Of a stretch of DNA of 47,834 nucleotides, positions 1-47,834 are shown piece by piece. The notes below the pieces were generated by a model. The model had not been told where the DNA came from, ran no database searches, and worked only from the letters and a program-made list of their open reading frames with translations. The translations under genes were made by a program, and so were the position numbers. The stretch is taken from NCBI GenBank assembly GCA_016876035.1, contig VGOE01000009.1:1-47834 (forward strand). The letters are read 5' to 3'. This stretch comes from Chloroflexota bacterium. Its GTDB lineage: Bacteria; Chloroflexota; Dehalococcoidia; UBA2247; RBG-13-53-26. Numbering within the stretch: position 1 is the first letter of the stretch; every line of letters begins with the position of its first letter.

Positions 1-150
1 AGCGGCCTCTTTACCTTCATCGCTGCCTAACCTCCTGGGTGATACCTTACTCCAATCTGACTCACATTGGAAGGGGTCTTATTACCCACTGATTACGGCG
101 ACTCCTGTTGCTTGGTAAACCTCAACGTGGGTGTGCTAAAATTAAGGGTT

Positions 151-849
151 ATGGCTACAGAGTCCGTAGTTCTCAGCACTGCCGACACAGAGGCAATCCG
201 CCATTTCAAGAAGGCTATGTGCACTGGTAAGCACTGGTACATCGCCTTACTTGAGGCTATAGAATTGTGGAATAGCACTGAGGAAGTCCATCAAGAGGAA
301 CACTACCGCTACCTTATCGGCCACGAGGCCTTCGACTGGTTATCCCTGGCGCAACGCCTCTGCTCAGAGGTGGATGGCCTCTTACCTGAAGAGGAGAAGA
401 TCAACCTGCTTTTTTTCGCCGCGCCGCCCATCGATATCTCTCCGGAGGAATTCAGCAAGCTTATTGGTAGCACCAAGTACCGGGCTTATCTCAACTATCT
501 TTACGGGGTTGTCGTAGAAGAGGCATTGCTTGCTGTAGCTGAGGAAGCAGTCTATAAGGAACGCCGCCATTTTGCAACTTACCAGGACGAACATATCCAG
601 CAGGAAGCATACCGCCGCGTGTACGGCACTGATATGATCACCTTGCTGAACCGGTTCAGGCAAGAGAGGGGTTATCCTTTGCGGGACTCGATTACCCTGA
701 CAGAGCAGAAGGAATTCACCTACTGGTTATTCAGGTATCGCCTGGATCATTGCGACAAAGCGCGGATAGCCAGTGACACCAAGGAAGCTTTGAAGTGGTT
801 GCGCCGCCAGTGGGACTCCAGATTGAAGAGAAAGCCTGCCAGACTGTGA
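151..849 (+). CDS. Unrecognised conserved-looking protein, 232 aa
   Basis: I do not recognise this protein family. The frame is open from a TTG at 67, but the ATG at 151 (MATESVVLSTADTEAIRHF) is the better start, since the residues before it look non-coding. The product is soluble, helical, rich in Glu, Arg and Tyr, with no signal peptide and no membrane segment. It contains several aromatic-charged stretches (KHWYIALLEAIELW, HYRYLIGHEAFDWL, FTYWLFRYRLDHCDKAR) and a very basic C-terminus. A possible extended -10 (TGCTAAAAT) lies just upstream near 134. It converges on the helicase gene, 32 bp away, so the two are not co-transcribed. No catalytic motif is visible and no function is proposed. 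That it is a real gene rests on its length, normal codon composition and lack of a better overlapping frame. Confidence 0.6.
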   Translation: MATESVVLSTADTEAIRHFKKAMCTGKHWYIALLEAIELWNSTEEVHQEEHYRYLIGHEAFDWLSLAQRLCSEVDGLLPEEEKINLLFFAAPPIDISPEEFSKLIGSTKYRAYLNYLYGVVVEEALLAVAEEAVYKERRHFATYQDEHIQQEAYRRVYGTDMITLLNRFRQERGYPLRDSITLTEQKEFTYWLFRYRLDHCDKARIASDTKEALKWLRRQWDSRLKRKPARL

Positions 850-881
850 GGAATATCTCCCCAGCCATAACCGCAGATCAG

Positions 882-3014
882 TTACTTCATCTTTTGTAGT
901 GGTGCCAGACTTAACAGTAGCCTTTTGATCCCCACCTTTTCGAAATCTACCACTACCTCCTGGTCATCTGTAGCCGGGCTACAACTCACCACTACCCCTT
1001 CGCCGAACCGAGCATGATGCACATAGTCGCCAGCCTCCACACTGATGAGACTAGGACTGGATACTGTCTCTCGCCGATCCACCGCTCCCGCAGCTCTGGT
1101 GACCTGGGGAGGGATGTCTTGCAGGAAGCGAGAGGATGGGTTGGCACTGAAGCCTCCCATTAATCTGCGGCGTAACGCATTAATTAGGTAGAGCCGTCTC
1201 TTGGCACGAGTCATCCCGACGTAACACAGACGGCGTTCCTCCTCCATCTGTGCCGGGTCATCAAAGGACCTGAAATGGGGCAGGACACCTTCTTCCATGC
1301 CCACAATAAAAACCACCGGGTATTCCAGGCCTTTAGCCTGATGCAGCGTAATGAGCGTTACCACATCCTTTTTCTCGTCCAGTTGATCAGCCTCGGAGAA
1401 CAGCGAGACCCCCTCCACAAAAGAGGTCAGACTCTCCTTGGGTTTGAGGTGCTGAAACTCATTGGCTATACCACGGAGCTCCATGATGTTTTCCCAGCGT
1501 TCCTCGCCGTCATCCAGTTCCAGAAGATGCTCTTTATACCCCGTCTTCTGTATTAGCAAGTCCATCAGGTCGGCCACATTCATTCTTTGGCTCTCATCTA
1601 TTAGCTCTTGGATAAGGTTGAAGAAATTTGTCAGTGCTTGCACGGCCCGCGGAGTGAGATGACAGGAAGACTCCTCTTGCACAATCTGCCGCAGTCCTTC
1701 GTACGGGGCAATGCCCAGGCCCTTTGTCCACTGCAATAGCTCCTCTACTGTCCTCTGGCCAATGCCCCGCCCCGGAACGTTGATTATCCTTATCAGGCTG
1801 ATGCTGTCATAGGGATTATGGAGCAGTTTCAAGTAGGCGATGATATCCTTGACCTCACGCCGTTCATAGAAGCGCACCCCACCCACCAACTGATAGGGCA
1901 CGCCGTACCGGATGAACATCTCCTCGAGGGCCCGCGACTGGGCATTGGTGCGGTACATCACCACGCAGTCCAGAGGCCTTGCTTCACCCTTGTTCAGCAA
2001 GCGCTGTACCTCGCTGACCACGAAATGCGCTTCATCTGCCTCATCATCGGTGGTCACCAGGTTCACAGGCGAGCCAACCTCATTCTCCGTCCACAGCTTG
2101 TTCTCTTTCCGCTCGCGGTTGACTGAGATCACCTGATGGGCAGCTTCCAGGATATTCTTGGTAGAGCGATAGCTCTGCGCCAGGTAGACTACCTTTGCTT
2201 CGGCATAGTCTTTCTCGAAGTTCAGGATATTGCGCAGGTCAGCATATCTCCACGAATAAATAGATTGGTCTGGGTCTCCCACAACGCAAACGTTGCGGTA
2301 CTTTCCTCCAATTTGCTTCACCAGGGCATACTGGGCGATGTTAGTGTCCTGGAATTCATCGACCAGCAGATGCAGATAACGGGACTGGTATTTTGACAGC
2401 ACCTCTGGATGTTGATGAAAAAGATGATAGGTTCTCATAATGAGGTCATCAAAGTCCAGGGCGCGGTTCTGCTCCAGTAGCCTCTGGTACTGTTGATATA
2501 CTTTCTGAATCACTTCTTCAAAACGGCTGTGACTTTGCTGGCCGTAATACTCCGGCATGACCAGATGGCTTTTGGCCTGCCCTATGGCCGATTGGAAAGC
2601 CTTTGGTGGATATCTTTTGGGATCGATCGCCAGTCCTTCGAGAGTGCGTTTTATGAGGCCGATCTGGTCTTCGTCGTCGTAGATAACGAACCTGGGATCG
2701 ATTCCTATGGCCTTTCCATTACGGCGCAGGATAGCAGCGCAGATGGCATGAAAAGTACCGACGGTCAGCCCTTCTGCCGATCGCCCCAGCAGGCTGTTTA
2801 GCCTTTGCTTCATCTCCCGGGCCGCCCTGTTGGTAAAGGTGACGGCCATGATGCGGCTCGGATTGATGCGCCATGTCTTGACGAAATAGGCGATCCGGTG
2901 GGTGATGACTCTGGTCTTGCCGCTTCCCGGGCCAGCCAGGATAAGCAGAGGCCCTTCAACAGTTTCTACGGCTTCTCTCTGGGCGGGGTTAAGCCCTTCT
3001 AAGACGTCCACCAT
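882..3014 (-). CDS. pcrA: ATP-dependent DNA helicase PcrA/UvrD (superfamily 1A)
   Basis: 3'-5' DNA helicase of the UvrD/PcrA/Rep family, used in nucleotide excision repair, restart and recombination control in the cytoplasm. The order of motifs is complete: the Q-motif region LNPAQREAVETVEGPLLILAG, Walker A GPGSGKT near residue 33, VTFTNRAAREM, motif II VDEFQDTN (DEFQ rather than the common DEYQ), motif III GDPDQSIYSWR, motif IV QSYRSTKNIL, motif V TLHQAKGLEYPVVFIVG and motif VI EERRLCYVGMTRAK. The 710-residue length matches the family. The C-terminus (VHHARFGEGVVVSC) is the Tudor-like element of PcrA that contacts RNA polymerase. The start is the ATG of MVDVLEGLNPAQ. It is transcribed away from nadA and faces the unknown gene at the window start. 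Confidence 0.96.
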   Translation of the reverse strand: MVDVLEGLNPAQREAVETVEGPLLILAGPGSGKTRVITHRIAYFVKTWRINPSRIMAVTFTNRAAREMKQRLNSLLGRSAEGLTVGTFHAICAAILRRNGKAIGIDPRFVIYDDEDQIGLIKRTLEGLAIDPKRYPPKAFQSAIGQAKSHLVMPEYYGQQSHSRFEEVIQKVYQQYQRLLEQNRALDFDDLIMRTYHLFHQHPEVLSKYQSRYLHLLVDEFQDTNIAQYALVKQIGGKYRNVCVVGDPDQSIYSWRYADLRNILNFEKDYAEAKVVYLAQSYRSTKNILEAAHQVISVNRERKENKLWTENEVGSPVNLVTTDDEADEAHFVVSEVQRLLNKGEARPLDCVVMYRTNAQSRALEEMFIRYGVPYQLVGGVRFYERREVKDIIAYLKLLHNPYDSISLIRIINVPGRGIGQRTVEELLQWTKGLGIAPYEGLRQIVQEESSCHLTPRAVQALTNFFNLIQELIDESQRMNVADLMDLLIQKTGYKEHLLELDDGEERWENIMELRGIANEFQHLKPKESLTSFVEGVSLFSEADQLDEKKDVVTLITLHQAKGLEYPVVFIVGMEEGVLPHFRSFDDPAQMEEERRLCYVGMTRAKRRLYLINALRRRLMGGFSANPSSRFLQDIPPQVTRAAGAVDRRETVSSPSLISVEAGDYVHHARFGEGVVVSCSPATDDQEVVVDFEKVGIKRLLLSLAPLQKMK

Positions 3015-3028
3015 GGATTCTTGAGCAA

Positions 3029-3037
3029 ATTATAGCA
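3029..3037 (-). promoter_or_regulatory. Probable extended -10 promoter of pcrA
   Basis: On the minus strand the sequence reads TGC-TATAAT, a textbook extended -10 element. No good -35 is seen 16-18 bp further upstream. The -10 ends only 14 bp before the pcrA ATG at 3014, so the predicted transcript would have a leader of about 8 nt or fewer, too short for a normal Shine-Dalgarno interaction. Confidence 0.45.
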
Positions 3038-3410
3038 TTTTGCCGAAGAGAGAGCACCAATTGGGCGTTCTCAGCCCTGCCAGATTTCAATGTCCTTGTG
3101 ATAGCCTGTCCAAGAATCGGCGTAGCAAAACTTCTCCTTACCTGGCAGCTGTAGGGTGGTGGAACGAAGTGTAATCCACGGCTGATCAGCCGAGATTACC
3201 GGACTGACTTTGCATACCGTAGGGCAGATTTACCAACCTGCCCGCCCGAGACGGTCGGGTTAGGAAACCCGACCTACGGATTTAGCTAGCCGTGCCATTT
3301 TGGCGAAAGCCAGAATCCAGGAGACAGTGAATGCTATCAGTGGGTGTCAGGTCACTTTCCTGATTGCTCTGACGCTAGCTACGTGGGCAGTGGAGAGAAG
3401 AGGAGGCACT
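3038..3410. repeat. Gene-free stretch with two short palindromes
   Basis: No gene is visible between pcrA and nadA. The stretch holds a perfect 14-bp palindrome at 3179-3192 (CGGCTGATCAGCCG) and a hairpin at 3253-3274 with a 9-bp stem (GGTCGGGTT / AACCCGACC) and a 4-nt loop, flanked by CTACGG. The second is of the same general design (short GC-rich palindrome beside CTAC) as the palindromes near 42-45 kb and may be a dispersed intergenic repeat. Neither is followed by a T-run, so they are not good terminators. Confidence 0.5.
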
Positions 3411-4340
3411 TTATCCCTGAAGCATCCTATCTACGGCAGCCTTGGCCCTGGTCCTGATTTCCTCGGGGACCTTTACCTCAGGAGACATGTCTTGCAGAGA
3501 CCAGAGGATCGTCTCCAGGGTGATCAGCTTCATGTTAGGACAGATGGCCTGCTCGGAGATCGGTATGAATACCTTCTCCGGATTTTCTTTCCTCAGACGA
3601 TATATTATGCCTACCTCGGTGCCTATGACTATCTCCCTGGCTGCCGTGCTCTGGGCATACCGGCACATGCCTCCGGTGCTGAGGACGGCGTCGGCCAGCG
3701 CAATCACCTCGGGTCGGCACTCCGGATGCACCATCACCTCCGCCTGGGGATGCTCCTTCTTCAATCTGAGGATGTCGGCTGGCTGTATCCGTGCATGGGT
3801 GGGACAGAAGCCAGGCCAGAGGACCATTTTCCTTCCTGTCTGGGTGGAGATGTAATGTCCCAGGTATTGGTCAGGCACAAATATGATCTCTGTGGCGTCC
3901 AGCTTCCGCACCAGTTCCACTGCATTGGCTGAGGTACAGCACACATCTGACTCGGCCTTGACCTCAGCAGAGGTATTGATGTAGCAGACTACCGTGGCTT
4001 GAGGATGTTCCTTCTTCTTCTGTCTTAGAGCCTCGGCGGTGATCATGTTGGCCATCGGACAGCCGGCGTGCAAATCGGGCAATAGGACCGCCTTGTCGGG
4101 ACACAGTATGGAGGCTGTCTCGGCCATAAAATGCACCCCGCAGAAGACGATCACTTCGGCGTCGGTCTTGGCCGCCTTCTGGCTCAGCTCCAGGGAGTCG
4201 CCCACGTAGTCGGCTATATCCTGAACCTCGCCCAGTTGATAGTTGTGGGCCAGGATGATGGCCTTCCTCTTCTTCTTCAGGTCCAGGACGTTCTCCCTTA
4301 GCTCGCTGCTGCTATCTTTCACTGCCCCTGTATCCTCCAA
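3411..4340 (-). CDS. nadA: Quinolinate synthase NadA
   Basis: Condenses iminoaspartate with dihydroxyacetone phosphate to quinolinate, the precursor of NAD. It is a cytoplasmic [4Fe-4S] enzyme of about 300 residues, matching the 309 seen. Family landmarks are KRKAIILAHNYQLGEVQDIADYVGDSLELSQKA at the N-terminus, VIVFCGVHFMAETASILCP (first cluster cysteine), CYINTSAEVKAESDVCCTSANAV (second) and MVHPECRPEV plus the later ICPNMKLITLE region for the third. It overlaps the end of fdhD by 22 bp and is the last gene of the minus-strand array. The cysteine desulfurase upstream in the same array is a natural sulfur source for its cluster. nadB and nadC are not in the window, so the rest of the pathway cannot be judged. 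Confidence 0.95.
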   Translation of the reverse strand: MEDTGAVKDSSSELRENVLDLKKKRKAIILAHNYQLGEVQDIADYVGDSLELSQKAAKTDAEVIVFCGVHFMAETASILCPDKAVLLPDLHAGCPMANMITAEALRQKKKEHPQATVVCYINTSAEVKAESDVCCTSANAVELVRKLDATEIIFVPDQYLGHYISTQTGRKMVLWPGFCPTHARIQPADILRLKKEHPQAEVMVHPECRPEVIALADAVLSTGGMCRYAQSTAAREIVIGTEVGIIYRLRKENPEKVFIPISEQAICPNMKLITLETILWSLQDMSPEVKVPEEIRTRAKAAVDRMLQG

Positions 4341-5104
4341 CTGCCCGAGTAGACCCGCATCGACCTTCCCCTGACCAGGCCCACCAGGGTCATGTCCAGA
4401 TCGTTAGCTAGCTTCACTCCCAGGCTGGTGGGCACTGCTATGGAGATGATTATGGGGACGCCCTTCTTCAGAACCTTAAGCAGCATCTCAGAGGAGACTC
4501 TCCCGCTTATGGTCATTATCCGGTCATCGGTGGGGATATCTTCCAAGATACACCGTCCGAATATCTTGTCAATGGCGTTATGCCTTCCCACGTCCTCGCT
4601 GAAAAGGAGTATGTTCTTGGTATCGCACAGGGCCGCGCTGTGCACCCCGTGCGTTGTCCGGTAGAGCTCGGAGTGGTGCTGAAACTGGTTCGCCAGAGCC
4701 AGAATCTCGGCTGGCGCCACCTGGGCTTGAGATTGCAGCTTGGGCTGATCCTGGAGGTCAGCCGCACTGTAGAAAGAAGCCCCTCTTCCACAACCTGTCG
4801 TTATAAATCGCTTGAACGCGATATCCAGGGGGATTTCCTTGTCCTCTTTGGTCTCCACCCATACCATCCCGCGCTGCTCATCAACTACTATCTTCTTGAT
4901 GTCTTCCTTGCCCTTGAGCAGCCCTTCGGAAAAGAGGTAACCCACGGCCAGGTACTTCAAGTCTACTGGGGAGCACAGCAGAGTCACCAGCTCCTGGTTA
5001 TTCAGAGAGATGGTGAGAGGGAACTCCTTGACGACGGGCTCCTCGACTTCCTTGCGGCCGTCCTCGCTGATGTGCAGAACAGGGAATCTTTCTGTTGCTT
5101 CCAT
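4319..5104 (-). CDS. fdhD: Formate dehydrogenase accessory sulfurtransferase FdhD
   Basis: FdhD carries sulfur from a cysteine desulfurase to the molybdenum/tungsten bis-MGD cofactor of formate dehydrogenase. The 261-residue product has the family core: EFPLTISLNNQELVTLLCSPVDLKYLAVGYLFSEGLL, then FITTGCGRGASFY, the THGVHSAALCD segment, FSEDVGRHNAIDKIFG and the C-terminal SGRVSSEMLLKVLKKGVPIIIS. In E. coli FdhD the catalytic motif is CxxC. Here the matching loop is TTGCGRG, keeping only one cysteine. The gene follows a MOSC-domain gene by 19 bp and a cysteine desulfurase lies further upstream, a fitting source of sulfur. Its presence predicts a molybdenum or tungsten formate dehydrogenase outside the window. 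Confidence 0.93.
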   Translation of the reverse strand: MEATERFPVLHISEDGRKEVEEPVVKEFPLTISLNNQELVTLLCSPVDLKYLAVGYLFSEGLLKGKEDIKKIVVDEQRGMVWVETKEDKEIPLDIAFKRFITTGCGRGASFYSAADLQDQPKLQSQAQVAPAEILALANQFQHHSELYRTTHGVHSAALCDTKNILLFSEDVGRHNAIDKIFGRCILEDIPTDDRIMTISGRVSSEMLLKVLKKGVPIIISIAVPTSLGVKLANDLDMTLVGLVRGRSMRVYSGSWRIQGQ

Positions 5105-5123
5105 TGTCTTCTTCGCTTCTTGG

Positions 5124-5561
5124 TCAGCCTTGCACCGCTATCGGGTCTCCGGCCTTCACTACCCCACCACGGATTATCTTAGCAAATATCCCCTCTTTGG
5201 GCATGATGCACTTGCCTACCTCGCGGAAGATAGCGCACTTGGCGTGGCAATCCTTGCCGATCTGAGTAACCTCCAGGACCACCTCCGTGCCTACCACTAT
5301 CCTGGTGCCCACAGGCAAGGAGACTAGACTTATGCCCTCAGTGGTCAGGTTCTCAGCAAAGTCCCCCGGCCCCACGTCGAATCCCCTTTGCCTCATTTTG
5401 TCGATGCTTTCCCTGGCCAGCAGGCTCACCTGGCGATGGGTGCAGCAGTCAGCGTGGGCATCACCCACAAGCCCGTAGTCATCCTTGAGGACGCCTTGCT
5501 CCACCGGTTCCTTTTTGGTTCCTTTGTCCCTGCTCTTACAAACGGCGATTATCTTACCCAC
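5124..5561 (-). CDS. MOSC-domain protein, 145 aa
   Basis: A single small MOSC (molybdenum cofactor sulfurase C-terminal) domain, the type found as a stand-alone protein in anaerobes and thought to handle sulfur on the molybdenum cofactor. Visible family features are the N-terminal strand GKIIAVCKSRDKGTKK, the GLVGDAHADCCTHRQVSLLA segment, GDFAENLTTEGI, and the conserved cysteine region IGKDCHAKCAIFREVGKCIMPKEGIFAKI. The start is a GTG at 5561 that overlaps the end of the YHS gene by 8 bp, suggesting translational coupling. Position between a YHS protein and FdhD suggests work on a formate dehydrogenase or another molybdoenzyme. The exact substrate is unknown. Confidence 0.88.
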   Translation of the reverse strand: MGKIIAVCKSRDKGTKKEPVEQGVLKDDYGLVGDAHADCCTHRQVSLLARESIDKMRQRGFDVGPGDFAENLTTEGISLVSLPVGTRIVVGTEVVLEVTQIGKDCHAKCAIFREVGKCIMPKEGIFAKIIRGGVVKAGDPIAVQG

Positions 5562-5712
5562 TCTTCTCCGTTTTCAAATACTTCTCCGGGTTGGCAACGA
5601 AGGCTTTCTTGCAGCCGGGAGCGCAGAAGTAATAGGTCTTCCCTTTATATTCCGCCGTGGCTGCCGCCTTCTTCTCCTCCACTTTCATCTTACAGACGGG
5701 GTCTATGGCCAT
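5554..5712 (-). CDS. Small YHS-domain protein, 52 aa
   Basis: Short gene easily missed by length cut-offs. The translation begins MAIDPVCKMKVEEKKA and continues with YKGKTYYFCAPGCKKAF and NPEKYL, the YHS-domain pattern DPVC-x-M ... YYFC-x2-C ... F ... P-x-x-Y. The three cysteines (C7, C30, C34) would bind a metal ion. A GGAGG sits 8 nt before the ATG at 5712. A second in-frame ATG at 5718 is only 2 nt from it and therefore unlikely. The gene lies between cysteine desulfurase and the MOSC gene and overlaps the latter by 8 bp, so it belongs to the same operon. Such proteins often act as small metal-binding domains next to metalloenzyme or transport genes. The role here is unknown. Confidence 0.85.
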   Translation of the reverse strand: MAIDPVCKMKVEEKKAAATAEYKGKTYYFCAPGCKKAFVANPEKYLKTEKSG

Positions 5713-5764
5713 TTCCATCACCTCCCTTGGCCTTTGGCTTCAGGTCACCTGGTATTGGCATCGC

Positions 5765-6931
5765 TCATGCCTTACTTTTCAAAAAGGGCGACATGGCCCT
5801 GAGTCTGGTCACGATCCTGGGTAGTACTTCCAGGACTCGCTCTATGTCTTCCCGGGTCGTTTCTCTGCCCAGGCTCAGCCGCAGTGAGCCGTGACACAGC
5901 CAGGCAGGCAATCCCAGTGCTAGCAGGACATGAGATGCCTCAACAGCACTGGAAGCACAAGCCGACCCGGTGGAAGCAGCAATGCCCTCCAAATCCATAC
6001 TGATGGCCATGGATTCTCCCTCAACAAACTCGACACTTATGTTTATGTTGTTGGGCAGCCTCAGCGAAGGATGCCCGTTGAGATAGATTCCCTCGATTCG
6101 CTCGAAGAGGCCCTGAATAAGCTCGTCCCTCAGAAAAGTCAGGCGTTCCATTTCGTCCTTCATTTCGCCTTCAGCAATCTCTACCGCTTTGCCAAAGCCA
6201 ACGATCGCCGGAATGTTCTCTGTGCTGGCGCGGCGCCCCCTCTCCTGCTCCCCACCGTGCATGAAGGGGACAATCCGGGTTCCCTTCCGAATGTAAAGCG
6301 CTCCTACCCCTTTTGGCCCGTAGAGCTTGTGGGCTGATATAGACAGCAGGTCTACCCCGAGATCATCCACATTTACCGGGATATGCCCGGTTGTCTGCAC
6401 TGCATCGGTGTGGAGGCAGATTTCCTGCTCCCGCGCTATCCTGGCTATTTCGGCAATCGGCTCTATAGTGCCTATCTCATTGTTAGCGTGCATCACTGAA
6501 ATGAGTATCGTTTTGCCGGTGATCGCCTTCCTGACATCCTCCGGATCAACCAGGCCGTACTTATCCACCGGAAGATAGGTTACCTCGAAACCTTGCCCCT
6601 CCAGGAATTTGCAGGGCTCCAGCACGGCATGGTGCTCAATGGCACTGGTGATGATATGGTTTCCCTTCTGCCGGTTGGCGTAAGCTACCCCTTTTACGGC
6701 GAAGTTATCGGCTTCAGTCCCTCCGCTGGTGAAGACGATCTCTTCACTTCGGGAGCCGATAAGATGCGCCACCTTGCCTCTGGCTTCTTCTAAGGCTGCT
6801 TTTGTCTCCTGACCCAGTGAATGGATGCTGGACGGATTGCCAAAGGCGTCGCTGAAGTAGGGCAGCATAGCCTTCACCACCTTGGGGTGAGTCGGTGTGG
6901 TGGCAGCATAATCAAGGTATATCTTTTTCAC
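5765..6931 (-). CDS. nifS: Cysteine desulfurase, NifS/IscS family
   Basis: PLP enzyme that takes sulfur from cysteine as an enzyme-bound persulfide for Fe-S clusters and other sulfur carriers. Its 388 residues show [18 protein letters not shown] at the N-terminus, [25 protein letters not shown], the PLP lysine in [12 protein letters not shown] and the long group I active-site loop with the catalytic cysteine in [17 protein letters not shown]. It lies directly before the YHS, MOSC and fdhD genes and after a NIL-domain gene. There is no iscU in the window. FdhD is a known type of acceptor for the persulfide, and NadA needs a cluster, so the desulfurase may serve both genes of its operon. Confidence 0.95.
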
Positions 6932-6934
6932 TCT

Positions 6935-7177
6935 TTAGCCCTCCACAATATCGCCGACAACGGGATCAACCCTCACCCCTTTGGCCATCACCCAGGCAAT
7001 TCCGCGCTCAATTTCCTTCTCTTCCCCCTCCAGCTCCAGCACCACCCACCCTTTATTCTCGGACACATCAGCCCGGCGGATATTGGGCACCACTTCGAAC
7101 TGTCGCCCAAGGTTGTAAATAATAGGTTCCTTAATCAGCTCAGGGGGAAACGTGAACATTACGCGCCTCTTCGCCAT
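6935..7177 (-). CDS. Stand-alone NIL-domain protein, 80 aa
   Basis: A single NIL domain, the small ferredoxin-like fold named after a conserved Asn-Ile-Leu and best known from the C-terminus of MetN methionine importers and from archaeal homocysteine-synthesis ferredoxins. The sequence MAKRRVMFTFPPELIKEPIIYNLGRQF ... VVLELEGEEKEIERGIAWVMAKGVRVDPV parallels the N-terminal half of the NIL-ferredoxin at 11492-11902 (VVLHFPRPLVDQPIIYRLVKDYDLSFNI ... VLELSGEEEDYSRGMRYLTEVGVDIQPL), but no Fe-S cysteines follow. The frame is open further upstream. The ATG at 7177 is chosen because AAGGGG lies 6 nt before it. Placed between thrC and the desulfurase, it may bind a sulfur amino acid or act with the DUF39 system; this is inference. 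Confidence 0.85.
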   Translation of the reverse strand: MAKRRVMFTFPPELIKEPIIYNLGRQFEVVPNIRRADVSENKGWVVLELEGEEKEIERGIAWVMAKGVRVDPVVGDIVEG

Positions 7178-7233
7178 CTTAATCCCCTTCATCTTTCTTA
7201 GAATTATGATAACACGGCTGAAGTGTGATAGAA

Positions 7234-8457
7234 TCAAACTCTTGCACCGAGCGCCTCCTCAAAGGATTCGAGGCTGGCCTGGATAACAATTGGCCGAACA
7301 ATATCTGAAACTGTCTCCTGTGTCCTGGGCCCTGCCCCGGTAATAAAAGCTACTGTACGCTGGTTCCTTTCGATTGTCCCTGAAGCTGCCAGTTTCTTGA
7401 GTCCGGCAATCACTACTCCGCCCGCCACTTCAGCAAAGATACCTTCAGTTCGGGCCAATAGCTTCATTCCCGCGATGGATTCCTCATCGGTGACGGCGCA
7501 GGCACCACCCCCCGACTGCCGGGCCACCCTCAAGGCGTAGTTGCCATCAGCCGGGTTTCCAATGGCTATTGACCTGGCGATGGTGTCTGGTACCACTGGG
7601 TGCACGTGGAGAGAGCCGGCCTTGAAGGCGTTAACGATAGGCGAGGAACCGGCAGCCTGGGTGAGATACATGTGGGTATTAACCGGCTCGATCAAGCCCA
7701 GCATGGACAGCTCCTCCAGCCCTTTCCAAATTCGGGTGAAGAGAAGTCCCGAGGCCGCAGGAGCCACTACACAGTCAGGGGCATGCCACCCCAACTGCTC
7801 GGCCACCTCATAGCCCAAGGTCTTGCTGCCCTCAGCGTAATATGGTCTGAGGTTAATGTTAATGAATCCCCATTCATACTTCTGCGACACCGCAGCGCAG
7901 ACACGATTTACATCATCGTAACTGCCATCGACGGTCACCAGAACCGGGTCATAGATTGCTATCCCTATCAGCTTACTTGACTCCACATTGGAGGGGACGA
8001 AAACGTAGGCTTTGATGTCCACCTTGGCGGCGTGGGCAGCCACGCTGGCAGCCAGATTGCCCGTTGAGGCACAGGCTACGACGCCAAAGCCGAACTCCTG
8101 TGCCTTAGTGACGGCCACCGACACCGGCCTGTCCTTGAATGAGTACGTTGGATTGACACAATCGTTCTTGATATAAAGCTGGTCTAGGCCGATTTCCCAC
8201 CCCAGGTTGTCCGCTTTCAACAAGGGAGTAAGGCCACTGCCAATATCCACCGGCTCGCCTTCCACTGGCAGCATATCGCCATAGCGCCACATAGTGCGTG
8301 GCCCTCGGGTGATCTTGTCCCGGCTCACAGCCGCCGCCATGGACTTATAGTCGTAAATCACATCCACTGGGCTGAGGCAGAAATCGCATAGCGAGAGCGG
8401 CTTCAGTGAATACTCTCGCCCGCACTTTCGACAGCGTAGAGAGGTAGCGTAAGACAA
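7234..8457 (-). CDS. thrC: Threonine synthase
   Basis: Converts O-phosphohomoserine to threonine; PLP-dependent, fold type II. The N-terminus carries a zinc-ribbon-like pair of CxxC motifs (LRCRKCGREYS and LCDFCLSP), typical of many threonine synthases. The PLP lysine is in NPTYSFKDRPVSVAV, the phosphate-binding loop follows in ACASTGNLAASVAAHA, and PAASGLLF and the C-terminal FITGAG are also family-like. The open frame extends to 8502 inside the upstream gene, but AAGGAG lies at 8463-8468. The TTG at 8457 (5-nt spacing) or the GTG at 8460 (2-nt) are the likely starts; I take the TTG. Overlap or tight spacing with the metB-type gene shows an operon. The homoserine branch thus ends here beside methionine and cysteine genes. 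Confidence 0.9.
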   Translation of the reverse strand: MSYATSLRCRKCGREYSLKPLSLCDFCLSPVDVIYDYKSMAAAVSRDKITRGPRTMWRYGDMLPVEGEPVDIGSGLTPLLKADNLGWEIGLDQLYIKNDCVNPTYSFKDRPVSVAVTKAQEFGFGVVACASTGNLAASVAAHAAKVDIKAYVFVPSNVESSKLIGIAIYDPVLVTVDGSYDDVNRVCAAVSQKYEWGFININLRPYYAEGSKTLGYEVAEQLGWHAPDCVVAPAASGLLFTRIWKGLEELSMLGLIEPVNTHMYLTQAAGSSPIVNAFKAGSLHVHPVVPDTIARSIAIGNPADGNYALRVARQSGGGACAVTDEESIAGMKLLARTEGIFAEVAGGVVIAGLKKLAASGTIERNQRTVAFITGAGPRTQETVSDIVRPIVIQASLESFEEALGARV

Positions 8458-8467
8458 CACTACTCCT

Positions 8468-9610
8468 TCACAAGCGCTCGAGCGCCTGCTCCAAGTCCTC
8501 AATCAAATCATCAATGTTTTCTAAACCCACCGACAGCCTGACTAGCCTGTCTGTGATGCCTGTCTTTTCTCGGTAATCCTTGGGCATCGAGGCGTGGCTC
8601 ATAGTAGCGGGGTGCTCGGCAAGAGAAGTCACACCACCCAGTGACTCCGCCAGATAGAAGATTTTGAGTCTTCTTAGAAAAGTATTGACACTCTCCGTGC
8701 CGCCTTTCACTTCAAAGGAGACTACTCCGCCAAACCCCTTCATCTGCCTTTTGGCGATTTCATGACCCGTATGAGACTCCAGCCCAGGAAAGAACACCCT
8801 TTCTACTGCCGGATGATCCTTGAGATAATTGGCTACAGCCATGGCATTATTCTCGTGCCGTTCCATCCTCACCGTAAGAGTCTCAATACCCCGAAGAACA
8901 AGCCAGCAATCGAAAGGAGAGGCGCAGGTTCCCATGGCATTGAGGAGAAACTGGACTCTTTGCGAAAGCTCATCGGTGGTAGTGACCACGGCTCCGCCCA
9001 CAACATCACAGTGACCGCTAAGGTATTTGGTTGTGGAGTGAACAACGAGGTCAATTCCATACCCTATGGGTCTCAGGAAATAGGGCGTGGCGAAGGTGTT
9101 GTCTATCACGGTCATCAGATGGTGCTGTTTGGCAATATCCACTACCATCTCGAGATCAACTATATTCAGGAGCGGGTTGGATGGAGTCTCCAGCCACAGC
9201 ATCCTGGTATTGGGCTTTATCGCCTCTTCCAGCCTTTTTCGGTCATTCATCCTCAGAAAGGTGAACTCCAGCCCAAAATTGCGCATCACATCCTGAAATA
9301 GTCTATAGGTTCCTCCGTAGACATCATCCCCTGAGATTACATGATCGCCCGCCTCAAGGAGATGAATAACCGTGGCTTCAGCAGCCATCCCGGTAGCAAA
9401 GGCAAACCCCGCCTTTCCGCCCTCGAGTTGGGCAATGGTATCTTCCAGGACCTTCCTTGTCGGATTTCCGCTGCGGGAGTAATCATAGCCCCTGGTCTTA
9501 CCTATATCCTCAAAGGCAAAGGTCGATGTCTGATAGATGGGTACGGAGATAGCACCGAAGGTCTTATCCGGTCTCTCACCAGCGTGAACAGCGAGTGTTT
9601 CAAATCTCAT
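8468..9610 (-). CDS. metB: Cystathionine gamma-synthase/lyase family PLP enzyme
   Basis: Member of the Cys/Met metabolism PLP family (380 residues). Landmarks are FETLAVHAGERPDKTFGAISVPIYQTSTFAF at the N-terminus, YDYSRSGNPTRKVLED, the PLP lysine in LVVHSTTKYLSGHCDVVGG, and GVTSLAEHPATMSHASMP near the C-terminus. By sequence alone the family members that act as cystathionine gamma-synthase, cystathionine gamma-lyase, or O-acyl-homoserine sulfhydrylase are hard to separate. The EHPATMSHASMP segment is common in the synthase/lyase group. It overlaps the thrC translation region and follows cysK closely, so it can link cysteine or sulfide to homocysteine. GAGAGGGG lies 3 nt before the ATG. No cystathionine beta-lyase gene is visible here. 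Confidence 0.9.
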   Translation of the reverse strand: MRFETLAVHAGERPDKTFGAISVPIYQTSTFAFEDIGKTRGYDYSRSGNPTRKVLEDTIAQLEGGKAGFAFATGMAAEATVIHLLEAGDHVISGDDVYGGTYRLFQDVMRNFGLEFTFLRMNDRKRLEEAIKPNTRMLWLETPSNPLLNIVDLEMVVDIAKQHHLMTVIDNTFATPYFLRPIGYGIDLVVHSTTKYLSGHCDVVGGAVVTTTDELSQRVQFLLNAMGTCASPFDCWLVLRGIETLTVRMERHENNAMAVANYLKDHPAVERVFFPGLESHTGHEIAKRQMKGFGGVVSFEVKGGTESVNTFLRRLKIFYLAESLGGVTSLAEHPATMSHASMPKDYREKTGITDRLVRLSVGLENIDDLIEDLEQALERL

Positions 9611-9656
9611 ACGCCCCTCTCCTTGGCCAGACCGTTTCTCGCTTGGCCTTTCCCTC

Positions 9657-10667
9657 TTATAATCCTGTCGTTGTCGGGTACAGCTCTTGGAAGAGCCAGG
9701 TGGACAAGTACCGCTCCCCGGTGTCAGGCAAGACCACCACTATTAACCTTCCCTTATTTTCTGGCCTTTTAGCTACCTCTAATGCTGCCCAGGTTGCCGC
9801 ACCCGAAGAAATGCCAGCCAGTATTCCTTCCTCCCTGGCTAACGTTCTTGCTGTTGCTCCAGCATCCTCATTGGTAACCCTGATAATCTCGTCCACCAGA
9901 CCCAGTCTCAAGACATCAGGAACAAAGCCAGCCCCTATGCCCTGGATCTTGTGCTTTCCAGGCTTTCCCCCCGATAGAACCGGCGAATCCGCTGGCTCAA
10001 CGGCGATAGCCCTAAATTGGGGCTTCCTCTGCTTTATTACCTCTGCTACTCCGGTGATTGTTCCCCCAGTCCCCACTCCAGAGACCAGAATATCCACCTT
10101 GCCATCAGTGTCCCTCCAGATTTCTTCAGCGGTGGTCAGCCGGTGTATCTCCGGATTTGCCGGATTCTTGAATTGCTGCGGCATAAAGTAGCTAGGGTTA
10201 TCTGCCACCAGTTGTTCCGCTCTTCTGACCGCCCCTGGCATCCCCTCAGCCCCTGGGGTCAACACCAGCTCAGCGCCAAAAATAGATAAGAGCTGTCTCC
10301 GCTCTAATGACATGGTGTCTGGCATGGTGAGGACAAGCTTGTATCCCCGAGCGGCGCAGACGAAAGCTAAAGCAATACCCGTATTGCCGCTGGTAGGCTC
10401 GACAATTACGGTGTCCTTCTTGATGAGCCCCTTCTCTTCAGCATCCACAATCATGGATACGCCAATCCTGTCTTTGACGCTGTGGATAGGATTGAAGGAT
10501 TCCAGCTTTGCCACTACCTCTGCCTTCAACCCCTCGGTTATTCGGTTTAGTCTGACCAGGGGCGTATTCCCGATCAACTCCGTAGAGTCCTTGGCTATCC
10601 CTCTGGTTAGCTTCGGTATCTCTACGGTCTTATAGCGCAGAATATCCACCTTCTGAGTCTTGCTCAT
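9657..10667 (-). CDS. cysK: Cysteine synthase (O-acetylserine sulfhydrylase), copy 1
   Basis: PLP enzyme that makes cysteine from O-acetylserine and sulfide. The core shows [12 protein letters not shown], the PLP lysine in [14 protein letters not shown], the substrate loop [29 protein letters not shown] and the C-terminal [36 protein letters not shown]. Compared with a typical 310-residue CysK it has about 25 extra residues at the N-terminus ([20 protein letters not shown]). A good AAGGAGG precedes the ATG. It is strikingly similar to copy 2 at 13958-14962, so the two are paralogues within 4 kb, one beside cysE and one beside metB. The alternative identity as cystathionine beta-synthase is possible for the second member of such a pair but is not shown by sequence. 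Confidence 0.93.
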
Positions 10668-10746
10668 CTCCGCCTCCTTGCCTTAATGTTTTAGCTTCTT
10701 TCCCGTTATCCTTACTACCTGCAGACTCCTTTGCCTGAAGGGTAAT

Positions 10747-11487
10747 TTACATAGGCCCAGCGCCAACCGGAACAACTTTTACCTCTCCCCAGATTCCCAT
10801 GTGGTCGTCTTTGATAACTAGCACTCCCCTTATGCCCTCGGTGCGGCTGGCAAAGTCCGTGGCTCGAGGAATGTCGCTCGCTTCCTGAACCAGATTACCG
10901 AGCGCCGTGGCAGCAGCATCCGCTAAGGCAGTAGAGGGCGAAAGCACAATGCAGGCATTAGCCTTGCCGAAGCTCAGAGAATGCCCTACTGTTCCAGCAG
11001 AGGTGCAGACTCCCAGCGGCGTTTCCTCAGGCTGGATTTCCAGGGCTATCTTGCCAGTAAAGGGTGAATTGTCCCCGGCATAAACTCCCACCAATCTTGT
11101 CTTCAGCGTCTTCAAAAATATGTCGCCGCCATTTTCCACAATCACTTCTTCAGAGAAAGCGAGCAACTCCCCCCCCACAAACTCGGCTATGGCCCCAGCC
11201 ACCGCAGCCATAGGGCCCACGCCCACATCCCCCGCCGCTTTCGCCATTGCCTTCACAATCTGCGGGGCATCCCTTTCCACCGGGAGCGGCTCCAAAGCAG
11301 TCAGAAACTCAGGATGGCATTCAATGTATGCCTCCAGCGGGGCCCGATACTTCAAGATTGCCCTCAATGTCTTCTTTCGCAAGTTGCGCTTTGCCCTCAC
11401 ATACAAGTCTGTCTCCTTCACTGCCACACTGAAGGAGACCAAGTCTTTGTCCTTAGTCCAGGACCGATAAAGTCGCGGTTGGTACAC
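10747..11487 (-). CDS. UPF0280 / COG2122 protein, ApbE-like fold, sulfur assimilation
   Basis: Member of UPF0280 (COG2122), 246 residues, matching family length. Recognisable stretches are MYQPRLYRSWTKDKDLVSFSVAVKETDLYVRA, PMAAVAGAIAEFVG, IVENGGDIFLKT, and LSFGKANACIVLSPSTALADAAATALGN, with similarity to ApbE-type folds. In Methanosarcina the COG2122 protein takes part in sulfide incorporation together with COG1900 and NIL-ferredoxin proteins (established work on homocysteine synthesis in methanogens). All three are present side by side here. Start is a GTG at 11487, 4 bp after the stop of the NIL-ferredoxin gene, with only a weak ribosome-binding site, so translation is probably coupled. The biochemical step is not settled for bacteria. 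Confidence 0.9.
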   Translation of the reverse strand: MYQPRLYRSWTKDKDLVSFSVAVKETDLYVRAKRNLRKKTLRAILKYRAPLEAYIECHPEFLTALEPLPVERDAPQIVKAMAKAAGDVGVGPMAAVAGAIAEFVGGELLAFSEEVIVENGGDIFLKTLKTRLVGVYAGDNSPFTGKIALEIQPEETPLGVCTSAGTVGHSLSFGKANACIVLSPSTALADAAATALGNLVQEASDIPRATDFASRTEGIRGVLVIKDDHMGIWGEVKVVPVGAGPM

Positions 11488-11491
11488 GGAG

Positions 11492-11902
11492 CTAAATCCG
11501 CATCTCCATGGCCCGGGGCGGGCAGGCCTTTATGCAAAGTCCGCAAGCGATGCACTTCTCATCCAGAAACCTTACCCATCTGGCGGGGAGCTCGATTACG
11601 AAAGCTCCCGTGGGGCAAATGGTAATGCAAGCACCACAGTGAGTGCACCGTTCCTCGCTGCGATAAATATCCCGGCTCAGGGGCTGGATATCCACGCCCA
11701 CCTCTGTCAGATATCGCATACCTCTGCTGTAGTCCTCCTCTTCCCCGCTTAACTCCAGAACCAGCAGGCCTTCCTCCTTCGGAGTAACAGAGGCCTTCAG
11801 AATGTTGAATGAAAGGTCATAATCCTTGACCAATCGATAGATGATGGGTTGGTCTACCAAAGGACGTGGAAAATGCAAGACGACGCGCTTGGAAATAGCC
11901 AT
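11492..11902 (-). CDS. NIL-domain ferredoxin (2x[4Fe-4S]) of the homocysteine pathway
   Basis: Two-part protein of 136 residues. The N-terminal NIL domain (MAISKRVVLHFPRPLVDQPIIYRL to about residue 78) is followed by a bacterial-type ferredoxin with two cluster motifs, CTHCGACITICPTGAF and CIACGLCIKACPPRAM. The start is the ATG at 11902 with GGGGG 5 nt upstream, not the longer frame. The gene begins 12 bp after the DUF39 stop. This is the architecture of the ferredoxin partner that supplies electrons for homocysteine synthesis from aspartate semialdehyde and sulfide with a DUF39 protein in methanogens. Operon order DUF39-ferredoxin-COG2122 strongly suggests the same route. Acts in the cytoplasm. 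Confidence 0.92.
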   Translation of the reverse strand: MAISKRVVLHFPRPLVDQPIIYRLVKDYDLSFNILKASVTPKEEGLLVLELSGEEEDYSRGMRYLTEVGVDIQPLSRDIYRSEERCTHCGACITICPTGAFVIELPARWVRFLDEKCIACGLCIKACPPRAMEMRI

Positions 11903-11913
11903 TTCATCCCCCT

Positions 11914-13116
11914 CTATTCCAGTCGTTCCTTCAACGGTTTGAAGGTTATCCCTGATTCTACCCCAGGCAACGGTGCCACTGGCTCTGTTAGCAGGAACTC
12001 CCCGTGGCTTATCCACTTCTTGATGGTCTGTGCAATTTCCACAGCCTTGGCATAGCTAGAGAGTGATGCCGTGGGGACGTCCTTCCCTTGTACCGTTATC
12101 CTGCCGCTCTTAAGCTCGGCATAGCTCACCTCTCCCAGTATGTCCGGCTTCATCTGGGGATAGGCCTCGGAGTAGTCCACAATGGCGGCAAAGATTTCCT
12201 CGTCCTTTACTGCTGCATAGCGGAGGATTTCCTCAGACAGTATAGGTATAGGCACGCCTATGCCCACCATCAGCGTGGCACCATAGCCCAGGAAGCTGAC
12301 TCCTCGTAGCCATTCTGGCTTCATTTGCTTCAGGTCGCCGATTACTGCCAGGGTCCCAGCGCCACGCTTGGGCACCCCATTGTCTCCTCGGAGGACGTTG
12401 GGGTTATGCTGCGTACCTTGCCAGGCCACATATCCCACGCCCCCTCCCAGAAAGATCTTTGTCCCTACACCAATGGTCTTATAATAAGGGTCATTAAGCA
12501 ACGGGGAGAGCTGTCCTGCTGAGCAATAGTTGGCATTTCCGAGTTGTGGCTTAAGCACACCCATGTAAGTGTAGATCGTTCTATCGGACAGATTCACTGC
12601 TACATTGTAGTTCTGGTAAGCATTTCTTATATCGAACAGCACTGCCTCGTTGATGTCCCTTATGTTTATCAACGTCTCAATCCGTTTTCTGGGATAGCAG
12701 TCTGTACCATAGGCAGTGGCTACCAGTCTTATGTCCTTTCCCGCCACTAGCTCCTCGATTACATGTCCCCCACCGTAGTTGAACTCACCAGGATGGATCT
12801 TGTTCCGGGGATCATTATCGGGAATAGCGGTAGCACCAATGAAAATGTCCACAGCAGCGAATCCCGCATAGACAGGGACATCATTGAGGTAAAGGCCTCC
12901 TCCACCAAATTTCATTCGTGGTGTGGAATGGCCCGTATTGAGATAGGCCCCTGAGGAACACATTGGGCCAAAGGTGGCTGTGGTCACCACATCTACTTCT
13001 TGAGCCGCCTTCTTCAGCCCCTTGTCACGCACGACGCCTATCACCTCTTCAGCCGTTACCACGACAGCCTGACCCTTGCGGACCTTCTCGTTGATCTCTG
13101 CGATTGTTTTTGACAT
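11914..13116 (-). CDS. DUF39 / COG1900 homocysteine biosynthesis protein
   Basis: Protein of 400 residues belonging to DUF39 (COG1900), the family shown in Methanosarcina to form homocysteine from aspartate semialdehyde and sulfide with a NIL-ferredoxin. Typical segments are TIAEINEKVRKGQAVVVTAEEV, VDVVTTATFGPMCSSGAYLNTGHSTPRMKFGGG, IFIGATAIPDND-RNKIHPGEFNYGGGHVIEELVAGK, and GVGTKIFLGGGVGYVAWQGTQHNP. The strictly placed cysteine in GPMCSSGA is a likely catalytic residue. Start is the second ATG of the frame, at 13116, because AGGAGG lies 6 nt upstream of it; the first ATG at 13122 directly abuts that site. It heads the three-gene sulfur module after a 138-bp gap behind cysE. Confidence 0.93.
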   Translation of the reverse strand: MSKTIAEINEKVRKGQAVVVTAEEVIGVVRDKGLKKAAQEVDVVTTATFGPMCSSGAYLNTGHSTPRMKFGGGGLYLNDVPVYAGFAAVDIFIGATAIPDNDPRNKIHPGEFNYGGGHVIEELVAGKDIRLVATAYGTDCYPRKRIETLINIRDINEAVLFDIRNAYQNYNVAVNLSDRTIYTYMGVLKPQLGNANYCSAGQLSPLLNDPYYKTIGVGTKIFLGGGVGYVAWQGTQHNPNVLRGDNGVPKRGAGTLAVIGDLKQMKPEWLRGVSFLGYGATLMVGIGVPIPILSEEILRYAAVKDEEIFAAIVDYSEAYPQMKPDILGEVSYAELKSGRITVQGKDVPTASLSSYAKAVEIAQTIKKWISHGEFLLTEPVAPLPGVESGITFKPLKERLE

Positions 13117-13254
13117 TAACATCCTCCTAAACAGGCAATATCCTCTTGGTCTGCCTCTGGTCAGCCCCTCAGGGGCCAGGCATTGTCCATAGGGTCAGAC
13201 ACCACCCCCTTTAACTCCTCCGCAGGAGGAACCGTTGACGAACCACCGGATTCC
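13117..13254 (-). repeat. Intergenic gap with two small perfect hairpins
   Basis: The gap between cysE and the DUF39 gene contains GCCCC-TCA-GGGGC at 13164-13176 and TCCTCC-GCA-GGAGGA at 13216-13230. Each has a 3-nt loop. On the transcribed strand the second hairpin presents a GGAGGA sequence far from any start codon. There is no T-run after either, so they look more like RNA-stabilising or processing hairpins than terminators. No gene is seen. Confidence 0.4.
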
Positions 13255-13965
13255 CTATCCCTGCTCATTTGACCCCTTCTCGATCATCTGGCTCCCCGAC
13301 TTTGATTCACTTAGTACACTCTCCGCCCTGAGCAACTCCTCCAACTGGCTTATCCGCTTCTCCAGCTTGCCTTGCTTTTCCAGGACAAGCCCAATAGCTT
13401 CATTAACGGGGTCAGGCAATCTACCATGCTCCAGGTCGATAACTGGCAATCGTTTCTCCTCCACTATTCGTCCTGGTACCCCGACTACAGTCGCTCCAGG
13501 AGGCACAGGCTTAACTACCACGGAATTTGAGCCAACTCGTGCTCCATCCCCCACGGTGATGGGCCCAAGCAGAATAGCCGCACAACCAATGACTACGTTA
13601 TTCCCAATTGTGGGGTGGCGCTTTTTCTTTTCCAAACTGGTTCCGCCCAGAACCACACCCTGATACATAAGCACGTCGTCCCCAATTTCCGCTGTCTCTC
13701 CGATGACTACGCCCATGCCGTGATCGAGGAAAAACCTCCTGCCGATCTTGGCGCCAGGGTGGATCTCCACTCCAGTAAGGAAGCGGCTGGCATGGGACAG
13801 CATCCTCGCCGGAAGGCGAAGCTTGTGGCGCCAGAAGAAGTGGGCCAGACGGTGAAGCGTCAAGGCATGCAGGCCAGGATAACACAACAAGACCTCGAAA
13901 AGGCTCCTCGCCGCCGGATCCCGAGCAAAAACTGTCCGAATGTCCTCTCGCAACAACCTAAACAC
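13255..13965 (-). CDS. cysE: Serine O-acetyltransferase
   Basis: Makes O-acetylserine from serine and acetyl-CoA, the substrate of CysK. The 236-residue protein has the short N-terminal helical part ([44 protein letters not shown]), then the left-handed beta-helix of hexapeptide repeats with the catalytic His region [34 protein letters not shown] and the [44 protein letters not shown] repeats. The C-terminal tail contains a heptad-like Leu/Glu region ([19 protein letters not shown]). It overlaps the end of cysK copy 2 by 8 bp, the usual partner in the cysteine synthase complex. Part of the Rrf2-headed array. Confidence 0.95.
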
Positions 13966-14962
13966 TTTTTCTTCCTGAGATTGGCGTTCCTGTTTGTTCC
14001 TGGAAAAGGCCAGCAGTCAGGTAGCGCTCCCCGGTATCTGGCAGGATCACTACGATGAGCTTCCCTTCGTTTTCCGTTCTTTTGGCCACTTCTACCGCAG
14101 CCCAGGTCGCTGCGCCTGACGATACACCTGCCAGTATTCCCTCTTCTCTGGCCAGTCTGCGGGTCATTGCCCCTGCATCTGTATCGGAGACCCGGATGAC
14201 TTCGTCAATTAAATCCATCCTGAGTACCTCGGGGATGAAGCCAGCCCCAATCCCTTGTATTTTGTGGCGGCCCATCTTGCCGCCGGACAAGATAGGCGAA
14301 CCCGCTGGTTCGACGGCAATGGCCTTGAACCCAGGCTTTCGGGGTTTGATAGCTTCAGCAATGCCGGTAATCGTCCCACCCGTCCCCACACCAGCTACAA
14401 CCAGGTCAACCCTCCCGTTAGTATCCTCCCAGATTTCCTCAGCAGTGGTCTCGCGGTGGATTTGAGGGTTAGCAAGGTTCCTGAATTGCTGTGGCATGAA
14501 ACAGCGTGGGTTTTCTGCCACCAGTTCTTCTGCCCTTCTCACTGCCCCTGGCATTCCCTCTCCCTCCGGGGTCAACACAAGCTCAGCACCAAAGGCTGCA
14601 AAAAGCTGACGCCTTTCCAGGGACATATTCTCAGGCATAGTGATGATAAGCCTATACCCTTTAGCAGCGCAGACGAAGGCCAGGGCAACGCCCATATTCC
14701 CACTGGTGGGCTCGACAAATACGGTATCTTCTTTGACCAGACCTGCTTCTTCAGCAGCCTCAATCATGGCAATGCCTATTCTATCTTTCACGCTGGATAG
14801 CGGATTGCAGAATTCAAGCTTGGCTACCACCGTGGCTCTTGTTCCTCGAGGCACCACTCTATTCAGCCTGACCAGTGGCGTATTCCCGATGAGTTTAGTG
14901 ACGTCGTCAGCTATTCCTGGGTTGTAACGTCTCCTCATCACCTCAGAAGTGACCTTTAGCAT
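13958..14962 (-). CDS. cysK: Cysteine synthase, copy 2 (cysE partner)
   Basis: Second O-acetylserine sulfhydrylase, 334 residues: [40 protein letters not shown] with the PLP lysine, [13 protein letters not shown] (Met replacing the usual Thr of SGNTG), [16 protein letters not shown] and [46 protein letters not shown] precedes the ATG. It is the first structural gene after the Rrf2 regulator and overlaps cysE, so this copy is the one most likely to work directly with CysE. The near-identity of motifs with copy 1 points to duplication. Why two copies are kept is unclear: one may prefer another sulfur donor or be the homocysteine-side enzyme. Confidence 0.93.
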
Positions 14963-15034
14963 TTCTCCTACCTCGCCACAAAGAAACAGGACTTTCAGAG
15001 AGCCCGGCTACCTCAGCAGAGCCCTCCGCCTTGC

Positions 15035-15478
15035 CTAGATCGAATACATGGGTGTGCTGGCTTTCCCTTTCTCTTTCTGCCGCTCGACCAGGTCCTGCAA
15101 AGTAATTGACTCCAACACCTTTGCTGCGGCTTCCTTCATCTGGGCCCATACATCTCGCGTAACACAGAAATCAGAACGGGAACACGCTTTAGGATCATCG
15201 ACACACTTTGCCGGGGCAATCGAGCCTTCCAGAATCCCGATCACCTGGCTGAGCTTTATCTCCCCAGGTGGTCTCGCTAGCCTAACCCCGCCAGCAGCAC
15301 CCCGCACACTGTTCAGTATGCCAGCTTTGACCAACGGTGATACCAGTTGTTCCAAATATTGTACCGAAATCTCTTGCCTTGCAGCAACGTCTCTTAAGGG
15401 GATGGGAGTTCCATCGTAATGGAGGGCTATGTCCACTAGTGCCCTTGTACCGTACCGCCCTCGGGTGGAAAGCCGCAT
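15035..15478 (-). CDS. Rrf2-family transcriptional regulator (CymR/IscR type)
   Basis: 147-residue Rrf2 winged-helix repressor. The N-terminus MRLSTRGRYGTRALVDIALHYDGTPIPLRDVAARQEISVQYLEQLVSPLVKAGIL is the DNA-binding part, followed by SVRGAAGGVRLARPPGEIKLSQVIGILEG. A cysteine trio, C-x6-C-x5-C in AKCVDDPKACSRSDFCVTR, matches the place of the [2Fe-2S] ligands in IscR/NsrR, so it may sense Fe-S status or redox. CymR, the cysteine regulator of Gram-positives, lacks such cysteines. It heads the cysteine/homocysteine/desulfurase array and is the obvious candidate regulator of it, probably autoregulated through its own promoter at 15515-15543. Confidence 0.93.
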   Translation of the reverse strand: MRLSTRGRYGTRALVDIALHYDGTPIPLRDVAARQEISVQYLEQLVSPLVKAGILNSVRGAAGGVRLARPPGEIKLSQVIGILEGSIAPAKCVDDPKACSRSDFCVTRDVWAQMKEAAAKVLESITLQDLVERQKEKGKASTPMYSI

Positions 15479-15514
15479 TGGACTCCTTTTCCTAGTAAGT
15501 CGATCAACATCCTT

Positions 15515-15543
15515 AGATTACCACAGAAGGCGGGCCGTGTCAA
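15515..15543 (-). promoter_or_regulatory. Strong sigma70-type promoter before the Rrf2-sulfur array
   Basis: On the minus strand: perfect -35 TTGACA (15538-15543), 17-bp spacer, -10 TAATCT (15515-15520). The start of transcription would lie near 15508, about 30 nt before the ATG, and AAAGGAG precedes the start codon. The -10 lies inside an imperfect inverted repeat CCTT ... AAGG (15511-15530), a plausible operator for the Rrf2 protein. Confidence 0.7.
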
Positions 15544-15620
15544 TAGGGACTCGGCGTAGGAATAGGAGTGATGACTGCAAGGGTCAACGGAGGGAAATCA
15601 ATGATCGCCCTGGTGGTAGG

Positions 15621-16568
15621 CTAATGAGTAAAAAGTGGTTTTCTGTCCGTGATGACAGCCTTCCCACGGTCTAACTCCTGGCGCAGGTATCGGGGCACAC
15701 AAAACATGCCGCGGTGGGTAAGCCCGTCATAAAACTTGAGGCCTTTACATCCCCTATCAGATATGCGCTTGTCTACTTCTTCCGTGGATAGCAAGAGAGG
15801 ATCCAGTTGTTGAGAACAGAGATGAAACCCCCACAATCCGCCAAAGGAAGGGATGTAAGCCTGATAAGGGAAAACAGCTACAAAAACCGATCGCAAGGTA
15901 CTACTGATGCTGACAAACGTGTTCAGGTCACCTAGAGTGCAGCTTCCGGATTGTACAGCAACAATACCTCCAGGAGATAGTCTACTCTGAACCAATTGAT
16001 AGAATTCCTGAGTATACAGTCGATAAGAAGCACCTCCCTCCAAGGGGTCGGTCAGGTCAATTATGATGACATCGAACTTACGTCTTGATTTAGCCAAATA
16101 CTCTCTGGCGTCAAGATGGAGAAGCTCCACCCGGCTATCGTCGAAAGCGCCCTGGCTCATTGATGGCAGGAAGCGGCGGCAGAGTTCAACCGCTTGCTGG
16201 TCAATATCAACCATTGCCACTTTCTCCACTGAGCGATGGCGCAGTACCTCCCTCAAGGTGGCCCCTTCGCCACCTCCAGCAATGAATACCGTGCTGGGAT
16301 ATCGATGGGTGATCATCGCAGGATGGACCAGGGCCTCGTGATAGATAAACTCATCCATCTCGGCGGACTGGATTTTCTTATCTAATACCAGGCACTTTCC
16401 AAAGCCATAGGTGCGAATGATCTCCACCGATTGAAATTCTGTCTTCCCAGCGTAAACAGTCTCCGCCAGACGGTGCAGTTGCACAAAATCAGCGTTGATA
16501 ACGTCGTGGAACCAGTGGTTAGGGTCGTCTTCTTCCATGACTCTTTGCAACCTAGACTGGCTGGGCAA
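15621..16568 (-). CDS. speE: Spermidine synthase-type polyamine aminopropyltransferase
   Basis: Transfers the aminopropyl group of decarboxylated S-adenosylmethionine to putrescine or a longer polyamine. The 315-residue protein shows EIIRTYGFGKCLVLDKKIQSAEMDEFIYHEALVHPAM, the SAM-binding GGGEGATLREVLRH, MVDIDQQAVELCRRFLP, and DVIIIDLTDPLEGGASYRLYTQEFY. The DLTDP replaces the DSSDP seen in classical spermidine synthases and is often seen in enzymes making longer or alternative polyamines. The start is a TTG at 16568 with AGAGGGG 6-7 nt upstream; it overlaps speD by 17 bp. An ATG at 16538 is the alternative. The pair speD-speE is a self-contained aminopropylation unit; no arginine or ornithine decarboxylase is in the window. 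Confidence 0.92.
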   Translation of the reverse strand: MPSQSRLQRVMEEDDPNHWFHDVINADFVQLHRLAETVYAGKTEFQSVEIIRTYGFGKCLVLDKKIQSAEMDEFIYHEALVHPAMITHRYPSTVFIAGGGEGATLREVLRHRSVEKVAMVDIDQQAVELCRRFLPSMSQGAFDDSRVELLHLDAREYLAKSRRKFDVIIIDLTDPLEGGASYRLYTQEFYQLVQSRLSPGGIVAVQSGSCTLGDLNTFVSISSTLRSVFVAVFPYQAYIPSFGGLWGFHLCSQQLDPLLLSTEEVDKRISDRGCKGLKFYDGLTHRGMFCVPRYLRQELDRGKAVITDRKPLFTH

Positions 16569-16914
16569 CCAGGACCCCTCTCTTTATCTCCATAATGGCA
16601 GGGTCCTTACTTTCCAGCTTTTCGATCAGTAGCTCTGCTGCAACATCAGCCCTGACTGTATCGCCGCAGGTGAAGATATCTATCGCTGCATAGCCGTGCT
16701 CCGGCCAAGTGTGTAGTGACAGATGCGACTCAGCTATAATCACCGCACCGCTTACACCTTGGGGAGCGAACTGGTGGAAGTATTCTTTTAGCACGGTAGC
16801 GCCTGCCCTCTGAGCAGCGAAAAGAGTGGCATCTCGAAGGAGAGTCAAGTCATTTAGCACCTCCCGGTTACAGTCTTTCAGATCCAAGAGTAGATGTCTT
16901 CCTAGTGCATTCAA
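16552..16914 (-). CDS. speD: S-adenosylmethionine decarboxylase proenzyme, class 1B
   Basis: Decarboxylates S-adenosylmethionine for polyamine synthesis. It is a pyruvoyl enzyme that cleaves itself, and the cleavage site is visible: ESHLSLHTWPE, with Ser of the ES-H motif becoming the pyruvoyl group. GYAAIDIFTCGD supplies the conserved catalytic cysteine. About 120 residues from the TTG at 16914 fits the short prokaryotic form. AAAGGAGG lies about 9 nt before that TTG. The open frame runs further upstream to 16977 but those residues are not family-like. It is expressed from a divergent promoter (16988-17015) and overlaps speE. Confidence 0.92.
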   Translation of the reverse strand: MNALGRHLLLDLKDCNREVLNDLTLLRDATLFAAQRAGATVLKEYFHQFAPQGVSGAVIIAESHLSLHTWPEHGYAAIDIFTCGDTVRADVAAELLIEKLESKDPAIMEIKRGVLVAQPV

Positions 16915-16987
16915 ATCACCTTCCCTCCTTTTGAAATTTATGCCTCCTTCTGCAAGCTGGGGGGATGTTGATGGCACAAGTGTAGAT

Positions 16988-17015
16988 TTTATACAATATC
17001 CTTTAGTTTTTGCAA
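16988..17015 (-). promoter_or_regulatory. Probable promoter of speDE
   Basis: On the minus strand TTGCAA (17010-17015), 16-bp AT-rich spacer, then TATAAA (16988-16993), about 75 bp before the speD TTG start. The region is shared with the upstream side of the HAD gene, which runs the other way. Confidence 0.5.
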
Positions 17016-17070
17016 GTCGGAGTGTTGCTGAGCGTCTATTCAGTGACCTGGGCTGGACGGGAGTGTTCTC

Positions 17071-17712
17071 ATGAGAGTAATCTCCTTTGATATGAACGGA
17101 ACCATCACGGAAAATCGTTTTGTTGACCTCGTTTGGGGTGAGGGTGTCCCGAGGCTATATTCCCTGACTAGGAAGATATCTCTGGAAGAGGCAAGAGAAC
17201 GTGTGTTCAGGGAATATGACCTTGTGGGGGAAGGGAGGGTGGAGTGGTATGATATCAAGTATTGGTTCAGGTCTCTCGGCCTGGGAGACGATTGGAAAGG
17301 GCTTCTACAAAGCTTCCAGCATGAAGCAAAGCCCTTCTCTGATACAGTGCATGCGTTGGAGACGTTGAACCAGCAATATGAGCTAATCGTGACTTCCAAC
17401 GCTTCCAGAGAATTCATTGATATCGAACTGGGGGGTACGGGGTTGCTGGGATATTTTGCACATGTTTTCTCCTCCACCACGGACTTTGGCGAGGTGAAAA
17501 AGACGCCCAGTGTTTACCTTAAGGTATGCCAGACTCTTGGCATAAAGCCGAAGGAGATGATACACGTTGGAGACCATCGCCAGTTTGACTTCACTGTGCC
17601 ACAGGAGCTCGGGATCAGAGCTTTTCACCTGGATAGGCAGGGCAAGGAAACAGGAGAGTTCGTTGTTCATAGCCTAAGGGAGTTTTGCCACAGAATTCAG
17701 TCCTGTCAATGA
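17071..17712 (+). CDS. HAD-superfamily hydrolase-like protein with altered motif I
   Basis: 213-residue HAD-fold protein. Motif I is FDMNGTI: the nucleophile Asp is present but the second Asp of DxDxT, the general acid/base of HAD phosphatases, is Asn. Motif II is IVTSNAS, the motif III lysine is in VKKTPSVYLKV and motif IV is HVGDHRQFDF, where the expected acidic pair is DHRQFD. A helical cap of about 80 residues lies between motifs I and II (EEARERVFREYDLVGEGRVEWYDIKYWF). The GGGAG before the ATG supports the start. The Asn makes normal phosphatase turnover doubtful; it may be a slow phosphatase, another HAD reaction, or a binding protein. It stands alone between the polyamine genes and the mutase block. 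Confidence 0.82.
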   Translation: MRVISFDMNGTITENRFVDLVWGEGVPRLYSLTRKISLEEARERVFREYDLVGEGRVEWYDIKYWFRSLGLGDDWKGLLQSFQHEAKPFSDTVHALETLNQQYELIVTSNASREFIDIELGGTGLLGYFAHVFSSTTDFGEVKKTPSVYLKVCQTLGIKPKEMIHVGDHRQFDFTVPQELGIRAFHLDRQGKETGEFVVHSLREFCHRIQSCQ

Positions 17713-18119
17713 ATCAACGCTGCCCGTTCTTGCCTTTTACCTTCTCATACTCATTCTCCTCAGACTCAAACTCTACTCTGGCATTCCCGAGAGACCTCAT
17801 CTGGTTGCGACCAGCTAGCCGAAAGGCAAGCCTGCTCAAAGATCCTAGGGATCAAAGTTGACGCTGGCACGTGATAGGTGTTACAATCTCTTTTCAGAAG
17901 GACGAGGGAATCCCACCTGCTGCGCGTCTTTGTCTTGAGATAATAAAGGGCGATTCTAATCAATCAAGACGAATTGTCCGGTGGTAAGAATAGTAGCTAG
18001 CAAGCGCGGAGATATTTCGATCCTCTACCGAATTCCTAGGCAACTACTTGCCTCTAGCGGATTAGTCTGGCACATAAAGGGACAAACCGGGCGGGTCGAG
18101 GCATTCCGTAGGCTAACAG
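17713..18119. other. Gene-free stretch before the mutase block
   Basis: No convincing gene is seen on either strand. A small perfect hairpin AGGCAA-CTAC-TTGCCT lies at 18038-18053. The stretch up to 18119 shows no clear tRNA or riboswitch consensus. It probably holds the promoter of the downstream metabolic operon, but no good -35/-10 pair stands out. Confidence 0.4.
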
Positions 18120-18164
18120 GGCAAAGTTGCAAGAAGCTACCAGGAGACGACTGGTAGCTTTGCC
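18120..18164 (+). promoter_or_regulatory. Compound hairpin in the leader of the mutase operon
   Basis: A 9-bp perfect stem (AAGCTACCA at 18134-18142 with TGGTAGCTT at 18152-18160, 9-nt loop) is nested inside a second pairing of GGCAAAG (18120-18126) with CTTTGCC (18158-18164). The outer and inner pairings share bases 18158-18160, so they either stack around a 9-nt bulge or compete. The structure ends 20 nt before the mutase ATG and just before its GAGGGGAG ribosome-binding site, a good place for translational control. There is no T-run. No B12-box of a cobalamin riboswitch is found. Confidence 0.45.
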
Positions 18165-18183
18165 TTTATTAGTGAGGGGAGCA

Positions 18184-19803
18184 ATGGCTGAGGACAAGAA
18201 GGCTAAAGAGATGACCGAGAGGAAGAGGGAGTTCAGAACCACTGTCGATGGAATCCTAGTCAAGAGGGTGTACACGCCCGCGGACGTGGAGAGTGCGCCG
18301 GAGCAGATTGGCCTTCCCGGCGAATATCCCTTTACCCGGCATATAATGCCAACCGGCTACCGGGGCAGGCTGTGGACCATGCGCCAGTATGCCGGTTTTG
18401 GCACGGTAGAAGAAACGAACGAGCGGTTCAAGTATCTATACAAGCAAGGACAGACAGGGTTCAGTGTGGCTTTCCACTTGCCTACTCAGGAGGGCTATGA
18501 CTCGGACCACCCTCTGGCTGCGGGGGAGGTGGGCAAGTGCGGTGTGGCCATAGATTCTCTTCGCAACATGGAGCGTCTCTGGGAGGGCATCCCGCTGGCT
18601 GAAGTAAGCACTTCCATGACGATCAACGCCACGGCTCCCATCATACTGGCAATGTACATCGCCGCCGCAGAAAAGCAGGGAGCGGACAAAAGCAAGCTCA
18701 ATGGCACAGTGCAGAATGACATCCTTAAGGAGTATATAGCCAGGAATACCTATATCTTTGGCCCGACCCCATCCATGCGATTAGTGACCGATATTTGCGC
18801 TTATTGTGCCGAGGCCATGCCGCAGTGGAACTCGATAAGCATCAGTGGCTATCACATGAGGGAAGCCGGTGCCACCGCTGCTCAAGAAGCCGCCTTTACC
18901 CTGGCAAACGGGATCGCTTATGTTCAAGCGATGATAGATAGAGGGATGGAGGTGGACTCTTTTGCGCCGCGCTTCTCCTTCTTCTTTGCGGCCTACACCA
19001 ATGTTCTCGAAGAGGTAGCCAAGTTCAGGGCACTACGCCGCATCTGGGCTAAGATTATGAAGGAGAGATTTGGCACTACCAACCCCAGGTCAATGATGTT
19101 AAGGTATCACGTTCAGACCGATGGTTTCACGCTGACGGCACAACAGCCTCTGAACAACATTGTCAGGGTTACCTTGCAGGCCCTGGCTGCTGTGTTGGGA
19201 GGATGCCAGTCCTTGCATACCAACTCCTTCGACGAAGCCCTAGCCCTGCCCAGTGAAGAGGCGGTACAGGTTGCCCTGAGAACCCAACAGATTATTGCTG
19301 AGGAAAGCGGTGTGGCAGATACCGTTGACCCGCTGGGAGGCTCCTACTTCGTGGAGTGTTTGACGAACCAGTTAGAGGTCAAGATCATGGAGTACATCGC
19401 TGAAATCGACAAGATTGGTGGCGCTCTGAAGGCGATCGAAAAGGGCTATGTCCAAAGGGAGATTGCAAACTCAGCCTACGACTATCAAAAGGCGGTGGAC
19501 TCAGGCGAGCAAGTCGTTGTTGGTGTTAACAAGTACGTTGCTGCCGGAGAGGAGATGCCAGAGACTTTGGAGATAGGTGAAGAGACCGAGGTAAGACAGG
19601 TGGAGAGCCTGAGAAGATTAAGAAGAGAGAGGGATAACAAGAAGGTCAGGGAGATGTTAGACAGGGTGTTCACTGTGGCGAGGAGTGACGAGAATGTCAT
19701 GCCAGCGATGATCGAGGCAGTCAAGGCCTATGCCACGGTAGGTGAGATAAGTGATGCCTTGAGGAAGGCCTTCGGTGAGTACAGGGAGCCAAGCATACTG
19801 TAA
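18184..19803 (+). CDS. Methylmalonyl-CoA mutase, large catalytic subunit
   Basis: Catalytic TIM-barrel subunit (539 residues) of a coenzyme B12-dependent acyl-CoA mutase, converting methylmalonyl-CoA and succinyl-CoA into each other. It lacks the cobalamin domain, which is the next gene, an arrangement common in archaea and anaerobes. [66 protein letters not shown] and the [11 protein letters not shown] segment are clear. The Tyr of RQYAGF, the Arg of ARNTY and the His of GYHM match the methylmalonyl-specific active-site residues by my alignment. Two very conserved spots differ: the usual TRGxYxTMY is TRHIMPTGY, and SVAFDLPT is SVAFHLPT. The start is the ATG at 18184 with GAGGGGAG upstream; the longer frame is rejected. 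Confidence 0.92.
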
Positions 19804-19821
19804 GGAAATTAGGAAGCAGCC

Positions 19822-20226
19822 ATGGATAAGAAGATACGGGTTCTGGTAGCCAAGCCCGGGCTGGACGGGCACGACAGGGGAGCCAAGGTAGTAGCCCGAG
19901 GTCTAAGGGATGCTGGGATGGAGGTAATCTATCTCGGCTTGCGTTTGACACCAGAGCAGATTGTAGATTCTGCTATTCAAGAGGACGTAGACGTGGTCGG
20001 TTTGAGCTGCCTCTCTGGCGCTCACATGGCTCTATTGCCGAAAACGGCAAGCTTGCTTCGAGAGAAGGGTGGCAAGGATATTCTGGTGGTGGCTGGAGGG
20101 ATTGTACCGAGCAAGGACATTCCTCAGCTAACGAAGGCTGGCATTGCCCGCGTCTTTGGCCCCGGTACACCTATAGCGGAGATTGCCAATTCTATCCGGA
20201 CGACATTGGAGGGTAAGAAACGGTGA
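19822..20226 (+). CDS. Methylmalonyl-CoA mutase, small B12-binding subunit
   Basis: 134-residue cobalamin-binding domain. MDKKIRVLVAKPGLDGHDRGAKVVARGLRDAGMEVIYLGLRLTPEQI contains the DxHxxG signature, whose His replaces the dimethylbenzimidazole ligand of cobalt. VDVVGLSCLSGAHMALLP and VAGGIVPSKDIPQLTKAGIARVFGPGTP are the later B12-contacting loops. It follows the large subunit by 18 bp, with AGGAAGCAGCC before the ATG, and is followed by the epimerase with a 4-bp overlap. The two mutase chains must assemble to form the enzyme. The GTPase chaperone (MeaB/ArgK type) often found beside them is not in the window. Confidence 0.96.
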   Translation: MDKKIRVLVAKPGLDGHDRGAKVVARGLRDAGMEVIYLGLRLTPEQIVDSAIQEDVDVVGLSCLSGAHMALLPKTASLLREKGGKDILVVAGGIVPSKDIPQLTKAGIARVFGPGTPIAEIANSIRTTLEGKKR

Positions 20227-20624
20227 TAATAAAGGTTAATCATATTGGAATCGCGGTAAACAGCTTGGAAGAAGCGGCAAAAGTGTACACCGAGGCATTG
20301 GGGTTAAAAGTCAAGGAGATTGAGACTGTAGAAGACCAGAAGGTGAGGGTAGCCGTTATCCCCGTGGGGGATGCCAGGATCGAGTTGCTGGAGTCAACTG
20401 ACCCGGAGGGGCCAATCGGCAAGCACCTCAAGGCAAGGGGGGAGGGCTTGCATCATCTGGCCCTACAGGTGAGCGACATTGAAAGTGCCCTGCAAACACT
20501 GGAGAAAGCAGGAGTGCCGCTTGTCGACAAGAAGCCAAGAAGAGGCGCTGGTAACAACAAGATCGCCTTCTTGCATCCTAAGGGGACTAAAGCCTTGATA
20601 GAGCTGGTTGAGCCACCGAAATAA
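20223..20624 (+). CDS. mce: Methylmalonyl-CoA epimerase
   Basis: Interconverts the R and S forms of methylmalonyl-CoA, linking the carboxylated product of propionyl-CoA to the mutase. The 133-residue VOC-fold protein has IKVNHIGIAVNSLEEAAKVYTEALGLKV with the first metal His, GEGLHHLALQVSDIESAL with the second, and the C-terminal ALIELVEPPK with the catalytic/metal Glu. The start is a GTG overlapping the stop of the B12 subunit (GTGATAA). The immediate neighbourhood with both mutase subunits and succinyl-CoA ligase supports this identity over other VOC enzymes. Confidence 0.94.
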   Translation: MIIKVNHIGIAVNSLEEAAKVYTEALGLKVKEIETVEDQKVRVAVIPVGDARIELLESTDPEGPIGKHLKARGEGLHHLALQVSDIESALQTLEKAGVPLVDKKPRRGAGNNKIAFLHPKGTKALIELVEPPK

Positions 20625-20642
20625 CGTGACAGCGGAGATACA

Positions 20643-21773
20643 TTGAAGCTCTTCGAATTTGAATCCAAGAAAATCTTGCAAAAATATGGTATAGCGATCC
20701 CACGGGGCCACGTAGCCACCAACCCGGACCAAGCGGAAACGATAGCTAAGGAATTAGGCAGACCTGTCGTCTTGAAATCTCAGGTGTTGGTGTCCGGCAG
20801 GGGCAAAGCGGGGGGAATACTATTTGCTGATAATGCTGCTGAGGCAAGAAGGATAGCCTCAAATTTGATTGGCAGCACGATTAAGGGCAGCGTTGTAGAT
20901 AGCCTGCTCGTCGAAGAGAAGCTGGACATCCAACAGCAGTTCTATGCCTCCGTAACTATAGATAGGCAATCCAGGAGATACATCGTTCTTGCTTCCAGCA
21001 GTGGCGGAGTTGATATCGAGGAGGTGGCTCGAGCAACTCCGGACAAGGTATTGAGGCACTGGATTGATCCGGAAGTCGGCTTTGGTGAAGAGACGGCTAC
21101 GGAAATGGTGAGGCGAATCTCTGATGTAGACAAAGGCGCCGTCTCCAAGTTTACTTCTCTCATTGTCACTTTGCATAAAGTCACCATGGAATATGATGCT
21201 GAACTGGTCGAGTTAAACCCTCTGGCCAGAACGCGGACAGGCGAATTAGTAGCCGCTGACGCCAGAATGATAATCGATGACAATGCACTCTTCAGACATC
21301 CCGAATTTGAAGGTAGGAGCCAGCAAAGGATAGAGGATACGGCGAGAGAAGCCGAGGCCAGGCGGTACAATTTGTCCTACGTGGATCTGTCCGGGGACAT
21401 AGGTATCATTGGCAACGGCGCTGGCCTGGTAATGGCTACCATGGATCTAGTTCACCATTTCGGTGGGCGAGCGGCAAATTTTCTAGACATTGGCGGTGGT
21501 GCACAGACGGAAACCATCAAGAGGGGTCTCATGACAGTCATGTCAAAGCCGGAGGTAAGGGCGGTGCTGGTAAATATTCTTGGCGGGATAACGAGGTGCG
21601 ATGTCGTGGCTGAAGGAATTGTCCAGGGACTAGTTGAAGCCGAAATCAAGAAGCCTATTGCTGTTAGGTTGATGGGCACAAATGAGGAAGAGGGTGCAAG
21701 AATATTGCGCCGGGCCGGCATCCATGTTTATCCTGACATGGAAACTGCTGCAAGAGAAGTTTTGCGGTTATAG
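20643..21773 (+). CDS. sucC: Succinyl-CoA ligase beta subunit
   Basis: ATP-grasp subunit of succinyl-CoA synthetase, which makes ATP or GTP from succinyl-CoA or runs in reverse. The 376-residue length fits. KLFEFESKKILQKYGIAIPRGHVATNPDQAE, KSQVLVSGRGKAGGILFADNA, VELNPLARTRTGELVAADARMIIDDNA, FLDIGGGAQTETIKRGLMTVMSKPEVRAVLVNILGGITRCDVVAEGIV and the RLMGTNEEEGARIL region are the family landmarks. The start is TTG (20643) after GAGATACA, a weak site. It directly follows the epimerase and precedes sucD by a few bases. GTP or ATP preference is not clear from sequence. Confidence 0.94.
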   Translation: MKLFEFESKKILQKYGIAIPRGHVATNPDQAETIAKELGRPVVLKSQVLVSGRGKAGGILFADNAAEARRIASNLIGSTIKGSVVDSLLVEEKLDIQQQFYASVTIDRQSRRYIVLASSSGGVDIEEVARATPDKVLRHWIDPEVGFGEETATEMVRRISDVDKGAVSKFTSLIVTLHKVTMEYDAELVELNPLARTRTGELVAADARMIIDDNALFRHPEFEGRSQQRIEDTAREAEARRYNLSYVDLSGDIGIIGNGAGLVMATMDLVHHFGGRAANFLDIGGGAQTETIKRGLMTVMSKPEVRAVLVNILGGITRCDVVAEGIVQGLVEAEIKKPIAVRLMGTNEEEGARILRRAGIHVYPDMETAAREVLRL

Positions 21774-21790
21774 TTTTGGGAGTTAGAAAT

Positions 21791-22657
21791 TTGCGAAGCA
21801 TAGTAGATGAAAAGTCGAGGATATTAGTCCAGGGCATAACGGGGAATGAGGGAAAATTTCACACAGAAGCGATGTTAAGCTTCGGCACCAAGGTAGTTGC
21901 CGGGGTAACCCCGGGCAAGGGAGGGCAGGAGGTTCATGGCGTGCCGGTTTTCGATACAGTTTCCCAGGCAGTTAGTGAAAAGGGTGCTAATACATCCATA
22001 GTATTCGTTCCAGCCCGCTTTGCCCCTAAAGCTGTCAATGAGGCTATTGAGGCCGGCATAGAGACAATTGTGGTGATCACTGAGCTAATCCCACAGAAAG
22101 ACTCCATCGAGTTTATCGCCATGGCTGAGAAAAAGGGCGTCATCATCGTTGGGCCAAATACGCCGGGGATAATAAATGTGCCCCAGAAGGCAAAGGTCGG
22201 CATAATGCCGAATCATATTTTCAAACCTGGCATAGTAGGTATTGCTTCGAGGAGCGGGACACTAACCTACGAAATAGCCTGGCATATCAGCAATGCCGGT
22301 TTAGGCCAGAGTACATGCGTCGGCATAGGTGGCGATGCCATTGTCGGGCTTGATTTCGTCAAGCTTCTCCAGATGTTCAGAGATGATAAGGAAACAAAGG
22401 GCGTGGTACTGGTAGGCGAGGTGGGAGGCAAAGCAGAGGAGCTAGCAGCTCACTATATCAAGGAAACGAATTACCCCAAGTCGGTGGTAGCTTACATTGC
22501 CGGAAGATCGGCACCCCCAGAGAAACGGATGGGTCATGCTGGAGCGATTGTCATGGGAAACGTGGGGACTGCACAGTCCAAGATCGATGCCTTTGCGGTT
22601 GCTGGGGTGCCCGTAGCCCAGAAGCTTAGCGATATTACCAAGCTGCTGAACTTGTGA
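21791..22657 (+). CDS. sucD: Succinyl-CoA ligase alpha subunit
   Basis: CoA-binding and phospho-histidine subunit of succinyl-CoA synthetase. VDEKSRILVQGITGNEGKFHTEAMLSFGTKVVAGVTPGKGG, AMAEKKGVIIVGPNTPGIINVPQKAKVGIMP, GIASRSGTLTYEIAWHISNAGLGQSTCVGIGGD and the active-site His in RMGHAGAIVMG are all present. Two TTG starts are possible: 21776, only 2 bp after the sucC stop, and 21791, which has GGGAG with 8-nt spacing. I choose the latter. About 288 residues is a normal length. With sucC and the mutase genes it closes the route from propionyl-CoA to succinate. Confidence 0.94.
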   Translation: MRSIVDEKSRILVQGITGNEGKFHTEAMLSFGTKVVAGVTPGKGGQEVHGVPVFDTVSQAVSEKGANTSIVFVPARFAPKAVNEAIEAGIETIVVITELIPQKDSIEFIAMAEKKGVIIVGPNTPGIINVPQKAKVGIMPNHIFKPGIVGIASRSGTLTYEIAWHISNAGLGQSTCVGIGGDAIVGLDFVKLLQMFRDDKETKGVVLVGEVGGKAEELAAHYIKETNYPKSVVAYIAGRSAPPEKRMGHAGAIVMGNVGTAQSKIDAFAVAGVPVAQKLSDITKLLNL

Positions 22658-22875
22658 CAGGGGGTTAGTGCTTAGTTGCAATAATTCGCGTTACATCAGT
22701 GAGCCAGAGACCATTCTCCGCCTGCGGCGGATCAGGGTGGCGAAATGGGCCTGTCATTCTGAGCGTAGCGAAGAATCTCATTTCGCTAATTTCGGCAAGA
22801 AAGCATTAGTTACCCTACGGGAGAGACAGAGTCACCAGGGTTACTCAGAAAGAACATCTTGCTGGAGGAAAGACG
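22658..22875 (+). repeat. Intergenic gap with dispersed HSERSEES-type repeat
   Basis: The gap between sucD and the dehydrogenase contains a compact inverted element at 22740-22786. The outer arms GCGAAATG (22740-22747) and CATTTCGC (22779-22786) are perfect complements. Inside is ATTCTGAGCGTAGCGAAGAA, which when translated gives the well-known junk peptide HSERSEES seen in many bacterial genomes. It is a dispersed non-coding repeat, not a gene. GGAGG for the next gene lies at its right end. Confidence 0.7.
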
Positions 22876-23958
22876 ATGGATGAGTACATCAAGATAAAGG
22901 TCATGACCCTGCGAGAATTCACCGTCAACGTATTCAACAGGTTTGGTGTGCCTGTTGAGGATGCACAAGTAGCGGCTGATGTGCTGATCACTGCGGACCA
23001 GAGGGGTATAGAGTCCCACGGCGTCCAGAGGTTTAAGAGATATACGGACGGCCTGAAAACGGGATTGATGAAGCCAGTTACGGAAATCAAGATATTGAAG
23101 GAAACGCCGAACACGCTTCTTGTATCGGCGGGTGATGGGATGGGCATGGTGGCTGGTTACAGGACTATGAAGCTGGTGATAGACAAGGCACTTCGCCATA
23201 ACGTCGCTTTTGCTGCTGTACGCGACTCCAATCACTACGGCATTGCCGGGTACTACTCCATGATGGCGCTGGATTACGGGCTTATAGGGATTTCGTTAAC
23301 GAATACCGCACCCCTGGTGGTGCCAACCTTTGGCAAGGATGCTGTGGTGGGGACAAACCCTATTTCGATTGCAGTTCCTGCTGGTAAGGGTCGCCCCTTC
23401 GTGTTAGATATGGCAACCTCGACGGTTACCAGGGGCGAGGTGGAAGTCCACGCGCGAGAGGGCAAGCGAATGCCGCTTACCTGGGCAACGGACGAACTGG
23501 GCAACGCAGCCGATGACGCATCGAGGGTACTGGCAAACTGGCTGGCGAAGAAGGGAGGTGGGCTGCTACCGCTGGGTGGGGAGGGGGAAGATGGGGGTGG
23601 TCACAAGGGGTATGGCCTGGCGTTGGCAGTGGACATATTCTCAGGGGTACTTTCTGGTGGTGTATTTGGGCTAAATACCTATCCTAAGAAGGATGTGCCA
23701 GCCAAAGTGTGCCATTTCTTTGGTGCTATCAAAATAGATGCCTTTATCGAACTGGACCTATTCAAGAAGATGATGGATGAGTACATAGTTATGCTCAAGA
23801 ATTCACCAAAGGCGGCTGGCCATGATCGCATATTCATCCATGGTGAAAAGGAATTTGAGCTCCACGAGCAGCAAAAGGATGAAGTAGGTATATACTACAA
23901 GGTAGTAGAGGAATTGAGGCAGGTTGGGCAAGAAGTCGGCATAGCTGCGCCGTTTTAG
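22876..23958 (+). CDS. Malate/L-lactate/ureidoglycolate dehydrogenase family (Ldh_2)
   Basis: NAD(P)-dependent 2-hydroxyacid dehydrogenase of the Ldh_2 family, 360 residues. DQRGIESHGVQRFKRYTDGL, VAFAAVRDSNHYGIAGYYSMMALDYGLIGISLTNTAPLVVPTFGKDAVVGTNPISIAVPAG, FVLDMATSTVTRGEVEVHAREG and GGHKGYGLALAVDIFSGVLSGG are typical, with the active-site His in SNHYG. Members act on malate, lactate, sulfolactate or ureidoglycolate. Between succinyl-CoA ligase and fumarase, a malate dehydrogenase role is the natural reading, since no other malate dehydrogenase is in the block. GGAGG lies 7 nt before the ATG; an internal Met at residue 13 is a weaker start. Confidence 0.9.
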   Translation: MDEYIKIKVMTLREFTVNVFNRFGVPVEDAQVAADVLITADQRGIESHGVQRFKRYTDGLKTGLMKPVTEIKILKETPNTLLVSAGDGMGMVAGYRTMKLVIDKALRHNVAFAAVRDSNHYGIAGYYSMMALDYGLIGISLTNTAPLVVPTFGKDAVVGTNPISIAVPAGKGRPFVLDMATSTVTRGEVEVHAREGKRMPLTWATDELGNAADDASRVLANWLAKKGGGLLPLGGEGEDGGGHKGYGLALAVDIFSGVLSGGVFGLNTYPKKDVPAKVCHFFGAIKIDAFIELDLFKKMMDEYIVMLKNSPKAAGHDRIFIHGEKEFELHEQQKDEVGIYYKVVEELRQVGQEVGIAAPF

Positions 23959-24043
23959 GAATAGACTAAAGGTTAGTATATAAACAGCCTTTCCGTACGA
24001 TTCATAACAGGCTATTTCCAATCGGGAGAGGAGGGAAGCAACC

Positions 24044-24889
24044 ATGCGGGACATTAATGCCAAGGAAGTAAGCCAGACAGTATCTCGTCTCTTTCAGGAA
24101 GCCAATTTCTTTTTGCCGGAGGATGCGATAACTTCCCTCAAACGAGCCCGGGAGTCTGAGGAATCACCGGTGGCCCGTGAGGTAATAGATGGGATACTGC
24201 AGAATGCCGAAATCGCAGCCAGAGAGAAGATGCCCCTGTGTCAAGACTGTGGTGCAGCCGTGGTCTTCCTGGAACTGGGGCAGGAAGTTCACATCACCGG
24301 CGGCGAGTTCTATGCTGCCGTCAACGAGGGCGTGCGCCAGGCATATAATGAGGGCTATCTCCGTAAGTCCATGGTGAAGCAACCTTATTCCCAACGAGTG
24401 AACACCAAGGATAATACGCCTGCTATCATTTACACAGACATAGTCGCCGGTGACAAGCTGAGGATCATAGCCATGCCCAAGGGCGGAGGTGCGGAGAACA
24501 TGACCCGTCTGGCTATGTTACCACCGGCTGGTGGTCGGCAGGGGATAGTTGATTTCGTGGTCAATGCTGTTGACGAAGCAGGCAGCAACCCCTGCCCCCC
24601 AGTGGTGGTGGGTGTGGGCATTGGAGGTACCGCCGAAAGAACCCTGATGCTGGCTAAAAAGGCACTGCTGCGGAAGATAGGTCAGCCCAGTCCGGACGCG
24701 GAGGTGGCTGAACTGGAAAGGGAAATCCTGCAACGCATAAACAACCTGGGCATTGGGCCAATGGGGTATGGTGGCAGAGTAACCGCCCTAGCGGTCAACA
24801 TCGAGGTTTTCCCGGCCCACATAGCCAGTATGCCAGTAGCAGTCAACATGAATTGTCACAGCTCTCGTCATAAGGAAGCAGTATTGTGA
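24044..24889 (+). CDS. Class I fumarase, alpha (N-terminal) subunit
   Basis: Iron-sulfur fumarate hydratase, two-subunit form, alpha chain of 281 residues. REKMPLCQDCGAAVVFLELGQEV carries the first cluster cysteine, RVNTKDNTPAIIYTDIV and MPKGGGAENMTRLAMLPPAGG are substrate or cluster loops, and NPCPPVVVGVGIGGTAERTLMLAKKALLR carries another cysteine; VNMNCHSSRHKEAVL at the C-terminus carries the third. The beta chain is not next to it but 3.4 kb away at 28291, on the other side of the four sdh genes. The related tartrate dehydratase is a possible alternative, though the context of succinate dehydrogenase favours fumarase. It overlaps sdhA by 4 bp. GAGGAGGGA precedes the start. Confidence 0.93.
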   Translation: MRDINAKEVSQTVSRLFQEANFFLPEDAITSLKRARESEESPVAREVIDGILQNAEIAAREKMPLCQDCGAAVVFLELGQEVHITGGEFYAAVNEGVRQAYNEGYLRKSMVKQPYSQRVNTKDNTPAIIYTDIVAGDKLRIIAMPKGGGAENMTRLAMLPPAGGRQGIVDFVVNAVDEAGSNPCPPVVVGVGIGGTAERTLMLAKKALLRKIGQPSPDAEVAELEREILQRINNLGIGPMGYGGRVTALAVNIEVFPAHIASMPVAVNMNCHSSRHKEAVL

Positions 24890-26595
24890 ACAGTAAGAAG
24901 CACGACGTCATAGTCCTGGGTTCTGGGCTTGCTGGGCTACGGGCAGCCATCGAAGCTGCCCAAAACCAGAAGGTCGATGTGGCCATCTTCTCCAAAGTCC
25001 AGCTCATGCGTTCGCATTCAGTCTGTGCCGAAGGTGGCACTGCAGCAGTCATGCAACCAGAAGCGGGAGACAGCCTTGGGCTTCATGCCTGGGACACCGT
25101 CAGAGGGGCCGATTTTCTCTGTGATCAAGACGTAGTCATGCGTTTTGTCGAAGAAGCGCCCAAAGAAATCCTGCTCTTGGATCACTGGGGGATTCCATGG
25201 TCGCGTCGTCCCGACGGGCGGATTGCCCAACGGCCTTTCGGCGGTCATAGCTTTGATCGGGCTGTCTTCGCTGCGGACAAGACTGGCTTCTTTGAAATGC
25301 AGACCCTTTACGATACTCTGCAAAAATACGCCAAGGTGAGTAGATACGACGAATGCTATGTTACCTCGATTGTGATAAAGAACAACTTGTTCTGCGGCAT
25401 AACTGTCTGGGATCTAGCCACCGGCGATTTCTTCCTCGTTCATGGCAAAGCATTAATTATCGCCACTGGTGGTGCTTGCCGTATGTTCGGCTTCACTACC
25501 TACTCTCTGACCGCCACCGGTGATGGGATAGCCATGGCTTACCGGGCTGGCCTGCCCATCAAGGATGCTGAGTTTGTCCAGTTTCACCCCACGGGTCTGG
25601 TTCCGTCCGGCATTCTGATCACAGAAGCGGCACGGGGTGAGGGAGGCTACCTCCTTAACAACAAGTCTGAGAGGTTCATGCAAAAATATGCTGCCGGCAA
25701 GATGGAACTGGCTCCTCGAGACATCATAGCTCGCGCTGAGATGACCGAAATCGAAGAGGGCAGAGGATTCTCCGGTCCTGATGGTCTCGACTATGTTCAT
25801 GTGGATCTGCGTCATCTTGGGGACGAGAAGATAAACGAAAGGCTGCCACTAATTCGTGAGGTGGCCATAAAATTCAACTTCATCGACCCCATTGAGGAGC
25901 CGATTCCTGTCCGGCCGGCGGCTCATTATTTCATGGGCGGGGTGCACACGGATATAGATGGGGCCACGCCAGTAGAAGGCATCTGGGCTGCCGGCGAGGC
26001 GGCGTGCATATCACTTCACGGCGCCAACCGCTTAGGCTCCAACTCCACGGCTGAGTGCCTGGTTTGGGGCAAAATTGCCGGGGCCAAAGCGGCTGAGCAT
26101 GCCTCAAGACAGAAAGCCTTCCCAATGCTGTCTGAAGAAACTACCTTAGGAGAGGAAGAGGCCAAGATTTTCGGCACATTCAAGCCTGATGCTAAAGAGA
26201 GTGCCTACGACCTGCGCCGAGAGCTTCAGAGAGTGATGGATAGTGAGGTGGGAGTCTACCGGACTGGCGCAGGTCTGGAAGCAGCCCGCAAGAAGATAAA
26301 GGAACTGAAACAAAGGGTCTCTGATGTCCAGGTTAAAGACCGGGGACGGATATACAACACCGATCTGCTCAGCGCCCTGGAAATTGACAACCTTCTTGAC
26401 CTGGCTGAGGTGGTGGTTCTGGGGGCATTGGCCCGCACCGAGTCTCGTGGAGCTCATGCACGACGTGATTTTCCGAACCGTGACGACGTCAACTGGCTGA
26501 AGCATACTCTGGCACGCTACACGCCCAAAGGGCCGCTGATAGAGTACATTCCGGTAAACATCACCGCATGGCAGCCGGTGGAAAGAAAGTACTAG
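24886..26595 (+). CDS. sdhA: Succinate dehydrogenase/fumarate reductase flavoprotein subunit
   Basis: Flavin-bearing catalytic subunit, 569 residues. The Rossmann motif is VLGSGLAGLRAAIEAA, the covalent FAD His is in LMRSHSVCAEGG, and the substrate residues lie in FVQFHPTGLVPSGILITEAARGEGGYL and in RPAAHYFMGGVHTD and GANRLGSNSTAECLVWG. The C-terminal helical domain ends with RTESRGAHARRDFPNRDDVNWLKHTL. Start is a GTG overlapping fumarase alpha. It forms a membrane-bound complex with sdhB, sdhC and sdhD downstream. Whether the complex works as succinate oxidase or fumarate reductase cannot be told from sequence; the neighbouring propionate-type genes allow either direction. Confidence 0.95.
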   Translation: MNSKKHDVIVLGSGLAGLRAAIEAAQNQKVDVAIFSKVQLMRSHSVCAEGGTAAVMQPEAGDSLGLHAWDTVRGADFLCDQDVVMRFVEEAPKEILLLDHWGIPWSRRPDGRIAQRPFGGHSFDRAVFAADKTGFFEMQTLYDTLQKYAKVSRYDECYVTSIVIKNNLFCGITVWDLATGDFFLVHGKALIIATGGACRMFGFTTYSLTATGDGIAMAYRAGLPIKDAEFVQFHPTGLVPSGILITEAARGEGGYLLNNKSERFMQKYAAGKMELAPRDIIARAEMTEIEEGRGFSGPDGLDYVHVDLRHLGDEKINERLPLIREVAIKFNFIDPIEEPIPVRPAAHYFMGGVHTDIDGATPVEGIWAAGEAACISLHGANRLGSNSTAECLVWGKIAGAKAAEHASRQKAFPMLSEETTLGEEEAKIFGTFKPDAKESAYDLRRELQRVMDSEVGVYRTGAGLEAARKKIKELKQRVSDVQVKDRGRIYNTDLLSALEIDNLLDLAEVVVLGALARTESRGAHARRDFPNRDDVNWLKHTLARYTPKGPLIEYIPVNITAWQPVERKY

Positions 26596-26604
26596 GAGTC
26601 ACCT

Positions 26605-27048
26605 ATGAGTCAAAGGGAGCATAAAGAGAACTATCTTGGGGCTCGGGGCTGGGTGTGGGCGGGCAGATACCAGATGGAGCGTCACCTTTATGTGCTCCAT
26701 CGGGTAACCGGCTTGGGGCTCTTGCTCTTCGGGATAATCCATCTAATTATAACGACCTTCTTCCGAATGGGAGACAAGGATACTTGGGAATCGGCGATCT
26801 CCGTTACTCACAATCCGGTGTTGAAGGTCGGCGCCTACCTGGTAGTAGTGGCCTTCGTCTTTCACGCCTTGAACGGTCTGCGCCTGATCCTACAGGAATT
26901 CGGCTTTGGCTTGGGGCGGCCTACACCGCCAATCTACCCTTACACGGATGCTCTCCGTAGGAAGCGCCGTTTGGCGATTATCCTGATAGCAATCATCGGT
27001 ATCCTGGCAGTGGTGTTCCTTTACGACTTTGCTGCGGGAGGTGGATGA
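26605..27048 (+). CDS. sdhC: Succinate dehydrogenase cytochrome b subunit (SdhC-like)
   Basis: 147-residue membrane anchor with three predicted transmembrane helices: LHRVTGLGLLLFGIIHLII, GAYLVVVAFVFHALNGLRLIL and RLAIILIAIIGILAVVFLYDF. HRxTG at the start of helix 1 and the His in FHALNGLRL at the end of helix 2 are typical quinone/heme-binding features. It comes 9 bp after sdhA and overlaps sdhD by 4 bp. A short N-terminal soluble piece (MSQREHKENYLGARGWVWAGRYQMERH) precedes the first helix. Confidence 0.9.
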   Translation: MSQREHKENYLGARGWVWAGRYQMERHLYVLHRVTGLGLLLFGIIHLIITTFFRMGDKDTWESAISVTHNPVLKVGAYLVVVAFVFHALNGLRLILQEFGFGLGRPTPPIYPYTDALRRKRRLAIILIAIIGILAVVFLYDFAAGGG

Positions 27049-27392
27049 TGCGTACCCGCTTTCACCTTATACATCTAGTCACGGGTGTGCTTATAGCAGT
27101 GTTTTTAAGTATACATATGGTGAGATCGCATCTTGACGATATTCTTGGTACCGATGACCCGACCTCATGGGAATCAATGATGAGTCGAGCCACGGACGGG
27201 ATGTGGGTAGCCCTGTACATAGCCCTTTTGGCTGTTGCCCTGTACCACGCGCTCTATGGGTTGCGTGGTATCATATTGGAGTTAACACCCTCGGCCAGGG
27301 CTGCGCGCGTTACTACCTGGTGTTTGATTGCCATCGGCATCGCTGCCTTTGGCTGGGGCACCTATGTGCCCATTCATCTGTTGTCTGGCTAG
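27045..27392 (+). CDS. sdhD: Succinate dehydrogenase membrane anchor (SdhD-like)
   Basis: 115-residue membrane protein with three helices: FHLIHLVTGVLIAVFLSIHMV, GMWVALYIALLAVALYHALYGLRGI and VTTWCLIAIGIAAFGWGTYVPI. It mirrors sdhC: an HLVTG motif in helix 1 and HALYGLRG at the end of helix 2 supply likely heme or quinone His residues. GGAGGTGG precedes the double ATG (27045, 27048). With sdhC it makes the two-subunit cytochrome b anchor. It is followed 8 bp later by sdhB, an unusual order (A-C-D-B) compared with common C-D-A-B operons. Confidence 0.9.
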   Translation: MMRTRFHLIHLVTGVLIAVFLSIHMVRSHLDDILGTDDPTSWESMMSRATDGMWVALYIALLAVALYHALYGLRGIILELTPSARAARVTTWCLIAIGIAAFGWGTYVPIHLLSG

Positions 27393-27400
27393 GAGGTGCT

Positions 27401-28231
27401 GTGGCTGAAAGAGACACGAAGCAGGTAACGTTCAGAATCCAGAGATATAACCCGGAACAGGGTGGTGCGCCTCGCCTGGAGGAATTCGTAGTGCCAACCA
27501 GCCGAGGCATGACCGTGCTGGACGGCCTTATTTATGTAAAGGAGGATCTGGACAGCACCCTTGCCTTTCGTGCCTCGTGCCGTATGGGGATTTGTGGCTC
27601 CTGCGGCATGCTGATCAATAGCTATCCTCACCTTGCCTGCCATACGCAGATAGAGGAGTTTCATTCAGATGTATTGACTGTCAAGCCTTTGCCCAACATG
27701 CCTGTGATCAAAGACCTAGTGGTTGATCTGACTCCTTTGTTCGACCACCACAGATCGATAATGCCTTACATCGTGCGCCCGGATGAGCAGGAAATGGAAA
27801 ATCCCACCGCCGAATTTGGCCAGACACCTCAGGAGCTAAACGATTTCTTGCAGTTCACCTATTGCATGAAGTGTGGCATATGTGTCGCTGCTTGCCCAAC
27901 TTCGGCCAGCGATAAGCTTTTTTTGGGGCCGGAGGCCCTGGCCCAATGTTACCGCTACTGTGCTGACAGTCGTGACAGTGGCCAGCGAGAAAGGCTCCGA
28001 TTAGTGGACACCGACCACGGGGCCTGGCATTGCCATCTTGCCGGAGCTTGCTCAGAATCCTGCCCCAAGGGGTTGGATCCAGCATTAGCTATTCAGCTTC
28101 TCAAGAGGCAGCTCGCATCCCAGGCCCTAGGATTCAGGAAAAAGCAACTTCCTTCTCCGGTGGTTTCTCCTCCCACTGAATCCAAGACCAGGATCCCTTA
28201 CCCTGAGTTCAGTGTGAAGGCGAAGAAGTGA
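27401..28231 (+). CDS. sdhB: Succinate dehydrogenase iron-sulfur subunit
   Basis: 276-residue electron-transfer subunit. Its plant-type ferredoxin domain has CRMGICGSCGMLINSYPHLAC for the [2Fe-2S] centre; the C-terminal domain has CMKCGICVAACPT and CHLAGACSESCPKG for the remaining two clusters. The start is a GTG at 27401 with AGGAGG 4 nt upstream. The open frame reaches back to 27167 through sdhD, but those residues are out-of-frame reading of sdhD. A proline- and lysine-rich tail (KKQLPSPVVSPPTESKTR) extends past the usual end. It closes the sdh set before fumarase beta. Confidence 0.94.
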   Translation: MAERDTKQVTFRIQRYNPEQGGAPRLEEFVVPTSRGMTVLDGLIYVKEDLDSTLAFRASCRMGICGSCGMLINSYPHLACHTQIEEFHSDVLTVKPLPNMPVIKDLVVDLTPLFDHHRSIMPYIVRPDEQEMENPTAEFGQTPQELNDFLQFTYCMKCGICVAACPTSASDKLFLGPEALAQCYRYCADSRDSGQRERLRLVDTDHGAWHCHLAGACSESCPKGLDPALAIQLLKRQLASQALGFRKKQLPSPVVSPPTESKTRIPYPEFSVKAKK

Positions 28232-28290
28232 TTTGAAACTCCCGTGGGGCAATAAGTTGCGCCGTCAAAAGCTTAGCCAGGAGGACAGTA

Positions 28291-28842
28291 ATGATCAAGA
28301 AAGTCAACCTTCCCTTGACAGACAAGACACTAAGAGACCTCAAAGCTGGGGATAATCTCCTACTCACCGGCGTTATGTATGTGGCCCGTGACGCTGCACA
28401 TAAGAGGCTGGTTGAGGCTCTTGACCAGGGGAAGCCTTTGCCCTTTGATATAAAAGGGGCGACGGTGTATTTCATGGGTCCCTCGCCAGCTAAGCCAGGC
28501 CAGCCGATTGGCTCCGCTGGACCTACCACTAGCGGTCGCATGGATAGCTACTCACCACGATTGATAGCTGAGGGACTGAAAGGGATGATAGGCAAGGGTA
28601 TGCGCTCGCAGGCAGTGAAGGATGCCATGAAGAAGTACAAGGCAGTGTATCTGGCTGCTGTGGGTGGTGCCGGAGCACTCATCTCCAAGAGCATAAAGAA
28701 ATCAGAGGTAGTCGCCTACGAGGACCTTGGTGCTGAGGCTATCTTGCGACTAGAGGTAGAAGATTTTCCTGCTACCGTCATCAATGACATCTACGGAGGG
28801 GACCTGTACGAAGAGGGGAAGGCCAAATACCACAGGAACTAA
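28291..28842 (+). CDS. Class I fumarase, beta (C-terminal) subunit
   Basis: 183-residue beta chain of the two-subunit iron-sulfur fumarase. TDKTLRDLKAGDNLLLTGVMYVARDAAHKRLVEALDQGKPLPFDIKGATVYFMGPSPAKPGQPIGSAGPTTSGRMD is the family core with substrate-binding Arg, Ser and Thr residues, followed by KAVYLAAVGGAGALISKSIKKSEVVAYEDLGAEAILRLEVEDFPATVINDIYGGDLY. Together with the alpha chain at 24044 it makes one enzyme; the sdh genes are inserted between them. GCCAGGAGG lies upstream of the ATG. Confidence 0.93.
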   Translation: MIKKVNLPLTDKTLRDLKAGDNLLLTGVMYVARDAAHKRLVEALDQGKPLPFDIKGATVYFMGPSPAKPGQPIGSAGPTTSGRMDSYSPRLIAEGLKGMIGKGMRSQAVKDAMKKYKAVYLAAVGGAGALISKSIKKSEVVAYEDLGAEAILRLEVEDFPATVINDIYGGDLYEEGKAKYHRN

Positions 28843-29242
28843 AGGGTAGTTAGCCGGAGGCGACAAGTCGGATAGAGTCCCTTCCACTCTTACCACCATC
28901 AACTCACTGAGAACCTGTGTGGGTACGGCTAGCTTTGCAAGTTGACGGTTCGGTGTAGCGATAACACGGCTCAGCGCATATCAAGTACTTTGCCTTCTTG
29001 TCCTGTGACCCGTTGCCTCCTTCTTGCTACTCCTTTTTGAGCACTATCTTACTTATACTCCCTGTGCCATTAGCCCCAGTCTCCATATCCAAGAGGCTTC
29101 AGCAGGTTGTGCCCCCTGCAAATGAGTCGCTATCCGGCTTTCACCTAACGACAAAGCCAAATTGTTCAGCGACCGCTGCCAGGAACGGTCTTCCAGTACA
29201 ATTAGATTCAAGCTATCGTGCTGGTTCTCTGCGGACAGATAC

Positions 29243-29272
29243 TTGCCGCCAGAGGTACAAAGCTCTTACAAT
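29243..29272 (+). promoter_or_regulatory. Possible pyrD promoter in a 461-bp gene-free gap
   Basis: The stretch 28843-29303 has no gene: the frame upstream of pyrD is open but its composition is not protein-like. Within it TTGCCG (29243-29248) and TACAAT (29267-29272) are spaced by 18 bp, ending 31 bp before the pyrD ATG. Nothing else structured was noticed. Confidence 0.4.
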
Positions 29273-29303
29273 TAACCTTGATACTGGCTGTGAGCAATCG
29301 CCT

Positions 29304-30227
29304 ATGAATCTTTCGGTTGAACTAGCTCCCACTCACCGCCGGGGCCTGCGGTTGAAGAACCCGGTGATGAATGCCTCGGGGACATATGGCTATGGTACGG
29401 AGTACGCCTCTTTCGTGGATGTCCAGAGGCTGGGGGCTGTGGTCTGCAAGGCCACCACCCTTGAGCCGCGCGAAGGAAATCCTCAGCCTCGCCTGAGGGA
29501 GACACCGGCTGGGCTGCTGAACTCTATCGGCCTTCAGAACATCGGCGTAGAGGCCTTGATCAGGGACAAAGCTCCAATTTGGGCCTCCTGGGAGGTGCCA
29601 GTAATAGTCAACATAGCTGGCGAACAGGTGGGCGACTATGCCAGGCTAGCTTCCATGCTGGATGGGGTGGCTGGAATCAGTGGCCTGGAGGTGAACATCA
29701 GTTGCCCCAATGTGCAGGCAGGAGAGATGGAGTTCGGCACCGACCCCAAAATGGCGGCTGCCGTCACCAGGGCCGCGTTGTCGGCCACCTCTCTGCCAGT
29801 AGTAGTGAAGCTGACTCCAAATGTAACCGATATTGCGGAGATCGCCTTGGCCGTAAGCGAGGCTGGCGCCCACGCCCTGTGCTTGGTCAACACCCTGAGA
29901 GGGATGGCCATTGACATATCTGAGCGCAAACCTTTTCTGGGGAATATCTGCGGCGGGCTTTCCGGCCCAGCCATAAGACCGGTAGCCTTGCACATGGTCT
30001 ACCAGGTGGCCAAAAAAGTGAAGATACCGATTGTGGGCTGCGGAGGCATCAGCTCCGCTGAAGACGCCCTCGAGTTCATTATGGCTGGCGCCAGCGCTGT
30101 CCAAGTGGGTACAGCTCAGTTCGTCAATCCCAGGGCCTTGATTGACGTCCTCGAAGGGCTGGAACAGTTTATGCTGCGGGAGGGCATAGGAGATATCTCG
30201 GAGCTTATTGGCGTGGCCCAGGGCTAG
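29304..30227 (+). CDS. pyrD: Dihydroorotate dehydrogenase, class 1B catalytic subunit
   Basis: FMN enzyme oxidising dihydroorotate to orotate in pyrimidine synthesis. From the ATG at 29304 the product has 307 residues, the usual size of the class 1B Pyr[61 protein letters not shown] with the catalytic Cys of class 1, [24 protein letters not shown] and [19 protein letters not shown] and [29 protein letters not shown] are characteristic. Class 1B needs the PyrK electron-transfer subunit, which is not next to it. The ribosome-binding site is weak. The 102 residues of upstream open frame are rejected. Confidence 0.94.
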
Positions 30228-30283
30228 GAGATTGCTGGTTCCAGGTATGCGGAGCAACTTGGTATAATTTATATGGAAGCAAG

Positions 30284-31378
30284 ATGAAGACGAGCATGCT
30301 GGACAAGCTGGAGACCGTGGAGCGGCGCTATGAGGAGCTGAATCAGCTCATGGCGTCCGGCTCAGGGCAATGGCAGGGCCTGGCTCAGGAGCAGGCTTCG
30401 CTTCAGCCGCTGGTTTACAAGTTCAGGCAATACAAGCAGACTGCCAGGGAACTGGAGGAAACGGAACAGCTTTTGAGAGATGGCCTGGAGCCGGAAATGG
30501 CGGTGCTGGTTAAGCAAGAGATAGAGGTGCTGAAGAAGCGCGGTGAAGATCTGATGCATGACCTCACGATTTCCCTGCTGCCTCAGGACCCCAGCAGCAG
30601 CAAGAACGCTATTGTGGAGATCCGCGCTGGGACGGGCGGAGAGGAGGCCGCCTTGTTCGCCGCTGATCTGTTTCGCATGTACACGCGGTATGCTCAGGCC
30701 AAGAGCTGGAAGACGGAGATGATTGACGCCAGCCAAAGCGACCGTGGGGGCTTTAAGGAGATTATCTTCGAAGTCAGCGGCAAGAATGCTTTCGGCACAT
30801 TAAAACACGAACGGGGCGTGCACCGGGTGCAGCGCATTCCAGTCACCGAAGCCGGGGGGCGGATTCATACCTCTACGGCTACGGTGGCTGTGCTGTCTGA
30901 AGCAGAGGAGGTGGAGGTCAATATCAAACCGGAGGACCTGAAGGTGGATATCTTTCACAGCGGCGGCCCGGGGGGACAGAATGTGAATAAAGTGGCCACC
31001 GCAGTGAGGCTCACGCACATCCCCACCGGGATGGTGGTAGTCTGTCAGGATGATAGATCACAGCTTCGCAATCGAAATAAGGCGATGGCGGTGCTCCGCG
31101 CCCGCCTTTTCGATATAGAGCAGCGCAGGCAGCAGGAAGAGATCACCAAAGAGCGCCGCTCTCAGGTAGGCACCGCCGAGCGCGCCGAAAAGATCCGCAC
31201 CTATAATTTCCCCCAGAGCAGGGTTACCGACCATCGCATCGGGCTGACCCTGCACAATTTGCCCGCTATTCTCGACGGAGGGCTGGATGAGCTTATTGAC
31301 GCTCTGTCAGCAGATGAGCGGGCCAGACAGCTAGAGGAACTGATGGGTGAGCCTCAAAGAAGCGCTTCGCCAAGCTGA
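30284..31378 (+). CDS. prfA: Peptide chain release factor 1
   Basis: RF1, which ends translation at UAA and UAG. 364 residues with the GGQ peptide-hydrolysis loop in FHSGGPGGQNVNKVATAVRLTH and the codon-reading PxT motif as PVT in VQRIPVTEAGGRIHTSTATVAVL, a normal RF1 choice. GTGGEEAALFAADLFRMY precedes it. A TATAAT at 30263-30268 with TTCCAG 18 bp upstream may be its promoter. It overlaps prmC by 32 bp, the common prfA-prmC pair. Confidence 0.96.
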   Translation: MKTSMLDKLETVERRYEELNQLMASGSGQWQGLAQEQASLQPLVYKFRQYKQTARELEETEQLLRDGLEPEMAVLVKQEIEVLKKRGEDLMHDLTISLLPQDPSSSKNAIVEIRAGTGGEEAALFAADLFRMYTRYAQAKSWKTEMIDASQSDRGGFKEIIFEVSGKNAFGTLKHERGVHRVQRIPVTEAGGRIHTSTATVAVLSEAEEVEVNIKPEDLKVDIFHSGGPGGQNVNKVATAVRLTHIPTGMVVVCQDDRSQLRNRNKAMAVLRARLFDIEQRRQQEEITKERRSQVGTAERAEKIRTYNFPQSRVTDHRIGLTLHNLPAILDGGLDELIDALSADERARQLEELMGEPQRSASPS

Positions 31379-32201
31379 AGCCCTGATTGCTTCCCACAAC
31401 ATCCCTGATGCCCGGGTTGAAGCCGAATTGCTCTTGATGCACTGCCTGGGTATAGGCAAGGTCGAACTGTACACCAAACTGGATCAGCCGCTGTCTTCCT
31501 CTCAGTCTGAAAGCTTCTGGTCTCTGGTGCAGCGACGCCTTCGACATGAGCCTACAGCCTACATAGTGAAACAATGCCAGTTCTACGGGGTTGAGTTTCA
31601 TGTCGATCCCCGCGTTCTTATCCCCAGGCCGGAAAGCGAGTTGCTGGTAGAGTTGGCACTAGAGTTTGCTGAGCGGGGTTTCGCACTAGGAGAGCCTTGC
31701 TTGCTGGCGGACGTCGGTACCGGCAGCGGCGCTATTGCCATAGCTCTGGCTTTGCATCTTCCCCAGGCTGAGGTCTATGCCCTGGACGTGTCAGCAGCAG
31801 CATTAGAGGTAGCTGCCACAAATTGCGCCAGACATGCGGTGGAGAAACGAGTCCATCTCCTCCTGGGGGATATGCTGCAGCCTCTTCCCCGACCGGTGCA
31901 TGTTATCGTGGCCAATTTGCCCTATGTCCGCGACGCCGACCTGCCGCGCCTGGCTCCGGAGATACGGGACTTTGAGCCTGTTGTGGCTCTGGCTGGTGGC
32001 GCCGATGGATTGGCGGCGGTGCGCCGGTTGCTGCCTCAGGCCGTGAAGAAGATTATTCCTGGCGGGTTGCTCTTGGTGGAAGTTGGGGATGGGCAGGGGG
32101 CAACGGCGGCTGATTTGGCACGCCGTTGCTTTCCCACCGGCAGCATAGATTTAGTGCCTGACCTGAGTGGGACTGATCGGCTGGTGAGGGTTCAAACCTA
32201 G
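31347..32201 (+). CDS. prmC: Release factor glutamine methyltransferase PrmC
   Basis: Methylates the Gln of the GGQ motif in release factors. 284 residues: the N-terminal helical part (SLKEALRQAEALIASHNIPDARVEAELLLMHCLG), YGVEFHVDPRVLIPRPESELLVELAL, the SAM-binding LADVGTGSGAIAIALALHLP and VYALDVSAAALEVA, then the substrate motif as VANLPYV. In most PrmC enzymes this motif is NPPY; here it is NLPY. Otherwise the sequence is normal. The GTG start lies inside prfA. The neighbour pair argues for the standard function. Confidence 0.93.
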   Translation: MSLKEALRQAEALIASHNIPDARVEAELLLMHCLGIGKVELYTKLDQPLSSSQSESFWSLVQRRLRHEPTAYIVKQCQFYGVEFHVDPRVLIPRPESELLVELALEFAERGFALGEPCLLADVGTGSGAIAIALALHLPQAEVYALDVSAAALEVAATNCARHAVEKRVHLLLGDMLQPLPRPVHVIVANLPYVRDADLPRLAPEIRDFEPVVALAGGADGLAAVRRLLPQAVKKIIPGGLLLVEVGDGQGATAADLARRCFPTGSIDLVPDLSGTDRLVRVQT

Positions 32202-32488
32202 CACAAGGCTTCAGCTTTACTGGGTGGCTGTAAAGCTGTAGGGTGGGTGAAGTCCGCCTGAGAGTTTGTGAAGAAATGCGGGCCGTAGCTTCGGCAACTC
32301 ACGATTTCCAGCTTTGAAGGGGCAATAAATTCACAGCCTCTGAGGCGGACGAAACCCACCGCAATACGTTGGGTTTGGTGGGTTCCATTTCATTTCAGCC
32401 ATCCTGCTCCTAGAGTAGCTTTAGACGCGAAAGCCGAAGTCTCTAGCCGATGCCCTCCTCAGCATGAAGGGCCAAGCTTATCGGTTCT
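32202..32488. repeat. Gap with an imperfect long inverted repeat
   Basis: Between converging prmC and the MBL gene there is no gene. Two arms, 32243-32264 (GTGGGTGAAGTCCGCCTGAG core) and 32337-32359 (TGAGGCGGACGAAACCCACC core), are largely complementary, enclosing about 70 bp. The arms resemble dispersed repeats of the form GTAGGGTGGGT. As transcribed from either side it could fold into a long hairpin and act as a bidirectional end of transcription, but there is no T-run. Confidence 0.5.
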
Positions 32489-33262
32489 TCAATCCAGTTC
32501 CGACAGATCAAATCTCATTCCGTCTCTGGCAGCAATCACGCGGACACCTGTTTCCTCAGCCAGCCTCTTGGCTACCTCCCAGGGTCTGGCCTGCCACATG
32601 GTCATACCGAAGTGGTTCAGGATAGCCACCTTTGGCTGGAGGTTCTTGATAATCTCACCTGCCTCCGGGGCGGAAAGGTGCTCGAAAGGGCCACCTGGCT
32701 CAAACCTGACCACGTTCACGATGAGCAGGTCAGCTTTGTAGTGCTGGCAGAGTTCATCGAAGTAGCGTGTATCCACAAGACAGGAGATAGTGTGCCTGCC
32801 GCCGTTGAATACTAAGCCATAGGTCTCTACGGGGTGATGGTGACTGACAGGCGCCCGAAAAAAGATGCCGCCGACGCTATAGCTTCCCCCTTCTTTCACG
32901 ACCTCGATGTGCCCCAGATAGGGACGCAGATAGCGGAGGACGACCGGGTCTTCATCCAGGGCATCTCTCGGGGCGAAGAGAACTCCTCTTTTGCGTAGAC
33001 CTCCGTCAGTCATGGCTTCGATCATCACGTTCGCATCTGCAGCATGGTCGAGATGTCTGTGGGATAGGATGATGGCCTCCAGCTTGGTGGCCTTCAGTTT
33101 TCGCTTGGTAGCTTGGACCAGGGTGCCAGGACCGGGATCGAGCAATATTTCTGTGCCGCCCAGGTGGAACCAAAGCCCGCCTGAGGCCACGATCTGATTA
33201 GCTACCATCACCCGTGCGCCGGCAGTCCCGAGGAAGGTTATTGTGTCGCTTGACTCGCTCAA
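32489..33262 (-). CDS. MBL-fold metal-dependent hydrolase (RNase Z-like)
   Basis: Metallo-beta-lactamase-fold protein. The metal motif HxHxDH is present as SHRHLDHAAD near residue 75, with further likely metal or substrate His residues in APVSHHHPVETYG and in NHFGMTMWQARP; VDTRYFDELCQHYKADLLIV supplies the Asp. The N-terminus TITFLGTAGARVMVANQIVASGGLWFHLGGTEILLDPGPG is like tRNase Z/arylsulfatase-type members that act on phosphodiesters or sulfates. The start is TTG at 33262 (MSESSDTITFLG) because GGAG lies 7 nt upstream; the frame is open to 33289. Divergent from rtcA, an RNA end enzyme, so an RNA-processing role is conceivable but unproven. Confidence 0.85.
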   Translation of the reverse strand: MSESSDTITFLGTAGARVMVANQIVASGGLWFHLGGTEILLDPGPGTLVQATKRKLKATKLEAIILSHRHLDHAADANVMIEAMTDGGLRKRGVLFAPRDALDEDPVVLRYLRPYLGHIEVVKEGGSYSVGGIFFRAPVSHHHPVETYGLVFNGGRHTISCLVDTRYFDELCQHYKADLLIVNVVRFEPGGPFEHLSAPEAGEIIKNLQPKVAILNHFGMTMWQARPWEVAKRLAEETGVRVIAARDGMRFDLSELD

Positions 33263-33341
33263 ATACTGGCTCCTCTGGTCAGCTAACAATTTGTGTATAG
33301 TGTATCATAATGCTTCAGTGGCACGGTAAACTGAGAAAGTC

Positions 33342-41190: not shown

Positions 41191-41325
41191 TTAATATACA
41201 GCAATCTTAGCCAGCGAAATAGCCCCGATTTCCCCAGCTAAGACGCCACCGAAATGGGCCCGAATCAGGCTCTTGTGAATATCGTCCTCAGCTATTTGAC
41301 ATCCAGCAGTGGCGGGGATCATCAT
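41191..41325 (-). CDS. Possible small ORF or gene remnant, 44 aa
   Basis: A short frame reading MMIPATAGCQIAEDDIHKSL, then LIRAHFGGVLAGEIGAISLA and ending KIAVY. The amino-acid pattern looks protein-like and there is no frame disruption, but there is no clear ribosome-binding site and no recognised family. It may be the surviving end of a decayed gene in the gap between the SDR gene and the ABC-2 permease. No function is proposed. Confidence 0.25.
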   Translation of the reverse strand: MMIPATAGCQIAEDDIHKSLIRAHFGGVLAGEIGAISLAKIAVY

Positions 41326-41373
41326 TAGTTCAAACTGTTTTCGACGCCCAGCGTGTCTTGATCAAGGATTGAA

Positions 41374-42141
41374 ATGAGAAGTCCCGTATCCTACCGTTCC
41401 CTCCGCGTCTGGCAGCGGAACCGCGATGTTTTCTTCAAGCTTTGGCGCACCGAGGTGCCCGGCTTCTTCGCCGAGCCTCTCCTTGTGCTTCTGGCCATGG
41501 GAGCTGGACTGGGGACCTACGTAGTGCTGGAGGGTGGCGAGAGATATATCAAGTTCATCGCGCCAGGCATTGTTGCCAGTTATGCCATGTTCAGCACCAT
41601 TTTCGAATGTACCTATGGCAGTTATGTCCGCATGAAAATGCAGAGGACCTACGATGCCATCATCACCACACCCGTGAACATTGAAGATGTGGTGACCGGC
41701 GAGATACTCTGGGGCGCTACGCGCTCCTTACTCACTGCCTGCGTTATCCTGATAGTCGTCTCCGCCTTCGGGTTGGTGGATTCCCCCTGGGCAATCTTTG
41801 CCATCCCTCTGGCGTTGCTGGCAGGCCTGATGTTTGGCTCGATAGCCCTCTTCTTCACCTCGGTAGTGCCTTCCATCAATTCCTTCAACTACTTTTTCAC
41901 CCTCTTCGTCACTCCCATGTTCTTCTTCAGCGGCGTCTTTTTCCCTCTCGATTCCTTCGACCCGCTGGTGCGGCATCTCAGTTGGATCGCTCCCCTCACG
42001 CCGGTGGTCAATTTGACCAGGGCTGTGGTCAGCGGTGAGCCTGGGGCGGGGGCCTGGTGGGGGCTGGGTGTCATAGTGGGCATCATAGCCCTATTCTTTC
42101 CCCTGTCCCTGATCACTATGCGACGGCGACTGCTGAGGTGA
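41374..42141 (+). CDS. ABC-2 type transporter permease
   Basis: 255-residue integral membrane protein of the ABC-2 family with about six helices (PGFFAEPLLVLLAMGAGLGTYVVL, FIAPGIVASYAMFSTIFECTY, LLTACVILIVVSAFGLV, AIFAIPLALLAGLMFGSIALFF, NYFFTLFVTPMFFFSGVFF, GLGVIVGIIALFFPLSLITM). The amphipathic N-terminus and the conserved FFSGVFFPLDSF before the last helix match the NodJ/DrrB-type exporters. The ATP-binding partner is not adjacent on either side: upstream lies a gene-poor gap and downstream a restriction remnant. It is either assisted by a distant ATPase or is an orphan. Substrate unknown. Confidence 0.85.
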   Translation: MRSPVSYRSLRVWQRNRDVFFKLWRTEVPGFFAEPLLVLLAMGAGLGTYVVLEGGERYIKFIAPGIVASYAMFSTIFECTYGSYVRMKMQRTYDAIITTPVNIEDVVTGEILWGATRSLLTACVILIVVSAFGLVDSPWAIFAIPLALLAGLMFGSIALFFTSVVPSINSFNYFFTLFVTPMFFFSGVFFPLDSFDPLVRHLSWIAPLTPVVNLTRAVVSGEPGAGAWWGLGVIVGIIALFFPLSLITMRRRLLR

Positions 42142-42218
42142 CGGCAGGGGGGCTGTGGCCTTTAACGGAAGAAAAGAACAGGCCATTCATGATGCAAGCC
42201 CACATTAGCAGGAATATG

Positions 42219-42354
42219 TCATTCCGATGCCAGGCTTTCGTAGATGCTCTTGAACTGTTCCAGAGCTGTCTCAAGGTTTTCAGCAATCTCCCCGGCTAGA
42301 ACGTCTGGAGCAGGAAGAGTGCTGGCATCCTCAAGGCTCTCATCAGTCCCACAG
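42219..42354 (-). pseudogene. Probable C-terminal remnant of hsdM
   Basis: The frame ends TLPAPDVLAGEIAENLETAL followed by EQFKSIYESLASE and a stop. This resembles the C-terminal tail of type I restriction methyltransferase subunits, which I recall ending in similar PDVIAxEI-xEDLEAALEQF strings. Nothing of the methylase domain (NPPF/NPPY, SAM motif) is present. On its 5' side it is cut off by the RAYT unit boundary repeat (42355-42399). It is therefore read as a scrap of an hsdM gene whose main part was lost, downstream of the intact hsdR and hsdS. Confidence 0.45.
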
Positions 42355-42399
42355 TCTCTAGACAATGGTGGCTGATTCATCGGCCATGCTTCATCAACC
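42355..42399 (-). repeat. Boundary repeat of RAYT unit, copy 1
   Basis: 45 bp that match 42941-42985 at 41 of 45 positions with no gap. The copies are 586 bp apart and bracket the intact RAYT gene; each contains the ATG-x-CCGATGAATCAGCC start region of a RAYT gene (here followed by an immediate stop). A weaker third copy of its edge lies at 43206-43224. Confidence 0.8.
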
Positions 42400-42973
42400 C
42401 CCCACATTTTGCATTGTCAGGATTTTCCTCGTCTAATTCCCACTTCAAAGGGTTATTCATGATATATTCTCTTATTTCCTTCAGCTCGTTTTCATTTCGT
42501 ATCACATGTTCGTAATAATTGCGTTGCCACACCGCGGCTCCCGGCGTCTGACGTGTGGCATTGATGCGTCTAGTGCTCACCGATTTGAATAAACGGACGA
42601 TCGTCGGAATGGAACTCGATGTCGGTTTGCCGAATCGTTCCAACGTAGGGGCACGTTGCAACGTGCCCCTACCACCGTCACGCAACACAACAATTCCATG
42701 CACGTGGTTCGGCATTACCACAAAGGCATCCAATTCCACACTGGGGCGAAGGATGGCTGCTTGTAACCATTCCTGGTGCACGATTTCCCCGTATTCGTTC
42801 ATTCGTACTTCCCCATCGGCTATTCCACCGAATAAACACTCCCGACCTTGTGTGCAAACGGTTATAAAATACGCCCCTGCTTGCGAATAATCGTAATTCT
42901 TTAATCGGATAGACCTCCGATGGCATTTCCCAGGTTCGTATCTCTGGACAATGGTGGCTGATTCATCGGACAT
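42377..42973 (-). CDS. REP-associated tyrosine transposase (RAYT, Y1 HUH type)
   Basis: 198-residue IS200-like (Y1 HUH) transposase of the RAYT kind. The N-terminal RRSIRLKNYDYSQAGAYFITVCTQGRECLFG is the family start, the HUH motif is VVMPNHVHGIVVL and the catalytic Tyr lies in VWQRNYYEHVIRNENELKEIREYIMNNP. RAYTs mobilise short palindromic REP elements. Here the perfect 28-bp palindrome of the region (42645-42672) lies inside the gene, in frame, and encodes about nine residues (RGTLQRAPT) in the linker after the HUH motif. The gene seems intact. It overlaps the remains of a second RAYT copy at 42975-43210 and is bracketed by a 45-bp repeat. Confidence 0.92.
   Translation of the reverse strand: MSDESATIVQRYEPGKCHRRSIRLKNYDYSQAGAYFITVCTQGRECLFGGIADGEVRMNEYGEIVHQEWLQAAILRPSVELDAFVVMPNHVHGIVVLRDGGRGTLQRAPTLERFGKPTSSSIPTIVRLFKSVSTRRINATRQTPGAAVWQRNYYEHVIRNENELKEIREYIMNNPLKWELDEENPDNAKCGGLMKHGR
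42645..42672. repeat. REP palindrome a, inside the RAYT gene
   Basis: Perfect 28-bp palindrome: GTAGGGGCACGTTG followed by its exact complement. Identical to palindrome c at 43275-43302 and one base off palindrome b at 43067-43094. Confidence 0.92.
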
Positions 42974-42985
42974 GCTATATCAACC
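42941..42985 (-). repeat. Boundary repeat of RAYT unit, copy 2
   Basis: Second copy of the 45-bp boundary repeat (see 42355-42399), overlapping both the start of the intact RAYT gene and the end of the deleted one. Confidence 0.8.
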
Positions 42986-43210
42986 TCCTTTGTCTTGCAT
43001 TATCATGGTCTTCTTCATCCGACTCCCCTTTTGCAGGATTGTCCACAATGTATTTCCTCATTTTGCGTAGGGGCACGTTGCAACGTGCCCCTTCACCCAA
43101 CAGACACCGCCTATCTCTGTACGCAGATAGATAGTGATGGAATAGGCCCCCGCTTGCAAATAATCGTAATTCTTCAGTCGGATAGACCTCCGCTGGTATT
43201 TCCCCAACAT
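42975..43210 (-). pseudogene. Deleted second RAYT copy
   Basis: The 5' part reads MLGKYQRRSIRLKNYDYLQA then GAYS, matching GKCHRRSIRLKNYDYSQAGAYF of the intact RAYT; the 3' part reads RKYIVDNPAKGESDEEDHDN ending in a stop, matching REYIMNNPLKWELDEENPDN. The central 350 bp, including the HUH and Tyr motifs, are missing and replaced by palindrome b plus a short stretch. It is a non-functional deletion product of 236 bp. Confidence 0.8.
43067..43094. repeat. REP palindrome b, inside the RAYT pseudogene
   Basis: Same 28-bp palindrome with one mismatch (CCCCTTC instead of CCCCTAC). It sits at the deletion junction of the RAYT pseudogene. Confidence 0.9.
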
Positions 43211-43274
43211 GTCATATCAACCTTCCGGGCATTATAGCGGTTTCTTTCGGGCTTTTCTCGTCGGTCTGGTCTCA

Positions 43275-43302
43275 GTAGGGGCACGTTGCAACGTGCCCCT
43301 AC
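43275..43302. repeat. REP palindrome c, supplying the hsdS stop codon
   Basis: Perfect 28-bp palindrome, identical to palindrome a. Its edge GTAGGGGC, read on the minus strand, gives the TAG at 43299-43301 that ends hsdS. Confidence 0.92.
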
Positions 43303-44846
43303 CTATGCCTTCGTAGGGGCGAACGTCTGCTCGTCCCTACATTTGATTTTTCTCTCTGTATTCTCTTCAACAATTCTTCTGCTGGCTCATCGGTGGGGTC
43401 CTGGGGCACCAGCTTCCCCTCGAAGGCCCTTTTGAGGATGCTCTGGCGTAATCTTTCCGCTTGTTTAAGGCTTTGCTCCACTACCCTTTCCGCCTCGTCA
43501 GCAATAGAGAAGCGGCGCTCAATCTCGTCTAAGATTCTTGCTTGTTCTAGCAGGGAGGGAAGCGGAATAGGGAGGAACAAGACTTTAGAAATGCTCAGCG
43601 TATATAGTCCAGATGTTGAACTCGCCACGCGGGTGATTTGTTCACGTCCATCAGCGGAAAGAAGCCAATAGAGAGCATATCTGCTAATCTCTGTGGGTTG
43701 GAACCTTGCTTTGATTATGTGATTCTGATGGACACACGGGGATATGCCTCCATCCCACAGGGCCACACGACCTATCTGGTCACGGCTCCCATTTCCTTCA
43801 ACGATTAACAAATCCCCTTTCTTCAAGGTGACCTTCTTAACCTCGTCTTCCTTGACTCCGATACTTCTTATGTCATTCAACTGTAGCTCTCCTGCATAGA
43901 CATTGGCGACCCGAAGATATGGCATCTTTCGGGAATATATGTCTCGTTTTGAACTCTTGGTAAGACCTCCACTCACCTCCCCAATCCCGCCAATATTTGC
44001 CCACACCCACCCCTCTGGCAAGGTGGGCAGGTTCGATGTGTCCGTGTAGGGGCGGGGTGACCTCGCCCCTACGGGGGCATTTCTGTCGCGCTCCTTCTTT
44101 ATCCGTTCCAGGAGCACGGAGGCAGGCTCAAGTTCGCCTTTGCGGGCTTGTCGCCACTCGGCGGTGAGCTTCCCTTCAAAGGCGTCTCTAAGGACCGCCC
44201 GGCGGTAAGCCTTCAGTTGCGCCTTGACCTTCTTCAGCACCGCCACGCCGGCATCCAGTCTGGTGAAAAGTTCCTCAATCTTGGCCACGATGCGGTGCTG
44301 TTCCGGGAGGGGAGGAAGGGGAACATGTATTTCTTGAACCTTTGATAGTTGAAGCGAAGGCAATGTTGTAGCATGTGTCAATTCCTTAAAGTCAACTGTC
44401 TTGAGCCAGTAATACAACCATTCACTTGGGATTCTGCCTAGTGGCATAGCTATTCCAATATGGCTCACCACATACATATCTCTCCCTAAGATGGCTCGCT
44501 GATTCAGGAGAGTCGACATCCCGCTTTTTGTAAATAGAACCGCCCCCTTAGGAACCAGCCTTAGCTTTCTTATCGCCATATCGTTCAGATGGTTTCTCGT
44601 ATCATGGATGTAGACGTTATTTTCTAAACTGCCCATATCTTGAACCCGGACAAACGGGTACCTGCCATCTATAAAGCAGTTTTCTCCTTGGGGAGCTGGG
44701 TTTCCAGCCTCAAGCGTGCTAATCTCCCCCAGCCTCGTCCACACCCACCCCTGCGGCAAAGCGGGCCGGTCTGATTTGTCCCCGTAGGGGCGACTCGGCG
44801 AGTCGCCCCAAAGCGACCTGCCCCCGCCAATCGCTTCTTCTCTCAT
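43299..44846 (-). CDS. hsdS: Type I restriction enzyme specificity subunit HsdS
   Basis: 515-residue DNA-recognition subunit with two target-recognition domains. TRD1 starts at LPQGWVWTRLGEISTLEAGN (about residue 32) and ends with PLPPLPEQHRIVAKIEELFTRLDAGVAVLKKVKAQLKAYRRAVLRDAFEGKLT; TRD2 starts at LPEGWVWANIGGIGEVSGG (about 275) and ends with PIPLPSLLEQARILDEIERRFSIADEAERVVEQSLKQAERLRQSILKRAFEGKLV. The conserved coiled-coil spacers follow each. Linker peptides at residues 13-22, 258-267 and 503-511 are encoded by REP-like palindromes (f, e, d), and the stop codon lies in palindrome c. The start overlaps hsdR by 4 bp (ATGA). Needs HsdM for activity; only a scrap of hsdM is seen. Confidence 0.95.
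   Translation of the reverse strand: MREEAIGGGRSLWGDSPSRPYGDKSDRPALPQGWVWTRLGEISTLEAGNPAPQGENCFIDGRYPFVRVQDMGSLENNVYIHDTRNHLNDMAIRKLRLVPKGAVLFTKSGMSTLLNQRAILGRDMYVVSHIGIAMPLGRIPSEWLYYWLKTVDFKELTHATTLPSLQLSKVQEIHVPLPPLPEQHRIVAKIEELFTRLDAGVAVLKKVKAQLKAYRRAVLRDAFEGKLTAEWRQARKGELEPASVLLERIKKERDRNAPVGARSPRPYTDTSNLPTLPEGWVWANIGGIGEVSGGLTKSSKRDIYSRKMPYLRVANVYAGELQLNDIRSIGVKEDEVKKVTLKKGDLLIVEGNGSRDQIGRVALWDGGISPCVHQNHIIKARFQPTEISRYALYWLLSADGREQITRVASSTSGLYTLSISKVLFLPIPLPSLLEQARILDEIERRFSIADEAERVVEQSLKQAERLRQSILKRAFEGKLVPQDPTDEPAEELLKRIQREKSNVGTSRRSPLRRHR
43313..43340. repeat. REP-like palindrome d, C-terminal coding end of hsdS
   Basis: GTAGGGGCGA-N8-TCGTCCCTAC, imperfect. Encodes VGTSRRSPLR at the HsdS C-terminus. 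Confidence 0.75.
44046..44072. repeat. REP-like palindrome e, between the two HsdS halves
   Basis: GTAGGGGCG-N9-CGCCCCTAC. Encodes VGARSPRPY just before TRD2. Its flanks resemble the flanks of palindrome f. Confidence 0.85.
44784..44809. repeat. REP-like palindrome f, N-terminal coding part of hsdS
   Basis: GTA-GGGGCGACTCG-GCGAGTCGCCCC: the 23-bp core GGGGCGACTCG-x-CGAGTCGCCCC is a perfect inverted repeat. Encodes GDSPSRPYG just before TRD1. Confidence 0.85.
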
Positions 44847-47596
44847 GCCACCAGCACCTCGTTAAGCTCTTCCAGAAGCTCGTCCAGTTGCTGTTCAAAG
44901 AGTCGGCTCGCCCGCACCACGCCGCCTTTCTCATAAAACGGGGATAGCCCGAAGTCCTCCATGCTGATACTGGCCGAGGTGGCAATATGCTCCTTTATCA
45001 TCTGAAGCCAAGCCCTCTGCTCTACTGTAAACCTTCGCCCCAACTGCTCCTGCTGCGCCAGCCAGTACTCAAAGCGGCGATTCACCACCTCAGGGAAAGG
45101 CTCCAGGACATCAGCCTGGCCAACAGCAAAGCGCAATAGCGAAATGATGTTGGTCAGAAGCTTCTGTGGTCCGGCTCCCTTTACCTTGGCCCTGTCCAGT
45201 TGCTCATAGGCCTGCCAGACCAGCTCCGGTGTCAGGTTATAGGGAGGTTTCTGTATTGCTCCAGCCAGGCTATTTATCTCCTCGTAGGTCAGGTGGCGCC
45301 GGCCATAGGGCTTGCCGTAGATCAGTTGCAAAGCAACGAGTTCATCCTTGTTATCCTCAAGGAACTTCTTAAAAGTACCAACGATATTCCGTGCCTTCTC
45401 CTTTGCCGTCTCATCGAAGCCGGCAAGAATCACCTGGTCTTTGCTTACCGTATCGATGGTCTGCTCGCTTCTCCTCTTGATGTCCACTATCGTGTTTCTG
45501 AATTCTGGGAGGTCAAAGGGGACGCAGGCAATCTTGACGAGTTCCTGCGATGCTCTTTTCACCTGCTCCTCGGTTGGCATCTCTGTATTGAAAATATGCC
45601 TGGCTTTATCTATTTGCCTGTCAGGGTCTAAGGCATCCAGCAAACCATTGATTATCTCCTTCAGGCTCCTGCCCTCTGCCGCCTGTTGGATTTCCTTTCT
45701 GTCCGTATCGGCTATCTGCTTGCCCAGGCTGGCCAGCCTACCGGCCAGGGAGCTAAGGGTATCTTCGTCTCGATTGCCCATGGCCACCGACATTACCAGT
45801 TTGTCAAAAGGCACGCTGCGCTGGCGCTCCAGGGGTCTGGAATCGGTCTTGTCCTTCTCACAGACGCCGATAGCGTCCACTATCACGAAGCGCGTCTTGT
45901 AGTCAGCATCCGGGGTGACCGCCTTGAAATCGGTGGGCGAAATGGTCCTTGTTCCCCGACCCTTCATCTGCTCAAAATAAACCCTGGATTTGACATCCCT
46001 CATGAAGAGGAGGCACTCCAGCGGCTTGATGTCGGTGCCAGTGGAAATCATGTCCACCGTGACGGCTATCCGTGGGTTGTATGAGTTGCGGAAGCTGGCA
46101 ATCAAGTCCTCCGGTTTTTCGCCGGTAGTTTTGTAGGTTATCTTCTTGCAGAACTCGTTCCCTTTGCCGAACTCCTCCCTGAGGATGTGGACGATGTCCT
46201 CGGCATGAGAATCATCCTTGGCAAAGATCAGGGTTTTGGGCACCTCGCTACGGCCGGGGAAAATCTCAGCGAATAGCTTTTCCTTGAACGTTCTGATAAC
46301 CGTTCTTATCTGATCGGGGGCAACCACATCGCGGTCGAGCTGGCTGGCAGCATACTCAATATCCTCGTCCACCAGTTCCCAGCGTGTCTTTCTGGTCAGC
46401 TTGTCCCGCCTGTCAATGTAATATCCGGCTTCCACTTTGCTTCCCTGCTCGGTGATTCGAGTCTGGATGCGATATACCTCGTAGCCCACATTGACACCGT
46501 CCGCCACCGCCCGCTCATGGCTGTATTCGGTAACCAGGTTCTGGTTGAAAAAGCCCAGGGTTTGTTTTGACGGAGTAGCCGTCAGCCCAACGATAAAGGC
46601 ATCAAAGTATTCCAGCACCTGCCGCCAGAGGTGATAGATGGAACGGTGGCACTCGTCCGTGACTACGAAGTCGAAGGTTTCTATCGGGATTTGAGGGTTA
46701 TAGCCCACCTCTTTGGGCCTCTCTTCTTCAGGTGCCAGGGCAAAGAGCGACGGCTCCTCCAGTTCGGGTTCAAACTCGGGTTCCCCCCTCAGCATGGAAT
46801 AGAGTCTTTGAATAGTGGTAATGCACACCCGGCTGACGGGGTCCAGGGTATTGGAGGTCAGATGCTGCACATTATAAAGCTCGGTAAACTTCCGGCCGTC
46901 ATCAGGGGTCACATACTGCTGGAATTCTTTTTTCGTCTGGCGACCCAGATTGCTCCTGTCCACCAGGAAAAGGACTCTCCGGGCGTTGGCAAACTTGATC
47001 AAGCGGTAGATGAAACTGACCGCAGCGTAGGTCTTGCCGCTGCCGGTGGCCATTTGAATCAACGCTCTGGGTCTGTTGTCGGCAAAGGACTTTTCCAGGC
47101 TTTGAATCGCCTGGATTTGACAGTCTCTAAGCCCCTCTGTTATCAGGGGAGGCATGTTCCTGAGTCTGGCTCTGAGGGTGTCTTGTTGCCAGCTCCCTTC
47201 GCCCAGGGTCTCCGGTTGGTGGAAGGCGAAGACACGGCGCGAGCGAGGGTCTGGGTCTCTTAGGTCTCGGAAGAAGGTCTCTATGCCCGTGCTCTCGTAG
47301 CCAAAGGGCAAAGGTTCCATGACATGGGGTAGATTCTGGGGAAAGCCAGCCAGGTATTTCTCCGATTGATCAGCCACGCCGCTCAGCGTGGTGCCCTCGG
47401 GTTTCGCCTCCACTACTCCAACTGCTTGCCTACCTACGAATAAGAGATAATCGGCGCTGCCTGACTGAAGCGGAAACTCGCGCACAGCCACCCCCAGGAA
47501 TGCTCCGAGGTTCAATTGCTGTAGGTCTTGAACCACCCATCCCGCATCCCTCAGCAGTTGGTCAATCTTTTGTCTTGCCTTTTCCTCTGGTTTCAT
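44843..47596 (-). CDS. hsdR: Type I restriction enzyme subunit R (HsdR)
   Basis: 917-residue restriction and translocation subunit. The nuclease domain has D49 (SADY) and E63-K65 (VVEAKPEG), the PD-ExK pattern. The helicase part has Walker A MATGSGKT at about 182-189, FLVDRSNLGRQT, a DECH box in VVTDECHRSIY, GLTATPSKQT, and the later QMKGRGTRTI motif VI. The C-terminal helical domain, which binds the methylase, is long. It appears intact. TTCACA-N17-TAATAT upstream (47657-47685) is a fair promoter; the ribosome-binding site is weak. It is followed by hsdS with a 4-bp overlap. Without HsdM it could not act as a normal type I enzyme. Confidence 0.95.
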   Translation of the reverse strand: MKPEEKARQKIDQLLRDAGWVVQDLQQLNLGAFLGVAVREFPLQSGSADYLLFVGRQAVGVVEAKPEGTTLSGVADQSEKYLAGFPQNLPHVMEPLPFGYESTGIETFFRDLRDPDPRSRRVFAFHQPETLGEGSWQQDTLRARLRNMPPLITEGLRDCQIQAIQSLEKSFADNRPRALIQMATGSGKTYAAVSFIYRLIKFANARRVLFLVDRSNLGRQTKKEFQQYVTPDDGRKFTELYNVQHLTSNTLDPVSRVCITTIQRLYSMLRGEPEFEPELEEPSLFALAPEEERPKEVGYNPQIPIETFDFVVTDECHRSIYHLWRQVLEYFDAFIVGLTATPSKQTLGFFNQNLVTEYSHERAVADGVNVGYEVYRIQTRITEQGSKVEAGYYIDRRDKLTRKTRWELVDEDIEYAASQLDRDVVAPDQIRTVIRTFKEKLFAEIFPGRSEVPKTLIFAKDDSHAEDIVHILREEFGKGNEFCKKITYKTTGEKPEDLIASFRNSYNPRIAVTVDMISTGTDIKPLECLLFMRDVKSRVYFEQMKGRGTRTISPTDFKAVTPDADYKTRFVIVDAIGVCEKDKTDSRPLERQRSVPFDKLVMSVAMGNRDEDTLSSLAGRLASLGKQIADTDRKEIQQAAEGRSLKEIINGLLDALDPDRQIDKARHIFNTEMPTEEQVKRASQELVKIACVPFDLPEFRNTIVDIKRRSEQTIDTVSKDQVILAGFDETAKEKARNIVGTFKKFLEDNKDELVALQLIYGKPYGRRHLTYEEINSLAGAIQKPPYNLTPELVWQAYEQLDRAKVKGAGPQKLLTNIISLLRFAVGQADVLEPFPEVVNRRFEYWLAQQEQLGRRFTVEQRAWLQMIKEHIATSASISMEDFGLSPFYEKGGVVRASRLFEQQLDELLEELNEVLVA

Positions 47597-47656
47597 AAAA
47601 GTGCCGTTGTGTACAGTACCCCCCAGGCCCGTGCCCCACGAACTACTCTTGTGCTG

Positions 47657-47685
47657 ATATTACCACTTATTACGGAATCTGTGAA
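47657..47685 (-). promoter_or_regulatory. Promoter of hsdRS
   Basis: Minus strand TTCACA (47680-47685), 17-bp spacer, TAATAT (47657-47662), 60 bp before the hsdR ATG. Confidence 0.6.
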
Positions 47686-47714
47686 TATAGAGCCAACCCC
47701 CACCCCCGGTAGTG

Positions 47715-47834
47715 TCAAGAGAAGTGTGTAAATTGAGGGATAGGCTTCTCCTTCCAGGTTGAGTTAAGGTGATTGGTAATGCCATAGATGATCCGATCAA
47801 CACTCTCAGGATTCTGAAAACAGCTCATGGGCCT
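47715..47834 (-). mobile_element. IS256/Mutator-type transposase, C-terminal end, cut by the window edge
   Basis: The minus-strand frame entering from the window edge reads RPMSCFQNPESVDRIIYGIT, then NHLNSTWKEKPIPQFTHFS and a TGA. This matches the C-terminus of IS256-family (Mutator-like) transposases, which typically end with a bulky SVDRIIYAIFN-x-NQHW-x(5)-LxxFTQ pattern. The inverted terminal repeat probably lies at about 47708-47733 (GGTAGTGTCAAGAGAAGTGT), overlapping the stop codon. Only 39 residues are visible; whether the element is intact is unknown. Confidence 0.7.

Follow-up and report, generated by a model that had tools for sequence, protein, structure and literature searches.

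Other REP-associated tyrosine transposases (RAYTs) bind, cleave and join single-stranded REP hairpins (PMC8266576), and the RAYT gene examined here carries a perfect 28-bp palindrome, GTAGGGGCACGTTGCAACGTGCCCCTAC, inside its own reading frame. Is this palindrome a substrate of the protein that it helps to encode, and why is it there? The window, as the whole analysed stretch of DNA is called here, comprises 47,834 nucleotides of a Chloroflexota contig, in which the chance expectation for perfect 28-bp palindromes is 0.0002 (47,834 x 4^-14). An earlier note had placed the palindrome in frame after the HUH motif, giving RGTLQRAPT, and translation confirmed this: the ORF is uninterrupted throughout and reads ...PNHVHGIVVLRDGG-RGTLQRAPT-LERFGKP... 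(Table 1). The palindrome, GTAG...CTAC, fits the double-foot REP pattern GT[AG]G ... C[TC]AC, and its hairpin as single-stranded DNA has z = -3.3 against dinucleotide shuffles.

Table 1. Features of the RAYT locus, in window coordinates
Feature	Position	Strand	Basis
RAYT (REP-associated tyrosine transposase) CDS, 198 aa	42377..42973	-	NCBIfam, Pfam and fold match
Presumed catalytic tyrosine codon, Y170	42464..42466	-	Alignment pairs Y170 with E. coli RAYT Y115
Helix 122-141, co-varies with palindrome core; aligned to DNA-binding helix of E. coli RAYT	42551..42610	-	
Linker, residues 100-119, predicted disordered; houses the palindrome here and in other members	42617..42676	-	AF2 pLDDT
Perfect 28-bp in-frame palindrome, GTAG at both ends ('double foot' REP type), encodes RGTLQRAPT	42645..42672	.	
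HUH motif codons (PNHVH, residues 88-92)	42698..42712	-	Alignment, H90 and H92 invariant
Degenerate tandem RAYT copy lacking its middle, with palindrome b between the start and end regions	42941..43237	-	blastn
Palindrome b, 26 of 28 bp identical, in degenerate RAYT copy at internal deletion junction	43067..43092	.	
Palindrome c, 28 bp identical to internal one, upstream of RAYT pair	43275..43302	.	

The protein matched the NCBIfam family REP_Tyr_transpos barely above threshold (80.6 bits, cut-off 80) and also Pfam Y1_Tnp, and the HUH motif, the presumed catalytic tyrosine and RAYT-type sequence are all present. In the AlphaFold2 model the HUH strand (residues 90-97) is followed by the linker and then by helix 122-141; pLDDT exceeds 90 in the core and falls to ~50-60 in the linker (about residues 100-120). 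The top fold among the matches listed was 4er8, the E. coli RAYT with a bound REP hairpin (VIA-align Z 12.7, rmsd 2.9, 131 aligned). When aligned with E. coli RayT from the MG1655 record, the window protein has S131 opposite K82 and Y170 opposite Y115, which we take to be the catalytic residue of that enzyme. The window RAYT was assigned to subclass 2.4 by its features, namely a REP-bearing variable insertion after the HUH strand (beta3) and a double-foot REP.

The core of the window palindrome, CACGTTGCAACGTG, was found (at most 3 mismatches over 22 bp) at three sites in the 2.53-Mb assembly, all inside 655 bp; the genome therefore has no dispersed population of this REP, and that reading was rejected. 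The pattern GTAGGGGC-N-GCCCCTAC occurs at five genome sites, two within the two RAYTs of this genome and the other three close to them. In the second RAYT, which lies on another contig, the same linker holds a palindrome with another core. Upstream, the window RAYT is flanked by the GTAG-type palindromes b and c, and no matching palindrome was found within 300 bp downstream of it (locus L145). The identity between the internal palindrome and palindrome c, reported in the earlier note, holds over 28/28 bp. Recent exchange, as the note proposed, does not follow from this identity, since the same 28/28 bases occur in a Nitrospira RAYT (L065) that shares 63% identity in the compared protein and 63.6% in the DNA outside the linker. 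The degenerate copy was recovered by blastn in two pieces, 43204-43141 (89%) and 43063-42941 (73%), and the locus resembles a tandem array that has decayed.

Other features of the surroundings were also recorded. The start of another RAYT copy lies directly 3' of the intact gene (42355-42393). The neighbouring ORF at 43299-44846 (minus strand) encodes an HsdS, a type I restriction specificity subunit (Pfam Methylase_S), with a REP-like palindrome in frame at 44046-44072, ahead of the second recognition half (aa 259-267, ...APVGARSPRPYTD...); an imperfect REP-like palindrome at 43313-43340 encodes the final HsdS residues.

Relatives were sampled from Chloroflexota genomes and from 80 loci of many other groups, including Nitrospira, Aquaspirillum, Nitrosomonas, Electrothrix, cyanobacteria, Chlorobiaceae and Bacteroidota, giving 204 distinct RAYTs, of which 193 are open through the linker. 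The search at the same linker that the earlier note had proposed found a palindrome of at least 9 bp in 129 of these 193, while 20 have one elsewhere in the gene, corresponding to densities of 8.4 per kb in the linker and 0.27 in the rest of the gene. Codon-shuffled linkers contained a palindrome in a mean of 3.6 of 193 cases (maximum 7). As judged by this sequence census, the linker of this RAYT subfamily is a hot spot for palindromes. The 19 open relatives with linkers of at most 36 nt all lack an internal palindrome, most such linkers being too short for a full copy, and several of these RAYTs are closely related to palindrome carriers. Among 45 long linkers without a palindrome, 24 retain a GGGGC or GCCCC motif. 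Because palindrome-free short-linker RAYTs exist and decayed copies are common, the protein can do without the internal copy.

Palindrome-bearing loci differ in copy number and spacing, and 14 linkers contain two or more palindromes, with mutual mismatches of 1.6 of 8 versus 4.6. The linkers of L086, L091, L152 and L073 hold two or three palindromes each, with related yet different cores, as though former specificities of one RAYT had been preserved in them. An internal palindrome is missing from four divergent short-linker relatives (L034-L037), three of which have flanking palindromes; the flanks of L034 and L037 carry a different palindrome family, GGACAG...CTGTCC, with no internal copy.

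The 129 linker palindromes comprise 66 different half-cores, and the core inside a gene tends to be the core beside it: the internal core equals that of the locus's own flanking palindrome in 67 of 88 loci, 55 of them exactly, against a permuted mean of 10.3 and a maximum of 17. Among the matches listed, dispersed palindromes also agree with the internal cores of their own RAYTs in genomes G037 (39/48) and G040 (21/25), a level reached by none of 2000 random sets of linker cores, and those of G031 and G032 follow the same trend weakly (p about 0.05-0.08). Dispersed REPs lie within long open frames in 15/22 and 14/21 cases, compared with 0.88-0.89 for random positions; at this GC open frames run long by chance alone, so that these fractions do not settle the share of REPs in real genes. 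Separately, dispersed palindromes of G032 and G031 with the cores CGTTCAATTGAACG and CGCAGCATGCTGCG showed no fit to the RAYT linker cores found there, and the matching RAYT may have been lost or may lie outside the assembly.

Palindrome and predicted DNA-reading helix vary in concert across 126 relatives. Core distance is correlated with protein distance, linker excluded (Mantel r 0.40; highest of 2000 permutations 0.15), and when it was regressed on protein regions residues 120-142 took a standardised weight of 0.513, the N-domain one of 0.061 and the C-domain and rest one of 0.076. In pairs more than 42% different, the leading co-varying columns were 124, 132, 128, 141, 127 and 120, whose spacing corresponds to one helix face, together with 76 and 72; a rank test of helix columns versus others, with columns taken as units, gave p = 1.6e-6. 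The core of the RAYT with the nearest helix, chosen among partners at least 45% different elsewhere, was within 1 of 9 bases in 49% of cases, compared with 13% for prediction from the whole N-domain and 3% from size-matched N-domain columns. For 42 RAYTs with no detected linker palindrome, flank cores were predicted within 2 mismatches in 40% of cases from the helix versus 17% from the N-domain (p = 0.007). Individual residues pair with individual bases (R76 with G at the innermost position, 50/54; S128 with G at position 3, 18/18; F132 with G at position 5, 20/20; R124 with T at position 4, 9/9), the cells of this table being related sequences, not independent events. The members share ancestry, and a strict independent-pairs test on the tree found too few well-supported branches, with only 1-3 pairs on them. 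Single-linkage core classes on the tree were discarded, as one cluster took 100 of the cores. In the alignment the window helix falls on the helix of E. coli RAYT that bears K82, a residue on helix alpha3 that contacts a bulged REP base; for perfect-palindrome REPs, an alpha3 contact had been a guess in the literature (PMC8266576).

The window gene is, we consider, likely to be a RAYT of the subclass 2.4 (RAYT group 4) kind whose internal palindrome is a REP recognised by its own protein, lodged in the flexible linker before the DNA-reading helix. The claim of the earlier note that the gene contains its own substrate is very probably right, judging by the flank match, the linkers of relatives, the helix co-variation and the dispersed REPs (two genomes clearly, two weakly). 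Most likely, the linker tolerates this cognate substrate, which is lost from it and seeded anew in the course of time. The window RAYT would then act on the palindrome that it carries, processing REP hairpins as single-stranded DNA, and REP copies would land near the gene or arise there by duplication of old copies. The linker, close to where copies arise, may be the sole site within the gene that tolerates an in-frame REP copy, and the decay and replacement of old linker copies would hold the internal palindrome to whatever the enzyme currently recognises, with a tightly linked enzyme and substrate as the outcome. The gene might also be cut within itself, or the copy might serve self-control or be a source for spreading, as the earlier note proposed. 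We infer re-insertion into the linker from the arrays and remnants; multiple similar linker palindromes and GGGGC/GCCCC remnants are as expected from turnover. As palindrome-free members are close to palindrome-bearing ones, we think that the copy most probably owes its presence to turnover and not to an essential function. Binding or cleavage of REPs by a subclass 2.4 member was not found reported in the literature searched.

A palindrome that stays near-perfect in many distant members although the remaining gene has diverged, and whose single strand folds into a strong hairpin in the window gene, might instead be regulatory: selection would keep it as a hairpin, in the DNA or the mRNA of the gene, with which the RAYT or the host limits RAYT expression. 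We regard this as unlikely in view of the 19 short-linker relatives that do without it, several of them near carriers, the 24 of 45 palindrome-free long linkers in which only a motif is kept, and the variable copy number and spacing at palindrome-bearing loci. The match of core and helix could also reflect physical linkage instead of recognition if both moved jointly by recombination, the helix codons of the window gene starting some 35 bp from the palindrome. Distant pairs with the same core argue against such a cassette: their same-codon frequency is 0.413 in the helix and 0.407 elsewhere, saturated at synonymous sites, and with no excess of identical helix codons the match is not accounted for by a recent transfer of both together. 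In addition, residues 68, 72 and 76, more than 70 bp away on the opposite side, co-vary with the core too, and the helix predicts flank cores even where the linker has none. Cassette exchange was rejected on the synonymous-site saturation, and we give it very little credence.

Smaller still is the chance that an abundant REP entered a tolerant linker passively, independent of enzyme specificity. REPs within unrelated genes are known (PMC3733652), and the adjacent HsdS gene has its own in-frame REP-like palindrome, but the core tracks the helix of the enzyme and its own flanks and not other cores, and this genome is without a dispersed REP of the window core. If selection acted on the peptide encoded there (RGTLQRAPT or its counterparts), the DNA palindrome would be a by-product; in favour of this, 118 of 132 identical-core pairs share one codon phase, a pattern that also fits long inheritance of a single insertion. 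Within each of the other 14 pairs, which fall into five core classes, the reading frame differs, the peptides vary with the core and the segment is predicted to be disordered; we disfavoured this reading on the differing frames and consider it close to negligible.

REPs in frame inside tnpA-REP genes, generally between HuH and Y, are described as unique to subclass 2.4 by Quentin et al. (2018; PMC6006769), and the basic fact is thus not new. What is seen here agrees with that account of subclass 2.4, or RAYT group 4, in the position of the in-frame REPs, the variable insertion domain after beta3, the 'double foot' REPs with GT[AG]G and C[TC]AC ends, the flanking REPs and the phyla-wide scatter. 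It differs in that the insertions were regarded there as probably of little impact, and the main text yielded neither an own-flank match nor a recognition helix. The additions of the present comparison of sequences are the linker census, the match of the core to its own flanks and the co-variation of core and helix; no account of the latter two was found in the main texts of the papers searched.

Knowledge of how RAYTs choose their REPs is confined to E. coli and two group 3 systems. Here the palindrome within a gene points to the probable substrate of its RAYT, also in genomes that lack a REP population, and the comparison indicates the same helix alpha3. RAYT specificity thereby becomes an experimentally testable question, with a candidate recognition code to test. 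Since each gene of the subfamily would carry its own substrate as a built-in label, matched helix-hairpin pairs are probable in thousands of genomes, and we lean, if slightly, towards a residue-to-base code that can be read from them and that would allow one to predict, or to alter, which REP an uncharacterised RAYT recognises.

The TnpA proteins of the IS200/IS605 family (IS608, ISDra2) share the Y1 HUH fold and hairpin recognition with the window RAYT and differ in that their hairpins lie at the element ends; we know of no internal hairpin of the RAYT-linker kind in these elements. The E. coli TnpA-REP (RayT, subclass 2.2, 4er8) offers the closest solved fold among the matches listed, with GTAG-tagged REPs, an HUH motif and a tyrosine in common, and differs in its imperfect, bulged REPs, its C-terminal tail and its short linker. 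Intragenic REPs and the Rickettsia palindromic elements are likewise short in-frame palindromes within proteins (PMC3733652). Their hosts are unrelated genes, whereas the host gene in the window likely encodes the enzyme for the very palindrome that it contains.
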